DNA of 64,000 nucleotides from contig NC_015666.1 in NCBI RefSeq assembly GCF_000217715.1, forward strand, positions 632,270 to 696,269. Direction: 5' to 3'. Below are positions 1-64,000 of the stretch, piece after piece. The notes under the pieces are model-generated. The model ran no database searches, had not been told where the DNA came from, and saw nothing but the letters and a program-made list of their open reading frames with translations. The translations under genes were made by a program, and so were the position numbers. Position 1 is the first letter of the stretch, and the number at the start of each line of letters is the position of its first letter. Source of the DNA: Halopiger xanaduensis SH-6 (lineage in GTDB: Archaea; Halobacteriota; Halobacteria; Halobacteriales; Natrialbaceae).

Positions 1-570
1 AACGAAATGGATCGCAGGCCCGGACACGCGCGGATGCGAACCGTCGAGATCAAGATCTCGCAAGTCGAGCCCACGGATCGCCCCGGTTCGCGCTCCCGTT
101 CGCCACAGCAACATGACGATAATGTGGTCTCGCGAAGCCGGTTGCGCGTTCTCGAGGTAGTCGAGAATATCGACCGCTCGCTCCGGCTTCAGCGTCGAAT
201 TCGACACGTCTTCGCCATTTTTCATCGTCGGCAGCGTGACCTGCTCGTACAGCTCTGCCGGGACAGCATCGATGTTCGCTGCGAACCGCAGGAACCGACG
301 CACTGACGCGAGCTGGCCTTTCAGCGTAACCAACTTGATCGGTTCACGGTCGTCGCCATGACCCTCGCGACGCCAGGTCCGGTATTTGTATAGATCCCGT
401 CCGGAGAGATCGTTCAGGTTCTCGATTCCCTCTTCATCGCAGAACTGAACGAACGCGCGTAGTCGGTGTTTCTCGCTTCGGCGCGTCGATTCTGCGTGCT
501 CGTCGCGCATCGCGTCGTGATACATCTTGACCGCTTCGTGCGGTGCGATCGGCTCGAGGTCGGCAGTCAT
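1..570 (-). CDS. Tyrosine recombinase/integrase, C-terminal part cut by window edge
   Basis: The first 190 residues of a site-specific tyrosine recombinase are visible, starting at an ATG ending at 570. Residues about 10-115 form an all-alpha SAM-like core-binding domain. The catalytic domain begins near residue 130 and contains TGARTGAIRGLDLRDLDL, the box I region with catalytic Arg at about 161. The later catalytic residues (Lys, HxxR, Tyr) lie beyond position 1 and cannot be checked. It probably catalyses integration and excision of the provirus at the tRNA-Arg gene. It is read away from the operator array just upstream, which suggests repressor control. Confidence 0.9.
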   Translation of the reverse strand, partial: MTADLEPIAPHEAVKMYHDAMRDEHAESTRRSEKHRLRAFVQFCDEEGIENLNDLSGRDLYKYRTWRREGHGDDREPIKLVTLKGQLASVRRFLRFAANIDAVPAELYEQVTLPTMKNGEDVSNSTLKPERAVDILDYLENAQPASRDHIIVMLLWRTGARTGAIRGLDLRDLDLDGSHPRVSGPAIHFV

Positions 571-1108
571 CTGCTACCACCTGCTGCCGGTGAACCAACT
601 ATCACATCGGACATACACGGTGGAACGAACTTCCGGACATTAGGTCTATAGCGGCTGTGTCCGGAAAACACCAATATTTGCTCTATACCCTGAAACCAAC
701 GCTGTAAGAGGTTGTATCCCGTGTCCGGAAAGTGGCCGGAAAATGTCCGGGAAGCAGATTCGGCAGTACTATCCGCTGATACTGCTGAATACCTGCGTTC
801 TCGAATATAGTCGCTTTCTAGTCGTCTATACGTCGGTCGAACGGGAATTTTATTCCCTATGGCGTCGAGCGATTGCATGCTTCCGTAGTATGGATACGGA
901 AGCCAGCGGGCCGGTGCCCCTAACACCGGGTCCGCGAATTCTGACGAGGACCCGACCGGGCAGCGGCGGGTCCGTCTGGCTCCCGTTGGATTCTCGACTA
1001 TAGCGGAATAACTTAAATCTATGCAATAGAACTTGCACACACAGAATAAAACATGTACCAGGAAATCTCATCGGTGCGACTAAGAAACGATCACCGGAAT
1101 ACCGGGGT
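571..1108. promoter_or_regulatory. Intergenic control region between integrase and regulator
   Basis: This 538-base gap lies between two divergent genes and holds no convincing gene. Its left half contains the repeated 9-base operator motif annotated separately. At 763-768 and 780-785 there is a 6-base inverted repeat (GCAGTA/TACTGC). TATA-like stretches occur near 642-650 (CTATAG) and near 1010-1018 (AACTTAAAT); the latter could serve the gene at 1109. Confidence 0.55.
631..753. promoter_or_regulatory. Operator-like array of TGTCCGGAA sites
   Basis: The 9-mer TGTCCGGAA occurs at 658-666 and 722-730, in reverse (TTCCGGACA) at 631-639, and with one mismatch at 733-741 and 744-752. Sites 631-639 and 658-666 form a perfect inverted pair. 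The three sites at 722, 733 and 744 are direct repeats spaced exactly 11 bases, one helical turn, so a protein could bind them on one face of the DNA. Position upstream of the integrase and near the winged-helix regulator suggests a lysogeny-control operator. Integrase arm sites are an alternative. Confidence 0.65.
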
Positions 1109-1414
1109 ATGCGCCCCCGGGTACCGTGGATGAACGAAGTTGACGACTCAATTCTCGAGTTTCTCGACGAGCTCGAGGTCGACGGTCGCCCGGTGGCTCT
1201 CAAACCCGGCGCAGTCCGCTACAACTTGGTCGACGAATTTGGGATGCTAGACAAGAGTCTAAGCACGTTCTCCCGCCGAATGGACCGATTGGCAGAACAT
1301 GGGCTGTTAGAGCAAACAGAAGACGGGAAGGGTTCACCCTACAAGATCACCGAAAAAGGGCGTGCGTATCTCAGCGGCGATCTCGATGCTGCAGATCTCG
1401 AGCGAACCGAATAG
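1109..1414 (+). CDS. Winged-helix regulator, PhiH1-repressor-like
   Basis: This 101-residue protein starts MRPRVPWMNEVDDSILEFLD and has a winged-helix core. The recognition-helix region is around residues 48-68 (LSTFSRRMDRLAEHGLL), followed by a wing ending in YKITEKGRAYLSGDLDA. The opening and the closing TEKGRAYL segment are typical of small haloviral regulators related to the phage PhiH repressor. It lies head-to-head with the integrase across the operator array, so it is the best candidate for the lysogeny repressor. The DNA sites it binds are inferred, not shown. Confidence 0.8.
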   Translation: MRPRVPWMNEVDDSILEFLDELEVDGRPVALKPGAVRYNLVDEFGMLDKSLSTFSRRMDRLAEHGLLEQTEDGKGSPYKITEKGRAYLSGDLDAADLERTE

Positions 1415-1426
1415 CAGAATCAGATT

Positions 1427-2221
1427 CTACCGAGCAGTTCCCAACCGTCGTGCCGCGTCAGCAGAGATAACGATATGGCGGTCTCGAAGTGCAACGCCTC
1501 CGTCGGCAACATCGTCAATCAAATCTGCGAGTGCTGAGAGGTAGTCCCGATTCCGCTCCTCTTGGATGTGTAGCGTCTCCTTCTCGTCGTGTTCGATCGC
1601 CCGGTTCTCGAGATACGCGTACACGAAGGTCTCGCGAACGTCTGCTGGTGCGGCCTCGAGGTAGTTGGGCAGTTCGAGATGCTGGTCGGCCTTCGGACCA
1701 ATCGGTGCGCCAAGCGTGGCGAGCACGCGCCCGAGAACCGTGCCGTCGTCAGTGGGACGAATCTCGTCGGCACGACTGTCGCGATCGGCGACTACCTGAT
1801 AGTCGACGCTGGTCAATTCGAGCGCATCAATGACGTGTGAGTCTTCACTCCGGCGATTCAACGAGAACGACGGACGGTAGTACTGTTCAGCGATCGATCC
1901 GCCTGAAAAGACGTTCGCGACAAGAACATTCAGACCCGCAAACTCCGGATCATCGTAGGAACAATTGAGCCAGCCGTAATCACGTGCCGTCTCAATTCCG
2001 CGAACGACATCGGGTGCACCACTATCGTCGATCCAAGTGCGAAGTCGAGATCGTGGAAGGTCTAGCGCCGAGGCAGTTGCACTCGAGCCCACGTCGTGTT
2101 TACGAGCATATTCGATCGCGCGTCGATACTGCTCGACGACTTCGTACGCCTCCGGATATGCGCCACCGTCGTAGGTGCGCGCAAGCGCTTGCTCGGAGAC
2201 CAACCCCGTGGACTCGACCAT
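1427..2221 (-). CDS. HTH protein with a LAGLIDADG-like domain
   Basis: The protein has 264 residues from the ATG at 2221; a TTG two codons upstream is also possible. Residues about 30-68 look like a helix-turn-helix (RKHDVGSSATASALDLPRSRLRTWIDD). The region from about 85 to 215 contains LNVLVANVFSGGS, then GTVLGRVLATLGAPIGPK and LPNYLEAAPADVRETFVYAYL. That spacing recalls the LGxPxGxK ... LPxW ... FLxGL pattern of LAGLIDADG homing endonucleases, but the acidic LAGLIDADG signatures are not intact. It may act as a DNA-binding regulator rather than a nuclease. The tail (about 220-264) is acidic and helical. It converges with the repressor gene. Confidence 0.6.
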   Translation of the reverse strand: MVESTGLVSEQALARTYDGGAYPEAYEVVEQYRRAIEYARKHDVGSSATASALDLPRSRLRTWIDDSGAPDVVRGIETARDYGWLNCSYDDPEFAGLNVLVANVFSGGSIAEQYYRPSFSLNRRSEDSHVIDALELTSVDYQVVADRDSRADEIRPTDDGTVLGRVLATLGAPIGPKADQHLELPNYLEAAPADVRETFVYAYLENRAIEHDEKETLHIQEERNRDYLSALADLIDDVADGGVALRDRHIVISADAARRLGTAR

Positions 2222-2548
2222 ATGCAACAGTGATCAATCAGATACCAAGTAGGTGCCGACTCATTGATATACAGGAAATCGCAAGACGGCGTTGCTTCAA
2301 GCCGGTGCTGTAGCAGTTCTATGCCCGCCTAATTATCAGATCTGAAAGCCCATAACACCGTCTTTTCGTTCAATGGGAGACACTATCGGGAACTTATATA
2401 TACCCCGCTTCCACTGGTAGTTATCAGCGCCAAATCGGAGCGGCAAGGAAGGGTGCGACGGGATGGTGTGTTCCAATCCCCCCGTGCAGTCGGTGGTTCC
2501 GTACCACTGTGGATAATCCTTCCGACCGTTCACGGCGCATGAGAACAT
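2222..2548. promoter_or_regulatory. Pilin upstream region with strong TATA box
   Basis: A clear TATA element (TTATATATA) lies at 2394-2402. If it drives the pilin at 2549, the mRNA has an untranslated leader of roughly 120 bases, which is long for a haloarchaeon. I see no convincing gene in the gap; a reverse-strand reading frame overlapping the pilin start was rejected. Confidence 0.45.
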
Positions 2549-2992
2549 ATGGATCTGAAACTCATCCGTGGCAAACTGGTCGGATCGGAAGAACAACGCG
2601 CTGTATCGCCTGTTATTGGAGTTATCTTAATGGTTGCTATCACTGTGATTCTGGCTGCCGTTATCGCGACGTTTGTCCTCGATATGGGTGATAGCATGGG
2701 CGAGGGTACCGTGAACGCAGCTGTCGATACTGATGTTAACAACTCTGGAGAGATCCACTTCACTCTAGAGAAGGAGGGGAATGCTGAGGAGTTCGTTGTT
2801 CGGGAAGGTGAGGGACTTCAGAACACTGGTGGAGATGACGAAGTGACTCTAAGCGACCTTGACGGTGTCGGAACCACTCATACGCTTGAGAATGGCTCAT
2901 CTAACTCCCTTGAGGATACGGGTGAAGTGAATATCGTCGCTATTGATGGTAACGCTGAAACCGTCATCGGTTCTGTTGAGTGGGACTTCTAG
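2549..2992 (+). CDS. Type IV pilin-like protein carried by the provirus
   Basis: The 147-residue protein has a class III (type IV) pilin signal. A short basic leader is followed by RAVSPVIGVILMVAITVIL, the haloarchaeal PilA/DUF1628 hydrophobic helix at about residues 17-44, with a prepilin peptidase site just before it. The rest is an acidic head rich in Asp, Glu, Gly and Asn, without cysteines. In the host such pilins assemble into adhesion filaments after PibD cleavage and can affect surface attachment. A pilin next to virion genes is unusual. It could modify the host surface, compete with host pilins, or be a virion component. Confidence 0.85.
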   Translation: MDLKLIRGKLVGSEEQRAVSPVIGVILMVAITVILAAVIATFVLDMGDSMGEGTVNAAVDTDVNNSGEIHFTLEKEGNAEEFVVREGEGLQNTGGDDEVTLSDLDGVGTTHTLENGSSNSLEDTGEVNIVAIDGNAETVIGSVEWDF

Positions 2993-3073
2993 TAAACATC
3001 TAAACCATATTATTTCTAAATAGCCTCGTCGATATGTTGCCGATTAGTTACTACTACCGGGAATATACCATAA

Positions 3074-3259
3074 TCACGTACTCAGATCTTTGACGAGTTC
3101 AAGATGCCATTCACCGTTATCGACATGACGAATGTGGATATGATGCTCGTCCTTGAGTTCACCGTCTCCGTTCAGTAGTCCCTCGACGCGGAGATCGTCT
3201 TTCGGGAGCGTAACCCCGAGCGAGTTCTGGTCTAACTGGCGGAGTTTGTTCAGCGCCAT
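3074..3259 (-). CDS. AbrB/SpoVT-like DNA-binding protein
   Basis: A 61-residue protein with a swapped-hairpin AbrB-type core: RQLDQNSLGVTLPKDDLRVEGL resembles the usual S-xx-V-TLPK-xx-xxx-GL pattern, followed by a short beta region (HHIHIRHVDNGEWHLELV). Such dimers bind DNA and act as transition-state regulators or antitoxins. It is divergent from the virion operon, sharing the TATA-containing gap (GGTATAAATG near 3281-3290). It is therefore well placed to regulate late genes. No toxin partner is adjacent. Confidence 0.7.
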   Translation of the reverse strand: MALNKLRQLDQNSLGVTLPKDDLRVEGLLNGDGELKDEHHIHIRHVDNGEWHLELVKDLST

Positions 3260-3376
3260 GGAAGCGGCGGCAACCCGCCTTGGTATAAATGTTGGTGACT
3301 ATCAGCGATACCAAGGTTGTGCCACGGTTTTGCTGAGGTTTTCGTAGGGTCGGGTTCGACCGCTCGCCGTCGCACT

Positions 3377-3799
3377 ATGGCAACAGCAAACCCGTTCAGC
3401 AGAATGAAGAATCACGAAGGCGTCGACCTGATCGACGCCGTGCTCGCGCCTCTGTTCGTCGCCGCGACGCTGGCGATGTCCGGGCTGGGCACGATCGGTA
3501 TTGACTCACCCATCACGTTCTATCTCGGCGACGCGCTGTACAGCGCCTCCAGCGTGGAAATCACGTATGCATTTATCTTCTCGATGATCATCATCGGGAT
3601 CGCCTGGTTGTCGAACGAGGCGCGCGACTTCAGCGATTTCAGCCAAGAGCAGGGCGCTGTGGTTGGCGGGATGGTTCTGTTGAATCTCGCGGTCGCGCTC
3701 GTCCCGCCTGTCGGGGCCGCTATGGCCGCGTACTGGTACGCTGGCCTGCTGCTCATCATGTTCAACGGGGCCGGCTACTACCTGATCGCGTACTACTGA
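3377..3799 (+). CDS. Small four-helix membrane protein, VP3-like virion protein
   Basis: The 140-residue protein begins [20 protein letters not shown] and has four hydrophobic segments at roughly residues 22-42, 58-76, 92-112 and 116-138. Pleolipovirus virions contain a small integral membrane protein (VP3 type) inside the envelope, encoded just upstream of the spike. Size, topology and position fit that role. The reading frame extends upstream to a TTG at 3317, close to where a TATA box near 3283 would start transcription. I prefer the ATG at 3377, which gives a typical Met-Ala start and a leader of about 65 bases. Confidence 0.7.
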
Positions 3800-3809
3800 G
3801 GTGCCCATA

Positions 3810-4607
3810 ATGACACATTCTTTCAGAACGCTGGTTTCCCCCAGCACGGCTTACGTACTGCTCGTCGCGTGGGCGACGGTCATCCTCTGTCTGAGTTTCG
3901 GGCTCGTTGCGGTTGCGAGTGCCCAAGGCAGTGGTCCCAACGAGATTGAGAATAGCACGATTGAGACGACCGAGAATACCAGCTACGTTGAGCTCGACAT
4001 CGAGTTCGCCAGCGAGTTCGCGAACAACTCGAGCACGGAAACGGTCGACTTCGAATCGTACAACGAGGAAGCGTGGCAAGTCAACGGGACCGAACCGGCC
4101 CATTCCGGGACGTTGAACGGGACCGTGCTCGAGGTCTCCGACGACATCGTGCCGAGTGCGACCTACTCGGCCGAGTTGAATCAGTCGGGGACGACGGTCG
4201 ACGTGAGCAGCGACGACTTCGCCGACAACGGGACCGTCGACCTGTCGACGGTTTCGTCGGACTCTATCACGTCCGACGATGAGGTGCTGTCGCTGACGCT
4301 GACGGCTGATCCGGTCGTCTCCGATTCAGTGACCGGCGCGACGAACGATACCGTCACGAACGAATACACCGCCGGCAACGACTCGAGCGACTACTTCGAA
4401 CTGGCGACCGAGTACCGCGTGCTCGTCACGGTCGGAAACGAATCGAACATCGAGAGCGGCTACGTCGCGCCCGACGACGCCTCGATCGGCGGCGGGTTCT
4501 TCGGCAACGCCGACGGTTCGGACGGGTCGCCCGGCTTCGGTGCCGGCGTCGCTGTCGCGGCGATCGCGACGGCCGGGGCGGCCGCGTGCCGACAGGGTGG
4601 TCGCTAA
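3810..4607 (+). CDS. Secreted virion-operon protein with PGF-CTERM-like tail
   Basis: The 265-residue protein has an N-terminal signal peptide (hydrophobic about 14-36, ending VAVASAQG). A Ser/Thr/Asp-rich ectodomain follows, with many N-x-S/T sequons, probably N-glycosylated. The C-terminus reads SPGFGAGVAVAAIATAG and then CRQGGR: a PGF motif, a short hydrophobic stretch and a basic end, resembling the PGF-CTERM signal cut and lipidated by archaeosortase ArtA. It lies between the VP3-like gene (10-base gap) and the spike-like gene (TAATG overlap). It could be a second surface protein. I recognise no enzyme domain. Confidence 0.65.
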   Translation: MTHSFRTLVSPSTAYVLLVAWATVILCLSFGLVAVASAQGSGPNEIENSTIETTENTSYVELDIEFASEFANNSSTETVDFESYNEEAWQVNGTEPAHSGTLNGTVLEVSDDIVPSATYSAELNQSGTTVDVSSDDFADNGTVDLSTVSSDSITSDDEVLSLTLTADPVVSDSVTGATNDTVTNEYTAGNDSSDYFELATEYRVLVTVGNESNIESGYVAPDDASIGGGFFGNADGSDGSPGFGAGVAVAAIATAGAAACRQGGR

Positions 4608-6448
4608 TGTCGGCCGCTGACTCGCCGGACGACGCCGGCCCACAGCCCACGCTCGAGGGGGGTAACGGCGACGGAATCTCGAGACGTGAGGCGATGCGGC
4701 GGGTAATGACCGCGGCGACGGCGACCGCGGCGATCGGGGCGGCGGGCTCGCAGGCTGTCCCGCAGTTCTCTCCGGCAGGACGTGCTCGAGCGATTCCGCC
4801 CGCGGCGATCGTGCTCGCACCGACCGCTGGCGCAGCGGTCGGCTGGGCGCTTCGCGAACACGAGGTTATCGGAGCCGATGACCCACCGGAGGGCATGACC
4901 CCCGACGCGCTGCACGAAAGCGTCTATAACTCCGCTAAAAAGCGCGAATCGAATAATGCGAGCACTTTCGTTGACAATCGAAATATCATCAACACGGGCT
5001 TAGAACACTCCTTATATGCTGATGGCAAGGTGGCCGCGATTGAGGCGCTGAACGACGAGAAAACCGAGCAAGAGGTCGAAGACGCTGCTTTCAAAGCGGC
5101 GGAGGAAAGCGTCACCACTCCGATGAAGAACCTCCTGCGGTCGTGGAATGAGTCCGTCAACGAGCTTCAAAACCTCATCACGAAAGTTCAGGATCACTCT
5201 GATCTTGGTCTGGACGGCCTGATTGAGTCGCGACACTCGGATACTGATACTGTTCGGCAGGCTCGGACGGAGAAAAACAAGCAGACCGCCGAGTTCCCCA
5301 ACGGCGACACAATGGATGTGCACGTTGTGGAATTCAATACTCAAAGCGGCAACGAGTGGTCCCCGTACCGAAACGATTCTATTGACTCCGATACCGGCGA
5401 CAGCACGTTACCTGTTGTCGATGTCTATCCGCCGTCTGACTCTAACTCGGACAAAGTGGTCTACCTCAAGGAGCAGGAATGGACTGATCTTTACGACGAA
5501 TTTGAGACGGTCCTAAGCGATGTCAAAAGCGGCCTGCAAACGTGGGTGTCGAACGTGTACGGTGAGGTTCAGTCCGGTGAAATCGACACGTCTGACCTGC
5601 TAACGCCGCGGGAGATGGCGGAAATCTCGTCTGATCAGGGCGTGAACCAAGGGATTGCCGACCTGATCGCTCTTAACATCCCGGTCGACCTCGAGCGCGA
5701 GGCGACTATCGAGATCGAGCAGGATAACGGCACGGTGACGATCTCCGGTAATGTTGCACTCACCGATGACTCAGATGGCCCGATCGAGGCCGGAGAAACC
5801 TACAACCCGGCAGACCTGAGCGGCGATGTGTATTTCACCTACGACGTTGCTGCAGGTAACGGGGAGTGGGGACAGTACGAGACCGGTGTTGATGGCGGGG
5901 TTGTCACGTTCACCGCTGAACCCTTCTCTGATACGGAATACGCCATCAAAACTATCGCTGGAGAGACGGCGACCGTCACGGCCGACGACTTCAGCGAGAA
6001 AACGAACGATTCGGACGAGACGGTCTGGACAGTCGATATATCGGACCAAGTAGAAACGTCCATAACTGAAGTCGATACCGTCGAAATGTCGGCTACGACC
6101 GACGATACCAACTGGGAAACCATTCAACTTGATCAGTCGTTTACGGTCGTGGAGATTACGGATTCCGACGGCCAGCAAGTGAAATCCCTCGATTTCGAGC
6201 AGTCCGAGCCCCAAAACGACGAGAATTACATCACTCAAGAGGAATGGGAGAAGATGAGAAAGCGCAATGAAGAACTGATTCAAAAGTACGAAGAATCGCA
6301 GAACGACGGCGGATGGGGGTTCCCGTCGGTTGGCGGCTTCAGCGACTTCAGCGGCGACCAGATCGCGGGACTGGCGATTATCGGCGTTATCGTCATGTCG
6401 GTGGTAGGAATCGCAACCAACTTCATTCCGTTCGTTGGTGGAAAGTAG
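4607..6448 (+). CDS. Tat-exported spike-like protein (VP4 type)
   Basis: The 613-residue protein starts at the ATG overlapping the previous stop codon. A twin-arginine signal is present (SRREAMRRVMTAATATAAIG, about residues 24-43). Residues about 100-230 are helical and partly coiled-coil. The middle is rich in beta strands and Asp/Thr. A single membrane anchor (AGLAIIGVIVMSVVGIATNF) lies about 15 residues before the C-terminus. Pleolipovirus spike proteins are exported and C-terminally anchored in the envelope, where they bind and fuse with the host. Length and gene position match. The start of the coding region is GC-rich, while 4900-6300 is less so, suggesting a diversified ectodomain. Confidence 0.75.
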   Translation: MSAADSPDDAGPQPTLEGGNGDGISRREAMRRVMTAATATAAIGAAGSQAVPQFSPAGRARAIPPAAIVLAPTAGAAVGWALREHEVIGADDPPEGMTPDALHESVYNSAKKRESNNASTFVDNRNIINTGLEHSLYADGKVAAIEALNDEKTEQEVEDAAFKAAEESVTTPMKNLLRSWNESVNELQNLITKVQDHSDLGLDGLIESRHSDTDTVRQARTEKNKQTAEFPNGDTMDVHVVEFNTQSGNEWSPYRNDSIDSDTGDSTLPVVDVYPPSDSNSDKVVYLKEQEWTDLYDEFETVLSDVKSGLQTWVSNVYGEVQSGEIDTSDLLTPREMAEISSDQGVNQGIADLIALNIPVDLEREATIEIEQDNGTVTISGNVALTDDSDGPIEAGETYNPADLSGDVYFTYDVAAGNGEWGQYETGVDGGVVTFTAEPFSDTEYAIKTIAGETATVTADDFSEKTNDSDETVWTVDISDQVETSITEVDTVEMSATTDDTNWETIQLDQSFTVVEITDSDGQQVKSLDFEQSEPQNDENYITQEEWEKMRKRNEELIQKYEESQNDGGWGFPSVGGFSDFSGDQIAGLAIIGVIVMSVVGIATNFIPFVGGK

Positions 6449-6450
6449 CC

Positions 6451-6984
6451 ATGTCCCGATTTTTCGTTTTTGCAGCGGTAGTAGTGCTCTCTCTGGCGGT
6501 GGGCATGGGCGCAGTCGCCGCGCAGGAGAACGCCACGAACGGGACGGCCGTCGAGACTGAGAGCGAGGACGTCCAGGCGATCGACAGCGACACCCGGATC
6601 ACTGACTGGGAGTACCGGCCGGGCATGTTCACGATCACGGTCGAGGCGGACACCGAAACCGAGGTATCGATGACCGAAGCCGGCGGCTTCGAGGAAGGGA
6701 CGGGTTCGTTCAACTACGATGAAGTGGAACTCGAGGAGGGATCGAACACGATCACCTTCGCCGTCACCGACCGCGAGGGCGCGGGCGTCGCGGTCGCGAC
6801 GCGGCGGTCGCTTCAGCAGGGGACCGGCGCGTTCGTCTCGGTCGGGACGGTCGAACGGAATCCGCTGAAACACTTCGGCGGTGAGTCGGGGCTGTTCTCC
6901 GGCGTTGCCATGACCGTCTCGTTCGCTGGTCTCGGCGCGTGGTACGTCGTTCGCAGCGAGGAGACCGGGGTGATCGAGGCATGA
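6451..6984 (+). CDS. Secreted single-pass membrane protein of the virion operon
   Basis: The 177-residue protein has an N-terminal signal peptide (FFVFAAVVVLSLAVGMGAVAA), a beta-rich ectodomain of about 110 residues with an N-x-T sequon near its start, and a C-terminal anchor (LFSGVAMTVSFAGLGAWYVV) followed by a short cytoplasmic end. It starts two bases after the spike-like gene and overlaps the next gene by four bases (ATGA), so the genes are cotranscribed. Pleolipoviruses encode conserved small membrane proteins between the spike and ATPase genes. Its role is unknown. Confidence 0.7.
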   Translation: MSRFFVFAAVVVLSLAVGMGAVAAQENATNGTAVETESEDVQAIDSDTRITDWEYRPGMFTITVEADTETEVSMTEAGGFEEGTGSFNYDEVELEEGSNTITFAVTDREGAGVAVATRRSLQQGTGAFVSVGTVERNPLKHFGGESGLFSGVAMTVSFAGLGAWYVVRSEETGVIEA

Positions 6985-7787
6985 GCGACACCAGCGGCAC
7001 CTTCGGCTCTTGGTCGGACCGAGTGACCTACGTCGTCGCCGAGGCGCAGCTGCTCGTCGGCGGCGCGATGGTATCGATCGCCATCCTGTTAGTCTGGTTC
7101 CGACCAGAACTGCCGGGTATCCCGCCCATTGTGCACGGCTGGATCGCTGCGACGTTCCTGCTCGGGCCACCGCTGCTGGGGCTGTTCATCACGGGCTCGC
7201 GCAAGCTCCGGCAGCGGAATATGGTGACGATACACCACATCAACGGCGTCACCGACGAACGAGAGAAATACTACGTCGAGCCCGGCGTTTGGGAAAACAA
7301 GACCGTCGAAGGACCGTCGCCGTACCCGGTCAACGACGGCTCTGCGTTCGAGGTTCGCGAGTTCGACTGGCACGCGGACACCGAGACGCTGATCGTTCGT
7401 GGCTGCTACTTCAGCCAACTCAGCGACTCGAAACTTGTCACGGTGAAGGCCATGCTCGAGGACATCCATGGCGATCTCGTTGAAGAATATCTCGCAGCGA
7501 ATCGGCTCCGCGGTCGGATCTCGAAGATGGGGCTGCAAATCCAGAAGGACGTGATCAACGAAGAAGCGGAGGCCGACGAGCGCGGGCTGATGAACCCGAA
7601 GACGGCCGTCAAATCACGGTTCGAAGACGCTCGCGACGACGCCGAGAAGAACGCGACCGAGGGCATCAAGGACATCAACGGCTTCGTCGAGGACTACGCC
7701 GACGAACACGGCATCGAGACGACGAGCGGCCCGCCAGCGACCGCAGAACAGGCCCAGCAAGCCGCAACCGACGGGGGTGAACGATGA
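6981..7787 (+). CDS. Membrane protein with long cytoplasmic helical tail
   Basis: The 268-residue protein starts MSDTSGTFGSWSDRVTYVV at an ATGA overlap. Two membrane helices (about residues 21-40 and 50-72) are followed by a basic turn. A mixed soluble domain of about 90 residues then leads to a charged helical tail (about 160-268) ending in an Ala/Gln/Thr-rich segment. The large cytoplasmic part and the four-base overlap with the ATPase gene suggest the two products work together, for example in assembly at the membrane. Position matches a conserved pleolipovirus gene of unknown function. Confidence 0.7.
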   Translation: MSDTSGTFGSWSDRVTYVVAEAQLLVGGAMVSIAILLVWFRPELPGIPPIVHGWIAATFLLGPPLLGLFITGSRKLRQRNMVTIHHINGVTDEREKYYVEPGVWENKTVEGPSPYPVNDGSAFEVREFDWHADTETLIVRGCYFSQLSDSKLVTVKAMLEDIHGDLVEEYLAANRLRGRISKMGLQIQKDVINEEAEADERGLMNPKTAVKSRFEDARDDAEKNATEGIKDINGFVEDYADEHGIETTSGPPATAEQAQQAATDGGER

Positions 7788-8953
7788 GCGACGAACAGGA
7801 CAACTACACGGTCGGCGGCTTTCGCGAGTACCAGGCCAACAACCTCGAGCGCGATCCCGACGAAGTGCTCCCGCACTCGGGATTCGTTCGCGACGAGCAT
7901 GTCGATCGCCAGCTGGCCATGCGGGCGATCCATCACGATGTGGACCGCTGGGACGGAAAGGCTGCGAAAGACTACATGGCCGTCGGCAAGAACCGCGACA
8001 TCCTGCGGGCAGAGGGCAGCGAGACGGCTCGCGACGCCCTCGAGAACGGCGACACGCTGACGCTGAAACACTACATCGGCGATCCCTCGCAGCAGGCCGA
8101 CCTCGCGGGGATCAAAGCGGTCACGCGGTTGCAAGAGATCGTCGCCGGCCCCGCGCCGGTGATCGTCGTGCTTGGGGAGATGGGCGCGGGGAAGACCGAC
8201 TTCGCTGGGCTGTTGGGCCAGTTGCGCGAGCGGTGGGTCGACGGCGACCTCCTGGTCGGCTCGAACATCCGGACGCTCGATCGACTCGACGACTGGGTAC
8301 GCGACGACGGCACCGTCGAGGACGGCTGGATTCCACACTACCCCCTACTCGAGGAGTGGGCAACGCAGGACGGCGATCCTGTCGAGAACCCCCAGCAGCC
8401 GAAACTATTCATCGGCGACGAGTTCTCGACCAATGCTAGCGGGACCGGCGCGGACGGCCACAAGGTTCGCCAGAAGATGGGGCCGTTGGTGTTCAAGATC
8501 CGCAAATACGGCGGCGCACTCATCTATATCGGTCACGACGAATCGTCGATTCACCCGCTCCTCTGGCGCGTTGGGACGATTATCAAGAAGAAATCGAAGA
8601 AGCAAGCCGTCGTCGCCGACCGCGTTTCCGGCGGCAAGCTCGTCGACGTCGATCCCCGTCCCCTCGAGGGGATTCCGCCGACGGACTGGAACTTCCACAC
8701 ACAGGACGAAGCCGATTGGTCGTGGGAAGCCCCCGAAGGCGACGACAAGGAAGGCGAGGCGATTGCCGAGGAAGACGTGAAGCGGGTCGCCGCCTGGACG
8801 ATGGAAAAGTGCCGCCGGCAGGGAATGTCCGCACGCGAAACCGCCGAGTTCGTCCCCTACAGCCACGCTACCGTCTCGAACTGGTGGAAAGAGATCGACG
8901 ACGGCGGCGAAAAGGCCGACTGGGTTAACACCGTCGAGCAGGTGATTGCATGA
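7784..8953 (+). CDS. VP8-like P-loop ATPase with C-terminal HTH
   Basis: The 389-residue protein has Walker A GEMGAGKT at 131-138 and a Walker B-like FIGDE near 209-213 (KLFIGDEFS). The N-terminal 100 residues are acidic and helical. The C-terminal 50 residues carry a helix-turn-helix (GMSARETAEFVPYSHATVSNWW). Pleolipoviruses encode a conserved putative ATPase (VP8 in HRPV-1) at this position, assumed to help genome handling or assembly. The HTH suggests direct contact with DNA. It is the last gene of the operon, followed by an inverted-repeat structure. Confidence 0.8.
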   Translation: MSDEQDNYTVGGFREYQANNLERDPDEVLPHSGFVRDEHVDRQLAMRAIHHDVDRWDGKAAKDYMAVGKNRDILRAEGSETARDALENGDTLTLKHYIGDPSQQADLAGIKAVTRLQEIVAGPAPVIVVLGEMGAGKTDFAGLLGQLRERWVDGDLLVGSNIRTLDRLDDWVRDDGTVEDGWIPHYPLLEEWATQDGDPVENPQQPKLFIGDEFSTNASGTGADGHKVRQKMGPLVFKIRKYGGALIYIGHDESSIHPLLWRVGTIIKKKSKKQAVVADRVSGGKLVDVDPRPLEGIPPTDWNFHTQDEADWSWEAPEGDDKEGEAIAEEDVKRVAAWTMEKCRRQGMSARETAEFVPYSHATVSNWWKEIDDGGEKADWVNTVEQVIA

Positions 8954-9003
8954 GGGCGTCGGGGTGTCAACCCGTAAAGCGAAACTCCCCCGGGTTTACT
9001 GTA

Positions 9004-9055
9004 GCCCATCGCCGGCCCCGGTCGCTCCCGAGCGGGAGCGATACGACCGATGGGC
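9004..9055. repeat. Nested inverted repeats after the ATPase gene
   Basis: An outer 8-base pair of arms (GCCCATCG at 9004-9011, CGATGGGC at 9048-9055) encloses a 9-base hairpin (TCGCTCCCG at 9022-9030, CGGGAGCGA at 9033-9041, loop AG). The structure lies between the ATPase stop and the promoter of the next gene. It could end the structural transcript, form a cruciform, or be a protein-binding site. No T-run follows it. Confidence 0.6.
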
Positions 9056-9080
9056 GGGCGGGTCGCAGGCGGCGGAGGTG

Positions 9081-9089
9081 TATATATAG
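9081..9089 (+). promoter_or_regulatory. TATA box of the small nuclease gene
   Basis: TATATATAG is a strong archaeal TATA element. With the usual spacing of about 26 bases, transcription would begin near 9108-9112, close to the two possible GTG starts (9105 and 9114). That predicts a leaderless mRNA independent of the virion operon. Confidence 0.6.
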
Positions 9090-9104
9090 CGGCGCGCGAC
9101 GCGC

Positions 9105-9497
9105 GTGGTCCGCGTGAACCGCTCGAAGCGCGCCAATCACTTCGGCACGATCTGCGAAAAGCGGATGGCCCGGAAGCGTCGGTTCGATCTCGAGCGGGCC
9201 AGCTGGCACGACGCCAGATTCGGGAACGGAACACCCGTCGAAATCAAGAGTACCATGCTCGAGCATTCGAACGGCCAACCGGGGAACTTCAAGATCTATC
9301 GGGAGTATCACGACAAGCTACAGCGCCACAACGGCTGGTACTGTTTCGTCGTTTACCGACCGCACGGCCGTTCGGGACTGACTATCGTGAAGGATAAGAT
9401 GGTTCGAGCGTGTGATCTCCCGCTACTCCGATGGCACGGTGGTGGCGATCATCGTGGAACCGAGCAAGCGAAGATCGCGATCGGCGATATCTTCTAA
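9105..9497 (+). CDS. Small PD-(D/E)XK-like nuclease
   Basis: The 130-residue protein (GTG start at 9105; GTG at 9114 is also possible) reads NRSKRANHFGTICEKRMA early on, then a conserved Asp in SWHDARF, then GTPVEIKST. The order of N-terminal Glu, Asp and E-x-K resembles the PD-(D/E)XK restriction/resolvase fold. The C-terminus has RWHGGGDHRG and an acidic end. Similar small proteins recur in haloarchaeal proviruses. It may resolve or cut DNA during replication. The fold assignment comes from motif order only. Confidence 0.55.
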   Translation: MVRVNRSKRANHFGTICEKRMARKRRFDLERASWHDARFGNGTPVEIKSTMLEHSNGQPGNFKIYREYHDKLQRHNGWYCFVVYRPHGRSGLTIVKDKMVRACDLPLLRWHGGGDHRGTEQAKIAIGDIF

Positions 9498-9535
9498 TTC
9501 GACTTGTTGAACACCTCAAACAGAGATAAGCGATG

Positions 9536-9553
9536 CTAGCTTGGGGAGGCTAG
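9536..9553. terminator. Possible bidirectional terminator hairpin
   Basis: CTAGC at 9536-9540 and GCTAG at 9549-9553 form a short stem with an 8-base loop between two convergent genes, overlapping the stop codon of the leftward one. CTAG is normally rare in such genomes, so two copies stand out. Confidence 0.3.
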
Positions 9554-10014
9554 TTCTTCCATTCCACTGTATCTGGGTCCTCGCGGGCTCGCTGTCGAAT
9601 CTTCGACCAATAGTCCCAGACCGTCCTCCGATCTACCCCCAGAGTCGCCGCAATCTCTCTGGTGGGTTCCTCCTGCACTACATATAGATATGCGGCAATT
9701 GCTGGGCGACCATCGAGCGCAACTTTCAGGGGGACTCCATCATCGCCAACATCCTGCTGGCTGAAGTCTCCGAGAGTAATTAGGAGAGAGGTATGGAGGG
9801 CTGCCTTTTTAGCATCATTGAAGTGTAATTCAATTTCACCTTCGAACGGGTTCTGGTAGGTCAGCTTATACTCGCGAGGAGTCTGGTCGGAAGGATCTTG
9901 AATTAGCTTGGCGTTGTACTGGCCAACGTTCTCAATCAGTGTGCGTCGATATGCTTCTGGATCTGGATACTCCTCGAGGTCGCGCTCACTACGATTGGAA
10001 TTTGGGTCGCGCAT
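9550..10014 (-). CDS. Provirus protein with C-terminal HTH
   Basis: The 154-residue protein has a mixed N-terminal domain and a clear helix-turn-helix at about residues 115-143 (EEPTREIAATLGVDRRTVWDYW), the style of sigma-70 region 4 or Sigma54/transposase-type HTHs. The middle (residues 75-112) is helical and may mediate dimerisation. It stands alone, read leftward, with its start near 10014. It is likely a regulator of the provirus; its target is unknown. Confidence 0.65.
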   Translation of the reverse strand: MRDPNSNRSERDLEEYPDPEAYRRTLIENVGQYNAKLIQDPSDQTPREYKLTYQNPFEGEIELHFNDAKKAALHTSLLITLGDFSQQDVGDDGVPLKVALDGRPAIAAYLYVVQEEPTREIAATLGVDRRTVWDYWSKIRQRAREDPDTVEWKN

Positions 10015-10126
10015 AACTTAGATAAATTGCCGAAGTGACTTAGGTATTTTGACGAAGTTTGGTCACCTACCATTGAATCCAGACTCTATACGGGCTTCCG
10101 TGATATCGGGAGTGGGGTGCCAACCT

Positions 10127-10381
10127 CTAATCTTGAACAATGGTAACGGTCTTCTCTACCTCGAAGTTCGTCACTCGAGTCGATAACGTTTCAGCGATCT
10201 CCCGGCGCTGCTCGTGAGTGAGATCGTCGCGCTCGAGGACCTGGCGTGCAGCTGCGACGAGACGGGGCACGTCTTCGCAGGCAGAGACCACGGCTTTCGT
10301 CTTGTTACAGTCGTAGAAATCTGCTGCTCGTTCGATTGCATCCTCGCGATAGGCGTAGTCGCCGTCAGTTCGAATTCGCAT
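10127..10381 (-). CDS. Small conserved haloarchaeal provirus protein
   Basis: This is an 84-residue protein starting MRIRTDGDYAYREDAIERA. An upstream GTG at 10393 is less likely because related small proteins start at this Met. It is mostly helical and charged, with KTKAVVSACEDVPRLVAAARQVL in the middle resembling a ribbon-helix-helix or DNA-binding accessory protein. I know of similar uncharacterised proteins near haloarchaeal proviruses. No function can be stated. Confidence 0.6.
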   Translation of the reverse strand: MRIRTDGDYAYREDAIERAADFYDCNKTKAVVSACEDVPRLVAAARQVLERDDLTHEQRREIAETLSTRVTNFEVEKTVTIVQD

Positions 10382-10511
10382 GCTCGTACACACGACCCCG
10401 GAAATCCTAGTTTTTTCGACTCACTGGACCGGTCTATACAGCCCAAATCCGGGGTGTTTCTATCACTCTACCAGAGCGGTCGACGGGATCATCATGGTGA
10501 TCGCCGACCAA

Positions 10512-10544
10512 TATGCACACGGCACTGCTCGATTCGTGTGCATA
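10512..10544. repeat. Perfect 10-base inverted repeat
   Basis: TATGCACACG at 10512-10521 and CGTGTGCATA at 10535-10544 form perfect arms around a 13-base loop. The site lies in the 243-base gap (10382-10624) upstream of the small provirus gene and downstream of the A+T-rich island, where I see no gene. It could be an operator or the stem of a small RNA or terminator. Confidence 0.5.
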
Positions 10545-10624
10545 CTCGGGAAACGGATTCTGTCAACGTGCAACCCCAGGGGGAGAAGAAAGATCCATAG
10601 AGCGATTTTCAATAAGATTTATTG

Positions 10625-10891
10625 CTATTTCGCCTGTTCTGATAACCTCTTTAGTTTCAAATATTTCAAGTACAGTATACTTGACGTTAGGAAAACACCG
10701 AATATGAATATCAGTGATACAAAGACCAATAATAGATACTCAGTAGAAGATATCTCTGAGTTTAGACTTTCAGCAAGGAGATTATATCTAGAAGCCCCTA
10801 TTTGGATTGTTCCAGCAATATTAGCTAGTAAAATTGCTGTAATGCAGAAGTCAGTACCAATCTCAGCAAGACCGACTTGTTTAAAGCTCAT
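10625..10891 (-). CDS. Two-helix membrane protein of the A+T-rich island
   Basis: The 88-residue protein has two hydrophobic segments (about residues 14-32, ITAILLANIAGTIQIG, and 50-75, EYLLLVFVSLIFIFGVFL) and a basic end (KYLKLKRLSEQAK). Its start overlaps the stop of the upstream gene by four bases, so the two are translationally coupled. I recognise no family. The pair may form one membrane complex. Confidence 0.6.
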   Translation of the reverse strand: MSFKQVGLAEIGTDFCITAILLANIAGTIQIGASRYNLLAESLNSEISSTEYLLLVFVSLIFIFGVFLTSSILYLKYLKLKRLSEQAK

Positions 10892-11289
10892 AACTCGTCA
10901 GGGATTCCCATTTTATAAGCGAATATCAAAAAGGCAATCCCAATTCCAAATAGAGGTATGAATCCATATCCAGAGACTATTATACTTATTAACATTCCTA
11001 CAACTCCCACAAAAATTGTTGCAAGAACAACCGATCGATAGAGGTCTTCAGCAGTGAATTCAGTAGGATCATTCTCTTTTTTCACATGACGTTCCAACCC
11101 ATCCATCTTGCGGTTAATCTTCCCCCGCAAGTGCTTTCTTTCTTGTTGTGCTAATTCCTGATTTTCCTGTATATTTTGTAAGTTCTGTATGATTCTTTCA
11201 TCGATTTCATCTTCAGAGTTATCTACTAGATCCCGTGGATTTGGGGAGGGGTTCTCACCGTCACTCTGATCAGTTCCAGGTTCAGACAT
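10888..11289 (-). CDS. Coiled-coil protein with two C-terminal membrane helices
   Basis: This 133-residue protein opens with an acidic disordered stretch, followed by a helical region rich in Gln, Glu and Lys (about residues 28-75) with coiled-coil character. Two membrane helices follow near 84-106 and 108-126. The arrangement, a cytoplasmic sensor-like coil plus a membrane hairpin, recalls small membrane effectors of defence or exclusion systems, but I recognise no motif. It is coupled to the downstream gene by an ATGA overlap. Confidence 0.6.
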   Translation of the reverse strand: MSEPGTDQSDGENPSPNPRDLVDNSEDEIDERIIQNLQNIQENQELAQQERKHLRGKINRKMDGLERHVKKENDPTEFTAEDLYRSVVLATIFVGVVGMLISIIVSGYGFIPLFGIGIAFLIFAYKMGIPDEL

Positions 11290-11337
11290 TGTAATTGACT
11301 CTACACTGCTAATTGAAATTGCTATTGGTTCAATGTA

Positions 11338-11691
11338 CTATCCTTCAATATTATCATCAGCACTATCATCGCTATAACCTAGTTCCTTCGTATAAATATC
11401 AACTATAATAGATGGTGAATTTTCAATCTCTAACTCACCGTCTGGATTTTCCACACTGACCTTAGAGTATTGCTTTGAGATTTCCGTAATTTCATAACTC
11501 CCAAATGAATTCATCTCTATATCATCATCCATTTCCTCTCCTTCAAATTCTTTGAATGTTATATTCGTTAACAGAATTTCTTCCCCCTCATTTGGTATTG
11601 GTAAATTATCAGATGTAAACTCTTCTATCAATTCGCCATCTTCATCGTAAAACCTGAGGAATATCCCTGCGGAAGTACTTCTATTGTCCAT
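11338..11691 (-). CDS. Acidic soluble protein of the A+T-rich island
   Basis: The 117-residue protein is very acidic and rich in beta-type segments (GIFLRFYDEDGELIEEF, ILLTNITFKEF, SIIVDIYT), with no signal peptide or membrane segment. It ends in an Asp-rich tail. It starts about 120 bases after the four-helix gene at 11809-12366 and precedes the coiled-coil gene by 48 bases. No family was recognised. Confidence 0.55.
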   Translation of the reverse strand: MDNRSTSAGIFLRFYDEDGELIEEFTSDNLPIPNEGEEILLTNITFKEFEGEEMDDDIEMNSFGSYEITEISKQYSKVSVENPDGELEIENSPSIIVDIYTKELGYSDDSADDNIEG

Positions 11692-11808
11692 GCTGACTTA
11701 TTCACCGTTTAGCATTAGTAACTGCTTCGAATTATAAAAAGAGTGGCTCTTATAGCAGGAATTGTTTCTAAGTACAGTGAATCTGAGAGAAAGGATATGA
11801 ATTGGTCC

Positions 11809-12366
11809 TTATTCTACGTCGTCTAGTGACCTATACAGATCCTCTATTGGCTTTCGCAAGTTCTCCGGAACTTCCTCAAGATCACTCAGCTGAATATCTT
11901 TCATCCCTTCACGCAACTCTAACAATGGCTCCTGTAGGTCGCTTGGGACTGCATGCAAGTCTTTAGGCGGTTTTATTGTCCATTTGAACAAGAGCCAGGA
12001 AAAAGTAGCCAATATTGTAAGAAAAGAGCCAACGAAAAACAGTACAGTACTTATTAGGTTATTATGGTTTAAAACACTAAATAATTCGGACATACCATAA
12101 ATATGCGAGGGAACATAAATCAAGAGAGAAATCATATATAAAGCCGCAAGTTTGGTTGGGTCCATGCTATTTCCCAAAAACATTCTACCATTCAGATAAT
12201 ATGAGTGAGCTATATCCATTGCCGGAAAAATCATTGAGAGGATCCCTACAATCAAATATTGTAATTCGCCTTCAAGATGATATAGATAACCAAACACGAC
12301 TGGAACATATAAATAGAGGATCTCAACTTCTTCTTTTAGCAGACTTGGCAAGTCAGTCGATTGCAT
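11809..12366 (-). CDS. Multi-pass membrane protein with acidic C-terminal tail
   Basis: This is a 185-residue protein with about four hydrophobic segments between residues 14 and 130 (for example LYLYVPVVFGYLYHL, YLIVGILSMIFPAM, LAALYMISLLIYVP, TVLFFVGSFLTILATFSWLLF). A soluble tail of about 55 residues rich in Leu, Pro and Glu follows. It is the first gene of the A+T-rich group in reading direction. No family was recognised. A role in membrane-based superinfection exclusion or defence is possible but unproven. Confidence 0.6.
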   Translation of the reverse strand: MQSTDLPSLLKEEVEILYLYVPVVFGYLYHLEGELQYLIVGILSMIFPAMDIAHSYYLNGRMFLGNSMDPTKLAALYMISLLIYVPSHIYGMSELFSVLNHNNLISTVLFFVGSFLTILATFSWLLFKWTIKPPKDLHAVPSDLQEPLLELREGMKDIQLSDLEEVPENLRKPIEDLYRSLDDVE

Positions 12367-12424
12367 ATTAATCGGTTATTGATAGTTTGTAATAACACGG
12401 TCGGTAGAGTTCTAACTATTTTGC

Positions 12425-12625
12425 GCTCCTAAGGAGCAGAATAAGCGCTTAGACTGCCTCGTTTCGTGAGTTTCAACTGGAGATTTTTCACGGGGACGAG
12501 GCAGGGGCGCTGTAATTTTTGGCGCTGTCGCCTTGGCGACACCCGCCAAGGGGCGTTTCGCGCGCAGCGCGAAACCGACCCGCAGGCGACCCGTCGCGAT
12601 CGCGACGGCGGCACCTCCTCGAGGA
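12425..12625. repeat. Dense palindrome block, candidate replication origin
   Basis: Eight inverted repeats occur in 201 bases: 12425-12437 (6-base arms), 12442-12451 (10-base palindrome), 12454-12462 with 12496-12504 (9-base arms), 12526-12541 (7-base arms), 12531-12551 (8-base arms, overlapping the previous one), 12555-12575 (9-base arms, 3-base loop), 12591-12608 (18-base perfect palindrome) and 12616-12625 (10-base palindrome). The block sits in the gene-free gap 12367-12721 between the A+T-rich island and the large replication-type gene. A replication origin, a partition site or stacked terminators are all possible. Confidence 0.7.
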
Positions 12626-12721
12626 AAAAACTACAATCAGAATTGACTAACAGCCGCTATTATACAAGCGAACTTGCCGAAAACAGGCCGCAGAATAGTG
12701 TTGCCACTCACGAGGGCGGTT

Positions 12722-14341
12722 CTACCAGTCGGCGATCGCACCCACGCGGTGGCTGTCGCGGCCGCCTCCAGGTGTCCGCCAGACCATCGACACCTTGCTG
12801 AACGGCACGACGTCGTTTCCGGAGTGACGCCACGCGTCGATCGCCTCCTGGGCGACGCGCCGAGCGTTCTCGAAGCTATCGGCCTTCTTCAGCGACAGAA
12901 TCGCGTCAATTCGGAGCTTCTTCGGATTGCCGCTTTCGTCGAATTCGATTTCAGCACCGTTCTCTGCGAGCCACTTCTGGAACGGCGACGACTCGGCGAT
13001 ATGGTCGGCCAGGCCCATCACATGCTGAATGCGATCAGCGAAACTCTCGATTGCGTACTCGGCTGACTCGACAAGTGCACGCAACTCCTCCTGATACTTC
13101 CGCGCTCGGAACGAGATTTCGCCTTGATCCAACTCGAGGATGTCGCCGAGGTCTTCGATCGCGCGGTAGATCGTTGCCGGGTGCTTGCCCAACTCGTCGG
13201 CGAGACCGTCGACGGTCCCACTGCCGTCGGTGGCAACTGTCTCGGTCACCTCGCGGGCAGTCTCGCCCATGTCCCGCAGCGTCGTCATCAACAGGTGGTC
13301 CGTCTTCGCCTCGAGGCGCGGCGTCGGATCTTCGTAGAGTTCGACCTGGTCGTCTCGAGCGACGGCATCGAAGTGATCGTCGGGCACGTACACGTCGTTC
13401 CCGTCAGGACCGAACGGGATATCTTCCCAGTGCAGCGCGTTCAGTAGCGTCTCGTCTATCTGTTCGGTTACCTCGTGACGGTCGGCCCATGCCCATGCCT
13501 CACCGTCGTTCATTGACTTGTTCACCAGGACTTCCACCTTCGGATGGTACGACGGGTGATCTTTCGAGACTGCGTCCGGATCAGCCAGCTGGTAGATCTC
13601 GAACTTCCGCCCATAGGTGTGACCGGGCAGTAACTTTGCAGCTGACGTAGGATCGAGGATCAGCCGGTTCTGGTGATTGATCACTTCCTTGTTGTTGAGT
13701 TGCAACTCCGCGACGATCCCCTCGAGGTCGGAGAGATAGTGAACTACCTTCTGCAGCACACCGGCCGATGCGAGCTTTTCGGCCCACTGCCGACGGATTC
13801 GGACGTACCGCTCGTACGCCCACATCCGACTCGCCGGGTGCGGGTCCGTCCGGAAGTACTCGGGATGGACTCGCTCTTCGGCGTGCTCGAAGATCGCCGT
13901 GAAGAACTCCGGCAGCAACTCGAGACCACGGTCGGGCTCGATGTTACTGACGTGGAACTCGACGTCGACGCCGCCGACCTCGCCGATCTGATTCTCCCAG
14001 GGGAGATTCACCGGCTCGCCGGTCTCCCAGTGGCGCATGTTCGGGAACCGCGGCGAGATATTGTACGACGCCTTCCGCTCGCCGCGCCCGCGCCCGCGAA
14101 TATCCCACTCGTAGAGCCGCTCGGCGTTGATTCCGTCAGATAGTCGCGGCGCGAACCCCGACTTGCTGTAGCTCACCTCGAGGTGCCAGGGCTCGCCGTC
14201 GATCTCGATGTCCAGCTCCAGGTATCCCTCGAACGGTGGGCCGAGCATCACCGACGACAGTGCATCGTATGGACCGCGGCCCCAGTCGGGCCACTTCCAG
14301 CGGCCCTCGATCTCGTGCGGCGTCGTCTCGACCTGCGTCAT
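12722..14341 (-). CDS. Large conserved provirus protein, probable replication protein
   Basis: The 539-residue protein is soluble, without signal peptide or membrane segments. The N-terminal two thirds are a large mixed domain unfamiliar by motif (DUF7845-like, as I recall from haloarchaeal proviruses). Around residues 360-410 is a winged-helix/HTH segment (GTVDGLADELGKHPATIYRAIEDLG). The C-terminus is helical and ends in a basic segment. It is last in a tightly overlapping leftward operon with two zinc-ribbon proteins. Large wHTH proteins at this position are the suspected replication proteins of betapleolipoviruses. Function is inferred from context and the adjoining palindromes. Confidence 0.6.
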   Translation of the reverse strand: MTQVETTPHEIEGRWKWPDWGRGPYDALSSVMLGPPFEGYLELDIEIDGEPWHLEVSYSKSGFAPRLSDGINAERLYEWDIRGRGRGERKASYNISPRFPNMRHWETGEPVNLPWENQIGEVGGVDVEFHVSNIEPDRGLELLPEFFTAIFEHAEERVHPEYFRTDPHPASRMWAYERYVRIRRQWAEKLASAGVLQKVVHYLSDLEGIVAELQLNNKEVINHQNRLILDPTSAAKLLPGHTYGRKFEIYQLADPDAVSKDHPSYHPKVEVLVNKSMNDGEAWAWADRHEVTEQIDETLLNALHWEDIPFGPDGNDVYVPDDHFDAVARDDQVELYEDPTPRLEAKTDHLLMTTLRDMGETAREVTETVATDGSGTVDGLADELGKHPATIYRAIEDLGDILELDQGEISFRARKYQEELRALVESAEYAIESFADRIQHVMGLADHIAESSPFQKWLAENGAEIEFDESGNPKKLRIDAILSLKKADSFENARRVAQEAIDAWRHSGNDVVPFSKVSMVWRTPGGGRDSHRVGAIADW

Positions 14342-14448
14342 CGCCCCCGTTCCTCCTCGGGGTCAGTCCGACCGACGAGATCGGCACCGCACTCCGAACA
14401 GCGGTAGACCTTCGCGCTCTCGGCGTCGCAAACCGGACACTCCGTCAT
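14338..14448 (-). CDS. 36-residue zinc-ribbon microprotein
   Basis: The reading frame encodes MTECPVCDAESAKVYRCSEC followed by GADLVGRTDPEEERGR. Two CxxC pairs (Cys 4/7 and Cys 17/20) form a complete zinc-ribbon knuckle. It overlaps its upstream neighbour (14445-14951) and its downstream neighbour (ending at 14341) by four bases each (ATGA), so translation of all three is coupled. A role as accessory nucleic-acid-binding protein for replication or transcription is likely. Confidence 0.7.
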   Translation of the reverse strand: MTECPVCDAESAKVYRCSECGADLVGRTDPEEERGR

Positions 14449-14951
14449 CGGCCCGAGTCACCCCCTTGCCTTCGCGTGGAATTCTCAGAATGTGAAGGCG
14501 AGTGACCGATGTCCGTGCGGTTGTCGCTGCGAGCAGCGCCGGACTCGAACGACTCACACTCGGTTAGTTGAATTCCCGCAACGCCGTGCTCGATACTACA
14601 CGCAGCGATCGTCGCGGCGAACTCTCGCCCGAATATTTTCACCGTGACGCGCTTGCACCGCCAGATTCCCGAGAAGTCGAATCCTTCGCTGACAGCTGAT
14701 GCGACGGGAACGCTCACGATCACGTCGCCGTCGAACCGGTCGACCTGTTCGGCCGGTACCCGCTCGCCGTCGATGGTGACCGGGACGTATCGCTCGCTCG
14801 AGTCGGTTCCGCCGTCGGTCCGAATCTCGCGATCGTCTCGTTCCTCGAGCGCACGACGAACGTCGGCGTCGCTCGCTTGATGGGCCGGATGGGCTATGGG
14901 CGTCCGGTTCTCGACATCGTACAGTCGGTTCGCCCGGACGAACTCAGACAT
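14445..14951 (-). CDS. Provirus protein of unknown function in replication operon
   Basis: This is a 168-residue protein from the ATG at 14951; a GTG at 14960 is also possible. It starts MSEFVRANRLYDVENRTPIA, has a central beta-rich region (VPVTIDGERVPAEQVDRF, DVIVSVPVASAV, KRVTVKIFGREFAATIAAC) and a disordered Ser/Arg-rich tail. No family was recognised. It overlaps the upstream zinc-ribbon gene by eight bases and the downstream one by four. Confidence 0.6.
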   Translation of the reverse strand: MSEFVRANRLYDVENRTPIAHPAHQASDADVRRALEERDDREIRTDGGTDSSERYVPVTIDGERVPAEQVDRFDGDVIVSVPVASAVSEGFDFSGIWRCKRVTVKIFGREFAATIAACSIEHGVAGIQLTECESFESGAARSDNRTDIGHSPSHSENSTRRQGGDSGR

Positions 14952-15183
14952 CGGGCTCACCCCCGTGGCGGCCGGGCGACGTTTCTGGGTCTGGGACCTC
15001 GACGTCTTTTCCGGCGGCGGACCCGCGAGTTAGCCGCGCGTAGGTGTCGCACTCGGGACAGCGGTGGACGCGGTCGTTCTCGTCACCGAAGACGCGACCG
15101 AACCGATCGGTGATGAACGAGTCGCAGTGCAGGCACGTCGACCGGCCAGCTGACGGCCATGGTGCGACCGTCACGCCGACCAC
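14944..15183 (-). CDS. Zinc-ribbon protein, DUF7563-like
   Basis: The 79-residue protein (GTG start at 15183) contains CLHCDSF and CPECDTYARLTRG, two CxxC knuckles about 24 residues apart, with ITDRFGRVFGDENDRVHRC between them. It ends in a Pro/Asp-rich tail. Proteins with this pattern are widespread in haloarchaeal viruses and proviruses, from memory DUF7563. It is first in the leftward replication-type operon, closest to the tRNA. It likely binds nucleic acid or a polymerase partner. Confidence 0.65.
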   Translation of the reverse strand: MVGVTVAPWPSAGRSTCLHCDSFITDRFGRVFGDENDRVHRCPECDTYARLTRGSAAGKDVEVPDPETSPGRHGGEPDV

Positions 15184-15354
15184 CCCACCGTGGTCCCAAC
15201 AACGGAAACCGCAAGCGGGCGACGGGGTGCGTTCAACGGTTGAACGGAATCCCGATTCTCAGGGCGGATTTCGAGTTCGGAATCCCGCGAATACGAACGA
15301 TAGCGACTCTCGAACGGACTTCTGGATAGAAGCCCTAAAACGATAGTTTTCGCA
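15184..15354. other. Right end of provirus, next to attachment tRNA
   Basis: No gene is seen. At 15315-15332 the 9-mers CGGACTTCT and GGATAGAAG adjoin; both are pieces of the tRNA-Arg anticodon arm, the second repeated in the same orientation at 15417-15425. The promoter of the leftward replication operon must lie in this stretch, though no strong TATA box stands out. Confidence 0.4.
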
Positions 15355-15459
15355 CGGGCACGATGGGATTTGAACCCACGACCGTCGGATGTCTTCCCCC
15401 GCCGCAGACGCGACGAGGATAGAAGTCCGACGCTCTTATCCAGACTGAGCTACGTGCCC
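15355..15459 (-). tRNA. tRNA-Arg(UCU) with a 29-base intron
   Basis: The minus strand folds as a full cloverleaf. The acceptor arms GGGCACG/CGTGCCC enclose a D-arm GCTC/GAGC, an anticodon stem TCGGA/TCCGA with loop C-U-UCU-A-A, and a T-arm with loop TTCAAAT. CCA is not encoded. An intron at 15391-15419 interrupts after position 37. The pre-tRNA shows a canonical bulge-helix-bulge: CUUC (32-35) pairs with GAAG of the intron, with bulges UA^U and AC^A at the splice sites. The exons are 15420-15459 and 15355-15390, giving 76 bases when spliced. The 3' end borders the provirus, so it is the likely attachment gene. Confidence 0.95.
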
Positions 15460-15544
15460 TCGAGTCCATATCGACGATCAACTGGTATAAGCGGTATGGA
15501 TTGAGCGCTCTCGACAGGCGATACAACCTGAGCAACTGCCAACT

Positions 15545-15685
15545 TCAGAGCCCGAGGAACCGCAGGAACAACCCGACCAGCAACACGAGCACGCCCAGAA
15601 TCGTCCCGACGAACGGCGGCAACACCGGAATCGGGATAACGATCAGCCCGAGACCGACGACGATCGCGATCGTGGAGAGTCGCAT
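15545..15685 (-). CDS. 46-residue hydrophobic protein
   Basis: The frame encodes MRLSTIAIVVGLGLIVIPIP and continues VLPPFVGTILGVLVLLVGLFLRFLGL: two membrane helices joined by a PxPVLPP turn. Tiny hydrophobic proteins of this type are conserved in haloarchaea with no known role. It is the first chromosomal gene after the tRNA and is divergent from the kinase-like gene at 15826. Confidence 0.6.
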   Translation of the reverse strand: MRLSTIAIVVGLGLIVIPIPVLPPFVGTILGVLVLLVGLFLRFLGL

Positions 15686-15825
15686 AGCAGAGACGTCGAC
15701 GAGCAGCGCGAAAGCCTATAGGGATGCCGCACAGCCGAGTCACTCCTCGAGCCAAAATCGAGACCGACAACGCGAGCGCCCGCGAGGCACAGTCCTTAAG
15801 CGGGCAACGCTGCTATTCGGACTCG

Positions 15826-16452
15826 ATGCACGTCATCGGAACGGTGGGACTGCCCGGCAGCGGCAAGGGCGAGGCCGCCACCGTCGCACGCGAGGACGGA
15901 ATCCCGGTGGTGACGATGGGCGACGTCGTCCGCCAGGAGACCGCCGACCGCGGACTCGACCCGACGAAAGACCACGGGAAGGTCGCGCAGGCCCTGCGCG
16001 ACGAGAACGGCCCGGCGGCCATCGCCGAGCGCTCGCTCCCGATGATCGAGGACCGCCTCGAGGACCACGACACCGTCCTCGTGGACGGCATCCGATCGGA
16101 CACCGAGGTCGACGTCTTCGAGGAGCGCTTCGGCGAGGACTTCACGCTCGTCAGTATCGAGGCCCCCTTCGAGGTCCGGGCCGAGCGGATCGACGCCCGC
16201 GGCCGCGACGCCGGCGAGGACGAGGGCGGCGAACCCTTGGCCGCACGCGACGAGCGCGAGCGCGGCTTCGGGATGGACGACGCGATGGCCCAGGCCGACG
16301 TCGTCGTCGAGAACACCGACACGCTCGAGGCGTTCCACGAGCGGATGCGGACGATCATCCGCGAGGGGGTAGGCGCCGACGCCGGGACAGAGACGGAAAC
16401 CGAACCGGAGGACGAAAACGCAAACCGAACCGAAGCGGAAGCAGACCCATGA
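15826..16452 (+). CDS. P-loop kinase-like protein, UPF0200/dephospho-CoA kinase-like
   Basis: The 208-residue protein begins MHVIGTVGLPGSGKGEAATV, with Walker A GLPGSGKGE at about 8-16. It has the nucleotide-kinase layout: VTMGDVVRQE, then DGIRSDTEVDVF, then a lid region with RIDARGRD. Archaeal members of this family (UPF0200) are annotated as dephospho-CoA kinase-related, but the substrate is unproven. The C-terminal 35 residues are an acidic tail. It overlaps the next gene by four bases. The ATG at 15826 is chosen because the P-loop begins immediately after it. Confidence 0.8.
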   Translation: MHVIGTVGLPGSGKGEAATVAREDGIPVVTMGDVVRQETADRGLDPTKDHGKVAQALRDENGPAAIAERSLPMIEDRLEDHDTVLVDGIRSDTEVDVFEERFGEDFTLVSIEAPFEVRAERIDARGRDAGEDEGGEPLAARDERERGFGMDDAMAQADVVVENTDTLEAFHERMRTIIREGVGADAGTETETEPEDENANRTEAEADP

Positions 16453-16862
16453 CCGACATCTACCGCGTCGACGTCGAGATCACGGCACCGGTCTACGACA
16501 CCGAGGTCACGAGCCGCGTCGCCGACGCCGTCGCCAACATCTTCCCAAACGCCGACCTCGAGGAGGAGTTCGGCGAGATCAGAGCCGAAGCCCACTCGAT
16601 GGAGCACTTCTCGGACCTGCTTCACCGCCAGGAGATCCTCGATACGGCCCGCGGCGAGTTCTTCGCGAACCGCGAGGGTGACACGTTCTCCTTTGCGCTC
16701 AAGAAGCAGGCCGCGTTCATGGATCGAGTCAACTTCTCGGTCGGCGAGCCGGACGAACTCGGCGAGATCAACGTCCGCGTCCGCGTCGAGGAGCCGTCCG
16801 TCGAGGAGTACGTCGATCAGATCGCGCCGCCGACGGAAGACGGCGAGCCGGTTACGGGCTGA
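16449..16862 (+). CDS. RNA-binding protein, UPF0201/DUF54 family
   Basis: The 137-residue protein starts MTDIYRVDVEITAPVYDTEV. It has two halves with predicted beta-alpha-beta character, including VADAVANIFPNADLEEE, HSMEHFSDLLHRQEILDTAR and FALKKQAAFMDRVNF, matching the archaeal DUF54 RNA-binding domain fold (PF01877). It is coupled to the kinase-like gene by an ATGA overlap, a pairing common in archaea. It probably acts in RNA metabolism; the RNA partner is not known. Confidence 0.8.
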   Translation: MTDIYRVDVEITAPVYDTEVTSRVADAVANIFPNADLEEEFGEIRAEAHSMEHFSDLLHRQEILDTARGEFFANREGDTFSFALKKQAAFMDRVNFSVGEPDELGEINVRVRVEEPSVEEYVDQIAPPTEDGEPVTG

Positions 16863-16985
16863 GCGCCCCGTCCGCCGTAGTCTGCTGTAATTCTACGACC
16901 GGATCACACTGGAGCGGCGACGACTCGAGTATCCCAGTCGCCGCGCCTGCTGCTCGGCTGTCCCCTTCTCGAGACTCCGCTCCGA

Positions 16986-17966
16986 TCAGTCCGCGCAGGC
17001 GCGAGCGTCCTCGAGCGACGCCTCGGCCTCCTCGCGGTGCTGGCGCGCGGCGACGGGGTCCCGCTCGGTCGCCGCAGCGGCGGCGTCGGCGAAGCTCCCC
17101 GCCGCGGACTCGAGGTGGCCGCTCTGGCACAGCGCCGTGGCGAAGTAGTCGACCAGCCCCTTAGGGGCGTCCTCCTTGCCGCTCGAGAACGTCTCGGCCG
17201 CGGTCGCGAACTCCTGTTTCGCCGCGGTAAACGCCATCTCGGCGTCCTCGTGGTTGCCGTCGTCGGCCTTGGCTCGTCCCTGCTCTATGTACTCGTAGCC
17301 GCCCAGCAGCGTCTCGTACCCCGTGGCCAGCGTGACCTGCGAGTCGAGGACGTCGCCGAGCGTCGACGCGCCGGACTCGAGCTCCGCGCGGTCGATCACG
17401 GCCAGTTCCTGCAGGCGGTCGGCGTCGAGGGAGACTAACTCGGAGGTGGCGGCGTCGAACGCCGACTGCGTCGACTCGAGCGTCGCTCGTCGGTCCTCGA
17501 CGGTCGTCACGGCCTCGTCGAGATTCTCTCCATCGCTCTCGAGGGCCGTATTCACCCGTTCGACGTCCTCGAGGAGCGCGTCGTCGGCCACCGTCGCGGT
17601 GACGTCGGTCAGCGTCTCGAGAACGCCCGCGTAGGTGCGCAACGCCTCGAGATCGTCCTCTCGGCCGTCCAGTTCGGATTCGGCGGTCGAGAGGTGCTCG
17701 CGTGCTTGCTCGAGGTGATCGCGCGGCTCGGAGGCGTCGAAGTCGACCTCCTCGGGGTTCTCGAGCGCCCCTTCGTCGACGTTCAGCGCGAGCGCGGCCC
17801 GGTTCAACTGTCCGACGGCCCGGTCGAGTTCCCGGGGGCCGGTGCGGTCCTCGACGTCGACGTCGGAGCCCTCGTCGCCGTCGAGAGCGTCGAGACACCC
17901 TGCGAGCGCGGCCGTGCCCAGGACGGCCCCGGTGCGGGCCAGATACTGTCGCCGATTCGCGTCCAT
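16986..17966 (-). CDS. Tat-exported coiled-coil lipoprotein
   Basis: This is a 326-residue protein with a twin-arginine lipoprotein signal, RRQYLARTGAVLGTAALAGC; Cys about 24 is the predicted lipidated residue. The mature part is acidic and almost entirely helical with repeated Glu/Ala/Leu segments, resembling a long coiled-coil or tetratricopeptide-like rod anchored outside the membrane. No enzyme motif is seen. It stands alone downstream of SRP54 on the same strand. Confidence 0.75.
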   Translation of the reverse strand: MDANRRQYLARTGAVLGTAALAGCLDALDGDEGSDVDVEDRTGPRELDRAVGQLNRAALALNVDEGALENPEEVDFDASEPRDHLEQAREHLSTAESELDGREDDLEALRTYAGVLETLTDVTATVADDALLEDVERVNTALESDGENLDEAVTTVEDRRATLESTQSAFDAATSELVSLDADRLQELAVIDRAELESGASTLGDVLDSQVTLATGYETLLGGYEYIEQGRAKADDGNHEDAEMAFTAAKQEFATAAETFSSGKEDAPKGLVDYFATALCQSGHLESAAGSFADAAAAATERDPVAARQHREEAEASLEDARACAD

Positions 17967-18142
17967 GATACTCGAGGCTAGGTCTAGCCGTTCTTTAACG
18001 TGACGCCCGGACTGTCACCGAATCTAACCGTTCGGCGGGTGAGGTGGCGACTCGAGGGGCGGGTCGAATTGCGAGCGAGTGAGGACTCGAGAACGGATGA
18101 ATGAGAGAGGGAGAACGGCCGAATCGCGACGCAAGCGGCGAG

Positions 18143-19537
18143 TTATCCGAACGGGCCCATGCCGCCCATGCCACCGCCGCCTCCGCCGCCCTGCTGTTGC
18201 ATCTGCTTCATCATGCGCTGCATCTCCTGCTCGGAGCCCATGCCCTGGAACTGCTTGATCGTCTTCTCCATCATCTTGTACTGCTGGAGCAGTTCCCGGA
18301 CCTGGTCCTCGCTGGTGCCCGAGCCCTTGGCGATGCGCTCGATCTGGCTGGCGCCGATAGCCTTCGGGTACTCCTTTTCGGCCTCGGTCATCGAGTCCAT
18401 GATGACCGAGAACGACCGCATCCGCTCCTGGGTGACGTCCATCGCGTCGTCGGGGAGCTGGTCCTTGATCCCGCCGCCGAAGCCGGGGATCATGTCCATC
18501 ACCTGATCGAGCGGACCCATGTTGTTCATCGCCTCCATCTGCTTTTGCATGTCGTGGAGGGTGAACTGGCCCTGCAGCATGTCCTCGGGGTCCCAGTCGT
18601 CTTCCTCCGTCTCGGTCTCCAGCATCGCGCGCTCGACGCGCTCGGCCAGCTGGGAGAGGTCGCCCATCCCGAGCAGCCGCGAGATGAAGCCGTCGGGCTC
18701 GAAGCGCTCGATGTCCTGGACCTCCTCGCCGGTCCCGAGGAAGGCGATCGACGAGTCGGTCTGGTCGACCGCAGTGAGGGCACCGCCACCCTTCGCGGTA
18801 CCGTCTAACTTCGTGATGACGACGCCGTCGATGCCGATCGACTCGTCGAACTGCTGGGCCTGATCCTTCGCTCCCTGGCCGATCGCGGCGTCTAACACGA
18901 GCAGCGAGGTGTCGGGTTCGACGACGCCCTCGATCTGCTCGATCTCGTCGATCAGGTCGTCCTCGAGCGCGTGGCGACCGGCCGTGTCCACGATGTGGAC
19001 GTCGGCCTCGCTGGTCTCCTCGAGTCCCTTGCGCGCGATTTCGACCGGGTCGTCATTGTCCGGGTTGCCGTAGTAGTCGACCTCGGCGCGGCCGGCCATC
19101 TCCTCGGCCTGCTCGTAGGCGCCGGGGCGGAAGGTGTCGGTCTGGATGACCGCCGGGCGCAGCCCCTTCGTCGAGAACCACCAAGCCATCTTCGCCGCGG
19201 ACGTGGTTTTACCGGACCCCTGCAGCCCGGCGAGGAGGATGGTCTGTTCCTCGAGGGGCAGTTCCGTCGAGTCGCCGATCAGATCGACCAGTTCCTCGTA
19301 GACGATGCGGAGGACGAAGTCCCGTGCGGGGGTGCCGGCGGGTGGCTCCTCCTCCAGGGCGCGTTCCTTGATGTTGCCGGAGAGTTCCTGCACGAGCGAG
19401 ATGTCGACGTCGGCGGAGATCAGCGAGCGCTGGATCTCCTTGACGATCTCCTCGACGTCCTCCTCGCTGATTCGTGACTTCCCGCGGAGTTTGTCGAGGG
19501 TGCCCCGCAGAGAACTCCCGAGATCGTCGAGTACCAT
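18143..19537 (-). CDS. srp54: Signal recognition particle GTPase SRP54
   Basis: The 464-residue protein binds SRP RNA and signal sequences and targets ribosomes to the membrane. An N domain (1-95) precedes the G domain with GLQGSGKTT at 104-112, [13 protein letters not shown], the DTAGRH motif and [11 protein letters not shown]. The C-terminal M domain is Met-rich, with [20 protein letters not shown] and a Gly/Met-rich tail ([18 protein letters not shown]). Length and motifs are normal for archaeal SRP54. Confidence 0.98.
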
Positions 19538-19657
19538 TTGCCGTACTTACGGGACGACGGCGTTAAAGGTTTTTTCTACCGGGTGCAGGGCGACGGCGAG
19601 GATCGGCCGCTCGAACTCGAGGGCGGCGGTATCGACCGCAGCGAGCGCAGCGACGAC

Positions 19658-20338
19658 CTACTCGAGCGTCTCGACCAGTTCGTCGAACGTCTCGATCGTC
19701 AGATCCGGCTCGCCGTCGAACGGCCCCCACGGCTCGCCCTTTCGGTCGACCCAGACGCTCTGCATGCCGGCGTGATTCGCGCCGCGGACGTCGAACCAGC
19801 CGGCCGCGACGTGGGCGATCTCGTCGATCGGCGTCCCGGTCCGGGCCGCGCCGTGGCGGTAGAGTTCGGCGTTCGGTTTGAACGTCTCGATCTCGTCGGC
19901 GCTGATGGTGTCCGCGAGCAGGTCGTCGATGTCGGCGTGCTCGACCAGCGACTCGAGCATCTCGGGATTCCCGTTCGAGAGGATATAGCAGTCGTAGCCG
20001 ACATCGACGAGGGCCTCGAGACCGTCGCGGACGTCGTCGAAGACCTCGAGTTCGTGGTAGACCGCGAGAACTTCGTCGCGCTCGTCCTCGGTGACGGCCG
20101 CGCCGTGGGCGTCCAGCGCGTACTGGAGCGCGTCGCGGTTGAGTTCGTAGAAGGGCTGGTAGGCGTCGATCTGGTTGGCGACGAAGGTGTAGGCCAGCGA
20201 CCGGGTCCGCCAGCGCTGCGAGACGGCGTCCGGATCGTCGACGACATCGGCGAGCGCGGCGGTGGCCGCCTCGACGTCGACCAGGGTGCCGTACGAGTCG
20301 AACGTGATCGTCGTGACGCGGTCGGGATCGAACGACAT
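19658..20338 (-). CDS. HAD-type hydrolase, haloacid dehalogenase type II
   Basis: The 226-residue protein starts MSFDPDRVTTITFDSYGTLV. HAD motif I is DSYGTLV (the DxxGT form, with Asp nucleophile). Motif II ILSNGNPEM, a Lys in TFKPNAELY and a C-terminal HVAAGWFDVRGANHAGM follow the (S)-2-haloacid dehalogenase type II arrangement. It would hydrolyse a small carboxylate halide or phosphate; the substrate is unknown. The start at 20338 is chosen because the family begins just before the first Asp. Confidence 0.85.
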   Translation of the reverse strand: MSFDPDRVTTITFDSYGTLVDVEAATAALADVVDDPDAVSQRWRTRSLAYTFVANQIDAYQPFYELNRDALQYALDAHGAAVTEDERDEVLAVYHELEVFDDVRDGLEALVDVGYDCYILSNGNPEMLESLVEHADIDDLLADTISADEIETFKPNAELYRHGAARTGTPIDEIAHVAAGWFDVRGANHAGMQSVWVDRKGEPWGPFDGEPDLTIETFDELVETLE

Positions 20339-20478
20339 ACGGAACGCACCACAACGGGAGTGATAAGGATTGGAGTCGCGGCCGCCGTCGTCCGTGGGGA
20401 CGCGGCTCGAGGCGGTGTCACCCACGACCGCCGACCGCTGGCGATGCGTATTTCACTCGCGCGGCGAGAAGTGCGAGT

Positions 20479-20724
20479 ATGACGGACGGAGACGAGGTCG
20501 ATGCGGACGACGCCGAACCGGTCGACCCCGACGAGTACGACGCCCTCGCGGACGCGGACGTAACGACCTGGGTCGACGAGAACGGACTCCACATCGCCGA
20601 GGACGAGATCACCGGCGTCTCGAGTCAAGGCCAGAGCGAGCGCGCAGCCGTCGCGAACCTCGCGGAGGCGGTCGCCTCCTACCGGGACGCCCAGGAGGAC
20701 ACGACCGGCGACAACTGGCTCTAA
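20479..20724 (+). CDS. HicB-like small protein, no HicA partner
   Basis: The 81-residue acidic protein has a compact domain at about residues 27-70 (VTTWVDENGLHIAEDEITGV, then SSQGQSERAAVANLAEAVASY), the same layout as the partial RNase H fold of HicB antitoxins. No HicA toxin or second HTH domain is adjacent, so it may be a solitary member with another role. The N-terminal 25 residues are an acidic extension. Confidence 0.6.
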   Translation: MTDGDEVDADDAEPVDPDEYDALADADVTTWVDENGLHIAEDEITGVSSQGQSERAAVANLAEAVASYRDAQEDTTGDNWL

Positions 20725-20796
20725 CCCGCCCGGGAGCGAGAGGCGGCACCCGCCGCCCGTAGATGTAAACCCTATCCGGGTGAACGACACGGGTGT

Positions 20797-21672
20797 ATGA
20801 TCGCTGACGATATTCTCGTCCCCGTCGACGGGAGCGACGCCTCGACGGCCGCGTTCGACCACGCCCTCGAGATCGGCGCGGACGCGGGCGCGACCCTCCA
20901 TGTGCTCCACGTCGCGGACACGGCGTTGCCGTCCCTCGCCGGACTCGGCACCGACGTCGCCGACGCGCTCGAGCGGGAAGGCGACGAGATCGTCGCAGAC
21001 GCGCGCGACCGGGCCGAGGAGCGCGGGATCGACGTCGTCACCGACGTTCGACGGGGCGAACCGCGCGAGGAAATCGTCGACGCCGCGGCCGACGCCGACC
21101 TCGTCGTGATGGGTGCCCACGGCTGTCACGGGATCGGCGAGTACGTACTCGGCACGACGACGGACTACGTCATCAACGTCACCGAAACGCCCGTGCTGTC
21201 GGTCCGAGCGGCCGATGGAGTCACCCGGTCGTATCCCTACGAGGCGATTCTCGTTCCGACCGACGGCAGCGACCACGGGACGGCTGCGGTCCGGGTCGCC
21301 GCGCAGGTCGCGGCCCACACCGGCGCAACGCTGCACCTGCTGTACGTGATCGACGAACTGCCGGAAGTGGAAGAGCCGGTTTCGGACGAAACCACAACCG
21401 AACTCGAGGAAAACGCCGAAGCGATCCTCGAGGCCGCAGCGTCGACCGCAACGGAGGCGGGGCTCGACGAGGCGTCGATCACGACGACGGTCTCGAGCGG
21501 CTCCGTCCCCCACGAAATCAGGACCCACGCCGACGCCGAGGCCGTCGACCTCATCGCGATGGGGACCCACGGCCACACCGGGCTCGATCGCCACCTGATC
21601 GGCAGTTTTACCGAGCAACTCCTGCGCAGCGCCCCGGTTCCCGTGTTGACCGTTCAGCGGAACGGCGAGTAG
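20797..21672 (+). CDS. Tandem universal stress protein
   Basis: The 291-residue protein contains two UspA domains. The first (1-140) begins MIADDILVPVDGSDASTAAF and carries a nucleotide-binding loop-like GAHGCHGIGEYVLGTTTDYV. The second (147-290) begins YEAILVPTDGSDHGTAA and has GTHGHTGLDRHLIGSFTEQL. Both end with a VPVL/PVLSV-type strand. It is cytoplasmic and likely ATP-binding with a stress or signalling role. Duplicated UspA proteins are common in haloarchaea. Confidence 0.92.
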   Translation: MIADDILVPVDGSDASTAAFDHALEIGADAGATLHVLHVADTALPSLAGLGTDVADALEREGDEIVADARDRAEERGIDVVTDVRRGEPREEIVDAAADADLVVMGAHGCHGIGEYVLGTTTDYVINVTETPVLSVRAADGVTRSYPYEAILVPTDGSDHGTAAVRVAAQVAAHTGATLHLLYVIDELPEVEEPVSDETTTELEENAEAILEAAASTATEAGLDEASITTTVSSGSVPHEIRTHADAEAVDLIAMGTHGHTGLDRHLIGSFTEQLLRSAPVPVLTVQRNGE

Positions 21673-21830
21673 CTTCGGCGTCGCACTCGATTCTCAAATA
21701 TCCGTCCGAAGAGCGTCGAATGCTGCCGTTTCGGCACCGCTCGCAGCGGCCACCTAAACCTTCGGTAGCGGTGTCGCCGCTGGAAACGCGACCCGACAGT
21801 CGATACCCGTGGCCGTCGAACGCCTCGAGG

Positions 21831-22712
21831 ATGACAGCATCCGGAACGCACGTCGCGGCCGGCGACGAGGGGGCGGCGGCGCTGGCGACGGTGCTCCGCG
21901 CTGCGGAGACGGGCGACGGCACCGTCGCGTGGACGGACGTCCGCGACGACATCGACCGCGAACACTGGGGTGCGATGCTCGAGCGGGGCGTCCTCGTACC
22001 CGTCGACGGCGAGGATCGGTTCGTGTTCGCGGACCCGACCGCCGTTCGAGAGACGCTCGAGAGCCGCGAGTTCGATCCGCCCGAGCCCGAAGGGTGGTCG
22101 CGTCGCGACGTTGCCGCGGGCGTCGGCGCGCTCTCGCTGCTCGCCGGGTACCAGGTGTCGGCGATCCGGGACGGCGTCGCGGGCGTCCTCGATCTCGCGC
22201 TCGGGCCGCTCGCGGCCGCCCTTCCCTTCCCCGCCGTCGTCCTCGCGCTGGCGGTCGCGACGACGCTGGCGACGACCCTCGTCCGCCGTCGGCTCGATCG
22301 GCCTGACGCGAGCGCGTTCAGGCACCGGACTCGAGAACTGCAGGAGCGGCTGGCCGCCGCTCGAGCGCGCGGCGACGAGGCGGCGGCTGCGCGGCTCGGC
22401 GAGCAGCGCCGCGACCTCGTCGGGCGGCAGGCGCTGGTGCTGACCGACCACCTGAAGGTGCTGGCGTGGACGATGGTGCTGACCGTGCCGGTCTTCCTGT
22501 ACCTCTCGTGGCTGGTGACGGCGCCGGCTCACGCGACCGCGCCGCTGGTGACGGTCGCGCCCGTGCTCGGCGATATCGTCTGGACCGCGCGGGTCGTCGG
22601 GCCGGTGCAGGCGTGGATGGCCTGGTACGCGCTGTGCTCGCTCGGCTCGAATCTCGTCGTTCGGCGGGTCGGTCGGGTCGTTCCCGACGGGCTCGAGGTG
22701 CGTCCGTCGTAG
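21831..22712 (+). CDS. DUF106 membrane protein, Oxa1/EMC3 superfamily
   Basis: This is a 293-residue protein from the ATG at 21831. An N-terminal soluble region of about 90 residues, including a WRRDV-like segment, is followed by membrane helices near 95-112, 125-148 and 205-228 and a last pair near 240-275. The cytosolic coiled-coil RTRELQERLAAARARGDEAA and GEQRRDLVGRQALVLTDHLK is typical of archaeal DUF106 proteins, distant relatives of YidC/Oxa1 and eukaryotic EMC3 that insert membrane proteins. The N-terminal extension is haloarchaeal. Confidence 0.85.
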   Translation: MTASGTHVAAGDEGAAALATVLRAAETGDGTVAWTDVRDDIDREHWGAMLERGVLVPVDGEDRFVFADPTAVRETLESREFDPPEPEGWSRRDVAAGVGALSLLAGYQVSAIRDGVAGVLDLALGPLAAALPFPAVVLALAVATTLATTLVRRRLDRPDASAFRHRTRELQERLAAARARGDEAAAARLGEQRRDLVGRQALVLTDHLKVLAWTMVLTVPVFLYLSWLVTAPAHATAPLVTVAPVLGDIVWTARVVGPVQAWMAWYALCSLGSNLVVRRVGRVVPDGLEVRPS

Positions 22713-22811
22713 CGAATCCTCACGCGACTCGAGTCTCGAGTCGAAACGAGGCGAGGGGCCATTCGGGAGCAGGTCCCGGTTTTACGCGTCCGTCCGTGGT
22801 GGGAACGGTCC

Positions 22812-24275
22812 ATGGACGAGTACGATATCGTCGTGATCGGCGGCGGCTCCGGGAGTCAAGTCGCGACCGCAGCGGCCGATCGGGGCCTCGAGGCGGCCGT
22901 AATCGAGCGCGGACCGCTGGGCGGAGCCTGCATCACGCGGGGCTGCGTCCCATCGAAGGCGCTGATCCACCGGGCCGACCTCGCGGACGCGGTGCGACGC
23001 GCCGGGGAGTTCGGAATCGCGGCCGATCTACAGGACGTCGCGTACGGCGAGATCACGGACGCGATTCACGACACCGTCTACGAGAAGGCCGCACGTCAGG
23101 AGCGGGCGCTCGAGGAGAGCGACAGCGTCGCGCTCTTCCGCGGCGAAGGGCGGTTCGTCGACGAGTGGACGATTGCGGTCAAACCGACCGACGATAGCGG
23201 CGATACCCGCGAAGTCCGCGGCGATGCGATCGTCCTCGCCGTCGGCTCGCGACCGATGGTCCCGCCGATCGACGGCCTCGAGGACGTCGACTTCCTCACC
23301 AGCGACGATGCGCTCTTCCTCGACGAACAGCCCGACGAACTCGCGATCGTCGGCGGGGGTTACATCGGCGCCGAACTGGGCTACTTCTTCGGGGCGCTGG
23401 GGACCGACGTCTCGATGATCGGGCGCAGCGAACGGTTGATTCCGGGCGAGGACGACGACGCGAGCGCGGTCGTCACGGACTCGCTCGCGGACTACTGCGA
23501 CCTCTATACCGGCTACGAGGCGGCGGAAGTCGCACAGGGCGACGGGGGCGGAAGCGTCACGATCACCGCAGAACCCAGCGACGACGATGGCGAGCCCGTC
23601 GAAATCGAGGCCGACGAGCTCCTCCTCGCGACAGGACGCCGGCCCAACACCGACACGCTCGCGCTCGAGGAGACGAGCGTCGAAACCGACGACAAGGGGT
23701 ACGTCGAGACCGACGCGCGCCTCGAGACGGCCGCCGAGGGAATCTGGGCGCTGGGCGATATCGTCGGCGAGCAGCCGTTCAAGCACGCGGCCGACTACGA
23801 GGCGGAAGTCGTGATGGCGAACGTTCTAAACGACGCCGGACGGGAGGTCGACTACGGCGCGATGCCCCACGCGATCTTCACCGAGCCGCAGGTCGCCAGC
23901 GTCGGGCGAACGGAGGGCGAACTCGAGGACGAAGGCCGAGAGTACGAGTCGACGACGGTCCCGTTCGACGCCGCGCCCCTGGGGCTCATTCTGGGGGCCG
24001 ACGACGGGTTCGTGAAGGTGCTCGCGGCGCCGGACGGCGAGATTCTCGGCTGTCACGTCGTCGGGCCGCAGGCCTCGACGCTGATCCAGGAGGTCGTCGT
24101 CGCGATGGACAGCGGCGACGGCACCGTCGACGACGTCGCCGATCCGGTGCACGTCCATCCGGCGCTCTCGGAGGCGATCTATACGGCGTTCGACGACCTC
24201 TCCTCGAAGGAGTTCTCGTCGGCGCCGGACTGGCGGGACGTCGCGCCGAGCGGTCGCAGTTCGGAGGCAGAATAG
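22812..24275 (+). CDS. FAD-dependent disulfide oxidoreductase, lipoamide dehydrogenase-like
   Basis: The 487-residue protein has the group I pyridine nucleotide-disulfide reductase layout. The FAD motif GGGSGSQ is at about 10-16, a redox-active CITRGC pair at about 40-45, an NAD-type motif IVGGGYIGAELGYFFGALG near 178, the second FAD motif ALGDIV, and the C-terminal HVHPALSEA with catalytic His-Glu. The substrate disulfide is not evident. No 2-oxoacid dehydrogenase genes are adjacent, so it may reduce a low-molecular-weight disulfide instead. Confidence 0.9.
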   Translation: MDEYDIVVIGGGSGSQVATAAADRGLEAAVIERGPLGGACITRGCVPSKALIHRADLADAVRRAGEFGIAADLQDVAYGEITDAIHDTVYEKAARQERALEESDSVALFRGEGRFVDEWTIAVKPTDDSGDTREVRGDAIVLAVGSRPMVPPIDGLEDVDFLTSDDALFLDEQPDELAIVGGGYIGAELGYFFGALGTDVSMIGRSERLIPGEDDDASAVVTDSLADYCDLYTGYEAAEVAQGDGGGSVTITAEPSDDDGEPVEIEADELLLATGRRPNTDTLALEETSVETDDKGYVETDARLETAAEGIWALGDIVGEQPFKHAADYEAEVVMANVLNDAGREVDYGAMPHAIFTEPQVASVGRTEGELEDEGREYESTTVPFDAAPLGLILGADDGFVKVLAAPDGEILGCHVVGPQASTLIQEVVVAMDSGDGTVDDVADPVHVHPALSEAIYTAFDDLSSKEFSSAPDWRDVAPSGRSSEAE

Positions 24276-24305
24276 TCGCGTAGTCGACGAGCAGCAGCGA
24301 CCGGG

Positions 24306-25118
24306 TTACCAGTTCCAGGGGCCGTGATCCGGATCGATCTGGCGCTCGCGACGGTCGATCGAGTCGATCAACTCGCGGTCCTCCTCGTCTAACTCGAGAT
24401 CGGCAGCAGCCAAGTTTCCTTCCAGGTGGTCCCGACTGCTCGCTTTCGGGATGACCGCGACGTTGTCGTGATCGAGCAGCCAGGCCAGCGAGACCTGCGC
24501 CGGCGTCGCGTCGTGTTTCTCGGCGACCTCCCGAATTTCGGGGACGTCGAACACCGCGCCCTGGGCCAGCGGCGAGTAGGCGACGAACCAGTAGTCGTGT
24601 TCCTGCGCGTGCGCGACCAGCTCGTCCTGCGGGAGCAGCGGGTGCATCTCGGCCTGGTGAGCAAAGAGCGGCGCCTCGAGCACCTCGAACGCCTCGTCGA
24701 GCAGTTCGGGCGTGAAGTTCGAGAGCCCGACGTTGCGCGTCTTACCGGCCTCGTAGGCATCGTCGTAGTAGGGCAGGATCTCCTCGTGCTCGTAGATTCC
24801 CGACGGCCAGTGGACGTACAGCAGATCGACGGCGTCGACGCCCAGCCGCTCGAGGCAGCCGTCGATGGCCTCCGGAACCTGTTCGGATTCGGGCGGGACG
24901 TCGTGGTGGACGGTCTTCGTCGACAGGAAGATGTCGTCGCGGTCGACGTCGGCCTGGTCGATCCCCTCGCCGACGTACTCCTCGTTCTCGTACACCTGCG
25001 CGGTGTCGACGTGGCGGTAGCCGACCTCGAGAGCGGTTCGGACGTTCTCGGTCCACTGCTCGCGGTTATCGGACGAGTACGTGCCGAGGCCGATCCGCGG
25101 GAAGTCGTCGCGTGGCAT
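24306..25118 (-). CDS. Aldo/keto reductase
   Basis: The 270-residue TIM-barrel oxidoreductase starts MPRDDFPRIGLGTYSSDN. The catalytic tetrad is visible as Asp in HVDTAQVY, Tyr in YENEEYVG, Lys in LSTKTV and His in LLYVHWPSG. NADPH contacts include IPKASSRDHLEGNL near the C-terminus. It reduces carbonyls or oxidises alcohols with NADP(H); the substrate is unknown. A TATA-like GAATAAAC about 27 bases upstream (25143-25150) fits a leaderless start. Confidence 0.92.
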   Translation of the reverse strand: MPRDDFPRIGLGTYSSDNREQWTENVRTALEVGYRHVDTAQVYENEEYVGEGIDQADVDRDDIFLSTKTVHHDVPPESEQVPEAIDGCLERLGVDAVDLLYVHWPSGIYEHEEILPYYDDAYEAGKTRNVGLSNFTPELLDEAFEVLEAPLFAHQAEMHPLLPQDELVAHAQEHDYWFVAYSPLAQGAVFDVPEIREVAEKHDATPAQVSLAWLLDHDNVAVIPKASSRDHLEGNLAAADLELDEEDRELIDSIDRRERQIDPDHGPWNW

Positions 25119-25405
25119 CGGATCGGGCTTCTCGAGAGGGGAGGTTTATTCTTCTGCTTCCGGCAGTCCGCCGGTCGCGCGGGCAGCAGGCGAGTTTCGA
25201 CGGCCGCTCGAGCGGGGGACGGGGTAGCCGCCGATCGGCTCGTCTTCGCCACCGCACCATTTATAAGTGATTCCTCCCAGCCCCCGGTTTCCAGATCCTC
25301 GCCCGTGAGCGCCCTAAAGCCGCCGGGAGCACATTCTCGCCCCCGTAGAATTAGCATCTATTTATATAGTATCTCCCGCCCTCTATAGAAGTAGGTGAAG
25401 ATATA

Positions 25406-25975
25406 ATGGCAACTGAGAAGATGACTGTCGGTGCGAACGTGTTCGAGAGCAAGGTCGGCGGCATGACGGTCCGCGGGAAGGCCCACAGCCTGAGCGCGTG
25501 GTTCGTCCTCGCGCTGCGGCTCATGATGGGCTACGCGTTCCTCTACGCCGGACTCGGCAAACTCCTGGCCGCGGAGCCGTTTAGCGCGGAAGGGTTCCTC
25601 CTCCACGGGGTCAACCAGGCCTCGCCCCTCGTCGGGCTGTTCACCTGGATGGGAACGACGCCCTGGTTCGTCGAAATCGTGAACGTCGCCGTCCCGTTCG
25701 GACAGGTCGCGATCGGTCTGGGCCTGCTCGTCGGCGCGATGGTCCGCCTCGCGGCGTTCTTCGGCGCGACGATGATGTTCATGTTCTACTTCGCGAACTG
25801 GAGCGTCGAACACGGCCTCATCAACGGCGACTTCGCGTACCTGCTCGTCTTCCTCGCCGTCGCCGCCTTCGGCGCCGGCCGGATCCTCGGGCTCGACGCG
25901 CTCATCGAACGGTACGAAATCGACGGCCAACCGCTGCTCGAGAAGTACCCGAAACTCGACTACATCCTCGGATGA
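25406..25975 (+). CDS. DoxX family membrane protein
   Basis: The 189-residue protein has a soluble N-terminal 30 residues and four membrane helices between about 35 and 170. The DoxX signature LRLMMGYAFLYAGLGKLL lies near 40-57 and PFGQVAIGLGLLVGAMVRLA near 103. DoxX proteins relate to the thiosulfate:quinone oxidoreductase subunit DoxD and to redox homeostasis; here the substrate is uncertain. TATATAGTAT at 25364-25373 could be its promoter. The gene is convergent with an HTH regulator. Confidence 0.88.
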   Translation: MATEKMTVGANVFESKVGGMTVRGKAHSLSAWFVLALRLMMGYAFLYAGLGKLLAAEPFSAEGFLLHGVNQASPLVGLFTWMGTTPWFVEIVNVAVPFGQVAIGLGLLVGAMVRLAAFFGATMMFMFYFANWSVEHGLINGDFAYLLVFLAVAAFGAGRILGLDALIERYEIDGQPLLEKYPKLDYILG

Positions 25976-26032
25976 GTCGTAATTCCGCTTTTCTTTCCTT
26001 CCGTTCCGACGACAGCCGCGAGTGACGACGGT

Positions 26033-26488
26033 TCAGTCCGCGGACGACTCCTCGCTCCGACTCGAGTGCTGACGTTCCGTTCCACTCTCGAGCACGGTCT
26101 CCGCGGTCTCTCGAACCGACGACCACAGCTCGGAGAGTCCGGACTCGCGTTCCCGTTCCGACTTCGTGGGCGACCGCTCGATCTCGACCTGCAGATCTCT
26201 GTTCTCGTCGAACTCGACCGCGAGCCGCTCGAACCGGGCCACGTACTGCGAACGGTGGTGACCGCCCGGCCGGAGTTGGATCTCCTCGACGACGAGCGAC
26301 GTGTCGGTCAGCCGGTCGACCTTCTTGTACGTCGTCGAGAGGGGCACCTCGGCTTCGTCGGCAATTTCCTTGACGGTCATCGGCTCCTCGAGAACGGAGA
26401 GGATGTCGCAACAAGCGTCGTCGTCCAGCGCGTCGATGATGCGGTCGGGGTCGGCCGCACGATCGACCGACAGTCGCTCGGATGACAT
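26033..26488 (-). CDS. ArsR-like winged-helix regulator
   Basis: The 151-residue protein has a winged helix at about residues 18-80 (DPDRIIDALDDDACCDILSV, then EPMTVKEIADEAEVPLSTTY), followed by a beta wing, a linker and a disordered Ser/Glu-rich tail. The CC pair near residue 25 could bind metal or act as a thiol sensor, but no full metal site is clear. It converges with the DoxX gene. It probably represses a local target. Confidence 0.8.
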   Translation of the reverse strand: MSSERLSVDRAADPDRIIDALDDDACCDILSVLEEPMTVKEIADEAEVPLSTTYKKVDRLTDTSLVVEEIQLRPGGHHRSQYVARFERLAVEFDENRDLQVEIERSPTKSERERESGLSELWSSVRETAETVLESGTERQHSSRSEESSAD

Positions 26489-26563
26489 TCGTACGGTCGA
26501 TTCAAAGCCGACCTATTTGATTTCTCGGGTGTCGACGGTCGACGTCGCGAACGGACCCGACGG

Positions 26564-27370
26564 TCACGCGGTGCCGGTTTCGACCTCGCCGTCGTGCTCC
26601 AGCCACTCCGTCAGACTGCCCTCGTAGAAGGCGACGTCCTCGTAGCCGAGCGCTTTGAGGACGACGTAGGTGTGGCTGATCCGCCGCGCGGTGTTGCAGT
26701 AGAGGACGATCTCGCGGTCCGGCGTGATGCCGTGGTCCTCGAGCAGCGCCTCGAGTTCGTCCTCGGGCTTGAGTCGGCGGGTTTCGTCGTCGATGACCTC
26801 GCGCCAGTCGAAGCGCACGGCGCCCGGGAGGTGGGCCTCTTCGAACTCGTGGTCCTCGCGCGTGTCGACGAACAGGGCCCCGCGCTCGAGGGCGGCTTCG
26901 ACCGCTTCGTAGTCGACGAGCGGGCTCTCCTCGGGGGAGAGCGGATCGGGCTCGTAGTCGGTCGGTTCGACGTCGGGTATCTCGCCGGTCGTCTCGTACT
27001 CGCGGTTCCAGGCGCTGTAGTCGCCGTCGAGCAGCCGCACGTCGTCGTGGCCGTACTCGAGGGCGGTGAGCACGAACCGCGCGGCGAAGACGCCGTGGGT
27101 GTCGTCGTAGGCGACGACGGTGTCGTCGGGCGAGATGCCGGCCTCCGAGAGCAGTTCGGCGAAGGCGTCGGCGCCGGGCAGCGTCCCGCGGTCGACGTCG
27201 GATTCGTCGCGGTAGCTGTCGAACGGGATGTTGATCGCGCCGGGAACGTGACCGATACCGTCGTACTCCCAGGCGTCCCTGACGTCGACGACGCGTACCT
27301 GCGGGTCCTCGTCTTCGGCCTCGAGTCGCGCTGCGAGCCAGTCGGGGGCGACGACGACGGATTCGTCCAT
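26564..27370 (-). CDS. Two-domain rhodanese sulfurtransferase
   Basis: The 268-residue protein starts MDESVVVAPDWLAARLEAED. The N-terminal rhodanese domain (1-135) lacks the catalytic Cys (VVAYDDTHG at that spot). The C-terminal domain (about 150-265) has the active loop VLYCNTARRISH with Cys and CH2A-type surroundings. It transfers sulfur from thiosulfate or mercaptopyruvate to cyanide or thiol acceptors. It is divergent from another two-domain rhodanese at 27653, separated by 282 bases of shared control DNA. Confidence 0.92.
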   Translation of the reverse strand: MDESVVVAPDWLAARLEAEDEDPQVRVVDVRDAWEYDGIGHVPGAINIPFDSYRDESDVDRGTLPGADAFAELLSEAGISPDDTVVAYDDTHGVFAARFVLTALEYGHDDVRLLDGDYSAWNREYETTGEIPDVEPTDYEPDPLSPEESPLVDYEAVEAALERGALFVDTREDHEFEEAHLPGAVRFDWREVIDDETRRLKPEDELEALLEDHGITPDREIVLYCNTARRISHTYVVLKALGYEDVAFYEGSLTEWLEHDGEVETGTA

Positions 27371-27652
27371 TACGTTGACGATGCCGCCGCGGGACCCATA
27401 GTACATCGGTCCCGGCACGTCTCCCCTCGGTACCGAGATTGCGGCAATAATCTCTGGTTCAGGCCCTCGGCCCACATCGGTCCGGCCGTTCATATGTCGG
27501 TCCTATGTATAAACCGCCGCCAGTGGTCGGCGCCGCGGCACCCGCGGTGACCGTCAGCACAGAGTACCAGCAATACTTTCCTGAACGATCGACTGGTGTC
27601 CGAATTGTCCGGTTCGTGAGCCACTATGACCCTCCGTACCCTATAGATGCGT
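27371..27652. promoter_or_regulatory. Shared upstream region of two divergent rhodanese genes
   Basis: No gene is seen. The leftward promoter must lie near 27390-27410. On the rightward side, CTATAGATGC at 27641-27650 lies very close to the start codon, so it is probably not the core promoter. The arrangement suggests coordinate control of both sulfurtransferases. Confidence 0.35.
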
Positions 27653-28516
27653 ATGGCAACCGACTACGCCAAAGACGTACTCGTAGACGCCGATTGGGTC
27701 GAGGAGCGCCTCGACGAGTTCCAGGACGACGGCTCCGATCTGCGACTGATCGAGGTCGACGTCGACACCGAAGCGTACGACGAAGAACACGCGCCCGGCG
27801 CGATCGGGTTCAACTGGGAGACGCAGCTTCAGGACCAGACCCAGCGCGACATCCTCGAGAAGGAGGACTTCGAGGACCTGCTCGGCAGCCACGGCGTCAG
27901 CGAGGACGACACCGTCGTCCTCTACGGCGACAACTCCAACTGGTTCGCCGCCTACGCCTACTGGCAGTTCAAGTACTACGGCCACGACGACGTCAAACTC
28001 CTCGACGGCGGCCGCGAGTACTGGCTCGAGAACGACTACCCGACCACGGACGAGGAGCCGGACTTCTCCGAGACCGAGTACGAGGCCGCCGGCCCGCGCG
28101 AGAGCATCCGCGCCTACCGCGAGGACGTCGAGAACGCGATCGAGCGCGGCGTGCCGCTCGTCGACGTTCGCTCGCCCGAGGAGTACAGCGGCGAAGTCCT
28201 CGCCCCGCCGGGACTCAACGAGACGGCCCAGCGCGGCGGCCACATCCCCGGCGCGAAGAACATCTCCTGGGCGGCCGTGACCAACGACGACGGCACGTTC
28301 AAGGATTCCGAGGAACTCGAGGACCTCTACGCCGAGGAAGGCATCGACGGCGACGAGACGACCGTCGCCTACTGCCGCATCGGCGAGCGCTCCTCCGTCG
28401 CCTGGTTCGCCCTGCACGAACTGCTCGGCTACGAGGACACCGTCAACTACGACGGCTCCTGGACCGAGTGGGGCAACCTGGTCAACGCCCCGATCGAGAC
28501 GGGCGACGGCGAATAA
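27653..28516 (+). CDS. Two-domain rhodanese (thiosulfate sulfurtransferase)
   Basis: The 287-residue protein starts MATDYAKDVLVDADWVEERL; an ATG two codons upstream (27647) is also possible. The N-terminal domain is structural, with VVLYGDNSNWFAAYA in place of a Cys loop. The C-terminal domain has the active loop VAYCRIGERSSVAWF with catalytic Cys and a VDVRSPEEYSGE opening. Haloarchaea carry such paired sulfurtransferases, which detoxify cyanide or supply sulfane sulfur. The partner gene is divergent at 26564. Confidence 0.92.
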   Translation: MATDYAKDVLVDADWVEERLDEFQDDGSDLRLIEVDVDTEAYDEEHAPGAIGFNWETQLQDQTQRDILEKEDFEDLLGSHGVSEDDTVVLYGDNSNWFAAYAYWQFKYYGHDDVKLLDGGREYWLENDYPTTDEEPDFSETEYEAAGPRESIRAYREDVENAIERGVPLVDVRSPEEYSGEVLAPPGLNETAQRGGHIPGAKNISWAAVTNDDGTFKDSEELEDLYAEEGIDGDETTVAYCRIGERSSVAWFALHELLGYEDTVNYDGSWTEWGNLVNAPIETGDGE

Positions 28517-28721
28517 CGACAGCGTAGTCGTTCGAGACGACGGAAGCGATCCCATTTTTCGCGTACGAAACCGTCCATAGCTGGTCCTCTGCCGTTCATT
28601 GATTCTGTTTCGTCCCTCGAGCCGGTCCCGTGGCGCCGTCTCGAGTCGGGTACGACCATCCCGAAACGCAGGTATCTGTACTCGAGGAAAGATATATTCG
28701 CATCTCGCACGAAGGGTGCGT

Positions 28722-29249
28722 ATGAGCGATTCCGACGGACCACCCGACGACTCGACGGCGGACTGGGCCGACGGTCGGACGACCTTCCAGCGGGTGTACG
28801 ACGTCCTCGTCGGCACCACCGATTCCGCTTCCGCAGGGCAGTTCGCGGAGTGGGCGGAGTGTTCCGAAAACGGAGCTCGAGCGGCCCTCGAGCAACTCGT
28901 CGAGATGGGGATTGCGACGCGAACGGATTCCCGGCCCGCAACCTACCGGCGCAATCCCTCGTATTTCCGGTGGAAGCGCATCGAACGCCTCGCGGACGAC
29001 CACGACGCGAGCGAGTTGCGGGCCCGACTCGAGGAACTGCTGGCGGACGATCGGGCGCTCCAGGAGAAGTACGACGTTCCGGATCCGGACGCCGTGCCCG
29101 TCGACGAGACGGCCGTCGCGGATCACGAGAAACTCCACGAGCGGTGGGACGACCTCTCCGAGTGGCGGACGATCCGCCGCGATATTACGGTGCTGCAGCG
29201 AGCCGTCCAGCGGGCGGAATCGCGAAACGGCGATCGCGCCCGCGTCTGA
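28722..29249 (+). CDS. Winged-helix protein, putative antitoxin (DUF7342-like)
   Basis: This is a 175-residue protein with an N-terminal winged helix (about 20-75: TTFQRVYDVLVGTTDSASAG, then QFAEWAECSENGARAALEQL) and a long charged coiled-coil C-terminus (100-170). A TATA-like GATATATTC at 28691-28699 fits a leaderless start. It ends one base before the gene at 29251, so the two form an operon. HTH proteins of this type precede TumE-like toxin genes in haloarchaea, which suggests antitoxin and autorepressor roles. Confidence 0.65.
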   Translation: MSDSDGPPDDSTADWADGRTTFQRVYDVLVGTTDSASAGQFAEWAECSENGARAALEQLVEMGIATRTDSRPATYRRNPSYFRWKRIERLADDHDASELRARLEELLADDRALQEKYDVPDPDAVPVDETAVADHEKLHERWDDLSEWRTIRRDITVLQRAVQRAESRNGDRARV

Positions 29250-29250
29250 A

Positions 29251-29685
29251 ATGTCGGACCGATCGGAAGGGCCGAGCGGCCCGCTCGACGTCCCGACGCT
29301 CGAGGTGCTCGCGCGGCGCGGCTCCTCGCATCCCCTCGTCGCCGCGTGGGCGTTTCGTCCGGATTCAATCTCGCCGCGCGTGCTCGAACTCGAGTTGGAT
29401 CGGACGCAGTACCCCGGTACCGTTGCGTCGGTCCGCGTCGACGTTCGCTGGTTTACCGGCGGCGACTACACCGTTCACTACCTCGAGAGCCGCGAAACCG
29501 GGGCGTGGCAGTGTCGCTGGGATCGGCATCCGAAACCCGACGCACCGCGGGAGCACTTCCATCCGCCGCCCGACGCCGCACCGACAGTCGAACCGTCGCC
29601 GCTGGACGGGACGCACCACCTCGAGGTCCTGTTCGGCGCCCTCGAGTGGATCGGCGAGCGGGTCGCGGAACTACACGACGCGTGA
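29251..29685 (+). CDS. TumE-like (DUF6516-like) putative toxin
   Basis: The 144-residue protein has SVRVDVRWFTGGDYTVHYLE, then WQCRWDRHPKPDAPREHFHP with repeated His, Asp and Arg. The WQCRWDRHP...HFHPPPDA signature matches haloarchaeal DUF6516/TumE-like proteins as I remember them. TumE belongs to type II toxin-antitoxin systems, with an HTH antitoxin (TumA) next to it, as here. The catalytic mechanism is not established in this family, so function is inferred from motif and gene pairing. Confidence 0.6.
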   Translation: MSDRSEGPSGPLDVPTLEVLARRGSSHPLVAAWAFRPDSISPRVLELELDRTQYPGTVASVRVDVRWFTGGDYTVHYLESRETGAWQCRWDRHPKPDAPREHFHPPPDAAPTVEPSPLDGTHHLEVLFGALEWIGERVAELHDA

Positions 29686-29764
29686 GTCGGAAGCCCGGTC
29701 GCCATCAGTTCCGGTACACCATCGACCGGAACCGTTACCGGGTTCTGGTTGGGTTTTCAATACG

Positions 29765-30004
29765 ATGGTCGACAACGCTGACTCGTGGTTCTCGAGTCGC
29801 AAAGCGACGAACCAACTGCTCTGCGTCGGGATCGTCGTTCTCGCTGCGGGGTTCGTCAGCATCGGCGAGGGATACGGCGGCTTACAACCCGTCGCGGGGC
29901 TGGTACTGATAGCCGTCCTCGCTAGTCCGGTGCTCCTCGTTCTCGGGTGGCTCGTCAATCCGCGGCCGGCCGACGTAGAGCGTACTCGAGACGGCGACGG
30001 ATAG
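29765..30004 (+). CDS. 79-residue two-helix membrane protein
   Basis: It starts MVDNADSWFSSRKATNQLLC, with membrane helices at about 18-38 and 44-64 (QLLCVGIVVLAAGFVSIG, VAGLVLIAVLASPVLLVL) and a short charged tail. No family was recognised. It lies 79 bases after the TumE-like gene and may be separate from the toxin-antitoxin pair. Confidence 0.5.
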   Translation: MVDNADSWFSSRKATNQLLCVGIVVLAAGFVSIGEGYGGLQPVAGLVLIAVLASPVLLVLGWLVNPRPADVERTRDGDG

Positions 30005-30080
30005 CCAACCGCCGTCTCGAACCCTCGAAAACACCACCGATGACGATAGGCCTAACTCCCGGCCACCCGAACGACCGACC

Positions 30081-30716
30081 ATGACCGACGCCGACGCGTT
30101 CGTCGAGACCGTCCAGGACGAGAACCAGACCGAACTCTCCCGGCTGGGCTCCTCGAAGTCGCTGTACGCCGACACCGGCGGGGACATCGACACCGAGCCC
30201 GTCCTCGAGGCGACCGCCGACGCCGAGCACGCCGCCTGGCAGACCTTCAGTCAGTGGGCCGACGACGAGGACCACGACGCCGCGCGCGAGGCCTTCGAGA
30301 CGACGGCCGACGAAGAGCAGGGCCACTTCGAGACCGTCCTCGAGGAACTCGGCAACGAGGAGTACGAGCCCCAGGAAGTGCCCGCGCTCCACGAGTACCT
30401 GCGCGGCCTCGACTCGACCGTCGAACGCGTCGGGGCGCTCGTCGGGCGCATCCTCGCGAGCCAGCGCTCGAAGGACCAGGTCGTCGGCTTCTTCGTCGGC
30501 GACGCCAGCCCCCAGACCGCCAGCGTCTTCCGCGGATTCGGCGACGATCTGGACGCGCAACTCGAGCGCGCCACCGAGTTGCTCGAGGACGTCTGCGAGA
30601 GCGACGAGGACTGGGACCGTGCCGAGGAGGCCGCGACCGGCGCGATCGAAGCGGCCTACGACGAGTACGTCGAAAACATGGAAGCGATGGGCGCGAACCC
30701 CAAGCCGGTCTGCTAA
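30081..30716 (+). CDS. Rubrerythrin/ferritin-like domain protein
   Basis: The 211-residue all-helical protein contains four helices with Glu/His pairs typical of ferritin-like di-iron proteins: EATADAEHAAW (about 45), ETTADEEQGHFETVLEELG (about 73) and later helices around 110-185. It lacks the rubredoxin domain of full rubrerythrins. Haloarchaeal members are annotated as rubrerythrin family and are thought to handle peroxide or iron. The di-iron ligand set looks incomplete by eye. Confidence 0.7.
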   Translation: MTDADAFVETVQDENQTELSRLGSSKSLYADTGGDIDTEPVLEATADAEHAAWQTFSQWADDEDHDAAREAFETTADEEQGHFETVLEELGNEEYEPQEVPALHEYLRGLDSTVERVGALVGRILASQRSKDQVVGFFVGDASPQTASVFRGFGDDLDAQLERATELLEDVCESDEDWDRAEEAATGAIEAAYDEYVENMEAMGANPKPVC

Positions 30717-30761
30717 TTGCTGCAAACTCGAGTATTTCGACCGGAAACACCGACGTTCCGG

Positions 30762-31283
30762 TCACTCGCGCCGTCGAATCGCACTCCTGATCTGACTCTT
30801 CGGCACCCACTCGTCGGCGAGTCCGACGGCGTCGTCTCGAGTCTCGAACTGTCGATACTTCGCTTGCAGCCGCTGTTCTAACTCCTCGCGACGGTCGGCA
30901 TCGGCCCCGGTATTCTCGAGGCCCCGCTCGAGCGAGCGAATGCCGTGCGCGAGTCGCATCAGCGCGTGCGTCGCCGCCGAATCCTCGACGAGGATCGCCT
31001 TGTCGGTTTCGCGGGCCACGCGGCCGACGAACGTCGTCGGTGCGTCCCCGTCTCCGTCCGCGCCGTCGACCTTCTCGTCGGCCAGCCACTGCGGGAGGTG
31101 GAGAAACAGTTCGTCGTCCTCGAGCAAGTCCAGCAGCTGCCAGATCTGGCGGGTATCCTGTTCGTTGAGCAGGCCCCGTTCTCGGGCCTCCGCAAGCGTC
31201 ACCGAATGCGACTCGAGGTCCTGCGCGTGCCACTCGCGGGCGAACGAGTCGTAGTCGGCGAATTCGGTAATCAGGTCGCTCAC
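30762..31283 (-). CDS. Conserved haloarchaeal protein of unknown function
   Basis: The 173-residue soluble protein starts MSDLITEFADYDSFAREWHA. It is acidic and helical, with a beta segment in the middle (TTFVGRVARETDKAILVED) that could bind a ligand. Its end is basic (VPKSQIRSAIRRRE). There is no signal peptide or membrane segment. It converges with the rubrerythrin-like gene. I cannot assign a function. Confidence 0.6.
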   Translation of the reverse strand: MSDLITEFADYDSFAREWHAQDLESHSVTLAEARERGLLNEQDTRQIWQLLDLLEDDELFLHLPQWLADEKVDGADGDGDAPTTFVGRVARETDKAILVEDSAATHALMRLAHGIRSLERGLENTGADADRREELEQRLQAKYRQFETRDDAVGLADEWVPKSQIRSAIRRRE

Positions 31284-31358
31284 TACGGCCCGTCACGAGG
31301 CTGCGGAGGAAGTAACCCGTGCTTCTGACACGGACACGTCAGGCGCGGCGGCTCGAGC

Positions 31359-31631
31359 CTATACCCCGTCGACCGTCGATCGGAACGCGCGGATCGACTC
31401 GAGCGCCTCCTCGACGTGCTCGGCGACCTCACCACCTTCCTCGTCAGCGATATCGGTCAGGATGTGCTCGTGGCGCGCGAGTTTGCCGTGGTCGGGGCCG
31501 CGATCGGCGTTCGCCAGGTCCTCGAACTCACTCGATTGGTTCTCGAGGCGCTCGCGTGCGTCGTCGTTGCTGGTCGCGTCCGCTGCGGTCTGAAGCGATT
31601 CGGCTGCGTCTGCGAGGTGTTCGCGTGACAT
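31359..31631 (-). CDS. Small helical protein (DUF7553-like)
   Basis: A 90-residue all-alpha protein starting MSREHLADAAESLQTAADAT, with heptad-like Ala/Leu/Glu repeats and HEHILTDIADEEGGEVAEHV near the end. Haloarchaeal proteins of this size and character are conserved but uncharacterised. It stands alone with about 100 bases on the upstream side. A structural or regulatory helical bundle is plausible. Confidence 0.6.
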   Translation of the reverse strand: MSREHLADAAESLQTAADATSNDDARERLENQSSEFEDLANADRGPDHGKLARHEHILTDIADEEGGEVAEHVEEALESIRAFRSTVDGV

Positions 31632-31730
31632 ACCTCGTCGTTCAGGCGACTGTGATAAAACAGTTTCAATAGTTGCTCGCTCGCGGGAAGTTCGTTCTCA
31701 GAAGTAAGCAAGGCGACGCCGTCGGCTCGC

Positions 31731-32564
31731 TTACTCGACGCGTTCGATCCGCTCCCCAAGGTCGACGTCCGCCACGTCCTCGCCCGACAGTCCGGCCACC
31801 GTATCGTGGAACGCCGTCCGGTAGCTCGCCGGGCCCCGATAGTCCGTCTCGGCCGCCCGCTCGCCGGCGAGCCCGAACGCGAGCGCGCCGTGCAGGGCCG
31901 CGGTGAAGTCGTCCTCGAGCGCGCCGCGGAAGGCCGCGATCGTCCCGCCGACCATGCAGCCGGTGCCGACGACCGTCGAGAGCATCTCGTGGCCCACCGC
32001 GAGCCGGTAGACGGCGTCCTCGGTCGCGACGACGTCCTCGACGCCGCTGGCGACGACGATTGCGCCGGTCGATTCGGCCAGCGACCGGGCCGTGTCCTCG
32101 ATCTCCTCGTAGTCGCCGACCGATTCGACGCCCTTCACCTCGGCCTCGACGCCCGCCAGCGCGCTGATCTCGCCGTAGTTGCCCTTGATGACCGCGAAGT
32201 CGGTCGACTCGAGCAAGTCCTCGGCGACGCTTCGGCGCGTGGCCGTCGCGCCGACGCCGACCGGGTCGAGGACGATCGGGGTGCCGAGTTCGTTGGCCGT
32301 CTCGGCGGCGTCGTGCATGGCGTCGACGCGCCGGTCGGGCACCTGCCCCGTGTTAAAGAGGATCGCGTCGGCCAGTTCGGCCATCTCCCCGGCATCGCCC
32401 TCGGAGTCGGCCATCACCGGCAGCGCGTCCCAGTGGAGGATCAGGTTCGCCACGTCGTTCATCGTCACCTCGTTGGTCACGGAGTGGACGAGCGGTTCGG
32501 ACTCAGCGATCGTCTCAAGGGACGTCGCAAGGTCCTGCGACTCGAGGTCGTAGTCGTTACTCAT
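31731..32564 (-). CDS. thiM: Hydroxyethylthiazole kinase ThiM
   Basis: The 277-residue ribokinase-fold enzyme phosphorylates 4-methyl-5-(2-hydroxyethyl)thiazole for thiamine salvage. Motifs include HSVTNEVTMNDVANLIL (substrate loop), VLDPVGVGAT, VIKGNYGEISAL, and VVGTGCMVGGTIAAF with the ATP-binding/catalytic Cys loop. It overlaps thiE by eight bases and is downstream of it, so the two are cotranscribed. Confidence 0.95.
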   Translation of the reverse strand: MSNDYDLESQDLATSLETIAESEPLVHSVTNEVTMNDVANLILHWDALPVMADSEGDAGEMAELADAILFNTGQVPDRRVDAMHDAAETANELGTPIVLDPVGVGATATRRSVAEDLLESTDFAVIKGNYGEISALAGVEAEVKGVESVGDYEEIEDTARSLAESTGAIVVASGVEDVVATEDAVYRLAVGHEMLSTVVGTGCMVGGTIAAFRGALEDDFTAALHGALAFGLAGERAAETDYRGPASYRTAFHDTVAGLSGEDVADVDLGERIERVE

Positions 32565-33225
32565 TGGCGATCCCTCCGTTCTCGATCGGCGTCGCCGTTT
32601 CGACGGCCTGTGCAAGGGCCTCGGTCGCGGCCCGCGGATCGTCGGCGGCGGTGATTTCGGAGATGACCGCGACGCCGGTCGCGCCGGCCTCGACGACCGA
32701 GCCGGCGTTGTCGGCCGTGATGCCGCCGATGCCGACGATCGGGATCGAGACCGCGTCGGCGATCGCGGCGACGCGCTCGGGACCGACGCCGTCCTGTTCG
32801 GGATCGACGTCCTTCGACGTGGTGCCGTAGATCGTGCCGACGCCGAGGTAGTCCGCGCCCTCGGCTTCGGCTTCGCGGGCCTCCGCGACCGTCGAGGCTG
32901 AGCAGCCGACGATCGCGTCCGAGCCGAGTAGGCCGCGGGCGACCGCGACGGGGAGGTCGGACTGGCCGACGTGGACGCCGTCGGCGTCGATCGCCCGCGC
33001 GATGTCGACTCGATCGTTGACGATCAGGTCCACGCCCGCTTCTGCGGTCAGTTCGCGCACCTCGAGGCCGAGCTCGTACCGCCGGCGCGCGTCGGTGTCT
33101 TTCTCGCGCAACTGGACCGCATCGACGCCGCCGGCGATCGCCGCCTCGACGATCTCGAGGGTCGAGCGCCCCTCGGAGAGCGAGGCCTGCGTGACGAGGT
33201 AGGTCTGCCAGTTCGGGGGATTCAC
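32557..33225 (-). CDS. thiE: Thiamine phosphate synthase ThiE
   Basis: The 222-residue TIM-barrel enzyme joins HMP-pyrophosphate and thiazole phosphate to give thiamine phosphate. Motifs are VDAVQLREKDTDARR (phosphate/Mg), LIVNDRVDIARAIDADGVHV, IVGCSASTVAEA, YLGVGTIYGTTSKDVD and IVGIGGIT. It is first in the thiE-thiM operon. I see no TPP riboswitch (no CTGAGA core) in the 138 bases upstream. Confidence 0.95.
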   Translation of the reverse strand: MNPPNWQTYLVTQASLSEGRSTLEIVEAAIAGGVDAVQLREKDTDARRRYELGLEVRELTAEAGVDLIVNDRVDIARAIDADGVHVGQSDLPVAVARGLLGSDAIVGCSASTVAEAREAEAEGADYLGVGTIYGTTSKDVDPEQDGVGPERVAAIADAVSIPIVGIGGITADNAGSVVEAGATGVAVISEITAADDPRAATEALAQAVETATPIENGGIANE

Positions 33226-33363
33226 GGTGGATATTCCTCGGTGATTACACTAAGCCGCTTCGGTCGATGGAGCGTCGGTATCGAGCGCGCAACCGTCGGC
33301 TCGAGCAGACGGTTCAATCCGCGCGAACCCACGCTTATGCACGTACGCGAAGTACGTCCGCTG

Positions 33364-33927
33364 ATGGGATCGAACCGCACCGGAACCGGGGCCGAAACCG
33401 GACGGCGAGCGGTCGTGGCGGGACTCGGGGCGACGGCCGTCGCGTCGCTGGCCGGCTGTCTGAGCGGCAGCGACGGCGGTGGCGGCAGCGGTGGCAGTGA
33501 CGGCGACAGCGGAGACGACGGATCAGACGAGGAGCCCGTCGTCGACGCCGCGGAGACGACCGTCGGGAACACCGATCCCGACGCGTGGCGCGACGTCGCC
33601 GAACTCCGGTTCGACGGCTACGTCGGCGGCTGGCTCGGCCTCGAGCCCGCGCCGATCGAACTGGTCGAGAACCCGACGCTGGTGCTCGTCGAGGGCGGGG
33701 AGTACGAACTCACCTGGACGAATCAGGACGGAATCCACCATAACATCGCGTTCTGGGACGAGGACCGAGAAGTGGTCAGAGACTACTCGACGCCGGGCAA
33801 CGAGACGCTCGGCGAGCGCGAAACGCTCGCGTTCGAGGCGACGCCGGAGATGGACACCTACCGCTGCGAGTACCAGCCGGCAGGGCAACTCGGCGACGTG
33901 CGACTCGTTTCCCCCGACTCGGACTGA
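33364..33927 (+). CDS. Cupredoxin-like lipoprotein with incomplete copper site
   Basis: The 187-residue protein has a Tat lipoprotein signal (GRRAVVAGLGATAVASLAGC), a Gly/Asp/Ser-rich linker and a beta-sandwich domain (about 65-187). NQDGIHHNIAFWDE supplies the first His of a type I copper site and TYRCEYQPAGQLGDV the Cys. The second His and the Met of halocyanin-type sites are replaced by Gln. It may bind copper differently or not at all. An ATG at 33337 is possible, but CTTATGCAC about 28 bases before 33364 suggests a leaderless start there. Confidence 0.75.
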   Translation: MGSNRTGTGAETGRRAVVAGLGATAVASLAGCLSGSDGGGGSGGSDGDSGDDGSDEEPVVDAAETTVGNTDPDAWRDVAELRFDGYVGGWLGLEPAPIELVENPTLVLVEGGEYELTWTNQDGIHHNIAFWDEDREVVRDYSTPGNETLGERETLAFEATPEMDTYRCEYQPAGQLGDVRLVSPDSD

Positions 33928-33966
33928 CGCCGGTCGACCGTCCGAGCGACGACGCGCCGCGATCGG

Positions 33967-34395
33967 TCACCGCACGACGGTCACCGACACCGGCGCGCGA
34001 CGGACGACTCGCTCGGCGACGCTGCCAAGCAACACGCGGGAGACGCCCGAGCGGCCGTGGCTGCCGACGACGATGTGATCGACGTCGTTTTCCTCGGCGA
34101 ACCGGACTATCTCTCGAGCGGGATCGCCGGCGGCAGTTTCGACCCGGTACTCGACGTCGTCGGCCGTCGCTTGGTCCACGAGCTGCTCGCGGAGGTCCTC
34201 GCGAAGATCCTCTGAGGCGGTTTTCCGACGGTCGGCAAGAGTCTCCTCGACGGCCTGAATACTCGCTTCGGTAAAGCTGTCGGCGATGTCGACGACCCGT
34301 AACAGGACGAGTTCCTCGTCGGCGTACTCGTCGAACGCGTAGGTTACCGCCTGCTGTGCGGGTTCGGAGCCGTCGTAGGCAACGAGAACGGTCAT
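33967..34395 (-). CDS. Universal stress protein (single domain)
   Basis: The 142-residue UspA protein begins MTVLVAYDGSEPAQQAVTYA and carries the ATP-binding loop GSHGRSGVSRVLLGSVAERV with an APVSVTVV last strand. The helical middle (EETLADRRKTASEDLREDL) is typical. It converges with the cupredoxin-like gene. A general stress or signalling role is likely. Confidence 0.92.
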   Translation of the reverse strand: MTVLVAYDGSEPAQQAVTYAFDEYADEELVLLRVVDIADSFTEASIQAVEETLADRRKTASEDLREDLREQLVDQATADDVEYRVETAAGDPAREIVRFAEENDVDHIVVGSHGRSGVSRVLLGSVAERVVRRAPVSVTVVR

Positions 34396-34466
34396 ATCGC
34401 TGGCTACGGGCGCTGGCCAAATAAAGGCGGACTCGAGTCGTCATCCCCGCTTCGTCGCTCGGGGCC

Positions 34467-35561
34467 TTACTCCTCGAAGCCGTCTTCGAACCGGAACGTG
34501 CCGTTCCGCTGCACCACTTCGCCGTCAACCTCGATGAACGAATCCTCGCTCATGTCGACGATCATGTCCACGTGGACCGCCGAATCGTTCTGCTCGTTGT
34601 CCTCGCCGACGGTGTCGTCGTAGGCGCGGCCGACCGCCATGTGGACCGTATCGCCCATCTTCTCGTCGAACAGCATGTTGTACGTGAACCGGTCGATCTC
34701 GCGGTTCATCCCGATGCCGAGTTCGCCCAGCCGACGCGCGCCGTCGTCCGTGTTGAGGACTTCCGTGAGGACGTCCTCGTTCTTCGCCGCCGAGTGGTCG
34801 ACCACTTCGCCGCCCTCGAACTCGAGGTAGACGTCCGTGATTTCGCGGCCCTGGTGGTACAGCGGCATGTCGAACAGCACCTCGCCCTCGACGCTGTCGG
34901 GGACGGGCGCGGTGAAGACCTCGCCGCCGGGAAGGTTGTGCTCGCCGTGGTCGTTCAGCGTCGGATTGCCGTCAACGGACATGGTCACGTCGGTCGTGTC
35001 GCCGCTGACGATGCGGACCTCGTCGGCGGGGTCGAGGATCTCGACCATGTTCTCCTGGTGGTCGCGCTGGTCCGCCCAGTCCTTGTTGACGGCGTCCCAG
35101 ACGAAGTTCTCGTAGCCCTCCGTGCTCATTTCGGCGAGCTGGGCGTTCGCCGGCGCGGGGAACTGCGTAAGACACCAGCGGATGCCGAGGCGCTCCTCGA
35201 GGATCGGCTGGTGGGCCTGCTGGTAGGCCGCTTGGGTCTCGGGGTCGACGTCGCTGGTCTGGGTGACGTTGTCGCTCGCTCGGATGGCGATGTAGACGTC
35301 CGTGTTCTCGATGAGGGCGAGCTCGTGCTCGGGCGTCTCGAACTCGCCATCGGACGAGCGCAGGTAGGCGCGGCGCTGTCGGGCACCGGTTCGCTGGGTG
35401 GTCGTGACCGGGTTCGCGCCCTGGTCGCCGATCACTTCGTGCAGCGCAACGACCAGATCCTCGGCGACCGGGTGGGCGTCGATGACGACGTTGTCCCCCT
35501 CCTCGAGGTCGACCGAGTGGTTCGCGATGATCTCGGCGTGTTCGCGGATGCGCGGATCCAT
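34467..35561 (-). CDS. M29 family aminopeptidase
   Basis: The 364-residue metallo-aminopeptidase starts MDPRIREHAEIIANHSVDLE. M29 signatures include VVIDAHPVAEDLVVALHEV, the middle EMSTEGYENFVWDAVNKDW, and the metal site region FDEKMGDTVHMAVGRAYDDTVG and SAVHVDMIVDM (His and HxD ligands). It removes N-terminal amino acids in the cytosol with a co-catalytic metal pair. Length is close to the family norm; longer upstream starts are unlikely because family members begin with this short helix. Confidence 0.93.
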   Translation of the reverse strand: MDPRIREHAEIIANHSVDLEEGDNVVIDAHPVAEDLVVALHEVIGDQGANPVTTTQRTGARQRRAYLRSSDGEFETPEHELALIENTDVYIAIRASDNVTQTSDVDPETQAAYQQAHQPILEERLGIRWCLTQFPAPANAQLAEMSTEGYENFVWDAVNKDWADQRDHQENMVEILDPADEVRIVSGDTTDVTMSVDGNPTLNDHGEHNLPGGEVFTAPVPDSVEGEVLFDMPLYHQGREITDVYLEFEGGEVVDHSAAKNEDVLTEVLNTDDGARRLGELGIGMNREIDRFTYNMLFDEKMGDTVHMAVGRAYDDTVGEDNEQNDSAVHVDMIVDMSEDSFIEVDGEVVQRNGTFRFEDGFEE

Positions 35562-35613
35562 GTCGCAGGAGTACCGGAGACGGCGGGATACCGTTTTCGA
35601 ATCGAAATGCAGT

Positions 35614-35820
35614 CTACTCCCCGCCGTTCGCAAGGAATATACCGAGGTAGATCGCAACCAGCGCACAGCCGAGTCCGGCGCCGAACGCAACCGTGTACGG
35701 CGACGCGAGATCGAACGCGTCGCCCTCGACCGCCCAGCCGATGAAGCCGCTCGCCAGCAGGGCCAGCGCCGCGAGTCGGAGGACCGAGACGACGTCGGTC
35801 GCGGTGATTCGGGCGGTCAT
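35614..35820 (-). CDS. 68-residue two-helix membrane protein
   Basis: The protein begins MTARITATDVVSVLRLAALA and has membrane helices at about 11-30 and 42-63 (PYTVAFGAGLGCALVAIYLG), ending FLANGGE. No family was recognised. It follows the membrane protein gene at 35825 by four bases and is probably cotranscribed with it. Confidence 0.6.
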   Translation of the reverse strand: MTARITATDVVSVLRLAALALLASGFIGWAVEGDAFDLASPYTVAFGAGLGCALVAIYLGIFLANGGE

Positions 35821-35824
35821 CAGT

Positions 35825-36847
35825 TCACCCGCTCGAGTCGAAGCGGTCGCGATCGGCAATCGGGTCCCGATACGTCTCATCGTCGCCGTCCACGAGTTCC
35901 TGACAGAGCGACACCGTCGCGGCCGTCAGCACGAGCCCGACCGGACTCGCGACGAGCAACGCGATGACGAACCCGACGATCCCGCCGTTCAACAGCACCG
36001 AGAGCACGATCGAGACGATAGCAGTGACGAGGACGTGTCCGAGGGCGAACCAAAAGTACGCCCCGCCCGCCGTCGCGAACCCGTAGGAGCGGCGGAACGC
36101 CTCGAGGACGCCCGCGTCGGCGACGACGAGCAGGAACGGCGCCGCGTAGAAGCAGTAGCCGAGCACGAGCACCAGCGGAACGCCGAGGAGGAGCAGCGGC
36201 GGCGCGATCAGCGCGATCGGAAGCAGGGCCAGAAACGCGGCGAAGACGACGAGGTAGTACGCGAACAGCCGCGGCGCGTAGTCGACGACGCACGCGAGCA
36301 GCACCGCCGGTTCGCCGCGCAGTCGGCGGTCGATGCCGCCGAGGTAGCCGGCCGCGACCGCGGCGGCGATCACCCCGTACGCCAGCAGCAGGATTCCGAG
36401 CCATGCCAGCTGTACCGAGCCGACGGCGTCGACGGGCAGAACGATGGACTCGACGGGCGTCTCGATAGTGATCTCGGGACCGGTGGCGGTCGGACCGCCG
36501 ACCGGCGCGGCGCCGCCCGTGTCCTCGAACGGCGCGCCGGTATCCCACCCGGTCGTCGTACTCGAGCCGGTACTGGCCGGATCGGGCGGATCGACCAGCG
36601 ACCACAGCTCGAGCAGCGGCGACGGAAGGGAGAACTGGACCGAGAACGAGGTGCGGTGCGGATCGAGCACCCGTTCGATCTTGCCGACCTCGAGCAGCGA
36701 GAGCACGAGCGGGACCACGGCGTACGGCAGCAGTTCGTCGAAGCGGTCGGTAACGCGGGAGACGTGCCGCGAAAACGCGTCGCTCGACCGATCCCGCGAC
36801 GGCGGGCCGGCGGCGTGATCGGAGGGCGAATCCGGGTCGGGAACCAT
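35825..36847 (-). CDS. Multi-pass membrane protein of unknown function
   Basis: The 340-residue protein has a disordered N-terminal 25 residues, a first helix at about 45-60 (AVVPLVLSLLEVG), a Thr/Gly/Pro-rich extracellular loop (85-135) and five or six helices between about 140 and 325. The pattern resembles DUF4013-like or Yip-like polytopic proteins of haloarchaea. There are no enzyme motifs. It heads a two-gene unit with the 68-residue protein. Confidence 0.65.
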   Translation of the reverse strand: MVPDPDSPSDHAAGPPSRDRSSDAFSRHVSRVTDRFDELLPYAVVPLVLSLLEVGKIERVLDPHRTSFSVQFSLPSPLLELWSLVDPPDPASTGSSTTTGWDTGAPFEDTGGAAPVGGPTATGPEITIETPVESIVLPVDAVGSVQLAWLGILLLAYGVIAAAVAAGYLGGIDRRLRGEPAVLLACVVDYAPRLFAYYLVVFAAFLALLPIALIAPPLLLLGVPLVLVLGYCFYAAPFLLVVADAGVLEAFRRSYGFATAGGAYFWFALGHVLVTAIVSIVLSVLLNGGIVGFVIALLVASPVGLVLTAATVSLCQELVDGDDETYRDPIADRDRFDSSG

Positions 36848-37007
36848 ACGATCGCCAACAAACGATAGGGAATTGAAACCTTCGTTCGGTCGACGCGGTG
36901 GTCGCTGCCTCTCGCCCCTCGCGCCGTGACTCGGGACTGTATCCGCGGATGGCGACGGCTCGAACCGTCTCGTCCCTTTATCCCGCTCGGCGCCGTTGCA
37001 CCGCGCG

Positions 37008-37670
37008 ATGAAATCCGTCCGCGTCTCGCTCGGGCGCGATGCGGCGACGCTCGGGCCGCTCCACGAGACCCTCTGTACGTCGCCGTCTCTCGAGCGCGAG
37101 GTCGTCCTCGGCGGGCAAGCGGTCGACGGCGTCGAAACGATCACCTCGTTCGTCTACGAGGACGGGAGCGGGGACGGGCGAGCCGCCTACGAATCGGCGC
37201 TCGAGGACCTCGAGACGGTGCGGGAGTACGACGCGACGCCGGCCGACGAGGGGTTCTTCCTCTACCTCCGCCGCGAACTCGGGGCCGAGGGACTGTCGCT
37301 GCTGAACGCGCTCGCACAGGAGACGGTCGTCGTCGTGCCGCCGATCGAACTGCGCTCCGATCGAACGATCCGGACGACGGTCGTCGGCCGTTCGGCGGAT
37401 CTCGCGGCCGTGCTCGAGGCGCTTTCGGACGGCGTGACGGTCGACGTGCTGTGGACGAGCGACCGCGTGACGACGACCAAGACGGCGGCGTCGGACCGCC
37501 AACTGGCGGCGATGCGGGCGGCGCGGTCGGTCGGCTACTACGAGGTGCCGCGGCGCAACGGCATCGAGGCGGTCGCCGCCGAACTCGACTGTGCGGTGTC
37601 GACGGCGTCGGCGCTCCTGCGACGCGGCGAGGCGAACGTGATCGACCGAGTACTCGACTCGCGGCGGTAA
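37008..37670 (+). CDS. Bat-like HTH-10 regulator
   Basis: The 220-residue protein starts MKSVRVSLGRDAATLGPLHE. The N-terminal 150 residues are a sensor-like mixed domain. The C-terminus (165-218) is the bacterio-opsin activator HTH-10 domain: SDRQLAAMRAARSVGYYEVP, then AAELDCAVSTASALLRRGEA. Such proteins are frequent haloarchaeal transcription regulators; the signal and target here are unknown. A weaker TTG start at 36996 is not preferred. Confidence 0.88.
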   Translation: MKSVRVSLGRDAATLGPLHETLCTSPSLEREVVLGGQAVDGVETITSFVYEDGSGDGRAAYESALEDLETVREYDATPADEGFFLYLRRELGAEGLSLLNALAQETVVVVPPIELRSDRTIRTTVVGRSADLAAVLEALSDGVTVDVLWTSDRVTTTKTAASDRQLAAMRAARSVGYYEVPRRNGIEAVAAELDCAVSTASALLRRGEANVIDRVLDSRR

Positions 37671-37679
37671 TCCGATTCG

Positions 37680-38345
37680 CTACGCCTCCGACGGGTCCGC
37701 CCGCCGGCAGACCGCGGCGTAGCCGATGCCGCACCAGTACGTCTCGAGGACCTCGCACTCGTCGAAGACCGTCCGGAGCGACTCGAGGACGTCGCCGTCG
37801 GGGTTCCGGTTCGCGTACCAGCGGAAGAACCGCCGGAGAATCGGGTTCACGACGCGCAGCGGTCCCGTCGGCACGGGCCGTACGTCGCAAACGGCGAACG
37901 AGCCGCCGGGAACGAGATGGCTGTAGACGTTCTCGGCGGCGCCGCGGACGTCGGGCATGACGCTCAGCGACAGCGTCGCGACCGCCGCGTCGAAGGGCTC
38001 CTCGAACGCGACCGCGGTCGCGTCGGCGCGGCGGACTTCGACGTTCTCCCAGCCGTGGCGCTCGACGCGGTCCCGCGCCTTCGCGACCATCTCGGGGCTG
38101 TAATCGACCGCGACTAACTGTCCTGCCGGACCGATCGCGTCTCGAAGCCGCTCGAAGTTGACGCCCGGACCGCAGCCGACGTCGAGGACGCGATCCCCGG
38201 ACTCGAGCGGCAAGCGATCGATCGCGGCCTCGCGCATCGGCTCGAGGTCGCGCTCGCTCATCGCGTAGTAGTCGCTCCAGCGATCCCACATCCGGCGGCT
38301 CCGCTCGAGGTGGGCCTCGTAGGCCGGTCGTTTTGAGCCTTCCAT
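37680..38345 (-). CDS. SAM-dependent methyltransferase
   Basis: The 221-residue class I methyltransferase has SAM motif I VLDVGCGPGVNFERLRD (about 52-68), acidic loop VAVDYSPEMVAKA and motif II ADATAVAFEEPFDAAVATLS. The C-terminal part contains VCDVRPVPTG and a lipid-type pocket region (ILRRFFRWYANRNPDGD). This layout resembles phospholipid or small-molecule methyltransferases. The substrate is unknown. It converges with the Bat-like regulator. Confidence 0.88.
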   Translation of the reverse strand: MEGSKRPAYEAHLERSRRMWDRWSDYYAMSERDLEPMREAAIDRLPLESGDRVLDVGCGPGVNFERLRDAIGPAGQLVAVDYSPEMVAKARDRVERHGWENVEVRRADATAVAFEEPFDAAVATLSLSVMPDVRGAAENVYSHLVPGGSFAVCDVRPVPTGPLRVVNPILRRFFRWYANRNPDGDVLESLRTVFDECEVLETYWCGIGYAAVCRRADPSEA

Positions 38346-38489
38346 AGTTGTTCCTCACGGCGAGGCAGCAGAGTAGGTACTCGCGAAGCCTATCGGGCCT
38401 TTATGTGAGTGTGACGCGGACGAGTGTGATTCCCGGTCGCGGAGCCGGCGGATCGTCGCCTATTTTCGCGTCGCGCGGGTACCCAGGGT

Positions 38490-39503
<1,014 letters not shown>

Positions 39504-39635
39504 CTACTTCCCGCGCATTCCCTCGCGGAACTCGAGGACGGTGCGCCGGAGCAGCAGGTACGAGAAGAAGATCAGCGCCAGCAGGATCAGGACGATGGCG
39601 ATGATGACGGGGTCGTCGGGGATGAGCTCCAGCAT
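39504..39635 (-). CDS. 43-residue single-pass membrane protein
   Basis: The frame encodes MLELIPDDPVIIAIVLILLA and continues LIFFSYLLLRRTVLEFREGMRGK. One membrane helix is followed by a basic tail. Similar tiny proteins occur in haloarchaea (DUF7859-like from memory). Its stop codon abuts that of the threonine aldolase on the other strand. Confidence 0.55.
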   Translation of the reverse strand: MLELIPDDPVIIAIVLILLALIFFSYLLLRRTVLEFREGMRGK

Positions 39636-40077
39636 ACGAGGGCGATACCGTGTCAGCGTGGATAACGGTTTCGACGCGCTTCATCTGTGCCGCTCGCGAG
39701 TGCGTGCCGACCGACCGATCGACGGTCACGACGGTAGCTAAAACCGGAGTTTCACCTTACGCTGCGTATAATGCCCCGAAAGGCGAAGGACACAATGCGT
39801 CTCGATCAGCGGCTCGCCACCGCCGCGCGACGGCCCGTGTGGCCGGATCGAGACGGCCACGATCGCCACTCCGGATCCGACCTGCCCTGACCCCGGAATC
39901 GATCGAATCGGATCGCCCCTCCACACCGCCGGTCCGCTCGAGCGCCCGTCGAGCGGATCGGGGGCTCCCGCTGACGCCCCGACCCCGACCACGTATCGCG
40001 CGCCACCCCGCTGACGCTTCCGCGAGTTCGGTCACGAGTTCTGCAGAACGGTTCCGCCGACCAGCGGATATCCGCGG
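39636..40077. other. Gene-free interval
   Basis: A 442-base stretch with no convincing gene. Open frames are present on both strands but show Arg/Pro/Ser-rich composition typical of antisense or out-of-frame GC-rich DNA. No tRNA, repeat or strong promoter is seen. Confidence 0.5.
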
Positions 40078-40605
40078 CTATACCGTCCCCGCCACGTCGA
40101 ACGACTCCACGAGCGTCCCGTCCGGCTCCCGAATTTCGCCCTCGAGTCCGGTCCCGTCCGCGACCGCCTCGAGCACCGCGAATCCGGGCCGGTGACCGCG
40201 CGGCTGGGCGTGGCTCCCGGGATTGAGGAGGAGACAATCCTCAACGTCGACCACGGTCGGGTGGTGCGTGTGTCCCGAGACGACGACGTCCGCGCCCCGC
40301 GAGCGGCCGAACATCGACAGGCCGACCTCGCCGCCCTCGCGGCGGTGCGTGACGGCGAACCGGACGCCCGCCTCCTCGAGGACGCGCGCTTCGGGGAGCC
40401 GATCGCGAACCGCACCGCTATCCGCGTTCCCGTGAACCGCGAACAGGCGGTCACACTCCTCCCGGAAGGCCTCGAGCGCTGCCGCACTCGTGAAATCGCC
40501 GGCGTGGATAACGACATCCGCCTCGCGAGCCGCGGTCAGGGCCTCGCCCTCGAGTTCGTGGCCGACCGTGCTGTGCGTGTCCGAGAAGATCGCGATCCTG
40601 GTCAT
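40078..40605 (-). CDS. YfcE-type metallophosphoesterase
   Basis: The 175-residue calcineurin-like phosphoesterase starts MTRIAIFSDTHSTVGHELEG. The binuclear metal ligands are seen in DTH (motif I), HAGD (about 32-35), HGNAD (GNxD/H) and SGHTHH near 110. YfcE-type enzymes cleave phosphodiester bonds with Mn2+. The start at 40605 is chosen because motif I lies right after it. Confidence 0.93.
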   Translation of the reverse strand: MTRIAIFSDTHSTVGHELEGEALTAAREADVVIHAGDFTSAAALEAFREECDRLFAVHGNADSGAVRDRLPEARVLEEAGVRFAVTHRREGGEVGLSMFGRSRGADVVVSGHTHHPTVVDVEDCLLLNPGSHAQPRGHRPGFAVLEAVADGTGLEGEIREPDGTLVESFDVAGTV

Positions 40606-40744
40606 AATGGGGCTTCGGCCGCCGGTGACAGGTTCCTTTCCCTTTCTGTCCAACTGACGACGGCGACGTCTTCCCCTCCGAACTGGAAGCGACTTGCTCT
40701 AGAGTGGCTTATACTTTTCACCGAGCCCTCTGTAGTCGTCGCCG

Positions 40745-41701
40745 ATGGCAAGTAGCACCTCCGTCGTGCTCGCGGCGCTGTTCGCGAACGGCGCGATCGC
40801 GATCCTGAAGTTCGGCGGGTTTCTGCTGACCGGCAGCCCCGCCATGCTGTCGGAGACGTATCACTCGATCTCGGACACGGGAAATCAGATCTTCCTGCTG
40901 ATCGGGATCAAGTACGGCGCGCAGGAGGCGAACCGCACCCACCCGTTCGGCCACGGCAAGGCCCAGTTCTTCTACAGCCTCCTCGTGAGCGTCATGCTGT
41001 TCGGCATCGCCGGCTGGGAGAGCGCGAGACACGGCTACGACGCGCTGACCCACGGCGGCGTTCACCGCGCCGCCGGGGACGTCACGATGCTCGGACGGAC
41101 GTTCGACCCGGTCTACGTCAACTACGCGGTCCTCATCGGGGCGATCGTCTTCGAGACCTACGCGCTCTGGAAGGCCTACCAAGGGATCAGCAGCCAGATG
41201 GACGAGTACGGCTGGACCAGCCTCCGCGAGGCGTTCAGCAAGACCAGCGACGTGACGACGCTGACCGCGCTCACCGAGGACAGCATCGCGCTCGCCGGCG
41301 CGGGGATCGCACTGGCCGGCGTCTATCTCACCCGAACGACCGGGAATCCGATGTACGACGCCGCCTCCGCGCTCATCATCGGGCTCCTGCTCATGGGCTT
41401 CGCCGTCGCGCTCGCCTGGGAGAACAAGCGGCTCATCCTCGGGGAGAGCCTCGCGAAACCGGCCGAGGACGAACTTCGTGCGATCGTCACCGACTGGGAC
41501 GGCGTCACCGAACTCGTCGACTTCCGGACCGTCTACTTCGGCGCCGAGGAACTGCTCGTCACCGCCGACGTCGCGTTCGATCCCGGCCTCGAGACCGAGG
41601 AGATCGACGAGCGCATCACCGACCTCGAGCGCGCGCTGCGGGAGCACGACGATCAGGTGCGAAACGTCTACATCGAACCTCAGACGAGGGCCCGTCCGTA
41701 A
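40745..41701 (+). CDS. Cation diffusion facilitator transporter
   Basis: The 318-residue CDF protein has six membrane helices. The metal-binding TM2 motif is ETYHSISDTGNQ (about 38-49), an HxxxD-type site. A His-rich segment (RTHPFGHGKAQFF) follows. TM5 carries DVTTLTALTEDSIALAG, and the C-terminal domain (about 240-318) is the usual cytosolic dimerisation fold. It exports Zn2+ or similar metal ions in exchange for protons. A TATA-like CTTATACTTT near 40708 is a plausible promoter. Confidence 0.93.
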   Translation: MASSTSVVLAALFANGAIAILKFGGFLLTGSPAMLSETYHSISDTGNQIFLLIGIKYGAQEANRTHPFGHGKAQFFYSLLVSVMLFGIAGWESARHGYDALTHGGVHRAAGDVTMLGRTFDPVYVNYAVLIGAIVFETYALWKAYQGISSQMDEYGWTSLREAFSKTSDVTTLTALTEDSIALAGAGIALAGVYLTRTTGNPMYDAASALIIGLLLMGFAVALAWENKRLILGESLAKPAEDELRAIVTDWDGVTELVDFRTVYFGAEELLVTADVAFDPGLETEEIDERITDLERALREHDDQVRNVYIEPQTRARP

Positions 41702-41725
41702 GCCGTCGCCCCCGACGCTCCGGTC

Positions 41726-42142
41726 TTACGCGCTCGAGGCGTCGGAGTCGTCCCGATCGTCGTAGCCGGCCACGATCGTCGATCCGGGCGGTCGCTCGTT
41801 CAACACCGCCTCGACGGTCGTCTCCTCGAGGTCCACGGTCGACGTGAGCGGCTCCCAGCCGTCGTCCGTCTCGACGGCGACCGCGACGTCGGTCGGACTC
41901 GCGCCGGGCGGCAGTTTTGACGGGTCGTAGACCAGCGAGATGCGGACGGCCTCGATCGCCTTGAGGTCGTCCAGCCCTGCGATATGGACTGGGTCCGAGA
42001 GGGCGTCGACCGGCGGCTCGCTGTCGCTTCGCTCGAGGCCGAACTCGTCGGGGACGACGCCCGCGACGACGGCGACGCGAGCGCCCGCGTACTCGAGTGT
42101 GGCTTCCGCGACGCTGTCGGAATCGTATCCCGGGATGGCCAT
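41726..42142 (-). CDS. Conserved haloarchaeal protein of unknown function
   Basis: The 138-residue acidic protein starts MAIPGYDSDSVAEATLEYAG. Its first 90 residues carry beta-type segments (ARVAVVAGVVPDEFGL, EAVRISLVYDPSKLPPG) and the C-terminus is a short beta region with Asp. No signal peptide or membrane helix is present. It is divergent from the helicase gene. Confidence 0.5.
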   Translation of the reverse strand: MAIPGYDSDSVAEATLEYAGARVAVVAGVVPDEFGLERSDSEPPVDALSDPVHIAGLDDLKAIEAVRISLVYDPSKLPPGASPTDVAVAVETDDGWEPLTSTVDLEETTVEAVLNERPPGSTIVAGYDDRDDSDASSA

Positions 42143-42284
42143 TCGTATGCGGGGCGAAGCGCTCGAGACGTATGGCTGTGGACCGTGCGATAGCCGGCCG
42201 GCGGTCGATTCGCGGTCGGTGATTTATATACTGCCCCCGACGCGAGACGAACGCTTTTATCGCAGCGGGAACCTATCACGCACT

Positions 42285-44468
42285 GTGTCCGAGACTACCG
42301 GGTACATGCGCTTTTTCCCGTACGACCAGCCGTACGAGAATCAGCGCGAGGCGATGGACCGCATCCACAACGCCCTGGTACGCGGGCAGAACGTCCTCTT
42401 CGAGGGGGCCTGCGGGACCGGCAAGACCCTCTCCTCGCTCGTGCCCGCCCTCGAGGTCGCCCGCGAGCAGAACAAGACGGTGGTCATCACGACCAACGTC
42501 CACCAGCAGATGCGCCAGTTCGTCGCCGAAGCCCGGGCGATCACGCGCGAGGAGTCGATTCGCGCCGTCGTCTTCAAGGGAAAGGGCTCGATGTGTCACA
42601 TCGACGTCGGCTACGAGGAGTGCCAGGCGCTGCGGGACAACACCCGCGCGCTGGTCGACGCCGAGCGCGACAAGCAACAACTCGAGCGCCGCCAGCGCGA
42701 ACTCCTAACGGAGAGCCAGGAGGAGGGTAGCGGCGGCTCCGCGGCCGACGCCCGCTCCGCCGTCATGGACGAACTCGAGAATATCGAGGAGCGACTCGAG
42801 GATCTCGAGGACCAGAACGTCTGCGACTACTACCGGAACAACCTCACCCAGGATACGGACGACTTCTTCGGCTGGCTCTTCGAGGACGTCCGCACGCCGG
42901 ACGACATCTACGAGTACGCCGAGCAACAGCAACTCTGCGGCTACGAACTCCTGAAGGAGGGCATCGAGGGCGTCGATCTCGTCGTCTGTAACTACCACCA
43001 CCTGCTGGACCCGATGATCCGCGAGCAGTTCTTCCGCTGGCTCGGCCGCGACCCCGAGGACGTCATCGCGGTCTTCGACGAGGCGCACAACGTCGAGGAC
43101 GCCGCCCGCGACCACGCCACGCAACACTGCTCGGAACGGACCTTCGAGTCGGCCCTGGACGAACTCGCCGACGCCGACGACCCGCGCTCGGAGGACGCCG
43201 CGAACGTCCTCTCGGCGTTCCACCGCGCGCTCGTCGAAATCTACGAGGACTCGTTCGGCTTCGGCGAGCGCGAACAGATCGGCGAGAACTGGGCGGACGT
43301 CCCCATCGCCAACGAAGACCGCAAGGACGACCTCACGCTCGAGTTCCTCCAGCGCTACTCGGGACAGGGGATTCAGGACGACCTCGAGGCCGCGATGAAG
43401 CTGGGTCAGGAACTCGACCAGCAGTACGAGGAAGCGTATCGGGAGGGCGAGACCGCGACCCGGACGGAGTGTCAGACCCTGCAGGCCGCCGCCTTCGTCA
43501 GCGCGTGGATGTCGGAGGGCTCGAAGGAGGGCCAGTACCCGGTCGTCTCCGTCACGCGCGACGCCGGCACCGACGAGATCTACGGCCGCGCGGAGCTCTA
43601 TACGTGCCTCCCGCGGCAGGTCACGGGTCAACTGTTCGAGGAGGTGTACGCGACCGTCCTGATGAGCGCCACCCTCCAGCCGTTCGACGTCACCGAGGAC
43701 GTGCTCGGCCTCGAGGATCCCGTCACGATGGCCTACGGGCTGCAGTTTCCCGAGGAGAACCGCCGCACCTACGCCGTCGAGACGCCGCCGCTCTTTGCGT
43801 CGGACCGGGACGATCCCGCCGTCCAGGAGGAGGTCACCGACGCGATCTACGACGCCGTCCGGATGACGCCCGGCAACACGCTCGCCTTCTTCCCGAACTA
43901 CGGCGAGGCCGAGCGGTACGCGGATCGGCTCGAGCGGCGGCTCGGCGGCGACCGGCGGATTCACCTGGACGAGCCGGGCGTCGCGGTCGAGGAACTCCGG
44001 CAGGAGTTCGTCGCGGAGGACAAGGCGGTGCTCTGTACCTCGCTGTGGGGAACGCTCGCGGAAGGAGTCAGTTTCGACGGCGACGACGCCCACACCGTCC
44101 TCGTGGTCGGCGTCCCCTACCCGCACCTCGACGACCGCGCGGAGGCGGTCCAGGAGGCCTACGACGTCGCCTTCGACGGCACCGAAACCGGTTGGCGCTA
44201 CGCCGTCGAGATTCCGACGGTCCGCAAGACGCGACAGGCGCTCGGCCGCGTGCTCCGCTCGCCCGACGACGTCGGCGTCCGCGCACTGCTGGACCGGCGC
44301 TACTCGCGCTCGGCGAAGTCGGACCTCGGCCGGTACAGCGTCAACGGCACCTTCCCCCACGAGGAGCGCGAGGAACTGATCGACATCGGCCCGGAAAAAC
44401 TCAAGTTCGCGATGCGGAACTTCTACGGCGACCACGGCACCTACGACGGCGAACCGCCGGCGCCGTGA
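42285..44468 (+). CDS. XPD/Rad3-like Fe-S DNA helicase
   Basis: The 727-residue helicase starts at GTG 42285, the position predicted by a TATA-like TTTTATCG at 42254-42261. It has motif I EGACGTGKT (about 41-49), the DEAH box VIAVFDEAHNVEDA and motif VI RQALGRVLRSPDD. Cysteines in KGSMCHIDVGYEEC, NVCDYY and QQLCGYE form the Fe-S domain. It unwinds DNA 5'-3' in excision repair or transcription-linked processes. An in-frame ATG at 42306 is an alternative start. Size is normal for archaeal XPD homologs. Confidence 0.94.
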   Translation: MSETTGYMRFFPYDQPYENQREAMDRIHNALVRGQNVLFEGACGTGKTLSSLVPALEVAREQNKTVVITTNVHQQMRQFVAEARAITREESIRAVVFKGKGSMCHIDVGYEECQALRDNTRALVDAERDKQQLERRQRELLTESQEEGSGGSAADARSAVMDELENIEERLEDLEDQNVCDYYRNNLTQDTDDFFGWLFEDVRTPDDIYEYAEQQQLCGYELLKEGIEGVDLVVCNYHHLLDPMIREQFFRWLGRDPEDVIAVFDEAHNVEDAARDHATQHCSERTFESALDELADADDPRSEDAANVLSAFHRALVEIYEDSFGFGEREQIGENWADVPIANEDRKDDLTLEFLQRYSGQGIQDDLEAAMKLGQELDQQYEEAYREGETATRTECQTLQAAAFVSAWMSEGSKEGQYPVVSVTRDAGTDEIYGRAELYTCLPRQVTGQLFEEVYATVLMSATLQPFDVTEDVLGLEDPVTMAYGLQFPEENRRTYAVETPPLFASDRDDPAVQEEVTDAIYDAVRMTPGNTLAFFPNYGEAERYADRLERRLGGDRRIHLDEPGVAVEELRQEFVAEDKAVLCTSLWGTLAEGVSFDGDDAHTVLVVGVPYPHLDDRAEAVQEAYDVAFDGTETGWRYAVEIPTVRKTRQALGRVLRSPDDVGVRALLDRRYSRSAKSDLGRYSVNGTFPHEEREELIDIGPEKLKFAMRNFYGDHGTYDGEPPAP

Positions 44469-44483
44469 GCGGTACGAGTCGCG

Positions 44484-44834
44484 TTACTCGATCGTCACGT
44501 CGGCGACGCCGCCGATGACCATCACGGCGTGCTTTCCGCCGTTCTCGACGGCCACCTCGAACGTCTCCGACTCCGCGACGGTCCAGGTATCGACGATTCC
44601 GTTCTCGACGTGATCGAGCCGCAGGCTGATCCCCTCGCGCTCGAGGTCGCTGTCCTCGAGCGGGAAGACCTCCTGAACGTCGACCGAAACAGACAGTTCG
44701 GCCCCCTCGTCGGCACTGAACTCCACGCGTTCGTCCTCGCCGAGCGTCGTGTCGACACCGCCGCTCGACAAGAGGCTGCTACAGCCGGCGAGCGGGATCA
44801 CCGCTGCGAGAGAAAGGTATGTCCGTCGGTGCAT
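44484..44834 (-). CDS. Tat lipoprotein of unknown function
   Basis: The 116-residue protein has a twin-arginine lipoprotein signal (RRTYLSLAAVIPLAGC) with lipidated Cys at about 18. A single small beta-rich domain (about 35-116) follows, with SVSVDVQEVFPLEDSDLE and TFEVAVENGGKHAVMVIGG. No enzyme motif is seen. It sits on the outer face of the membrane. It converges with the XPD-like gene. Confidence 0.75.
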   Translation of the reverse strand: MHRRTYLSLAAVIPLAGCSSLLSSGGVDTTLGEDERVEFSADEGAELSVSVDVQEVFPLEDSDLEREGISLRLDHVENGIVDTWTVAESETFEVAVENGGKHAVMVIGGVADVTIE

Positions 44835-44970
44835 AGTCCGAGGTATCAGTACGCGAAAATATAGCTACTGGCCGATTCCGGGTCGAAAACGGGGCCGAAA
44901 TCGACGGCGTCGCAGCGTCCGAGAGCGGTTCGTCGGGACTGTCGAACTGACCGATCGACGTCTCGTCGAC

Positions 44971-45294
44971 TCAGTCCGCGGCCTCCGCCTCGAGCGGGTC
45001 CCAGGCGTCGTAGCCGCCGGCCATGCTTGCGACCGAGTCGGCGTCGCCGTACTCCTCGATGAGCCTGGCGGCCTGCACCGAGGTCTTGCCGACGTAGCAG
45101 TAGACGACCACGTCGTCGGCCCAGTCGCGGTCGACGACGGTGTCCTCGAGTTCCTCGATGGTGACGTGTTCGGCGCCGGGGAGGTGGCCGTCGTCGTAGG
45201 CGTCGGCGTCGCGGACGTCGATGAGGTCGAACTCGTCATCGTCGCCGCGCTCGATGCGTTCGCGGACCGTTTCAGGGGAGAGTTCCTCGACCAT
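44971..45294 (-). CDS. Single-domain rhodanese
   Basis: The 107-residue rhodanese starts MVEELSPETVRERIERGDDD, with the active loop VVYCYVGKTSVQAA (Cys about 69). It follows the TusA-like gene by two bases and ends the tsuA-tusA-rhodanese unit. It likely accepts sulfur from imported thiosulfate. Confidence 0.9.
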   Translation of the reverse strand: MVEELSPETVRERIERGDDDEFDLIDVRDADAYDDGHLPGAEHVTIEELEDTVVDRDWADDVVVYCYVGKTSVQAARLIEEYGDADSVASMAGGYDAWDPLEAEAAD

Positions 45295-45296
45295 CG

Positions 45297-45590
45297 TTAC
45301 TGCTTGCGGAGGTAGATCCGGTAGGTCGCGTCCCCGCTGCGCCAGACCTTCGCCTCGGCGTCGTCGCCGACGGCCTTGGGCACGTTCTCGGTGCAGGGGA
45401 CGTGATCCGTCTCCTGGACGAGGAGGTCGCCCGATTCCAGTTGCTGGAGGCCCTTCTTGGCCTCGACCTGTGGGTACGGGCAGACCTCGCCCATCATGTC
45501 CTGGACGAGGTCGGCCTCCTCGAGCAGTTCCTCGGCTTCGTCGTCGCTCAGTTCGTCCGGCGTGTCGGTGACGTCGTCGATGGATGGCAT
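45297..45590 (-). CDS. tusA: TusA-like sulfur carrier protein
   Basis: The 97-residue protein has an acidic N-terminus of about 30 residues and the TusA motif GEVCPYPQVEAKKGLQQL, whose Cys carries persulfide sulfur. The CPxP element is intact and a second Cys lies in DHVPCTENV. It sits between the thiosulfate transporter and a rhodanese, so it probably passes sulfur from the imported substrate to acceptors. Confidence 0.9.
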   Translation of the reverse strand: MPSIDDVTDTPDELSDDEAEELLEEADLVQDMMGEVCPYPQVEAKKGLQQLESGDLLVQETDHVPCTENVPKAVGDDAEAKVWRSGDATYRIYLRKQ

Positions 45591-45656
45591 TGTGGTGCGT
45601 GTGTTAGTCGTATCGCGTGGTGTTGGTGTAATTGGCGAACGATTCTTTCAGATCGC

Positions 45657-46829
45657 TTAGATCGCGCAGCCGACCTCGCGGTAGATCCAGTGGGTCATCA
45701 CGTAGACGCCGGCGACGATGCCGACGGCGGCGATAAAGGAGTGGACCGACAGCTCCGCGATGCCGGAGTAGATGTTCCCGATGTTGCAGCCCGGCGCGAG
45801 CCGCGAGCCGGCGCCCATCGCGAGGCCGCCGAAGACGGCGTTGGGGAGCCGGCGGCGCTTCGGGACCCGAAGCGAGAAGTCCCCGCTCCAGACGGCGGCC
45901 AGAAACGCGCCGACGATGACGAACGCGATCATCACCATGTCGACGGTGACGCCGACGCCCTGCCCCTGGAACAGCACCGAGCCCCAGTACTCGAACGAGC
46001 CCGCGTCGACGCCGACCTGCGAAAGCAGGTAGCCCGTCCAGCGGGCCTCGGGGCCGGTCACGCCGACGATCGAGACCTGGGTGAACCACAGCACCGCGGC
46101 GGCGGTGATTCCAAGCGCCGCGGTGCGGGGGTCCCACGGCTGCTTGCTCGCTTCGATCGGATTCCGCCAGGCGCGGGCCAGGCCGGCGAAGTACGCGCGA
46201 GTCCCGTCCGCGAACTGCCGGAGGCCCACGGCGGGCGCGGCCAGCGCCGCCGGTCGGAATTCGGCCGCGTCGGCGCGCTCGCCGAGCGCGGCGCCGACCG
46301 ACGAACGGCCGGTGAGCGTCGCGTAGACGAGCAATACGGCGCCCGAGACCAACAGCGCGAGCAGGCCGGCCGGCAGCGAGGAGTACGCGAACAGGCTCAC
46401 GCCCTCGCCGAAGGTCAGCGCGTCGAAGTACGTGCTCTCGAGCGTCGGGAAGGCGACGGTGAAGCCGGCGTAGCCGACGCCCATGAACAGCAGGGTGAGC
46501 CAGAACTGGAGGTAGCCCTCGCCGGCCCGGTAGAGCGTGCCGCTGGCGCAGCCGCCGGCGTAGGTCATCCCCACGCCGAAGACGAAGCCGCCGACGAGGC
46601 CGGTCAGGCCCCAGCGCGGCGTCCAGAACCCCTGGTAGTAGCCGAATTGGTAGGCGATGCCCCAGAAGACCATCGTGAGCAGCGTCGCCGCGAGAACGCC
46701 CTTCGTGACCCGGGAGTCCTTGTAGGCGAAGAAGTCCCGGAAGGCGTTCACGAAGCAGAACCGCCCCTTCTGGAGGAAGGCCCCGAGGGCGATCCCGACG
46801 ACCGCTGCGACGAGTAGCGTCGAAACCAC
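45657..46829 (-). CDS. YeeE/YedE (TsuA) thiosulfate transporter
   Basis: The 390-residue membrane protein has nine or more helices and the repeated motifs of the YeeE/YedE family. Cysteines lie in GRFCFVNAFRDFFA, TYAGGCASGTLYRAGEGYLQ and LAPGCNIGNIYSG; the last two correspond to the conserved cysteines of TsuA thiosulfate transporters. It heads the tusA and rhodanese unit (66 bases before tusA). A TATA-like GGGTTAAG (46852-46859) lies 23-30 bases upstream of its GTG start, and an 8-base inverted repeat at 46889-46907 lies further upstream. Confidence 0.88.
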   Translation of the reverse strand: MVSTLLVAAVVGIALGAFLQKGRFCFVNAFRDFFAYKDSRVTKGVLAATLLTMVFWGIAYQFGYYQGFWTPRWGLTGLVGGFVFGVGMTYAGGCASGTLYRAGEGYLQFWLTLLFMGVGYAGFTVAFPTLESTYFDALTFGEGVSLFAYSSLPAGLLALLVSGAVLLVYATLTGRSSVGAALGERADAAEFRPAALAAPAVGLRQFADGTRAYFAGLARAWRNPIEASKQPWDPRTAALGITAAAVLWFTQVSIVGVTGPEARWTGYLLSQVGVDAGSFEYWGSVLFQGQGVGVTVDMVMIAFVIVGAFLAAVWSGDFSLRVPKRRRLPNAVFGGLAMGAGSRLAPGCNIGNIYSGIAELSVHSFIAAVGIVAGVYVMTHWIYREVGCAI

Positions 46830-46888
46830 ACCGTTGCCAGGGCCCTGAACGACTTAACCCGCAGCCAGTCGGCCGCTTTGGCCACGGC

Positions 46889-46907
46889 TCGAGACGCGCC
46901 GTCTCGA
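46889..46907. promoter_or_regulatory. Inverted repeat upstream of the thiosulfate transporter
   Basis: TCGAGACG at 46889-46896 and CGTCTCGA at 46900-46907 form perfect 8-base arms with a 3-base spacer. It lies about 60 bases upstream of the tsuA-type start within a 272-base gap (46830-47101) where no gene is seen. A regulator site is plausible. Confidence 0.35.
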
Positions 46908-47101
46908 AAAATCGGGTGCATACGACGGGTCTCTCGGTCGATGTGCGGACGGAACCGTCTCGCCCCGCGGCGTAGAAACCAGCGGTATTTGCGGATCCCG
47001 AATGCGAATGTCTGGGATACGGGACGCCGTCACGAACGGTCGACCGGCGCCGCGGGGACGGTAGCGGTACAGAGGTACGGAAAGCGGCGCTCCCGAACCG
47101 A

Positions 47102-47602
47102 TCAGGCCGGTAACGACACGCGGCTCACCGGTAGCTTGTAGGTACCGTCCCAGAACTCGAGCTCGCTGACCGTCCAGGTCACCGGCTCGATCTCGCGGTC
47201 GGCCAGCCGCCGCGCGGTCTCGGCGTCGCCGCCGCGGGCCAATGTTACGTGCGGAACGTAATCGGCACCCTCGAGGCCGTCGACGGCGTCGAAGGTCTCG
47301 GCGAGGTCTGCGTGCAGCGCCTCGAGACCGGGGCTCTCGACGGCGAGGTAGACGACCGGCGCGGAGCCCAGCGGCGGGTCCGCGAAGTAGTCGATCCCCG
47401 TAATGCGGGCTTCGACTGCGGGGGCGCTCTCGAGCGCGCGGTGGACGCGGTGTTGTAACTGGGAGACGTGATCGGCGTCGCCGAGGCGCTTGAGCAGACA
47501 GGAGTGGGTTTCGCGGATCGTGTCGAAGCCGATGAGGTCGGGGTAGAGTTCGTCCGCGAGTTGGCGGACGCGGCCGGGGACGGGGACGTTGACGCTGTAC
47601 AC
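47102..47602 (-). CDS. 2'-5' RNA ligase-like phosphodiesterase
   Basis: The 166-residue protein of the 2H family starts (GTG) MYSVNVPVPGRVRQLADELY. One HxT motif is intact (HVTLAR, about 126). The first is altered to HSCLL near residue 33, with Cys in place of Thr. The family includes LigT-type enzymes acting on 2'-5' or cyclic phosphodiesters of RNA. The substitution may weaken or change activity. Confidence 0.75.
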   Translation of the reverse strand: MYSVNVPVPGRVRQLADELYPDLIGFDTIRETHSCLLKRLGDADHVSQLQHRVHRALESAPAVEARITGIDYFADPPLGSAPVVYLAVESPGLEALHADLAETFDAVDGLEGADYVPHVTLARGGDAETARRLADREIEPVTWTVSELEFWDGTYKLPVSRVSLPA

Positions 47603-47698
47603 GGTGGGTGCTCCGGGTCGGGCTAGGGGCGGCGCGATTATCAGTCTGGTGTCCTCGAACGCTTGACCTCGAGGCTGAGACAGGGATGTGCGGGCGCT

Positions 47699-47893
47699 TC
47701 AGAGCCGATCGAGCAACCAGAGGACGATCAGGACGGCGATCGCCAGTTGGACGATCACCACGAACGGGCCGAGCAGCCACGCGAGCCCGGACAGTAGCGT
47801 TTCGACGATTTCGATCACGAGCAGGACGGCGATCAGTCCGAGCACGAGTTTCAGGAGGGTCTCGACGTCGAGGGAACCGCGTCGATCGAGCAT
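47699..47893 (-). CDS. 64-residue hydrophobic protein
   Basis: It starts MLDRRGSLDVETLLKLVLGL and has two membrane helices (about 12-30 and 38-62), ending WLLDRL. Small proteins of this type are conserved in haloarchaea (DUF7554-like from memory); the role is unknown. It is divergent from the membrane-bound HTH gene at 47977. Confidence 0.6.
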   Translation of the reverse strand: MLDRRGSLDVETLLKLVLGLIAVLLVIEIVETLLSGLAWLLGPFVVIVQLAIAVLIVLWLLDRL

Positions 47894-47976
47894 ACAGTCA
47901 CGTACGGGGACTGGTTTGAAAAATACACTGCTACAGTCGGAAAGACCTATTTAGCCGGCTATGACATGTGCAGGTA

Positions 47977-49245
47977 ATGGACGGGAAGGGGCTGCGAGCC
48001 CTGCTTTGCGCGCTCGTAGTAGTCGGGTGCCTGTTCGCGGTCGCGCCGATCGGCGCACCGTTTGCGGCCGCGGACGCCGGGAACGGCGGCCCGAACGCGC
48101 TGGCACAGCAGGACGAGGGGCTGTCGCAGACGCAAACGCAACGGATGCAAGGAAACGGGAGCGGACAGGAGGGGAGCGACCAGCTCGACGACGCCGACGA
48201 GATACACATCGACGTCTTCGTCCGCGAGAACGGCTCGGCGAGATTCGTCGTCGACTACCGGTTCGAAAACGACTCCTCGGGCGACTGGGAGGCGCTTCGG
48301 GAGGACATCGAGGCCAACGGCGACACGTACGTGGCCGACGAGATGGACGCCTGGAACCGGACCCTCGAGGACAGCGCGAACGCGACGGACCGCGAAATGC
48401 ACCTCGAGAGCGGCGCGATCGGGACCGACACGAGTACGCAGCCGCGGAACCTCGGTCACGTCCAGGTTTCCTTCGAGTGGGTCAACTTCGCCTACGTCGA
48501 ACTCAATCGGATCGAAGTCGGCGACGTCCTGACCGGCATCGTCCTCTCGCAGGACACCACGATGGAGGTGTATCCGCCGGAGGGATACGTCATCAGCGAG
48601 GACGAATCTTCGACGGAATCCAACGAGGACTCGGTGTTCTGGCAGGGCGACAGCACCGATTTCACCGCCGATCCGCCGACGGTCGTGATGATCGAAAACG
48701 GCGACACGTCGAACGAGTCGGCGAACGCGACGCCGAACTCGGGTGCATCCGGCGAGCAAGGGCAAGGGCAGGGGCCGGCGATGCGGTGGGTCATCGTCGC
48801 GGGCGCGCTCGCGCTGCTGGCGGCCGTCGGCGCCGCCGGGTGGTGGATCCGCGATCGAGGGATTCTCGGCCCGAGTCCGGCTCCCGAATCCGGGGCCGGC
48901 GGCGGTTCGCCGCCGGCCGAGAGCGCGGCGAACGGCGGCGAGACGACGTCGAACGGGCCGCCGCCGGAACTGCTGAGCAACGAGGAGCGCGTCCTCCGCT
49001 TGCTCGAGCAGCGGGGCGGACGGATCAAACAGCAGGCGGTGGTCTCGGAACTGGACTGGACCGAGGCCAAGACGAGCCAGGTCGTCAGCGGCCTGCGCGA
49101 GGACGGCGAGATCGAGGTGTTCCGGATCGGCCGGGAGAACGTGCTGTCGCTGCCCGACGAGGGCGACGGCGGGAACCACAACGTGCCGTCGGGACCGGGA
49201 AGCGGTTCGGCGTCCGATCCGGAGACCAGCGCCGGAAAGGAGTGA
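47977..49245 (+). CDS. Membrane-anchored protein with cytoplasmic winged helix
   Basis: This is a 422-residue protein from the ATG at 47977; a GTG at 47968 is possible. It has a signal or membrane segment (LRALLCALVVVGCLFAVAPI), an ectodomain of about 200 residues with beta segments and sequons, a membrane helix (WVIVAGALALLAAVGAAGWW, about 270), a Gly/Pro/Ser linker and a winged helix (NEERVLRLLEQRGGRIKQQA, QVVSGLREDGEIEVFRIG). It would pass an external signal directly to DNA. CTATTTA at 47948-47954 suits a short leader. Confidence 0.8.
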   Translation: MDGKGLRALLCALVVVGCLFAVAPIGAPFAAADAGNGGPNALAQQDEGLSQTQTQRMQGNGSGQEGSDQLDDADEIHIDVFVRENGSARFVVDYRFENDSSGDWEALREDIEANGDTYVADEMDAWNRTLEDSANATDREMHLESGAIGTDTSTQPRNLGHVQVSFEWVNFAYVELNRIEVGDVLTGIVLSQDTTMEVYPPEGYVISEDESSTESNEDSVFWQGDSTDFTADPPTVVMIENGDTSNESANATPNSGASGEQGQGQGPAMRWVIVAGALALLAAVGAAGWWIRDRGILGPSPAPESGAGGGSPPAESAANGGETTSNGPPPELLSNEERVLRLLEQRGGRIKQQAVVSELDWTEAKTSQVVSGLREDGEIEVFRIGRENVLSLPDEGDGGNHNVPSGPGSGSASDPETSAGKE

Positions 49246-49281
49246 CGCGCTCGCGGTTCGGCCCGTAGAACCCGTGTAACA

Positions 49282-49298
49282 CTTGCCAAGCGGGCAAG
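49282..49298. promoter_or_regulatory. Inverted repeat before the argG-leader TATA box
   Basis: CTTGCC at 49282-49287 and GGCAAG at 49293-49298 form perfect 6-base arms with a 5-base spacer. The repeat abuts the TATA-like TTTAATA (49300-49306), covering the position of the transcription factor B recognition element. A regulator bound here would block or help promoter use. Confidence 0.55.
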
Positions 49299-49312
49299 CT
49301 TTAATACCACGA

Positions 49313-49440
49313 AGTAGTATAGAGCCACCAATGAGTCAGTCCGTCGGCGCCACGCTCGCCGTTCTCGGTACCGACGGGTCCGTTCTGGCGCGGCGGCCGC
49401 GGCGACCGCGACCGGGCCTTTGAGCCCGTACTATACTACT
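49313..49440. repeat. Inverted repeats bracketing a short reading frame
   Basis: AGTAGTATAG at 49313-49322 and CTATACTACT at 49431-49440 are perfect 10-base inverted copies lying 8 bases before and 7 bases after the short frame 49331-49423. Such bracketing could sequester the region in RNA if the transcript starts upstream, or be two half-sites for one regulator. Confidence 0.5.
49331..49423 (+). CDS. 30-residue Arg-rich leader peptide upstream of argG
   Basis: The frame encodes MSQSVGATLAVLGTDGSVLA followed by RRPRRPRPGL and a stop. Five of the last ten residues are Arg (codons CGG, CGG, CGG, CGA, CGA). A TATA-like TTTAATA at 49300-49306 would start transcription near 49329, so it has its own leaderless promoter. 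It lies about 155 bases upstream of argG, the first arginine gene. Arg-rich leaders can sense charged tRNA-Arg by attenuation, but argG also appears to have its own promoter (TTTAAG at 49544-49549). Confidence 0.5.
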   Translation: MSQSVGATLAVLGTDGSVLARRPRRPRPGL

Positions 49441-49579
49441 ACCCCACGTCCCGGTTCGTTCCAACGTTCCACCGTTGCAAGGAAACCCCCAATTTCCGGT
49501 TAGCAGCCGCTCTACCTTTAATTTTCTCGTCTTAAACCAATGAATTTAAGTCCGTCCTTCCGTTTCACTCGAGTACGAC

Positions 49580-50821
49580 ATGACCCGCGTGGCACTTGCG
49601 TTCTCGGGCGGCCTGGACACGACAGTCTGTGTCCCGCTGCTCGAGGAGGAGTACGGATACGACGAAGTAATCGGCGTTACGGTGGACGTCGGCCAGCCGG
49701 CCGAAGAGTTCGAGGAAGCCGAGGAAACCGCCGAGGCGCTCGATCTCGACCACTACGTCGTCGACGCGAAAGACGAATTTGCGGACCTCTGTCTCGAGAG
49801 CGTCCGAGCGAACGCGACCTACCAGGGCTACCCGCTCGGCACCGCACTGGCGCGACCCGTGATCGCGAAGGCGATCCTCGAGGTCGCCGAGGAGCAGGAC
49901 TGCGACGGCATCGCCCACGGCTGTACGGGCAAGGGCAACGACCAGCTCCGGTTCGAGGCCGTCTGGCGCGACTCGGATCTGGAAGTCATCGCGCCCGTGC
50001 GCGAACTCGGCCTGACCCGCGAGTGGGAACAGGAGTACGCCGACGAGCGCGACCTGCCCGTCGAGGGCGGCAGCGGCGGCGACTGGTCGATCGACACCAA
50101 CCTCTGGAGCCGCTCCGTCGAGGGCGACAAGCTCGAGGATCCGAGCTACGTTCCGCCGGAGGAGATCTACGCCTGGACCCAATCGCCCACCGGCGACAGC
50201 CAGGAGATCGAAATCGAGTTCGAGGAGGGCTACCCCGTCGCCGTCGACGGCGTCGAGTACGAGCCCGTCGAACTCATCCAGCACCTGAACGAGGTCGCCG
50301 GCCCCTACGGCGTCGGTCGCACGGACTCGATGGAGGACCGCATGCTCGGCCTGAAGGTCCGCGAAAACTACGAGCACCCGGCCGCGACGACCCTGCTGAA
50401 CGCCCACGAGGCCCTCGAGGGCCTCGTGCTCACCCAGGAGGAACGCGAGTTCAAGCAGCTGATCGATCAGCGCTGGGCGAAGAAGGGCTACGAAGGACTG
50501 GTCGACGCGCCGCTCGTGAGCGCGCTCGAGGGCTTTATCGCGGAGACCCAGAAGCGCGTCACTGGAACCGTCACGATCCGCTTCGAAGGCGGCCAAGCCC
50601 GCGCGGTCGCACGCGACAGCACGTTCGCGGCCTACTCGGCCGAACACGCCTCCTTCGACACGGAGACGGTCGGCAAGATCAAGCAGGAGGACGCCACCGG
50701 CGTCGCGAAGTACCACGGCTTCCAGCGCCGCCTCGCCAACGAGGCCATCGCGGCCAACGCCGAGGACGCGGAGGAGGTCGAACTCGCGACGGACGGTAGC
50801 GGCGACGAAACTGACGAGTAA
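49580..50821 (+). CDS. argG: Argininosuccinate synthase
   Basis: The 413-residue enzyme joins citrulline and aspartate with ATP to make argininosuccinate. The PP-loop ATP motif is LAFSGGLDTTVCVPLL (about 6-21), then DVGQPAEEFEEAEE, GTALARPVIAKAI, AHGCTGKGNDQLRFE, and substrate residues in GRTDSMEDRMLGLKVRENYE. It leads the arg cluster. Its promoter is probably TTTAAG at 49544-49549, giving a leader of about 10 bases. Seven bases separate it from argH. Confidence 0.97.
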   Translation: MTRVALAFSGGLDTTVCVPLLEEEYGYDEVIGVTVDVGQPAEEFEEAEETAEALDLDHYVVDAKDEFADLCLESVRANATYQGYPLGTALARPVIAKAILEVAEEQDCDGIAHGCTGKGNDQLRFEAVWRDSDLEVIAPVRELGLTREWEQEYADERDLPVEGGSGGDWSIDTNLWSRSVEGDKLEDPSYVPPEEIYAWTQSPTGDSQEIEIEFEEGYPVAVDGVEYEPVELIQHLNEVAGPYGVGRTDSMEDRMLGLKVRENYEHPAATTLLNAHEALEGLVLTQEEREFKQLIDQRWAKKGYEGLVDAPLVSALEGFIAETQKRVTGTVTIRFEGGQARAVARDSTFAAYSAEHASFDTETVGKIKQEDATGVAKYHGFQRRLANEAIAANAEDAEEVELATDGSGDETDE

Positions 50822-50827
50822 CAGACC

Positions 50828-52330
50828 ATGACCGAGGAGAGCGCTCGCGACGACGGCGGAGAGTTCGACGTTGCAACCGACGGTGGCGCCGATGGCAAGG
50901 GCGTCGTCCGGCGGGACCGCTTCAGCGGCGGCCCCGCCCGGGGCTTCCTCTCCTCGCTCGAGGCAGACGAGCGGATCTTCGAGGCCGACCTCGAGGTCGA
51001 CCGCGCCCACGTCGTGATGCTCGCCGAGCAGGGGATCGTCGCGGACGACGTCGCGGGGAACGTGCTGACCGCCCTCGACGCGATCGAAGTCGAGGGCCAC
51101 GCTGGCCTCCCCGAGGGCGAGGACGTCCACGAGGCCATCGAGACGGCCGTCATCGAGCGCATCGGCGAGCAGGGCGGGAAGATGCACACCGCGCGCTCGC
51201 GCAACGACGAGGTCGCGGCCTGCATCCGCTACCGCCTGCGCGAGGACGTCCTCGAGGCGATCGAGACGACGCTCGCGCTGCGCGAGTCGCTCGTGGAGGT
51301 GGCCGCCGAGCACGCGGACACCGTCATGCCCGGCTACACCCACCTCCAGCCCGCCCAGCCGATCACCGTCGGCCACTGGGCGCTCTCCTACGAGGCCGCG
51401 GTTCGCCGCGACACCGAACGGCTGCTCGAGGCCTACGACCGCATCAACCAGTCGCCGCTGGGCGGCGCCGCGTTCGCGGGTACGACCTTCGACATCGACC
51501 GCGAGCGCACCGCCGAGTTGCTCGGGTTTGACGGGGTCGTCGAGAACTCGATGGACGCCTCCTCGAGCCGGGACTTCCTGCTCGAGACGGTCCAGACGCT
51601 GTCGACCCACGCGACGACGCTGTCCGGACTCGCGGAGGACGTGGTCATCTTCGCGAACCGCGGCTTCGTCGACCTCTCGGACGACTACTCGTCGACGTCG
51701 TCGATCATGCCCCAGAAGAAGAATCCCGACACGCTCGAGCTCGTCCGCGCGGTCGCGGGCGACGCGGCCGGCAGCGTGCAGGGACTGACGACGACCCTGA
51801 AGGGACTGCCCCGCGCGTACAACCGCGACCTCCAGCGGGCGACGACCCACGCCTGGGAGACCGTCGACGCCGTGACGGAGGCCAGTGAGGTCGCCGCCGG
51901 CGCGGTCGCCACCGCCGACTGGAACGAGGAGACCCTCGCGGCGGAAGCCGGCGAGGGGTTCTCGACGGCGACCGGCGTCGCGGACCTGCTGGCGGCCAAC
52001 GGCCTGCCCTTCCGCACGGCCCACGAGATGGTCGCCGTCGCCGCGGAGAACGGCGGGGACTACGACGCCCTCGAGGCCGCCGCCGCGGACGTGCTGGGCG
52101 AGCCCCTCGAGTCGCTGGTCGACCCCGAGGACGTCCGGGATGCGCTCGATCCCGCCGAAAGCGTCGCGAGCCGCGACTCGCAGGGCGGCCCCGCCCCCGA
52201 TGCGGTGGCCGACCAACTCGAGGACGCGCGCCGCGCCATCGCGGCCGACGAAGCGACGCTCGAAGCGCGCATCGACGCGCTCGAGGACGCACACGAAGCG
52301 CTTCGTTCGGAGGTGAACGAGTATGTGTGA
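50828..52330 (+). CDS. argH: Argininosuccinate lyase
   Basis: The 500-residue enzyme splits argininosuccinate into arginine and fumarate. The fumarase-superfamily signature SSIMPQKKNPDTLELVR is near 296, and the N-terminal part has KMHTARSRNDEVAACIRYRL. The N-terminal 30 residues are an acidic extension. It follows argG closely; a 255-base gap separates it from argW. Confidence 0.96.
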   Translation: MTEESARDDGGEFDVATDGGADGKGVVRRDRFSGGPARGFLSSLEADERIFEADLEVDRAHVVMLAEQGIVADDVAGNVLTALDAIEVEGHAGLPEGEDVHEAIETAVIERIGEQGGKMHTARSRNDEVAACIRYRLREDVLEAIETTLALRESLVEVAAEHADTVMPGYTHLQPAQPITVGHWALSYEAAVRRDTERLLEAYDRINQSPLGGAAFAGTTFDIDRERTAELLGFDGVVENSMDASSSRDFLLETVQTLSTHATTLSGLAEDVVIFANRGFVDLSDDYSSTSSIMPQKKNPDTLELVRAVAGDAAGSVQGLTTTLKGLPRAYNRDLQRATTHAWETVDAVTEASEVAAGAVATADWNEETLAAEAGEGFSTATGVADLLAANGLPFRTAHEMVAVAAENGGDYDALEAAAADVLGEPLESLVDPEDVRDALDPAESVASRDSQGGPAPDAVADQLEDARRAIAADEATLEARIDALEDAHEALRSEVNEYV

Positions 52331-52585
52331 CGTCGCACGGACGTCGGTTCCGCTCCCGCCGATCTCGCCACCGTTCGCAGGTGAGCGACGAACCTGCGAG
52401 CGAGCGGGATCTCCGATCTCGCCACCGCCGTCCCCGCGAGGGGACGTACTACCTACCATATGATATGTCAGACTAAATCCGCCGCGTGGTCGCCTTTTCC
52501 CTCCGTTAGCCGGTAGTGCGTTTCATGTTTTTGTTCTGATAAGTTCGAAGGCTTTAAGGGATATCGGCTCCCAGTTGCAGGTACA
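52331..52585. promoter_or_regulatory. Region between argH and argW with repeats and a promoter
   Basis: A 15-base direct repeat (CCGATCTCGCCACCG) occurs at 52359-52373 and 52413-52427. TCGCAGGT (52375-52382) and ACCTGCGA (52392-52399) form an inverted repeat. GTCCCC/GGGGAC at 52430-52445 forms a hairpin with loop GCGA. TTTAAG at 52553-52558 lies about 30 bases before argW, so the second half of the cluster likely has its own leaderless promoter. Confidence 0.55.
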
Positions 52586-52750
52586 ATGACCGAATGCGTC
52601 GAGTGTGGGGCTGAAGTGTCCCTGCACGACGATCTGGAAGTCGGAGAGATTGTCGACTGTACGACCTGCGGCGCCGAGCTGGAAGTCGTCGACACCGAGC
52701 CACCAGTCCTCGAGCGAGCCCCGGAGCTCGAAGAGGACTGGGGTGAGTAA
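52586..52750 (+). CDS. argW: ArgW/LysW-type amino-group carrier protein
   Basis: The 54-residue protein has a zinc ribbon (CVECGAEVS and CTTCGAELEV, two CxxC pairs) and ends ELEEDWGE. The C-terminal Glu is where the amino acid substrate is attached through its gamma-carboxyl, shielding the alpha-amino group during arginine synthesis. It is immediately followed by argX, whose product makes this bond. It is the carrier for the ArgX-ArgB-ArgC-ArgD-ArgE steps. Confidence 0.95.
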   Translation: MTECVECGAEVSLHDDLEVGEIVDCTTCGAELEVVDTEPPVLERAPELEEDWGE

Positions 52751-52752
52751 CC

Positions 52753-53631
52753 TTGAAGGTAGGAATACTCTACTCCCGGATCCGCAAGGACGAGAAGCTG
52801 CTGTTGAACGAGCTTCGCGAGCGCGACCACGAGGTCGAAAAGATCGACGTCCGCAAGCAGACCTTCGACATCGGCGAGGTCCCCGAGGAGTTCGCGGACC
52901 TCGACATCGTCGTCGACCGCTGTCTCGCCACGAGCCGGAGCCTGTACGCCACGCAGTTCTTCGAGGCGTACGGGATCCCCGTGATCAACAGCCACGAGAC
53001 GGCGGATATCTGCGCGGACAAAGTCAAGAACAGCCTCGCGCTCGAGAAGGCGGGCGTGCCCACGCCCGCGACGAAGGTCGCCTTCACGAAGGAGTCGGCG
53101 ATGGAGGCCATCGAGGAGTTCGGCTATCCCTGCGTCCTCAAACCCGTCGTGGGTTCGTGGGGCCGCCTGATGGCCAAGATCGACTCGCCCGACGCCGCCG
53201 AAGCGATCCTCGAGCACAAGGCGACGCTGGGCCACTACGAGCACAAGGTGTTCTACGTCCAGGAGTTCGTCGAGAAGCCCGGCCGTGACATCCGCGTGCT
53301 CGCGACCGACGGCGAGCCCATCGCCGCGATGGTCCGCTCGTCGGACCACTGGATCACTAACGCCGCGAAGGGCGCGGAGACGGACGTCTTCGAACTCGAC
53401 GACGAGGCCAAAGAGCTCGTCCAGAAGGCCAGCGACGCCGTCGGCGGCGGCCTGCTGGGCGTCGACCTCATGGAGACCGAAGACGGGTACACGGTCCACG
53501 AGGTCAACCACACGGTCGAGTTCAAGGCGCTGGACGGCGCCGTCGAGACCGACGTCGCCGGTACCGTCGTCGACTGGCTCGAGGAGAAAGCCGCTGCGGC
53601 GGCCGACGAGGAACTCGAGGTGAGCGCCTGA
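52753..53631 (+). CDS. argX: Glutamate-ArgW ligase
   Basis: The 292-residue ATP-grasp enzyme (TTG start at 52753, two bases after the argW stop) begins MKVGILYSRIRKDEKLLLNE. ATP-grasp features include YPCVLKPVVGSWGRLMAKI, the gatekeeping VLATDGEPIAAMVRSSDHW and a metal-binding end (YTVHEVNHTVEFKALD). It ligates glutamate to the C-terminal Glu of ArgW. It overlaps argC by one base (TGATG). Confidence 0.94.
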   Translation: MKVGILYSRIRKDEKLLLNELRERDHEVEKIDVRKQTFDIGEVPEEFADLDIVVDRCLATSRSLYATQFFEAYGIPVINSHETADICADKVKNSLALEKAGVPTPATKVAFTKESAMEAIEEFGYPCVLKPVVGSWGRLMAKIDSPDAAEAILEHKATLGHYEHKVFYVQEFVEKPGRDIRVLATDGEPIAAMVRSSDHWITNAAKGAETDVFELDDEAKELVQKASDAVGGGLLGVDLMETEDGYTVHEVNHTVEFKALDGAVETDVAGTVVDWLEEKAAAAADEELEVSA

Positions 53632-54707
53632 TGGCGGTCGGCACCGAAACCGGCGCCGACGAGAACGCCGAGACGGTCACCGCGAGCGTCGTCGGCGGCT
53701 CCGGCTTCACGGGCGGCGAACTGCTGCGCCTGCTCGCGGGCCACCCGAACTTCGAGATCGGCGAGGTCACCAGCCGGTCGAAGGCCGGCAAGAGCGTCGG
53801 CTCGGTCCACCCGCCGCTTCGCGGGTCAGGCCTCCGGTTTACCGAACCCGACGATCTCGAGAGCGTCGACGTGCTGTTCGCGGCAACGCCCCACGGCGTC
53901 TCGATGGGCCAGATCGACGAGTTCTTCGACCATGCCGATACGATCGTCGATCTCTCGGCGGACTTCCGCCTCGAGACCGAGGAGCAGTACGACGAGTGGT
54001 ACGACGGCCACGAGGCACCGGAGTATCTCGAGAAGGCCGAGTACGCGCTGCCCGAGATCAACCGCGAGAACCTCGCGGGCGCGGAACTGATCGCCGGCGG
54101 CGGCTGTAACGCCACCGCGACCATCCTCGGCCTGTACCCGCTGTTCGAGCACGACATCCTCGAGGGCGGCGAGCAGGTCGTCGTCGACGTGAAGGTCGGC
54201 TCCTCGGAAGGAGGGGCCGGCGGCGGCGAGGCCTCGAGCCACCCCGAGCGCTCGGGCGTCGTCCGCCCCTACGCACCGACGGGCCACCGCCACGAGGCCG
54301 AGATCGAGCAGTTCCTCGGCACCTCGGTCGCCTTCACCTGCCACGCCGTGGACATGATCCGCGGCGCCAGCGCGACGAGCCACGTCTTCCCCTCGAGTCC
54401 GGTCTCGAAGGGCGACCTCTGGCAGGCGTATCGGGGCTGTTACGAGGACGAGCCGTTCGTCCGGATGGCCGCCGGCGGCTCCGGCGTGTATCGATATCCG
54501 GAGCCGAAGGCGGTCGCCGGCACCAACCTCGCCGAGGTCGGCTTCGAGCTCGACCCCTCGAACAAGCGCGTCGTCGTCTTCTCGGCGATCGACAACATGA
54601 TGAAGGGCTCTGCCGGGCAGGCGGTCCACGCCGCCAACGTCGCGCTCGGCTTAGAGGAAACCGCCGGACTCGAGTTTACGGGGCTGCACCCCGTGGGGGC
54701 GCCGTAA
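53631..54707 (+). CDS. argC: ArgW-glutamyl-phosphate reductase
   Basis: The 358-residue reductase has the NADP-binding GGSGFTGGELLRLL (about 21), the catalytic Cys in GGGCNATATILGLYPL and His in ATSHVFPSSPVSKGDLW. It reduces ArgW-gamma-glutamyl phosphate to the semialdehyde. It begins at ATG 53631 overlapping argX by one base. Confidence 0.95.
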   Translation: MAVGTETGADENAETVTASVVGGSGFTGGELLRLLAGHPNFEIGEVTSRSKAGKSVGSVHPPLRGSGLRFTEPDDLESVDVLFAATPHGVSMGQIDEFFDHADTIVDLSADFRLETEEQYDEWYDGHEAPEYLEKAEYALPEINRENLAGAELIAGGGCNATATILGLYPLFEHDILEGGEQVVVDVKVGSSEGGAGGGEASSHPERSGVVRPYAPTGHRHEAEIEQFLGTSVAFTCHAVDMIRGASATSHVFPSSPVSKGDLWQAYRGCYEDEPFVRMAAGGSGVYRYPEPKAVAGTNLAEVGFELDPSNKRVVVFSAIDNMMKGSAGQAVHAANVALGLEETAGLEFTGLHPVGAP

Positions 54708-54753
54708 TGACGGTATTCACGGGAGCCCCTGCGACCGTGAGCAGGGAACGGAG

Positions 54754-55635
54754 GTGTCCGGAGTGACCGTGGTTGTCAAGGTCGGCGGCGCACGCGCCGT
54801 CGACCCCGAGGGCGCACTCGCCGACGTCGCCTCGCTCGTCGAGGACGGCGAGGACGTCGTTCTCACCCACGGCGGCTCAACTGCCGTCGACGAGACGCTC
54901 GAGGATCTCGGCAAGGAGCCAACCTACGTCGAAACGCCCGGCGGCGTCGTCGGGCGGTTCACCGACGAGGAGACGATGGACGTCTTCAAGATGGTGATGC
55001 CCGGCAAGCTCAACACCGATCTGGTGGAGAGCCTGCACAACGAGGGCGTCGACGCCGTCGGCCTCTCCGGCACGGACGGCAAGCTACTCGAAGGGAAACG
55101 GAAGTCCGCCGTCCGCGTCAAGGAGGACGGCAAGAAGAAGATCAAGCGCGGCGACCACTCGGGTAAGATCGAGTCCGTCAACGCGGACCTGCTCGAGACG
55201 ACGCTTGCAGGCGGCTACACCCCCGTCGTCTCCGTCCCCATGCTGGGCAAGGAGAAGTCGGGTGGCTACACCGCGGTCAACGCCGACGCCGACCGCGCGG
55301 CCGCGGCGATCGCGGGCGCGCTCGAGGCAGACCTCGTCGTCCTCACGGACGTCTCGGGGATCTACGAGGATCCCGACGACGAGTCGACGAAGATCGACTC
55401 GGCCGCGACGCCCGAGGAGTTCGAGGCCGTCAAAGAGGCCGCTGAAGGCTTCATGACGAAGAAAGTCATGGCCGCCGAAGAAGCGCTCGAGGGCGGCGCC
55501 GCAAGCGTGACCGTCGCGACCGCGAACGCCGACGCACCGATCACGAGCGCGCTCGAGGGGGAGGGGACGACGCTCGAGTCCGGCGTGCTCGCGGACGAAG
55601 CGGACGAAGAAACCGCACAGGAGGCCGCAGAATGA
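54754..55635 (+). CDS. argB: ArgW-aminoadipate/glutamate kinase
   Basis: The 293-residue amino-acid kinase begins at GTG 54754 (GTG at 54763 possible) with VVVKVGGARAVDPEGALADV. Phosphate-binding LTHGGSTAVDETL, nucleotide-binding VLTDVSGIYEDPDDEST and GGYTPVVSVPML are typical of the ArgB/LysZ type. It phosphorylates the carrier-bound glutamyl group. It overlaps argD by four bases (ATGA). Confidence 0.93.
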   Translation: MSGVTVVVKVGGARAVDPEGALADVASLVEDGEDVVLTHGGSTAVDETLEDLGKEPTYVETPGGVVGRFTDEETMDVFKMVMPGKLNTDLVESLHNEGVDAVGLSGTDGKLLEGKRKSAVRVKEDGKKKIKRGDHSGKIESVNADLLETTLAGGYTPVVSVPMLGKEKSGGYTAVNADADRAAAAIAGALEADLVVLTDVSGIYEDPDDESTKIDSAATPEEFEAVKEAAEGFMTKKVMAAEEALEGGAASVTVATANADAPITSALEGEGTTLESGVLADEADEETAQEAAE

Positions 55636-56783
55636 GCGACCTCGATTTCGTCTCCGGCAGCAAACCCATCGGCCTCGAGCGCGGCGAGGGACCGTACCTC
55701 TACACCGCCGACGGCACGGAGTACCTCGACGCGGGCGCGAGCTTCGCCTGCACCCCGCTCGGCCACTGTCACCCGGCGGTCGTCGACGCAGTGCAAGAGC
55801 AGGTCGGCCAACTGACCTTCGTCGACTCCTCGTACCCCGTTGAGGCCCGCGAGAACGCCTACGCCTCGTTCGTCGCGTCGACGCCCGACGGCCTCGAGTC
55901 CGCCTGGTTCTGCAACTCCGGGACCGAGGCCAACGAGGCCGCGCTGAAGTTCGCCCGCTCGGCGACCGGCGAGTCGAAGATCGTCGCCGCGACCCGCTCG
56001 TTCCACGGGCGGACGATGGGCGCGCTCGCGGCCACCTGGAAGGACAAGTACAAGAAGCCCTACGAGCCCCTGGCCGGCGACGTGGAGTTCGTCCCCTACG
56101 GCGACGACGAGGTGCTCGCAGACGCAGTGGACGACGAGACCGCGGCGGTCATCCTCGAGCCGATCCAGGGCGAGGGCGGGATCAACGTCCCGCCGGAAGG
56201 CTATCTCGAGACGGCTCGCGAATGCACCGACGAAGCCGGCGCGGCGCTCGTCTTAGACGAGGTCCAGACCGGCATGGGCCGCACCGGTTCGATGTGGGCC
56301 TGCCAGAACGCGGGCGTCACGCCCGACATCCTCACGACCGCGAAGGGGCTGGGCAACGGCCTGCCCGTCGGCGCGGTCGCGGTGCGGGACTGGATCGCCG
56401 ACGGCGCGGCCTCGCACAACTCGACGTTCAGCGGCGGCCCCGTCGTCGCCGCGGCGGTCGACGCGACCGTCTCGACGCTGGTCGAGGAGGAGTGGCCCGC
56501 CCACGCGGCCGAGATCGGCGACTACCTCGTCACCGAACTCGAGGCGGCGCTGGGCGACGACATCCGCGAGGTTCGTGGCGACGGGCTGCTCGTCGGCCTC
56601 GAGTTGAAACGGGGGGCGAACCGCGCCGCCCGCGACCTGGCGATGAACCATCAGATCCTGGCGCTACCGGCGGGTCGGACCGTGCTCCGACTGCTGCCGC
56701 CGCTCGTGATCGGGCAGGAGGAAGCGGACCAGCTCGTCGACGCACTGACGGCAGTCGTCGGCTCCGATTCGGAGGAGAACTAA
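55632..56783 (+). CDS. argD: ArgW-semialdehyde aminotransferase
   Basis: The 383-residue PLP aminotransferase has FCNSGTEANEAALKFARSAT, ILEPIQGEGGINVPPEGYL, the Asp in LVLDEVQTGMGRTG and the PLP lysine in ILTTAKGLGNGLPVGAVAV. It transaminates the carrier-bound semialdehyde. It matches the LysJ/ArgD group by position and is two bases upstream of argE. Confidence 0.95.
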   Translation: MSDLDFVSGSKPIGLERGEGPYLYTADGTEYLDAGASFACTPLGHCHPAVVDAVQEQVGQLTFVDSSYPVEARENAYASFVASTPDGLESAWFCNSGTEANEAALKFARSATGESKIVAATRSFHGRTMGALAATWKDKYKKPYEPLAGDVEFVPYGDDEVLADAVDDETAAVILEPIQGEGGINVPPEGYLETARECTDEAGAALVLDEVQTGMGRTGSMWACQNAGVTPDILTTAKGLGNGLPVGAVAVRDWIADGAASHNSTFSGGPVVAAAVDATVSTLVEEEWPAHAAEIGDYLVTELEAALGDDIREVRGDGLLVGLELKRGANRAARDLAMNHQILALPAGRTVLRLLPPLVIGQEEADQLVDALTAVVGSDSEEN

Positions 56784-56785
56784 CC

Positions 56786-57904
56786 ATGAGCGCAACGACG
56801 CACAATCAGGACGCGGCCGACGTTTCGCACGAGGTCGCACGACAGCTGTTGATCGATCTCGTCTCGATCCCGTCGCCGACGGGCGAGGAGCGCGACGCCG
56901 CCGAGCGGCTCGTCGCGTTCTTCGAGACCCACGGCCGCGACGCCTGGATCGACGAGGCCGGCAACGTCCGTGCGCCTGCGGACGACTCGGTCCTGCTCAC
57001 CTCACACGTCGATACCGTCCCCGGCGAGATTCCGGTCGAAGTGCAGTCGGCCGACGAGGACGACGTCGAAGCCGATGTCGCCGAGGAGACCGGCGAGGAC
57101 GTGCTCTGGGGACGGGGCAGCGTCGACGCGACCGGTCCGCTGGCCGCGATGGCCGCCGCGGCCGTCCGTACCGGCGTCTCCTTCGTCGGCGTCGTCGGCG
57201 AGGAGACCAACTCCCGCGGGGCGCGCCACCTCGTCGAGGATCGCGAGGAGCCCGATGCCATCATCAACGGCGAACCCAGCGGTACCACCGGAATCACGCT
57301 CGGCTATCGGGGCTTCCTCGCGGGAACCTACGTCGCGACCAGCGAATCCGGCCACACCTCGCGTCCCGAACCCAACGCCATCCAGCACGCCACCGAGTGG
57401 TGGACCAGCGTCGAGGACGCCTTCGAGAACGACGAGTACCAGCCCGTCTTCGAGCGCGTCACCGCCAAGCCCGTCGACATCGACGGCGGGATCAGCGACG
57501 ACGGCCTCTCCGTCGAGACGACGCTCGACGTCCAACTGCGCATTCCCCCGTCGCTGGACGCCGAATCGGTCCGCGAAACCGCCGAAGCCGAACTCGAGAT
57601 CGGCACCGTCTCGTGGGACGAGCCGATCCCGCCGGTGATGGAGAGCCCCCGGACGGAGGTCGCCCGCGCGTTCCGCGTGGCGATCCGGGAGGTCTGCGGC
57701 GAGACGCGGCTGGTTCGCAAGACCGGCACCAGCGACATGAACCTCTACGCCGGCGCGTGGGACTGCCCGATGGCCACCTACGGCCCCGGCAATTCCGACC
57801 TAGACCACGCGCCCGACGAGCGACTCTCGCTCGCGGAGTTCGACGAGTCGGTCGACGTCTTGGAGCGCGTCGCCGCGACGCTGGCCGGAGGTGACGACGA
57901 ATGA
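56786..57904 (+). CDS. argE: ArgW-ornithine hydrolase
   Basis: The 372-residue M20-type peptidase has HVDTVPGEIPVEV (His-Asp metal motif), WGRGSVDATGPLAAMAAAAV (Asp), VVGEETNSRGARHLVE (Glu) and a GYRGFLAGTYVAT dimerisation part. The LysK/ArgE role is release of ornithine from ArgW. It ends at TGA overlapping the next start. Confidence 0.92.
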   Translation: MSATTHNQDAADVSHEVARQLLIDLVSIPSPTGEERDAAERLVAFFETHGRDAWIDEAGNVRAPADDSVLLTSHVDTVPGEIPVEVQSADEDDVEADVAEETGEDVLWGRGSVDATGPLAAMAAAAVRTGVSFVGVVGEETNSRGARHLVEDREEPDAIINGEPSGTTGITLGYRGFLAGTYVATSESGHTSRPEPNAIQHATEWWTSVEDAFENDEYQPVFERVTAKPVDIDGGISDDGLSVETTLDVQLRIPPSLDAESVRETAEAELEIGTVSWDEPIPPVMESPRTEVARAFRVAIREVCGETRLVRKTGTSDMNLYAGAWDCPMATYGPGNSDLDHAPDERLSLAEFDESVDVLERVAATLAGGDDE

Positions 57905-58815
57905 GCGCCGAACCCAGGCACTTCCTCGAGATCGGCGACGTCTCCGAGGACGAACTGCTGACGATCCTCGAGCGCGCCGAGGAGTACAAGGCGGCCCAGC
58001 ACGCCGGCGAGGACCACGAAGACCTCGACGGCCAGACGCTCGGGATGATCTTCCAGAAGCCCAGCACCCGCACCCGCGTCTCCTTCGAGACGGGGATGAC
58101 CCAGCTGGGCGGCCACGCCGTCTTCCTCGGCGAAGACGACATCCAACTCGGCCGCGGGGAGCCGCTAAAGGACACCTCCCGTACGCTCTCGCGGTACGTC
58201 GACGCCGTGATGGCCCGCGTCTTCAAACACGAGAACATCGAGGTCTTCGCGGAGTACGCGGACGTGCCGGTCGTCAACGGCCTCACCGACGACGCCCACC
58301 CCTGCCAGACGCTCGCGGACCTGCTGACGATCCGCGAGCAGGAGGGCGGGTTCGAGGGCGTGTCGGCGGCCTGGATCGGCGACGGCAACAACGTCGCCCA
58401 GTCGTTCGTACTCGGCTGTGCGCTCACGGATATCGACCTCACCGTCGCCACGCCCGAGGGGTACGGCATCGACGACCGCGTCCTCGAGCGCGCCCGCGAA
58501 CTGGGCGGCGATCCGACGGTAACCCACGATCCGGACGAGGCCGCCGCCGGCGCGGACGTCATCTACACCGACGTCTGGATCAGCATGGGCCAGGAGGACG
58601 AGCGCGACGTCCGCATGCAGGCCTTCGAGGGCTTTCAGGTCTGTGCGGACCTGCTCGAGCGCGCTCCCGAGGCCTCCGTGATGCACTGCCTGCCCGCCCA
58701 CCGCGGCGAGGAGATCACCGACGACGTCATCGAGAGCGATCGCTCGGTCGTCTTCGATCAGGCCGAGAATCGCTTGCACGCACAGAAGGCACTGTTGAGC
58801 TGGCTGCTCGAGTGA
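57901..58815 (+). CDS. argF: Ornithine carbamoyltransferase
   Basis: The 304-residue enzyme has the carbamoyl-phosphate loop KPSTRTRVSFETGMTQLGGH, HPCQTLADLLTI, TDVWISMGQED and the ornithine site MHCLPAHRGEEI. It transfers carbamoyl from carbamoyl phosphate to ornithine to give citrulline. It overlaps argE by four bases and ends the cluster. Confidence 0.97.
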   Translation: MSAEPRHFLEIGDVSEDELLTILERAEEYKAAQHAGEDHEDLDGQTLGMIFQKPSTRTRVSFETGMTQLGGHAVFLGEDDIQLGRGEPLKDTSRTLSRYVDAVMARVFKHENIEVFAEYADVPVVNGLTDDAHPCQTLADLLTIREQEGGFEGVSAAWIGDGNNVAQSFVLGCALTDIDLTVATPEGYGIDDRVLERARELGGDPTVTHDPDEAAAGADVIYTDVWISMGQEDERDVRMQAFEGFQVCADLLERAPEASVMHCLPAHRGEEITDDVIESDRSVVFDQAENRLHAQKALLSWLLE

Positions 58816-58969
58816 GGACGCCCGCGCCCGCGCTCGACGATCGGTGCGATACCAGTTCGGTCGAAATCGCGCTATTTTTGCCGGAAATCCGTCGTTGACC
58901 GCCGATTCGGCGCGACGGTCTCGTAAACGATCTGTATCTATTATATGTAACTACAGAATATATTCTCGT

Positions 58970-59047
58970 ATGTCATTTCGAGTGATACTCGCGGTCATCA
59001 TCATGCTGCTCGGGCCGGCGGCGTTGGTCGCGCTTTACGCGATGTGA
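58970..59047 (+). CDS. 25-residue membrane peptide
   Basis: The frame encodes MSFRVILAVIIMLLGPAALV followed by ALYAM, a single hydrophobic helix. ATTATATGTAA (58940-58950) lies about 25 bases upstream, giving a leaderless start. It is too short to judge by family; it may be a real microprotein. Confidence 0.45.
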   Translation: MSFRVILAVIIMLLGPAALVALYAM

Positions 59048-59165
59048 CGCGGTTCGGGTGTTAATCCGACTCCGGTGGGGGAGGGTGAGGATCGCGGTCG
59101 GTGAACGCGACGTCGGACCGGCGAATCCACTCACTTTTTCTCCTCCGCCTCCCTTTCGACTGACA

Positions 59166-60428
59166 ATGAGTCTCAGTCTCTCGGCCGAACAGCCGGAAAC
59201 GCCCGACGCCGCCGACGACGGCGTCTGGCTCGAGTGCATCGAGTGCGGCGCAACCTTCGCCCCCTTCGAGGACGTCCGCTACACCTGCGACGAGTGCGAC
59301 GGACTCCTCGAGGTCCGGTACGAGGACCTGCCGACGTTCGACGACTTCGAGGGCGAGGGCGTCTGGCGCTACTCGGACGCCCTGCCGCTCGAGGACGGCG
59401 TGACGGCCCAGGAGGGTGCCACGCCGCTGTACGAGGTGCCCCGGCTCGAGGACGAGATCGGCGTCGACGCCCTACGCATCAAGCACGAGGGGATGAATCC
59501 CACCGGCTCGTTCAAGGACCGCGGGATGACCGTCGGCGTCGCCGTGGCGAAGGAGCTGGGCGTCGACCGCCTGGCCTGCGCCTCCACTGGCAACACGAGC
59601 GCCGCGCTCGCAGCGTACGGCTCCCGCGGCGGGATGGAGACGCTCGTCCTGCTGCCGGCCGGCAAGGTCGCCGCCGGCAAGATCGCCCAGGCGAGCCTCC
59701 ACGGCGCGCGCATCCTCGAGGTCGACGGCAACTTCGACGCCTGTCTCGACATCGTGCAGGAACTGGCTGAGGGCGGCGAAGCCTACCTCCTGAACTCGCT
59801 GAACCCCTTCCGCCTCGAGGGCCAGAAGACGATCGGCCTCGAGATCCTCGAGGGCTTCCGCGACGACTACGGCGCCTTCCCGGACCGGATCGTCCTCCCC
59901 GTCGGGAACGCGGGCAACACCTCGGCGCTCTACAAGGCGTTCCGCGAACTCGTGCAGGCGGGCGCGCTCGAGGAGTCGGAGGTGCCGAAACTCGTCGGCG
60001 TGCAAGCCGAGGGCGCGGCTCCGATGGTCGAGGCGATCGAGAACGGCGCAGACGAGGTCCGCCGCTGGGACGACGTGGAGACACGCGCGACGGCGATCCG
60101 GATCGGCAACCCCGTTAACGCGCCGAAGGCGCTGCCCGGCATCCGCGAGACCGGCGGCACCGCGATCTCGGTGACCGACGAGGAGATCACCGAGGCCCAG
60201 CGCGACCTCGCCGGCGAGGGGATCGGCGTCGAGCCGGCCTCCGCAGCCTCCGTTGCCGGACTCCGAAAGCTGCGCGCGGAGGGCATCGTCGACGACGACG
60301 AGCGCGTCGCCTGCCTGACGACCGGCCACCTGCTCAAGGACCCCGACGCGGCCGCGGCTGCGGGCAACGATCCCGAACCGGTGCCGGCCGATACGGACGG
60401 CGTGCTCGAGCACCTGCAAAGCGAGTAG
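59166..60428 (+). CDS. thrC: Threonine synthase
   Basis: The 420-residue PLP enzyme has an N-terminal zinc-knuckle (CIECGATF, CDECDGLLE), the PLP-lysine motif GMNPTGSFKDRGMTVGVA (about 111-128), CASTGNTSAALAAYGS and IVLPVGNAGNTSALYKAFRE. It converts O-phosphohomoserine to threonine. The ATG at 59166 is preferred because the zinc-knuckle follows soon after. Confidence 0.96.
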   Translation: MSLSLSAEQPETPDAADDGVWLECIECGATFAPFEDVRYTCDECDGLLEVRYEDLPTFDDFEGEGVWRYSDALPLEDGVTAQEGATPLYEVPRLEDEIGVDALRIKHEGMNPTGSFKDRGMTVGVAVAKELGVDRLACASTGNTSAALAAYGSRGGMETLVLLPAGKVAAGKIAQASLHGARILEVDGNFDACLDIVQELAEGGEAYLLNSLNPFRLEGQKTIGLEILEGFRDDYGAFPDRIVLPVGNAGNTSALYKAFRELVQAGALEESEVPKLVGVQAEGAAPMVEAIENGADEVRRWDDVETRATAIRIGNPVNAPKALPGIRETGGTAISVTDEEITEAQRDLAGEGIGVEPASAASVAGLRKLRAEGIVDDDERVACLTTGHLLKDPDAAAAAGNDPEPVPADTDGVLEHLQSE

Positions 60429-60525
60429 CGGACCGTCGGCCGACGCGAGGCAGACGCGCGTCGGACGCGTCTGACGCCCGACTGACTGACACTTTTGCCA
60501 TCCGATCGCATACCCTGTGCTGTCC

Positions 60526-60921
60526 ATGTCCGCCGACCAGCGACCCTCTCAAACCCCCGAACCCCAGACCAATCGAGAGCAGACCGGCGCCGCGGCGACC
60601 GACGTCGAACTCGAGTTCCGCTCGTCCGCCGCGTCGACGGAAGCGCACTCGAATGCGTCGTCGACACCCGCAGCCGCGCCGGACTCGACGACCGCTCGGG
60701 AGCCGCCGCTCAGCCACCGCATCGAACGGACGGCGCTCCGGGCGCGAGTGACGGCCTTGGAACGCGCACTCGAGACGAGCGAGTCCCGACAGCAGGAGAT
60801 CGTCACGCAGTACGAACGGGTGCTCGCGGAGCGGACGGACGAGACGCAGGACGGCTCGAGTACGGGATCGGCCGACGCGGACGACGGACTCCTGCGGCGA
60901 CTGCTCGAGCGCTGGCGGTAG
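60526..60921 (+). CDS. Disordered protein with C-terminal coiled coil
   Basis: The 131-residue protein starts MSADQRPSQTPEPQTNREQT. Residues 1-60 are Ser/Thr/Ala/Pro-rich and probably disordered. Residues 65-105 form a coiled coil (RTALRARVTALERALETSES). The end (DDGLLRRLLERWR) is an amphipathic helix. No family was recognised. Confidence 0.55.
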   Translation: MSADQRPSQTPEPQTNREQTGAAATDVELEFRSSAASTEAHSNASSTPAAAPDSTTAREPPLSHRIERTALRARVTALERALETSESRQQEIVTQYERVLAERTDETQDGSSTGSADADDGLLRRLLERWR

Positions 60922-61018
60922 CGACCGCAAACGGCGGTCCCCCTGACGCCCCTCCGTTTTCGGTGCGATCCACGGACGACCGACACGACGTAACCGCAGC
61001 GAAAAACGAGCTACAGAA

Positions 61019-61789
61019 TCAGTCCGAACTGCCGACTTCGGCCGTCGCGTCCGCCTCGGTATCGGCAGCGGTCTCGAGATCCGCATCGGCGGTCGCGACC
61101 GCACCTTCCTCCGCGCGAACCTCCTCGACGAACGCGAGGAAGTTATCGAAGACGAGTTTCGCAGGGCAAGCCTGCCGATAGTTCTCCTCGGTGATTTCGT
61201 CGAGGATCGACTCGAGGCGTTCGTCGGAGAGTTCCTTGCGGTGGACGAGTTCGCGGGCCGTCTTGGTATCGTACTCGGGGTGGAACTGGACGCCGAAAAC
61301 GCGATCCTTCCGGAAGCCGTGGTTGGAGTACTCGTTCTCGGCGAGCGGTTCGGCACCGGGCGGGAGTTCTGATACTTCGTCGGAGTGGCTGGTGAAGGCG
61401 GTGAACTCCTCGGCGATGCCGTCGAAGAGTCGCGAGTCGCCGAGTTGCTCGATCTCGCTGTAGCCGACCTCGTAGGCGCCCATATCCTCGACCGTGCCGC
61501 CGAGGACGTGCGCGAGCAGTTGGTGGCCCCAACAGACGCCGAGGAAGGGGATGCCGCGATCGATTGCGTCGCCGACCCACTCCGCCGCGGTGGCGATCCA
61601 CTCCTCGTCCCAGTAGACCGACGACCGCGACCCGGTGACGACGGCGCCGTCGAAGTCGAAGGTTTCGGGGACCTCTCCTGCGGTCACGTCGAACTCCGAC
61701 AGCGACGCGTCGAGTTCGCGCCGGAAGTTCCGCGTCGTGTTCTCGTCCCGATGGGCGGCATTCAGGACGGCGATTCGAAGTTGCTTCAT
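61019..61789 (-). CDS. Class I glutamine amidotransferase-like protein
   Basis: The 256-residue protein has the GATase class I nucleophile FLGVCWGHQLLAHVLGG (Cys about 86) and VFGVQFHPEYD (His, Glu). The last 35 residues are an acidic tail. It resembles GuaA-type GATase domains but stands alone, so the acceptor is unknown. Confidence 0.85.
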   Translation of the reverse strand: MKQLRIAVLNAAHRDENTTRNFRRELDASLSEFDVTAGEVPETFDFDGAVVTGSRSSVYWDEEWIATAAEWVGDAIDRGIPFLGVCWGHQLLAHVLGGTVEDMGAYEVGYSEIEQLGDSRLFDGIAEEFTAFTSHSDEVSELPPGAEPLAENEYSNHGFRKDRVFGVQFHPEYDTKTARELVHRKELSDERLESILDEITEENYRQACPAKLVFDNFLAFVEEVRAEEGAVATADADLETAADTEADATAEVGSSD

Positions 61790-61889
61790 CGTCCCCTATT
61801 GGCGACTCGATAAAGAAAGGCCTTCTGCACATCGCTGTCATTGCCGCAATCACGGCCGAGACCGCGCATTCGTTTTCTACTGGTGCTCA

Positions 61890-63257
61890 TTATCGATCAT
61901 TGTCAACGCGGTAGTAGCAGCCGGTTTCATCGCGTCGGAACGGCTCGCCCGTGTCAAACCATCCGTCGGCGAACCGGCCGCGGTCCGCGGTATCGTCGGG
62001 TTTCTCGTTCGTTCGATCACCGGTTCCGAAACCTGCGTCGACGTCGTCATCGGTGTCGGCGTCGCCGACGTAGCCATCCGAAAGTATCGGTCCCGAAAGC
62101 GCGAGTTGGCCCGTTCCCGCACCCTCGAGCGGGTCGCCGTCGCTTCCGTCGGCGACCAACTTGACGCGGCAGTCGGGGACCGGTTTACCGAGACTATCAG
62201 CGTCGGTACCGGCAGATGCTGCTGTATCCGTTCCCGTCTGACTCAGGGCGATCGGACACTCGAGCCGGCCGTACGTCCGCGCGATCGGGATTTCGTGCGC
62301 GCGGTAGGGCTCGAGGACGTCTGCAGGGACGGACGCGTCGGGGAACGCGCGCTCGAGCGAGTCGGCAGCCTCGGGGAATTTGGACTCGGCCGCGAGGTCG
62401 CGAAACGCGGCCGTTCGACCCGCAAACAGAGTCGCCTCCTCGCTCTCGATGGCGGTCAGCGTATCGCCGGGGTCGAACGCCCGATCGAGTAGGAGCCGGC
62501 CGCCGGCGTACAGCGTCGGGAGGGCGACGCGAACGAGCCCGTCGTGGGCCGATAACGGCGAGACGAGCGGGACGGTGTCCCGGGGGGAGAGCCCCCACGT
62601 CACCAGCGTCGCGATGCAGTTCCACTCGAGGCTCCGCGCGGAGTACGCGGCTATCGGGCGGCCGCCGTCGCCGTGAAGGAGCAGCAGCGGTCGATCGGCG
62701 TCGGTCTGATCGTCGCCGACTCGAGGGTCGACCCCATCGGACGACGCGGTCCTGCTCGAGCGGTCGGCGTCGGTCTCGACGTCGGCTACGGCTAGTTCGG
62801 AGAGCGTCACCGTCCGATCGAACGGCATCGAGCGCACGAGATCACGCTGGGCGGACTCGGAAACGACGAGCGCCGGCTCGAGCACCTCGAACGGCCGCTC
62901 GACCGTCACGGGCGTCAAGCGGTGCGAGACGGGAGCGAACGTCGCGCCGAGTCGGTGGCAGGCAAAGAAGAGTGCGAGCGAGGCCACCCGATTGCGGGTG
63001 ACGAGGCAGACGGTGTCGCCGGCGTCGATCCCAAGTTCGGCGAGGCGGTCGGCCGTCGCGTCGGCCAGCCTCGAGAGTTCGGCGTAGGAAACCCGGTCCT
63101 CGTGGATCGTCTCCGCGGGTGCGTAGAGTCGCTCCTCCGAGATGTCGACGACCGCCGTCCGATCGGGGAACCGATCCGCGCGCCGCGCCAGCGAGAGAGT
63201 CACGACCTCGGGTACCACGCTCGAGTCCGTAATACGGCGGGGGTCACTCGCAAGCAC
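61890..63257 (-). CDS. Degenerate AMP-binding (acyl-CoA synthetase-like) protein
   Basis: The 455-residue protein matches the N-terminal domain of the ANL superfamily (EDRVSYAELSRLADATADRL, VCLVTRNRVASLALFFACHR). The ATP P-loop is altered (LLLLHGDGGRPIAAYSA instead of TSGTTGxPK) and the YGxTE motif reads YGRLEC. The C-terminal lid with the catalytic Lys is absent; the protein ends after DGWFDTGEPFRRDETGCYYR. A GTG at 63257 is the likely start, with others at 63218. It may be an inactive relative with a binding role. It follows an alpha/beta hydrolase on the same strand. Confidence 0.7.
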   Translation of the reverse strand: MLASDPRRITDSSVVPEVVTLSLARRADRFPDRTAVVDISEERLYAPAETIHEDRVSYAELSRLADATADRLAELGIDAGDTVCLVTRNRVASLALFFACHRLGATFAPVSHRLTPVTVERPFEVLEPALVVSESAQRDLVRSMPFDRTVTLSELAVADVETDADRSSRTASSDGVDPRVGDDQTDADRPLLLLHGDGGRPIAAYSARSLEWNCIATLVTWGLSPRDTVPLVSPLSAHDGLVRVALPTLYAGGRLLLDRAFDPGDTLTAIESEEATLFAGRTAAFRDLAAESKFPEAADSLERAFPDASVPADVLEPYRAHEIPIARTYGRLECPIALSQTGTDTAASAGTDADSLGKPVPDCRVKLVADGSDGDPLEGAGTGQLALSGPILSDGYVGDADTDDDVDAGFGTGDRTNEKPDDTADRGRFADGWFDTGEPFRRDETGCYYRVDNDR

Positions 63258-63275
63258 GGCTTCTTGGACCGCCTC

Positions 63276-64000
63276 TCAGCGATCGTCGTCCGCTTGTTCC
63301 TCGAGAAAGCCCAGAAGCCGATCGTTGACCGTCCGCGACCGCTCGATCATCGCGAGGTGGCCCGCGCCCTCGAGGGCGACGAACTCGCCCCGCGGAAGCC
63401 CGCGCGCGAGGTCCTGACCGGTCTCCCCGGGAACGAGCCCGTCGTCGGTCCCGTGGAAAACTCGCGTCGGCTGGGTCACCTCGACCAGCCAGTCGCTCGC
63501 GTCGAACCCCTCGAGCGCGGCGACCTGCGCGTCCCAGCCCTCGCGGTCGGCGTCGCCGTCCGCGCGCCAGTCGACGATACCGTCGACGACGTCCGGTTGC
63601 TCGGCGATAAACTCGTCGGAGAGCCCCGCCGCGAGCGACTCCCGCAGTGCGTCGGGGTCGTCCGGCGAAGCAAAGAGCGGCTCGAGATCGAATTCGGACC
63701 CCTCGGCCGCAGTGCCGATCAGTGAGAGCGTTTCGACGCGACTCGAGGTCCGGGCTGCGGCGAGGGCGACCGCGCCGCCGAGGCCGCAGCCGACGAGGTG
63801 CGCGTTCCGAATCTCGCACTCGGCGAGGACGGCTTCGAGGTCGCCCGCGAGCGTCTCGAGATCGTAGGGACCGGGTGGTGCGTCGGAGCGGCCGGTTCCG
63901 CGCAGATCCCAGACGACGGCCTCGTAGGGGCCGGCGACGGCGGCGTGTTGCCAGCCCCACGACCAGCCGCCGAGGCCGGCTTCGGGGACGAAGACGACGG
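63276..64000 (-). CDS. Alpha/beta hydrolase, N-terminal part outside window
   Basis: The visible 241 residues show an alpha/beta hydrolase fold: VVFVPEAGLGGWSWGW (oxyanion side), [32 protein letters not shown] and GAGHLAMIERSRTVND with the catalytic-type His. At the nucleophile elbow the usual GxSxG reads GCGLG, so Ser is replaced by Gly. It is probably cotranscribed with the AMP-binding gene. The start is beyond 64000. Confidence 0.8.
   Translation of the reverse strand, partial: VVFVPEAGLGGWSWGWQHAAVAGPYEAVVWDLRGTGRSDAPPGPYDLETLAGDLEAVLAECEIRNAHLVGCGLGGAVALAAARTSSRVETLSLIGTAAEGSEFDLEPLFASPDDPDALRESLAAGLSDEFIAEQPDVVDGIVDWRADGDADREGWDAQVAALEGFDASDWLVEVTQPTRVFHGTDDGLVPGETGQDLARGLPRGEFVALEGAGHLAMIERSRTVNDRLLGFLEEQADDDR

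Follow-up and report, generated by a model that had tools for sequence, protein, structure and literature searches.

Rolling-circle replication origins of the pT181 type, found on Rep_trans plasmids, contain a bind repeat and a nick hairpin. Initiation is expected to need both parts and termination the hairpin only. Recombination at rolling-circle origins is also known, for instance at the v-ori of geminiviruses and circoviruses and in the cassettes of staphylococcal plasmids.

In haloarchaeal viruses, the closest described system is that of SNJ2. Its initiator RepSNJ2 (ORF19) was described in 2026 as the founding member of a family of rolling-circle initiators, Rep-Arvir, which carries a MarR-like wHTH (PMC13107129). 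Autonomous replication with rep and single-stranded DNA intermediates have both been reported for SNJ2 (PMC13107129). The origin lies downstream of rep. Counted from the stop codon, its inverted repeat spans 156-166 nt and its conserved hairpin 176-197 nt, with the stem and loop TGGC-TAAG-GCCA at 186-197 nt (PMC13107129). Mutations that break the stem of this hairpin or alter its loop abolish replication, but a change that preserves the stem does not (PMC13107129).

The window analyzed here is a stretch of 64,000 nucleotides from the Natrialbaceae-type chromosome of Halopiger xanaduensis SH-6, at G000:C3:632270-696269. It contains a block of palindromes at 12425-12625, located 3' of a rep gene. 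The reading preferred here, with a probability of roughly 0.8, is that this block contains the rolling-circle origin of an SNJ2-like provirus, and that the origin hairpin is at the same time the border of cargo exchange, with rep and the binding repeat staying on the right.

By its gene content, the host element is a betapleolipovirus provirus. A structural gene block, a Rep, an SNJ2-type integrase and a tRNA attachment site were all found:

1-570, - strand: C-terminal part of an SNJ2-type integrase (62% identity over the whole length, locus L124), whose full 350 aa span the window start
7784-8953, + strand: homologue of SNJ2 gp17 (NTPase), 76% identity
9105-9494, + strand: homologue of SNJ2 gp18, 88% identity, the conserved gene left of the variable region
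12722-14341, - strand: rep gene, 539 aa, DUF7845/Rep-Arvir, phrog_3288 (PF25227, E 1.2e-103, residues 3-326)
14944-15183, - strand: homologue of SNJ2 gp25 (DUF7563)
15355-15459, - strand: tRNA-Glu(CTC) with an intron, the right end of the provirus; its 3' end is repeated (16 bp) beside int, giving the attachment site

The genes at 6313-9494 are homologous to the SNJ2 structural block (gp14, gp15, gp17 and gp18), and those at 12722-15183 (- strand) form the replication side. The DNA upstream of the window contains an SNJ2-type integrase of full length (62% identity, 350 residues aligned of 349) together with the 16-base repeat of the tRNA 3' end. The provirus therefore spans about 15.9 kb and encodes an untruncated integrase.

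The palindrome block contains four main features:

12526-12541, - strand: origin hairpin TGTCGCC/GGCGACA with a CAAG loop on the rep strand, 181-196 nt from the rep stop; palindrome TGTCGCCTTGGCGACA (arms of at least 7), proposed nick site and right end of the exchanged cargo
12531-12551: alternative hairpin CCTTGGCG/CGCCAAGG
12555-12575, - strand: inverted repeat GTTTCGCGC-GCA-GCGCGAAAC, 147-167 nt from the rep stop, proposed Rep-binding site
12591-12608, unstranded: 18-base palindrome CCGTCGCGATCGCGACGG

The initial annotation counted eight inverted repeats in these 201 bases, a density far above background. With arms of at least 7 and a loop of at most 12, there are four perfect inverted repeats, whereas shuffled sequences average 0.26 and not one of 300 dinucleotide shuffles contains as many as four. 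A sliding-window scan of the 64 kb finds four strong palindromes in just one of 638 windows, which is the block itself. A count of eight needs arms of 5 bases and is then ordinary, being reached in 25 of 319 windows. The 18-base palindrome is present as described, and the pair of hairpins called mutually exclusive is real, because 12531-12551 overlaps 12526-12541. The palindromes are real and lie where they had been placed, though they are uneven in strength, and the conserved stretch is shorter than the block: in an alignment of relatives the conserved element is 12457-12625, and 12425-12456 is not conserved. The element is in fact flanked by the Rep gene on its right side and by variable cargo on its left. 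A pattern scan of viral contigs gave no match. An Rfam search of the window matched only tRNA, and a known RNA family was rejected as an explanation for the block.

The adjacent gene, noted earlier as a probable replication protein, encodes a member of DUF7845/Rep-Arvir. When eight Reps are aligned, the catalytic tyrosine (Y283 in SNJ2, Y250 in the window) and the essential Glu25 of SNJ2 (E10 in the window) are conserved in all eight. Glu303 of SNJ2 corresponds to E270 in the window Rep and is replaced by Gly in three of the eight. At the position of SNJ2 Gly410, the window Rep has Ser374 where the other relatives compared have Gly. The G410A change abolishes replication of SNJ2 (PMC13107129), and the window copy of Rep might be impaired.

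The locus resembles SNJ2 in several ways. A DUF7845 rep is followed downstream by an inverted repeat and then a hairpin, at a similar distance from the stop; GGGTGT precedes the hairpin in both; and the provirus has an SNJ2-type integrase at a tRNA. The differences are a Rep identity of only about 25%, a hairpin of the form GTCGC-CAAG-GCGAC instead of TGGC-TAAG-GCCA, and a 65-base module and cargo region after the window hairpin, both absent from SNJ2. A comparison with relatives had been suggested as a check on the palindromes, and in cultured relatives they are not absent: SNJ2, HHPV3, HHPV4, HRPV-3 and HGPV-1 all have a hairpin with a CTTA loop at 173-197 nt from rep. Origins of the pT181 type share the combination of bind repeat and nick hairpin, but they have no sequence relation to this one, and the Rep here is archaeal and carries a MarR-like wHTH.

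Evidence for the folded structure is provided by covariation among 24 relatives. Three helices have standard pairs in 92.7% of cells, and 23 cells are changed on both sides, compared with 9.3 in shuffles. The inverted repeat at 12555-12575 is paired in 93.5% of cells, and the 18-base palindrome has both-side changes in three pairs. Single-stranded folding of the block is more stable than in 200 of 200 shuffles (z -3.3 and -3.6). The origin hairpin occurs in two complementary types, G-C (40 copies) and C-G (34 copies), and none of the 74 copies matching the search pattern has a mismatch. The alternative hairpin at 12531-12551 shows no compensatory changes, and one of its pairs is broken in 11 of the 24 relatives. 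Without covariation it was set aside as a functional fold, and it probably is not one.

Together, the adjacent Rep-Arvir gene with its catalytic residues, the SNJ2-like order and spacing of hairpin and inverted repeat, and the covariation bear out the earlier suggestion of a double-stranded origin. The origin reading is well supported because homology and geometry agree, with folding as a further point, and the block is very probably the rolling-circle origin of an SNJ2-like betapleolipovirus provirus. The origin is a new member of the Rep-Arvir family. After excision, the Rep-Arvir encoded at 12722-14341 would bind the inverted repeat at 12555-12575 and nick the hairpin at 12526-12541, and the new strand would be primed from the nick, as in SNJ2. 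Family searches of the adjoining genes recognised no paired recombinase and no ParAB family. A resolution site in the strict sense, which the initial annotation had also proposed, is unsupported; the hairpin appears instead as a recombination border, which had not been foreseen.

Comparison of related loci divides the conserved element into two modules:

12457-12542, + strand: module A, TTTCGTGAGTTTCAACTGGAG ... TAATTTTTGGCGC plus the origin hairpin; right border of the cargo, also found alone on plasmids
12454-12504, + strand: outer stem of module A (CTGCCTCGT/ACGAGGCAG), with 74% of cells paired and both-side changes in five pairs, a weaker signal
12543-12625, + strand: module B, the Rep-proximal half of the origin with the binding repeat, found only beside rep

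The element is present, whole or in part, in 87 of 125 Natrialbaceae genomes. An order-level search outside Natrialbaceae gave short, weak matches only and no full element. Full copies (A plus B) adjoin the 3' end of rep wherever enough DNA was read, the few exceptions lying at the ends of contigs or within decayed loci. A MITE or scattered repeat was rejected for the full element, since its copies adjoin rep. Module A without B is found mostly on small replicons and named plasmids, and in the 20-kb stretches read around such plasmid copies no rep was found beside them. In L066, L068 and L075, module A adjoins other types of Rep. It can also occur as 2-3 direct-repeat copies 1.05-1.34 kb apart (L009/L071, L052, L057 and L068). 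The genome of the window itself has a second full provirus with A, B and rep (G000:C3:3628150, L041) and two stand-alone copies of module A on smaller replicons (G000:C4:35959 and G000:C1:325464).

Module A might be mainly a transcription terminator or insulator between the cargo and the rep operon, its spread reflecting that use. A T-run (TAATTTTTTGG) on the + strand followed by a hairpin would suit such a function, as would the convergent genes of many loci. However, the equivalent SNJ2 hairpin is needed for replication even when rep has its own promoter, its loop cannot be changed without loss of replication, and the SNJ2 transcript ends near a different motif, at 1-36 nt (PMC13107129). A terminator also gives no reason to expect the step in relatedness at the hairpin that is described below, and this explanation is very improbable.

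The opposite end of the cargo has a conserved border as well:

10127-10393, - strand: DUF7692 gene (PF24743, E 4.6e-34) beside LE
10497-10586, + strand: LE, left cargo border (inverted repeat TATGCACACG..CGTGTGCATA, then CGGGAAACGG...GTGCAACCCCAGGGG), conserved at the opposite cargo end in proviruses and on plasmids
10888-11289, 11338-11691 and 11809-12366, - strand: three AT-rich ORFs, the cargo of the window

In proviruses, about 0.6-8 kb of variable DNA lie between the gp18 homologue and module A, and in most Natrialbaceae loci LE is the far border of the cargo. LE was rejected as a coding sequence; one frame looks open in several loci, but not consistently. The DUF7692 gene lies left of LE in most proviruses and not on plasmids, where LE is in several cases preceded by a PhiH1-repressor-like gene. 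In L008, L122 and L123, a recurring cluster left of the plasmid LE units encodes a coiled-coil protein, a zinc-ribbon protein and a PhiH1-repressor-like wHTH protein, and in L008 and L122 the zinc-ribbon protein carries a Cas12f1-like TNB domain. In L063 a hairpin module of the SNJ2 type (TTGGGCTTAGCCACA) is found left of LE; hairpin modules of different types can therefore surround one cargo unit. In L072, direct repeats at both flanks of an LE-A unit contain a third similar-looking hairpin with a CTTA loop (TGCCYCCTTAGGGGCA), which may be the origin hairpin of a different type of Rep.

Each locus carries 1-4 cargo genes, in either orientation. Those identified include two type IIG restriction-modification enzymes, an AriA/AbiL-like ATPase, a Lamassu LmuB-like protein, an AbiJ-NTD5/DUF4145 protein, a DprA-like protein, a trypsin-like protease and a pentapeptide/ion-channel protein. 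On one plasmid, an Mrr-type restriction enzyme lies left of a diverged module A. One cargo protein (L044:4925-5830) consists of four homing-endonuclease-associated HNH repeats (PF18780). Many cargo genes belong to no known family; the three in the window are among them and match no Pfam family above the cut-off. Relatives of the window gene at 11809-12366 are found in 2 other genomes, and both adjoin LE. The type IIG enzymes of L042 and L046 are 81% identical and are cargo in proviruses of two genera. Sharing of cargo at the DNA level beside module A is rare and mainly concerns this one pair; co-travel of the left part of module A (A-left) with a given cargo gene is therefore shown only indirectly.

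Relatedness differs between the two sides of the hairpin. Among relatives, the Rep side to the right can be 92-100% identical while the cargo and about 65 adjoining bases are unrelated or diverged. Over 80 copies of module A, the identity of these roughly 65 bases is 0.78 where the right flanks are unrelated and 0.84 where they are at least 97% identical, so that it hardly varies with the right flank (r 0.15). A block scan of 28 close against 886 distant pairs of module copies locates the change. Right of the hairpin, close pairs lose 0.86-1.00 of the divergence in each block. The share lost is 0.39-0.54 within the hairpin, 0.27-0.67 over the first 20 bases to its left and about 0.3 further left, with none at -60 to -70. 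Whether a hairpin is G-C or C-G is linked to a base shortly to its left (47 copies, Fisher p 1.5e-4) but to neither of two markers on its right (p 1.0 and 0.38), and the usual joint is thereby placed close to the hairpin's right foot. Close pairs are a little more alike in A-left, so some of this segment may be kept or may be exchanged in a different way.

Individual loci show the same pattern. On the right of the hairpin, the plasmid loci L069 and L076 share 99.6% identity across 10 kb, but their cargo is unrelated and A-left is diverged. The same step is found in the Haloarcula group, which belongs to another family: in its closest pairs of loci the Rep side is 0.9-1.0 identical and the cargo side 0.1-0.4. 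The viruses HHPV3 and HHPV4 are 98.5% identical in the left arm and 99.9% in the right, with different genes between, and the right-hand identity ends at the origin hairpin, save for a short conserved motif just beyond. According to the 2018 description of HHPV4, the identical stretch starts at nt 12,259 (PMC5867852). The HHPV4 rep stop is at 12,446 and the hairpin lies 174-187 nt from it; because 12,259 is 187 nt from the stop, the identity starts at the outer base of the hairpin. Passages located in papers on these viruses (PMC5867852 among them) do not connect this joint with the origin. HHPV3 and Harhisp1 provide the reverse swap, in which the cargo-side DNA by the hairpin and the hairpin itself are identical, the binding repeat differs and the Reps have 29% identity.

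Sequence comparison places the joint at the origin hairpin, in both directions and in two haloarchaeal groups, and the hairpin is the border where accessory genes are swapped between viruses. In Natrialbaceae, it apparently also serves as such a border in exchanges with plasmids. The main text of PMC13107129 does not report this role.

Ordinary homologous recombination between short conserved sequences could produce a border effect without any involvement of Rep, leaving the block an origin only. Conserved stretches are present on both sides of the cargo (the origin on the right; gp18, DUF7692 and LE on the left) and could supply the homology, and in HHPV3/HHPV4 the left joint falls within a conserved gene, a result to be expected of such recombination. 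The right-hand joints fit less well. They fall at the hairpin, although about 110 conserved bases to its right offer equal or better homology, and close pairs are alike all the way to its right foot. Nor does homologous recombination account for the tandem module copies or for the rep-less copies on plasmids. This explanation is a plausible one, judged somewhat short of an even chance.

According to the preferred reading, with the hairpin as both origin part and exchange border, the joints would be made by Rep cutting and joining and not by ordinary homologous recombination. Rep would cut at the hairpin during rolling-circle replication, and the cut end would be joined to the hairpin of another molecule, so that everything on the cargo side is replaced. 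The DNA left of the hairpin (the cargo and the adjoining 65 or so bases of module A) would thus be exchanged, and rep and the binding repeat would stay on the right. By analogy with pT181 origins, replication could end but not start at a hairpin that lacks its binding repeat, which would fit the rep-less copies of module A and the tandem arrays.

Alternatively, LE, cargo and module A may form a discrete mobile unit with two ends of its own, either a rep-less rolling-circle element or an integron-like cassette, for which proviruses are one kind of host. LE and module A do bracket cargo of either orientation, both in proviruses and on plasmids, at loci whose outer flanks are unrelated, and the direct-repeat copies of module A could be expected of such a unit. 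However, neither an empty site nor a target duplication was found. The joined flanks of the plasmid units L065, L070 and L078 gave no contiguous match among plasmids. Three records share the right flank only, two of them without module A and one with a diverged copy, and none has a clean junction. The plasmids L069, L071 and L076 have both outer flanks in common but not the cargo, which looks like exchange between fixed borders, and in HHPV3/HHPV4 the cargo was exchanged with a left joint inside a gene. A discrete mobile unit is rather unlikely.

Integron attI/attC arrays are similar in having variable genes between repeated hairpin sites, a single boundary opposite and tandem copies. They differ in that the hairpin here is part of a replication origin and cargo is found in both orientations. 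No integron integrase was seen: the one integrase encountered is of the SNJ2 type and lies at the provirus's far end. The check for RYYYAAC/GTTRRRY ends was by visual inspection.

The exchange between replicating molecules favoured here could also be taken further. Rep-Arvir origins might act as the strand-transfer sites of a cassette system, in which rep-less half-origins, consisting of module A with its hairpin but no binding repeat, would bound defence cassettes in proviruses and on plasmids, and any resident pleolipovirus Rep could cut and join them, moving cargo between virus and plasmid and building tandem arrays. This extension is speculative and seems doubtful as a whole.

The border is a variant of something known, because recombination at rolling-circle origins has been described in other groups of viruses and plasmids. 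As in geminiviruses, circoviruses and staphylococcal plasmid cassettes, module joints lie at the Rep nick hairpin, here a proposed one. Here, by contrast, the viruses are archaeal with dsDNA, the initiator is Rep-Arvir, the cargo is defence-like and rep-less copies of the site occur on plasmids. What is new is that the hairpin of a Rep-Arvir origin is a swap point for accessory genes, in two haloarchaeal groups and in both directions, and that half-origins stand at cargo ends on plasmids. The position of the joints predicts that Rep-Arvir would cut at the hairpin, most likely at its Rep-side foot, which goes beyond what was described for SNJ2 (PMC13107129). Exchange at such a site would offer defence-like genes a concrete path between viruses and plasmids.

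Follow-up and report, generated by a model that had tools for sequence, protein, structure and literature searches.

The arginine gene cluster of Halopiger xanaduensis SH-6 is preceded by a short reading frame that ends in a run of arginine codons. The best explanation for this frame is a leader-peptide attenuator read by the ribosome, to which we assign a probability of about 0.65. Judged by its sequence features, the frame is very likely a translated leader that senses arginine decoding in cis, and the output of that sensing is rather probably transcription termination. The analysis covered 64,000 nucleotides of the genome (the window), and all positions are those of the window.

The leader frame is 30 codons long followed by TGA. 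Arg codons make up 5/10 of its final codons (CGG at 49391, 49394 and 49400; CGA at 49403 and 49409), and 156 nt separate its stop from the argG ATG at 49580. The original prediction had described a leaderless frame at 49331-49423 with five Arg codons in its last ten, about 155 bases from argG, and translation confirmed these coordinates and counts. It had also proposed that CGG and CGA are rarer than CGC in neighboring genes, which agrees with the codons of the six cluster genes (CGC 71, CGG 21, CGA 4, CGT 3). The two hairpins listed below, A and B, were not mentioned there. The features of the locus are as follows.

49300..49306, + strand: TATA box TTTAATA, putative leader promoter, 31 nt before the leader ATG
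49331..49423, + strand: leader frame, 30 codons plus TGA, translation MSQSVGATLAVLGTDGSVLARRPRRPRPGL*
49341..49347, + strand: hairpin A, 5' arm, CCGTCGG
49371..49377, + strand: hairpin A, 3' arm, CCGACGG
49391..49411, + strand: Arg tract, CGG CGG CCG CGG CGA CCG CGA
49413..49417, + strand: hairpin B, 5' arm, CGGGC
49421..49423, + strand: stop codon TGA, in the hairpin B loop
49424..49428, + strand: hairpin B, 3' arm, GCCCG
49429..49453, + strand: tail after hairpin B, G-poor and C/U/A-rich, 2 G in 25
49522..49526, + strand: TTTTC, short form of the Haloferax intergenic terminator motif, a T stretch and then C (motif as described in PMC7237163)
49545..49549, + strand: second TATA box TTTAA, within TTTAAGTC, 35 nt before the argG ATG
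49580..50821, + strand: argG, argininosuccinate synthase, first gene of the arginine cluster

The first TATA box has the spacing typical of a leaderless haloarchaeal transcript, and the transcription start at the leader ATG is putative. Formally the open frame could begin as early as a TTG at 49283, but this TTG is upstream of the TATA box. Under a strict rule (ATG, TTTA(A/T) 29-35 nt upstream, frame of 15-45 codons), both strands of the window contained exactly one frame, namely 49331-49423, and its stop sits in a hairpin loop. The downstream protein was identified as argininosuccinate synthase (NF010392, 659 bits, above the cut-off). It is followed by argH, lysW/argW, lysX/argX, argC, argB, an argD-like transaminase and argF; the transaminase scores under the curated cut-offs of the models shown. 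The leader peptide matched no protein family in Pfam or NCBIfam. A search of 48800-50000 found no Rfam family at gathering score, T-box and other leader families included; the sole weak match, M23 at 48903-48956 (22.1 bits, gathering 41.2), lies outside the leader. The 425-residue gene upstream, at 47968-49245, had no NCBIfam match at E 1e-10.

A leaderless Arg-rich frame stands 5' of argG in 80/80 haloarchaeal loci, the window included. This set consists of the window and 79 of the best 80 of 127 argG loci, one locus (L065) having been dropped where its contig ends before the leader, and it leans to close relatives because it was taken from the best 80. It spans Natrialbaceae, Haloferax, Halobaculum, Haladaptatus, Halorientalis, a Halococcaceae MAG and others. 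The start codon is ATG in 79 leaders and GTG in one (L056). A TATA-like box was placed 28-34 nt before the start by script in 78/80; the other two, L007 and L029, escaped the box pattern, were included manually, and carry CTTAATA by eye. Leaders are 22-37 codons long, with longer ones in 6/80. A density of 3 or more Arg per 10 codons is reached by all 80 frames and was itself one of the criteria for picking them. In a sample of 59 genomes drawn evenly from the class Halobacteria, our own genome counted in, the leader was found in 58 (56 by script, L283 and L284 by eye), and a narrower box with ATG starts only still recovered 52/59. The sole genome among the 59 in which it is absent, G033, has an argG that is only 60% identical. 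The original prediction had proposed checking whether the frame and its Arg run are conserved, and both are kept in these 80/80 loci and 58/59 genomes. Outside the class, 23 of 53 genomes were scanned. Of these loci, 1/23 had an ATG frame that combined a TATA-like box with 3 Arg in 10 codons; some Arg-rich ATG or GTG frame, promoter disregarded, occurred in 12/23. Since only this one outside locus has an Arg-rich frame with a box, the leader is a feature of the Halobacteria in the genomes sampled.

By eye, the peptides differ between families except for the Arg run and positions constrained by the hairpin. The C-termini vary (PGL, PGR, AL, AR, GSP, LWA), and many leaders end in RRPGR, RRPGL or similar. 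The Halohasta/Halonotius-type leaders (L045, L053, L054, L055, L076, L082) share the peptide core QRRLRRL. In 5/6 of them the stop lies outside a hairpin with four GC pairs, as in a different version of the device.

Codon choice in the leaders differs from that in the gene they precede. The 561 leader Arg codons of the 80 loci comprise CGA 278, CGG 161, CGC 73, CGT 45 and AGG 4, while the 1444 Arg codons of argG at the same loci comprise CGC 1070, CGT 242, CGG 90, CGA 33 and 9 others. CGA thus accounts for 50% of leader Arg codons versus 2.3% in argG, and the rarest CGN codon of the argG genes is the commonest in the leaders. At least 3 Arg codons fall within the last 12 codons in 74/80 leaders, and the last Arg is at most 4 codons from the stop in 73/80, run-through frames included. 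With the last Arg so near the stop, a ribosome held at that codon would extend into hairpin B. A chance Arg-rich GC tract was considered as a separate candidate and is ruled out by phase, codon choice and conservation.

Read from 5' to 3', the TATA box and the start are followed by hairpin A, which lies within the frame, then by the Arg codons, by hairpin B, whose loop holds the stop, and by the G-poor tail. In 66/80 argG leaders the loop that contains the stop is closed by a helix of 4 or more GC pairs. A GC-rich tract by itself raises the odds of a hairpin, and with the flanks shuffled (100 shuffles) the mean was 16.7/80 and the maximum 25; argG's own stop codons lie in such a hairpin in 4/80. 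The corresponding figure in the class sample is 45/56 leaders. The 14/80 loci with a stop outside such a helix include the five of Halohasta/Halonotius type. Among 41 Natrialbaceae rows the frame ends at hairpin B in 37. The phase before hairpin B is off by one base in 11 Natrialbaceae rows, and 7/11 gain one loop base, so that the stop stays in frame. Frames that run past hairpin B to a later stop are found in L003, L006 and L012 (Natronorubrum) and L015 (Salinadaptatus). G in the tail was counted from the actual stop onward, so that in run-through frames the count does not begin at hairpin B.

The main helix of hairpin A is 87.8% paired in the 41 Natrialbaceae rows, with 25 cells changed on both sides compared to 9.2 in shuffles, a modest covariation. 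The covariation score exceeded 500 shuffles and all slid versions, although related rows can beat shuffles without structure. In other families the arms are of unrelated sequence at the same place (L062, L072, L078). Energy z-scores of hairpin A were modest, with a mean of -1.25 for argG (41/80 below -1), -0.78 for pheS (10/29) and -0.63 for ilvB (11/32). The window's own hairpin A has a z of only -0.73, and in the lowest-energy fold of its leader the Arg tract is paired, in place of hairpin A. The z is understated for Haloferax-type rows because the segment was cut before the 3' arm; the arms do pair in a longer fold of L066. RNAalifold, run on a MAFFT alignment, recovered hardly any consensus structure (-1 kcal/mol). 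Pairing between arms was compared with shuffles in 57/80 leaders, the four run-through leaders and those with fewer than 45 bases before the Arg cluster being left aside. Mean z was -1.84 within A and -2.12 within B. An antiterminator pairing of A with B was not found in these leaders (mean z -0.31 for the A 3' arm with the B 5' arm and -0.51 with the B 3' arm), nor among 17 folds. Together these values indicate two separate hairpins and no antiterminator.

Leaders of the same plan with other residues precede other genes. A common rule for promoter, length and hairpin was used, with residue thresholds per 10 codons of F 3, ILV 4, W 2, H 2, L 3 and R 3. Gene starts were taken as first ATGs, which is wrong in some loci (e.g. 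L160, L164, L169, L309). An Ile/Val-rich leader precedes ilvB in 25/29 class loci, 24 of them with the stop in a hairpin; L325 is doubtful among the 25, as it lacks the IVGA ending. Nearly all of the ilvB leaders end in IVGA or IVGV plus up to one residue (L135 has LVGAL), and in most (L120-L135, L312-L334) the stop is in the loop of a GUAGGGGC/GCCCCUAC-type hairpin. The pheS gene has a leader in 19/29 class loci, with the stop in a hairpin in only 12. These leaders mostly end in GFGFFF plus one to three residues (L107, L103, L108, L113, L117, L287 and others). In several pheS leaders a 9-bp inverted repeat of the CCGAATCCC/GGGATTCGG type joins the frame start to the Phe codons. A Trp-rich leader of WRWRW type was found before trpS1 in 3/9 loci, and a looser scan raised this to 5/9, one of them doubtful, with L154 counted although it overlaps the gene start; Trp-rich leaderless frames precede trpS1 in L156, L159, L160 and L161. 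The window's own genome has all three partners, before ilvB (L122), pheS (L107) and trpS1 (L156).

Control genes gave a matching-residue leader in 0/75 loci (trpD 0/14, trpS2 0/16 with L167 omitted, hisG 0/17, and two types of leuA, 0/14 and 0/14). An unrelated leaderless frame with its stop in a hairpin occurred in 5/75, and the looser scan added a single weak His frame at 1/17 hisG loci and, at 1/16 trpS2 loci, a misplaced Trp frame within the gene. No matching leader was found on either strand of 20 trpE loci, which reach only 1,500 bases beyond the match. Codon choice in the partner leaders also departs from that of their genes. Ile ATT is used in 43/58 cases in ilvB leaders versus 38/767 in ilvB, Val GTA in 41/82 versus 7/1753 (partly fixed hairpin sequence), and Phe TTT in 19/111 in pheS leaders versus 15/544 in pheS. 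In four gene families the residue enriched in the leader fits the enzyme encoded downstream, and no other single argument speaks as strongly for decoding of the matching tRNA as the thing that is sensed.

The spacer between leader and argG bears on how the signal would be used. A second TATA-like box lies 5' of argG in 72/80 loci and 38/59 class genomes, and there argG need not depend on the leader transcript. No such box stands at the usual place in the remaining 8/80 loci (L046, L058, L061, L062, L063, L069, L078, L080) and 21/59 genomes, all of which keep the leader. With no box before argG, transcription of the gene probably depends on the leader transcript at these loci. The spacers of the 8 box-less loci are shorter, with a median of 96.5 nt versus 144 nt. 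A TTTTC element (at least 4 T, then C) is present in the spacer of 52/80 loci, 51/72 with the box versus 1/8 without. By eye, the folds of several box-less loci point to an additional spacer hairpin, with an A/C-rich stretch between it and argG. At 49500-49515 of the window, and at the same place in relatives, a TAGC-n-GCTCTA-like element is visible 5' of the argG TATA box, possibly an operator.

Hairpin B is followed by no U-run in the window, and a terminator scan of 49200-49700 was negative. Neither sigma-70 promoters nor bacterial terminators were found in this region, as expected in archaea. Haloarchaeal rules differ, and either a T stretch or a hairpin can terminate transcription; in Haloferax, 59% of transcripts ended at a hairpin tested in a reporter and 95% at a T stretch plus C (PMC7237163). 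The original prediction had called the locus the textbook arrangement for attenuation by charged tRNA-Arg. Its core, a leader peptide sensing charged tRNA-Arg, appears sound, given a frame, Arg run and rare codons that occur class-wide and matching leaders at ilvB, pheS and some trpS1 genes. The textbook arrangement is not supported: antiterminator pairing was not found, the U-run is lacking, and most loci have a second TATA box. These three features are also a poorer fit with termination.

The mechanism that we infer builds on what can be read in the DNA, namely the box at a fixed distance, the frame, the Arg run, the rare codons, the stop in hairpin B, hairpin A and the parallel leaders. A leaderless transcript would begin at the leader ATG and the ribosome would load at once. 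As RNA polymerase moves on, hairpin A would fold behind it and might make it pause until the ribosome comes. With arginine plentiful, the ribosome would clear the Arg codons, reach the stop in the loop of hairpin B and depart. A ribosome reaching the stop must melt hairpin B, which would close on release and in this way report it. The closed hairpin, together with naked G-poor RNA behind the polymerase, would then end transcription before argG; the simplest output would be that abundant arginine leads to termination at hairpin B or beyond it. When charged tRNA-Arg is scarce, the ribosome would instead stall on the rare CGA and CGG codons, between the two hairpins and directly 5' of hairpin B. 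Its front edge would hold the hairpin open and cover the RNA, and transcription would read through into argG. Stalling and the direction of control are part of the proposal, as are translation itself and a role for hairpin A.

The same readout could in principle be used differently. In a scheme of ribosome-sensed control without termination at hairpin B, the leader transcript would end at the downstream T stretch regardless, and stalling would affect how stable the RNA is, how far the second promoter is interfered with, or how well argG is translated from the long transcript. The box before argG in 72/80 loci and the near confinement of spacer TTTTC elements to such loci are in its favor, but the 8 loci and 21 genomes where argG is probably leader-dependent have the same leader plan, and we consider this scheme unlikely, if worth keeping in mind.

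Other explanations dispense with tRNA sensing. A nascent peptide could arrest the ribosome at the stop codon and sense free arginine, in the style of the fungal arginine attenuator peptide; Arg does lie near the stop and many leaders end alike in RRPGR or RRPGL. The C-terminus, however, tracks the hairpin sequence and varies, the ilvB, pheS and trpS1 leaders bear other residues, and the rare codons point to tRNA decoding, which makes peptide arrest very improbable. We hold it just as improbable that the frame encodes a small basic protein acting in trans that stands before argG by chance. Its own promoter-like box and conserved frame would suit such a protein, and Haloferax expresses many small proteins (PMC4983044), but the peptide varies between families beyond the Arg run and the hairpin-constrained positions, matches no Pfam or NCBIfam model, and uses rare codons, and other genes are preceded by the same plan with other residues. 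Finally, the two conserved hairpins might belong to a structured untranslated RNA, a riboswitch or sRNA, whose CGN repeats merely resemble Arg codons. Against this, the Arg run stays in frame with the box-placed ATG despite varying frame length; codon choice, stop placement and the matching residues at other genes fit translation; and no Rfam family reached gathering score in 48800-50000. Such an RNA is the least probable of the explanations considered.

Taken together with its partners, the argG leader may belong to a class-wide leader-peptide regulon (Arg/argG, Ile-Val/ilvB, Phe/pheS, Trp/trpS1) built on its own plan, which we think reasonably probable. Under that plan a leaderless frame would carry a pause hairpin and then rare codons for the matching amino acid, and its stop codon would lie within the loop of a second hairpin, which signals ribosome release. 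In Haloferax volcanii, transcripts with mapped starts carry upstream frames of 26 and 23 codons before HVO_2948 (pheS) and HVO_A0127 (Trp-tRNA ligase), and these are possibly leaders of the same kind (PMC4983044). That paper describes them as small proteins with low isoelectric points, and argG is absent from its Table 2; the word attenuation is absent from the main text. Such leaders are not discussed in the available portions of PMC12482152 and PMC10433800. Among the literature matches listed, no report of these leaders was found by title or start of abstract; preprints, supplements and most subscription journals were outside the scope. According to a 2021 paper, no attenuation or antitermination is known in archaea (PMC8448881). 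If the regulon reading is true, archaea would have their first known attenuation system. Amino-acid genes would then be seen to be controlled at the RNA level in organisms whose mRNAs mostly have no 5' leader (72% of H. volcanii mRNAs are leaderless, PMC4983044). The leaders suggest that ribosome-sensed control, known in bacteria, exists also in archaea, and they bear on transcription-translation coupling there. They form a concrete class-wide candidate set in an archaeal class with genetically tractable species, and the question is therefore testable at once. Haloferax volcanii and Natrinema gari are laboratory strains, and arginine auxotrophs are available (PMC10433800).

Ribosome-mediated attenuators of bacteria are exemplified by the trp, his, ilv and pheST leaders. 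The haloarchaeal leader resembles them in having a short frame before a biosynthesis or tRNA-synthetase gene, a matching codon run and RNA hairpins. It differs from them in the leaderless transcript that is expected, in a stop inside the loop of the downstream hairpin, in a hairpin A upstream of the control codons, in the lack of antiterminator pairing and U-run, in being archaeal, and in the second promoter-like box at argG in most loci. As a mechanism it is like a bacterial leader-peptide attenuator, yet it is not a trp-type member, since the antiterminator was sought and not found. Attenuation of the pyrBI type senses RNA polymerase speed (UTP) and not tRNA charging. As in pyrBI, it would be the ribosome that keeps the downstream hairpin from closing, and an antiterminator would be unneeded; unlike pyrBI, tRNA charging is proposed as the signal here. 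The fungal arginine attenuator peptide senses free arginine by nascent-peptide arrest at the stop codon, and in contrast to it the haloarchaeal leaders show, by eye, no conserved peptide sequence across families apart from the Arg run. The tnaC and the arginine-linked speF leaders act by covering a Rho site, and here too a stalled ribosome would shield naked RNA from a termination factor. In place of Rho, archaea use aCPSF1/FttA (PMC8116511, PMC8448881), for which a site at the leader is hypothetical. If the regulon reading is true, the leader system of the Halobacteria probably arose apart from the bacterial ones.
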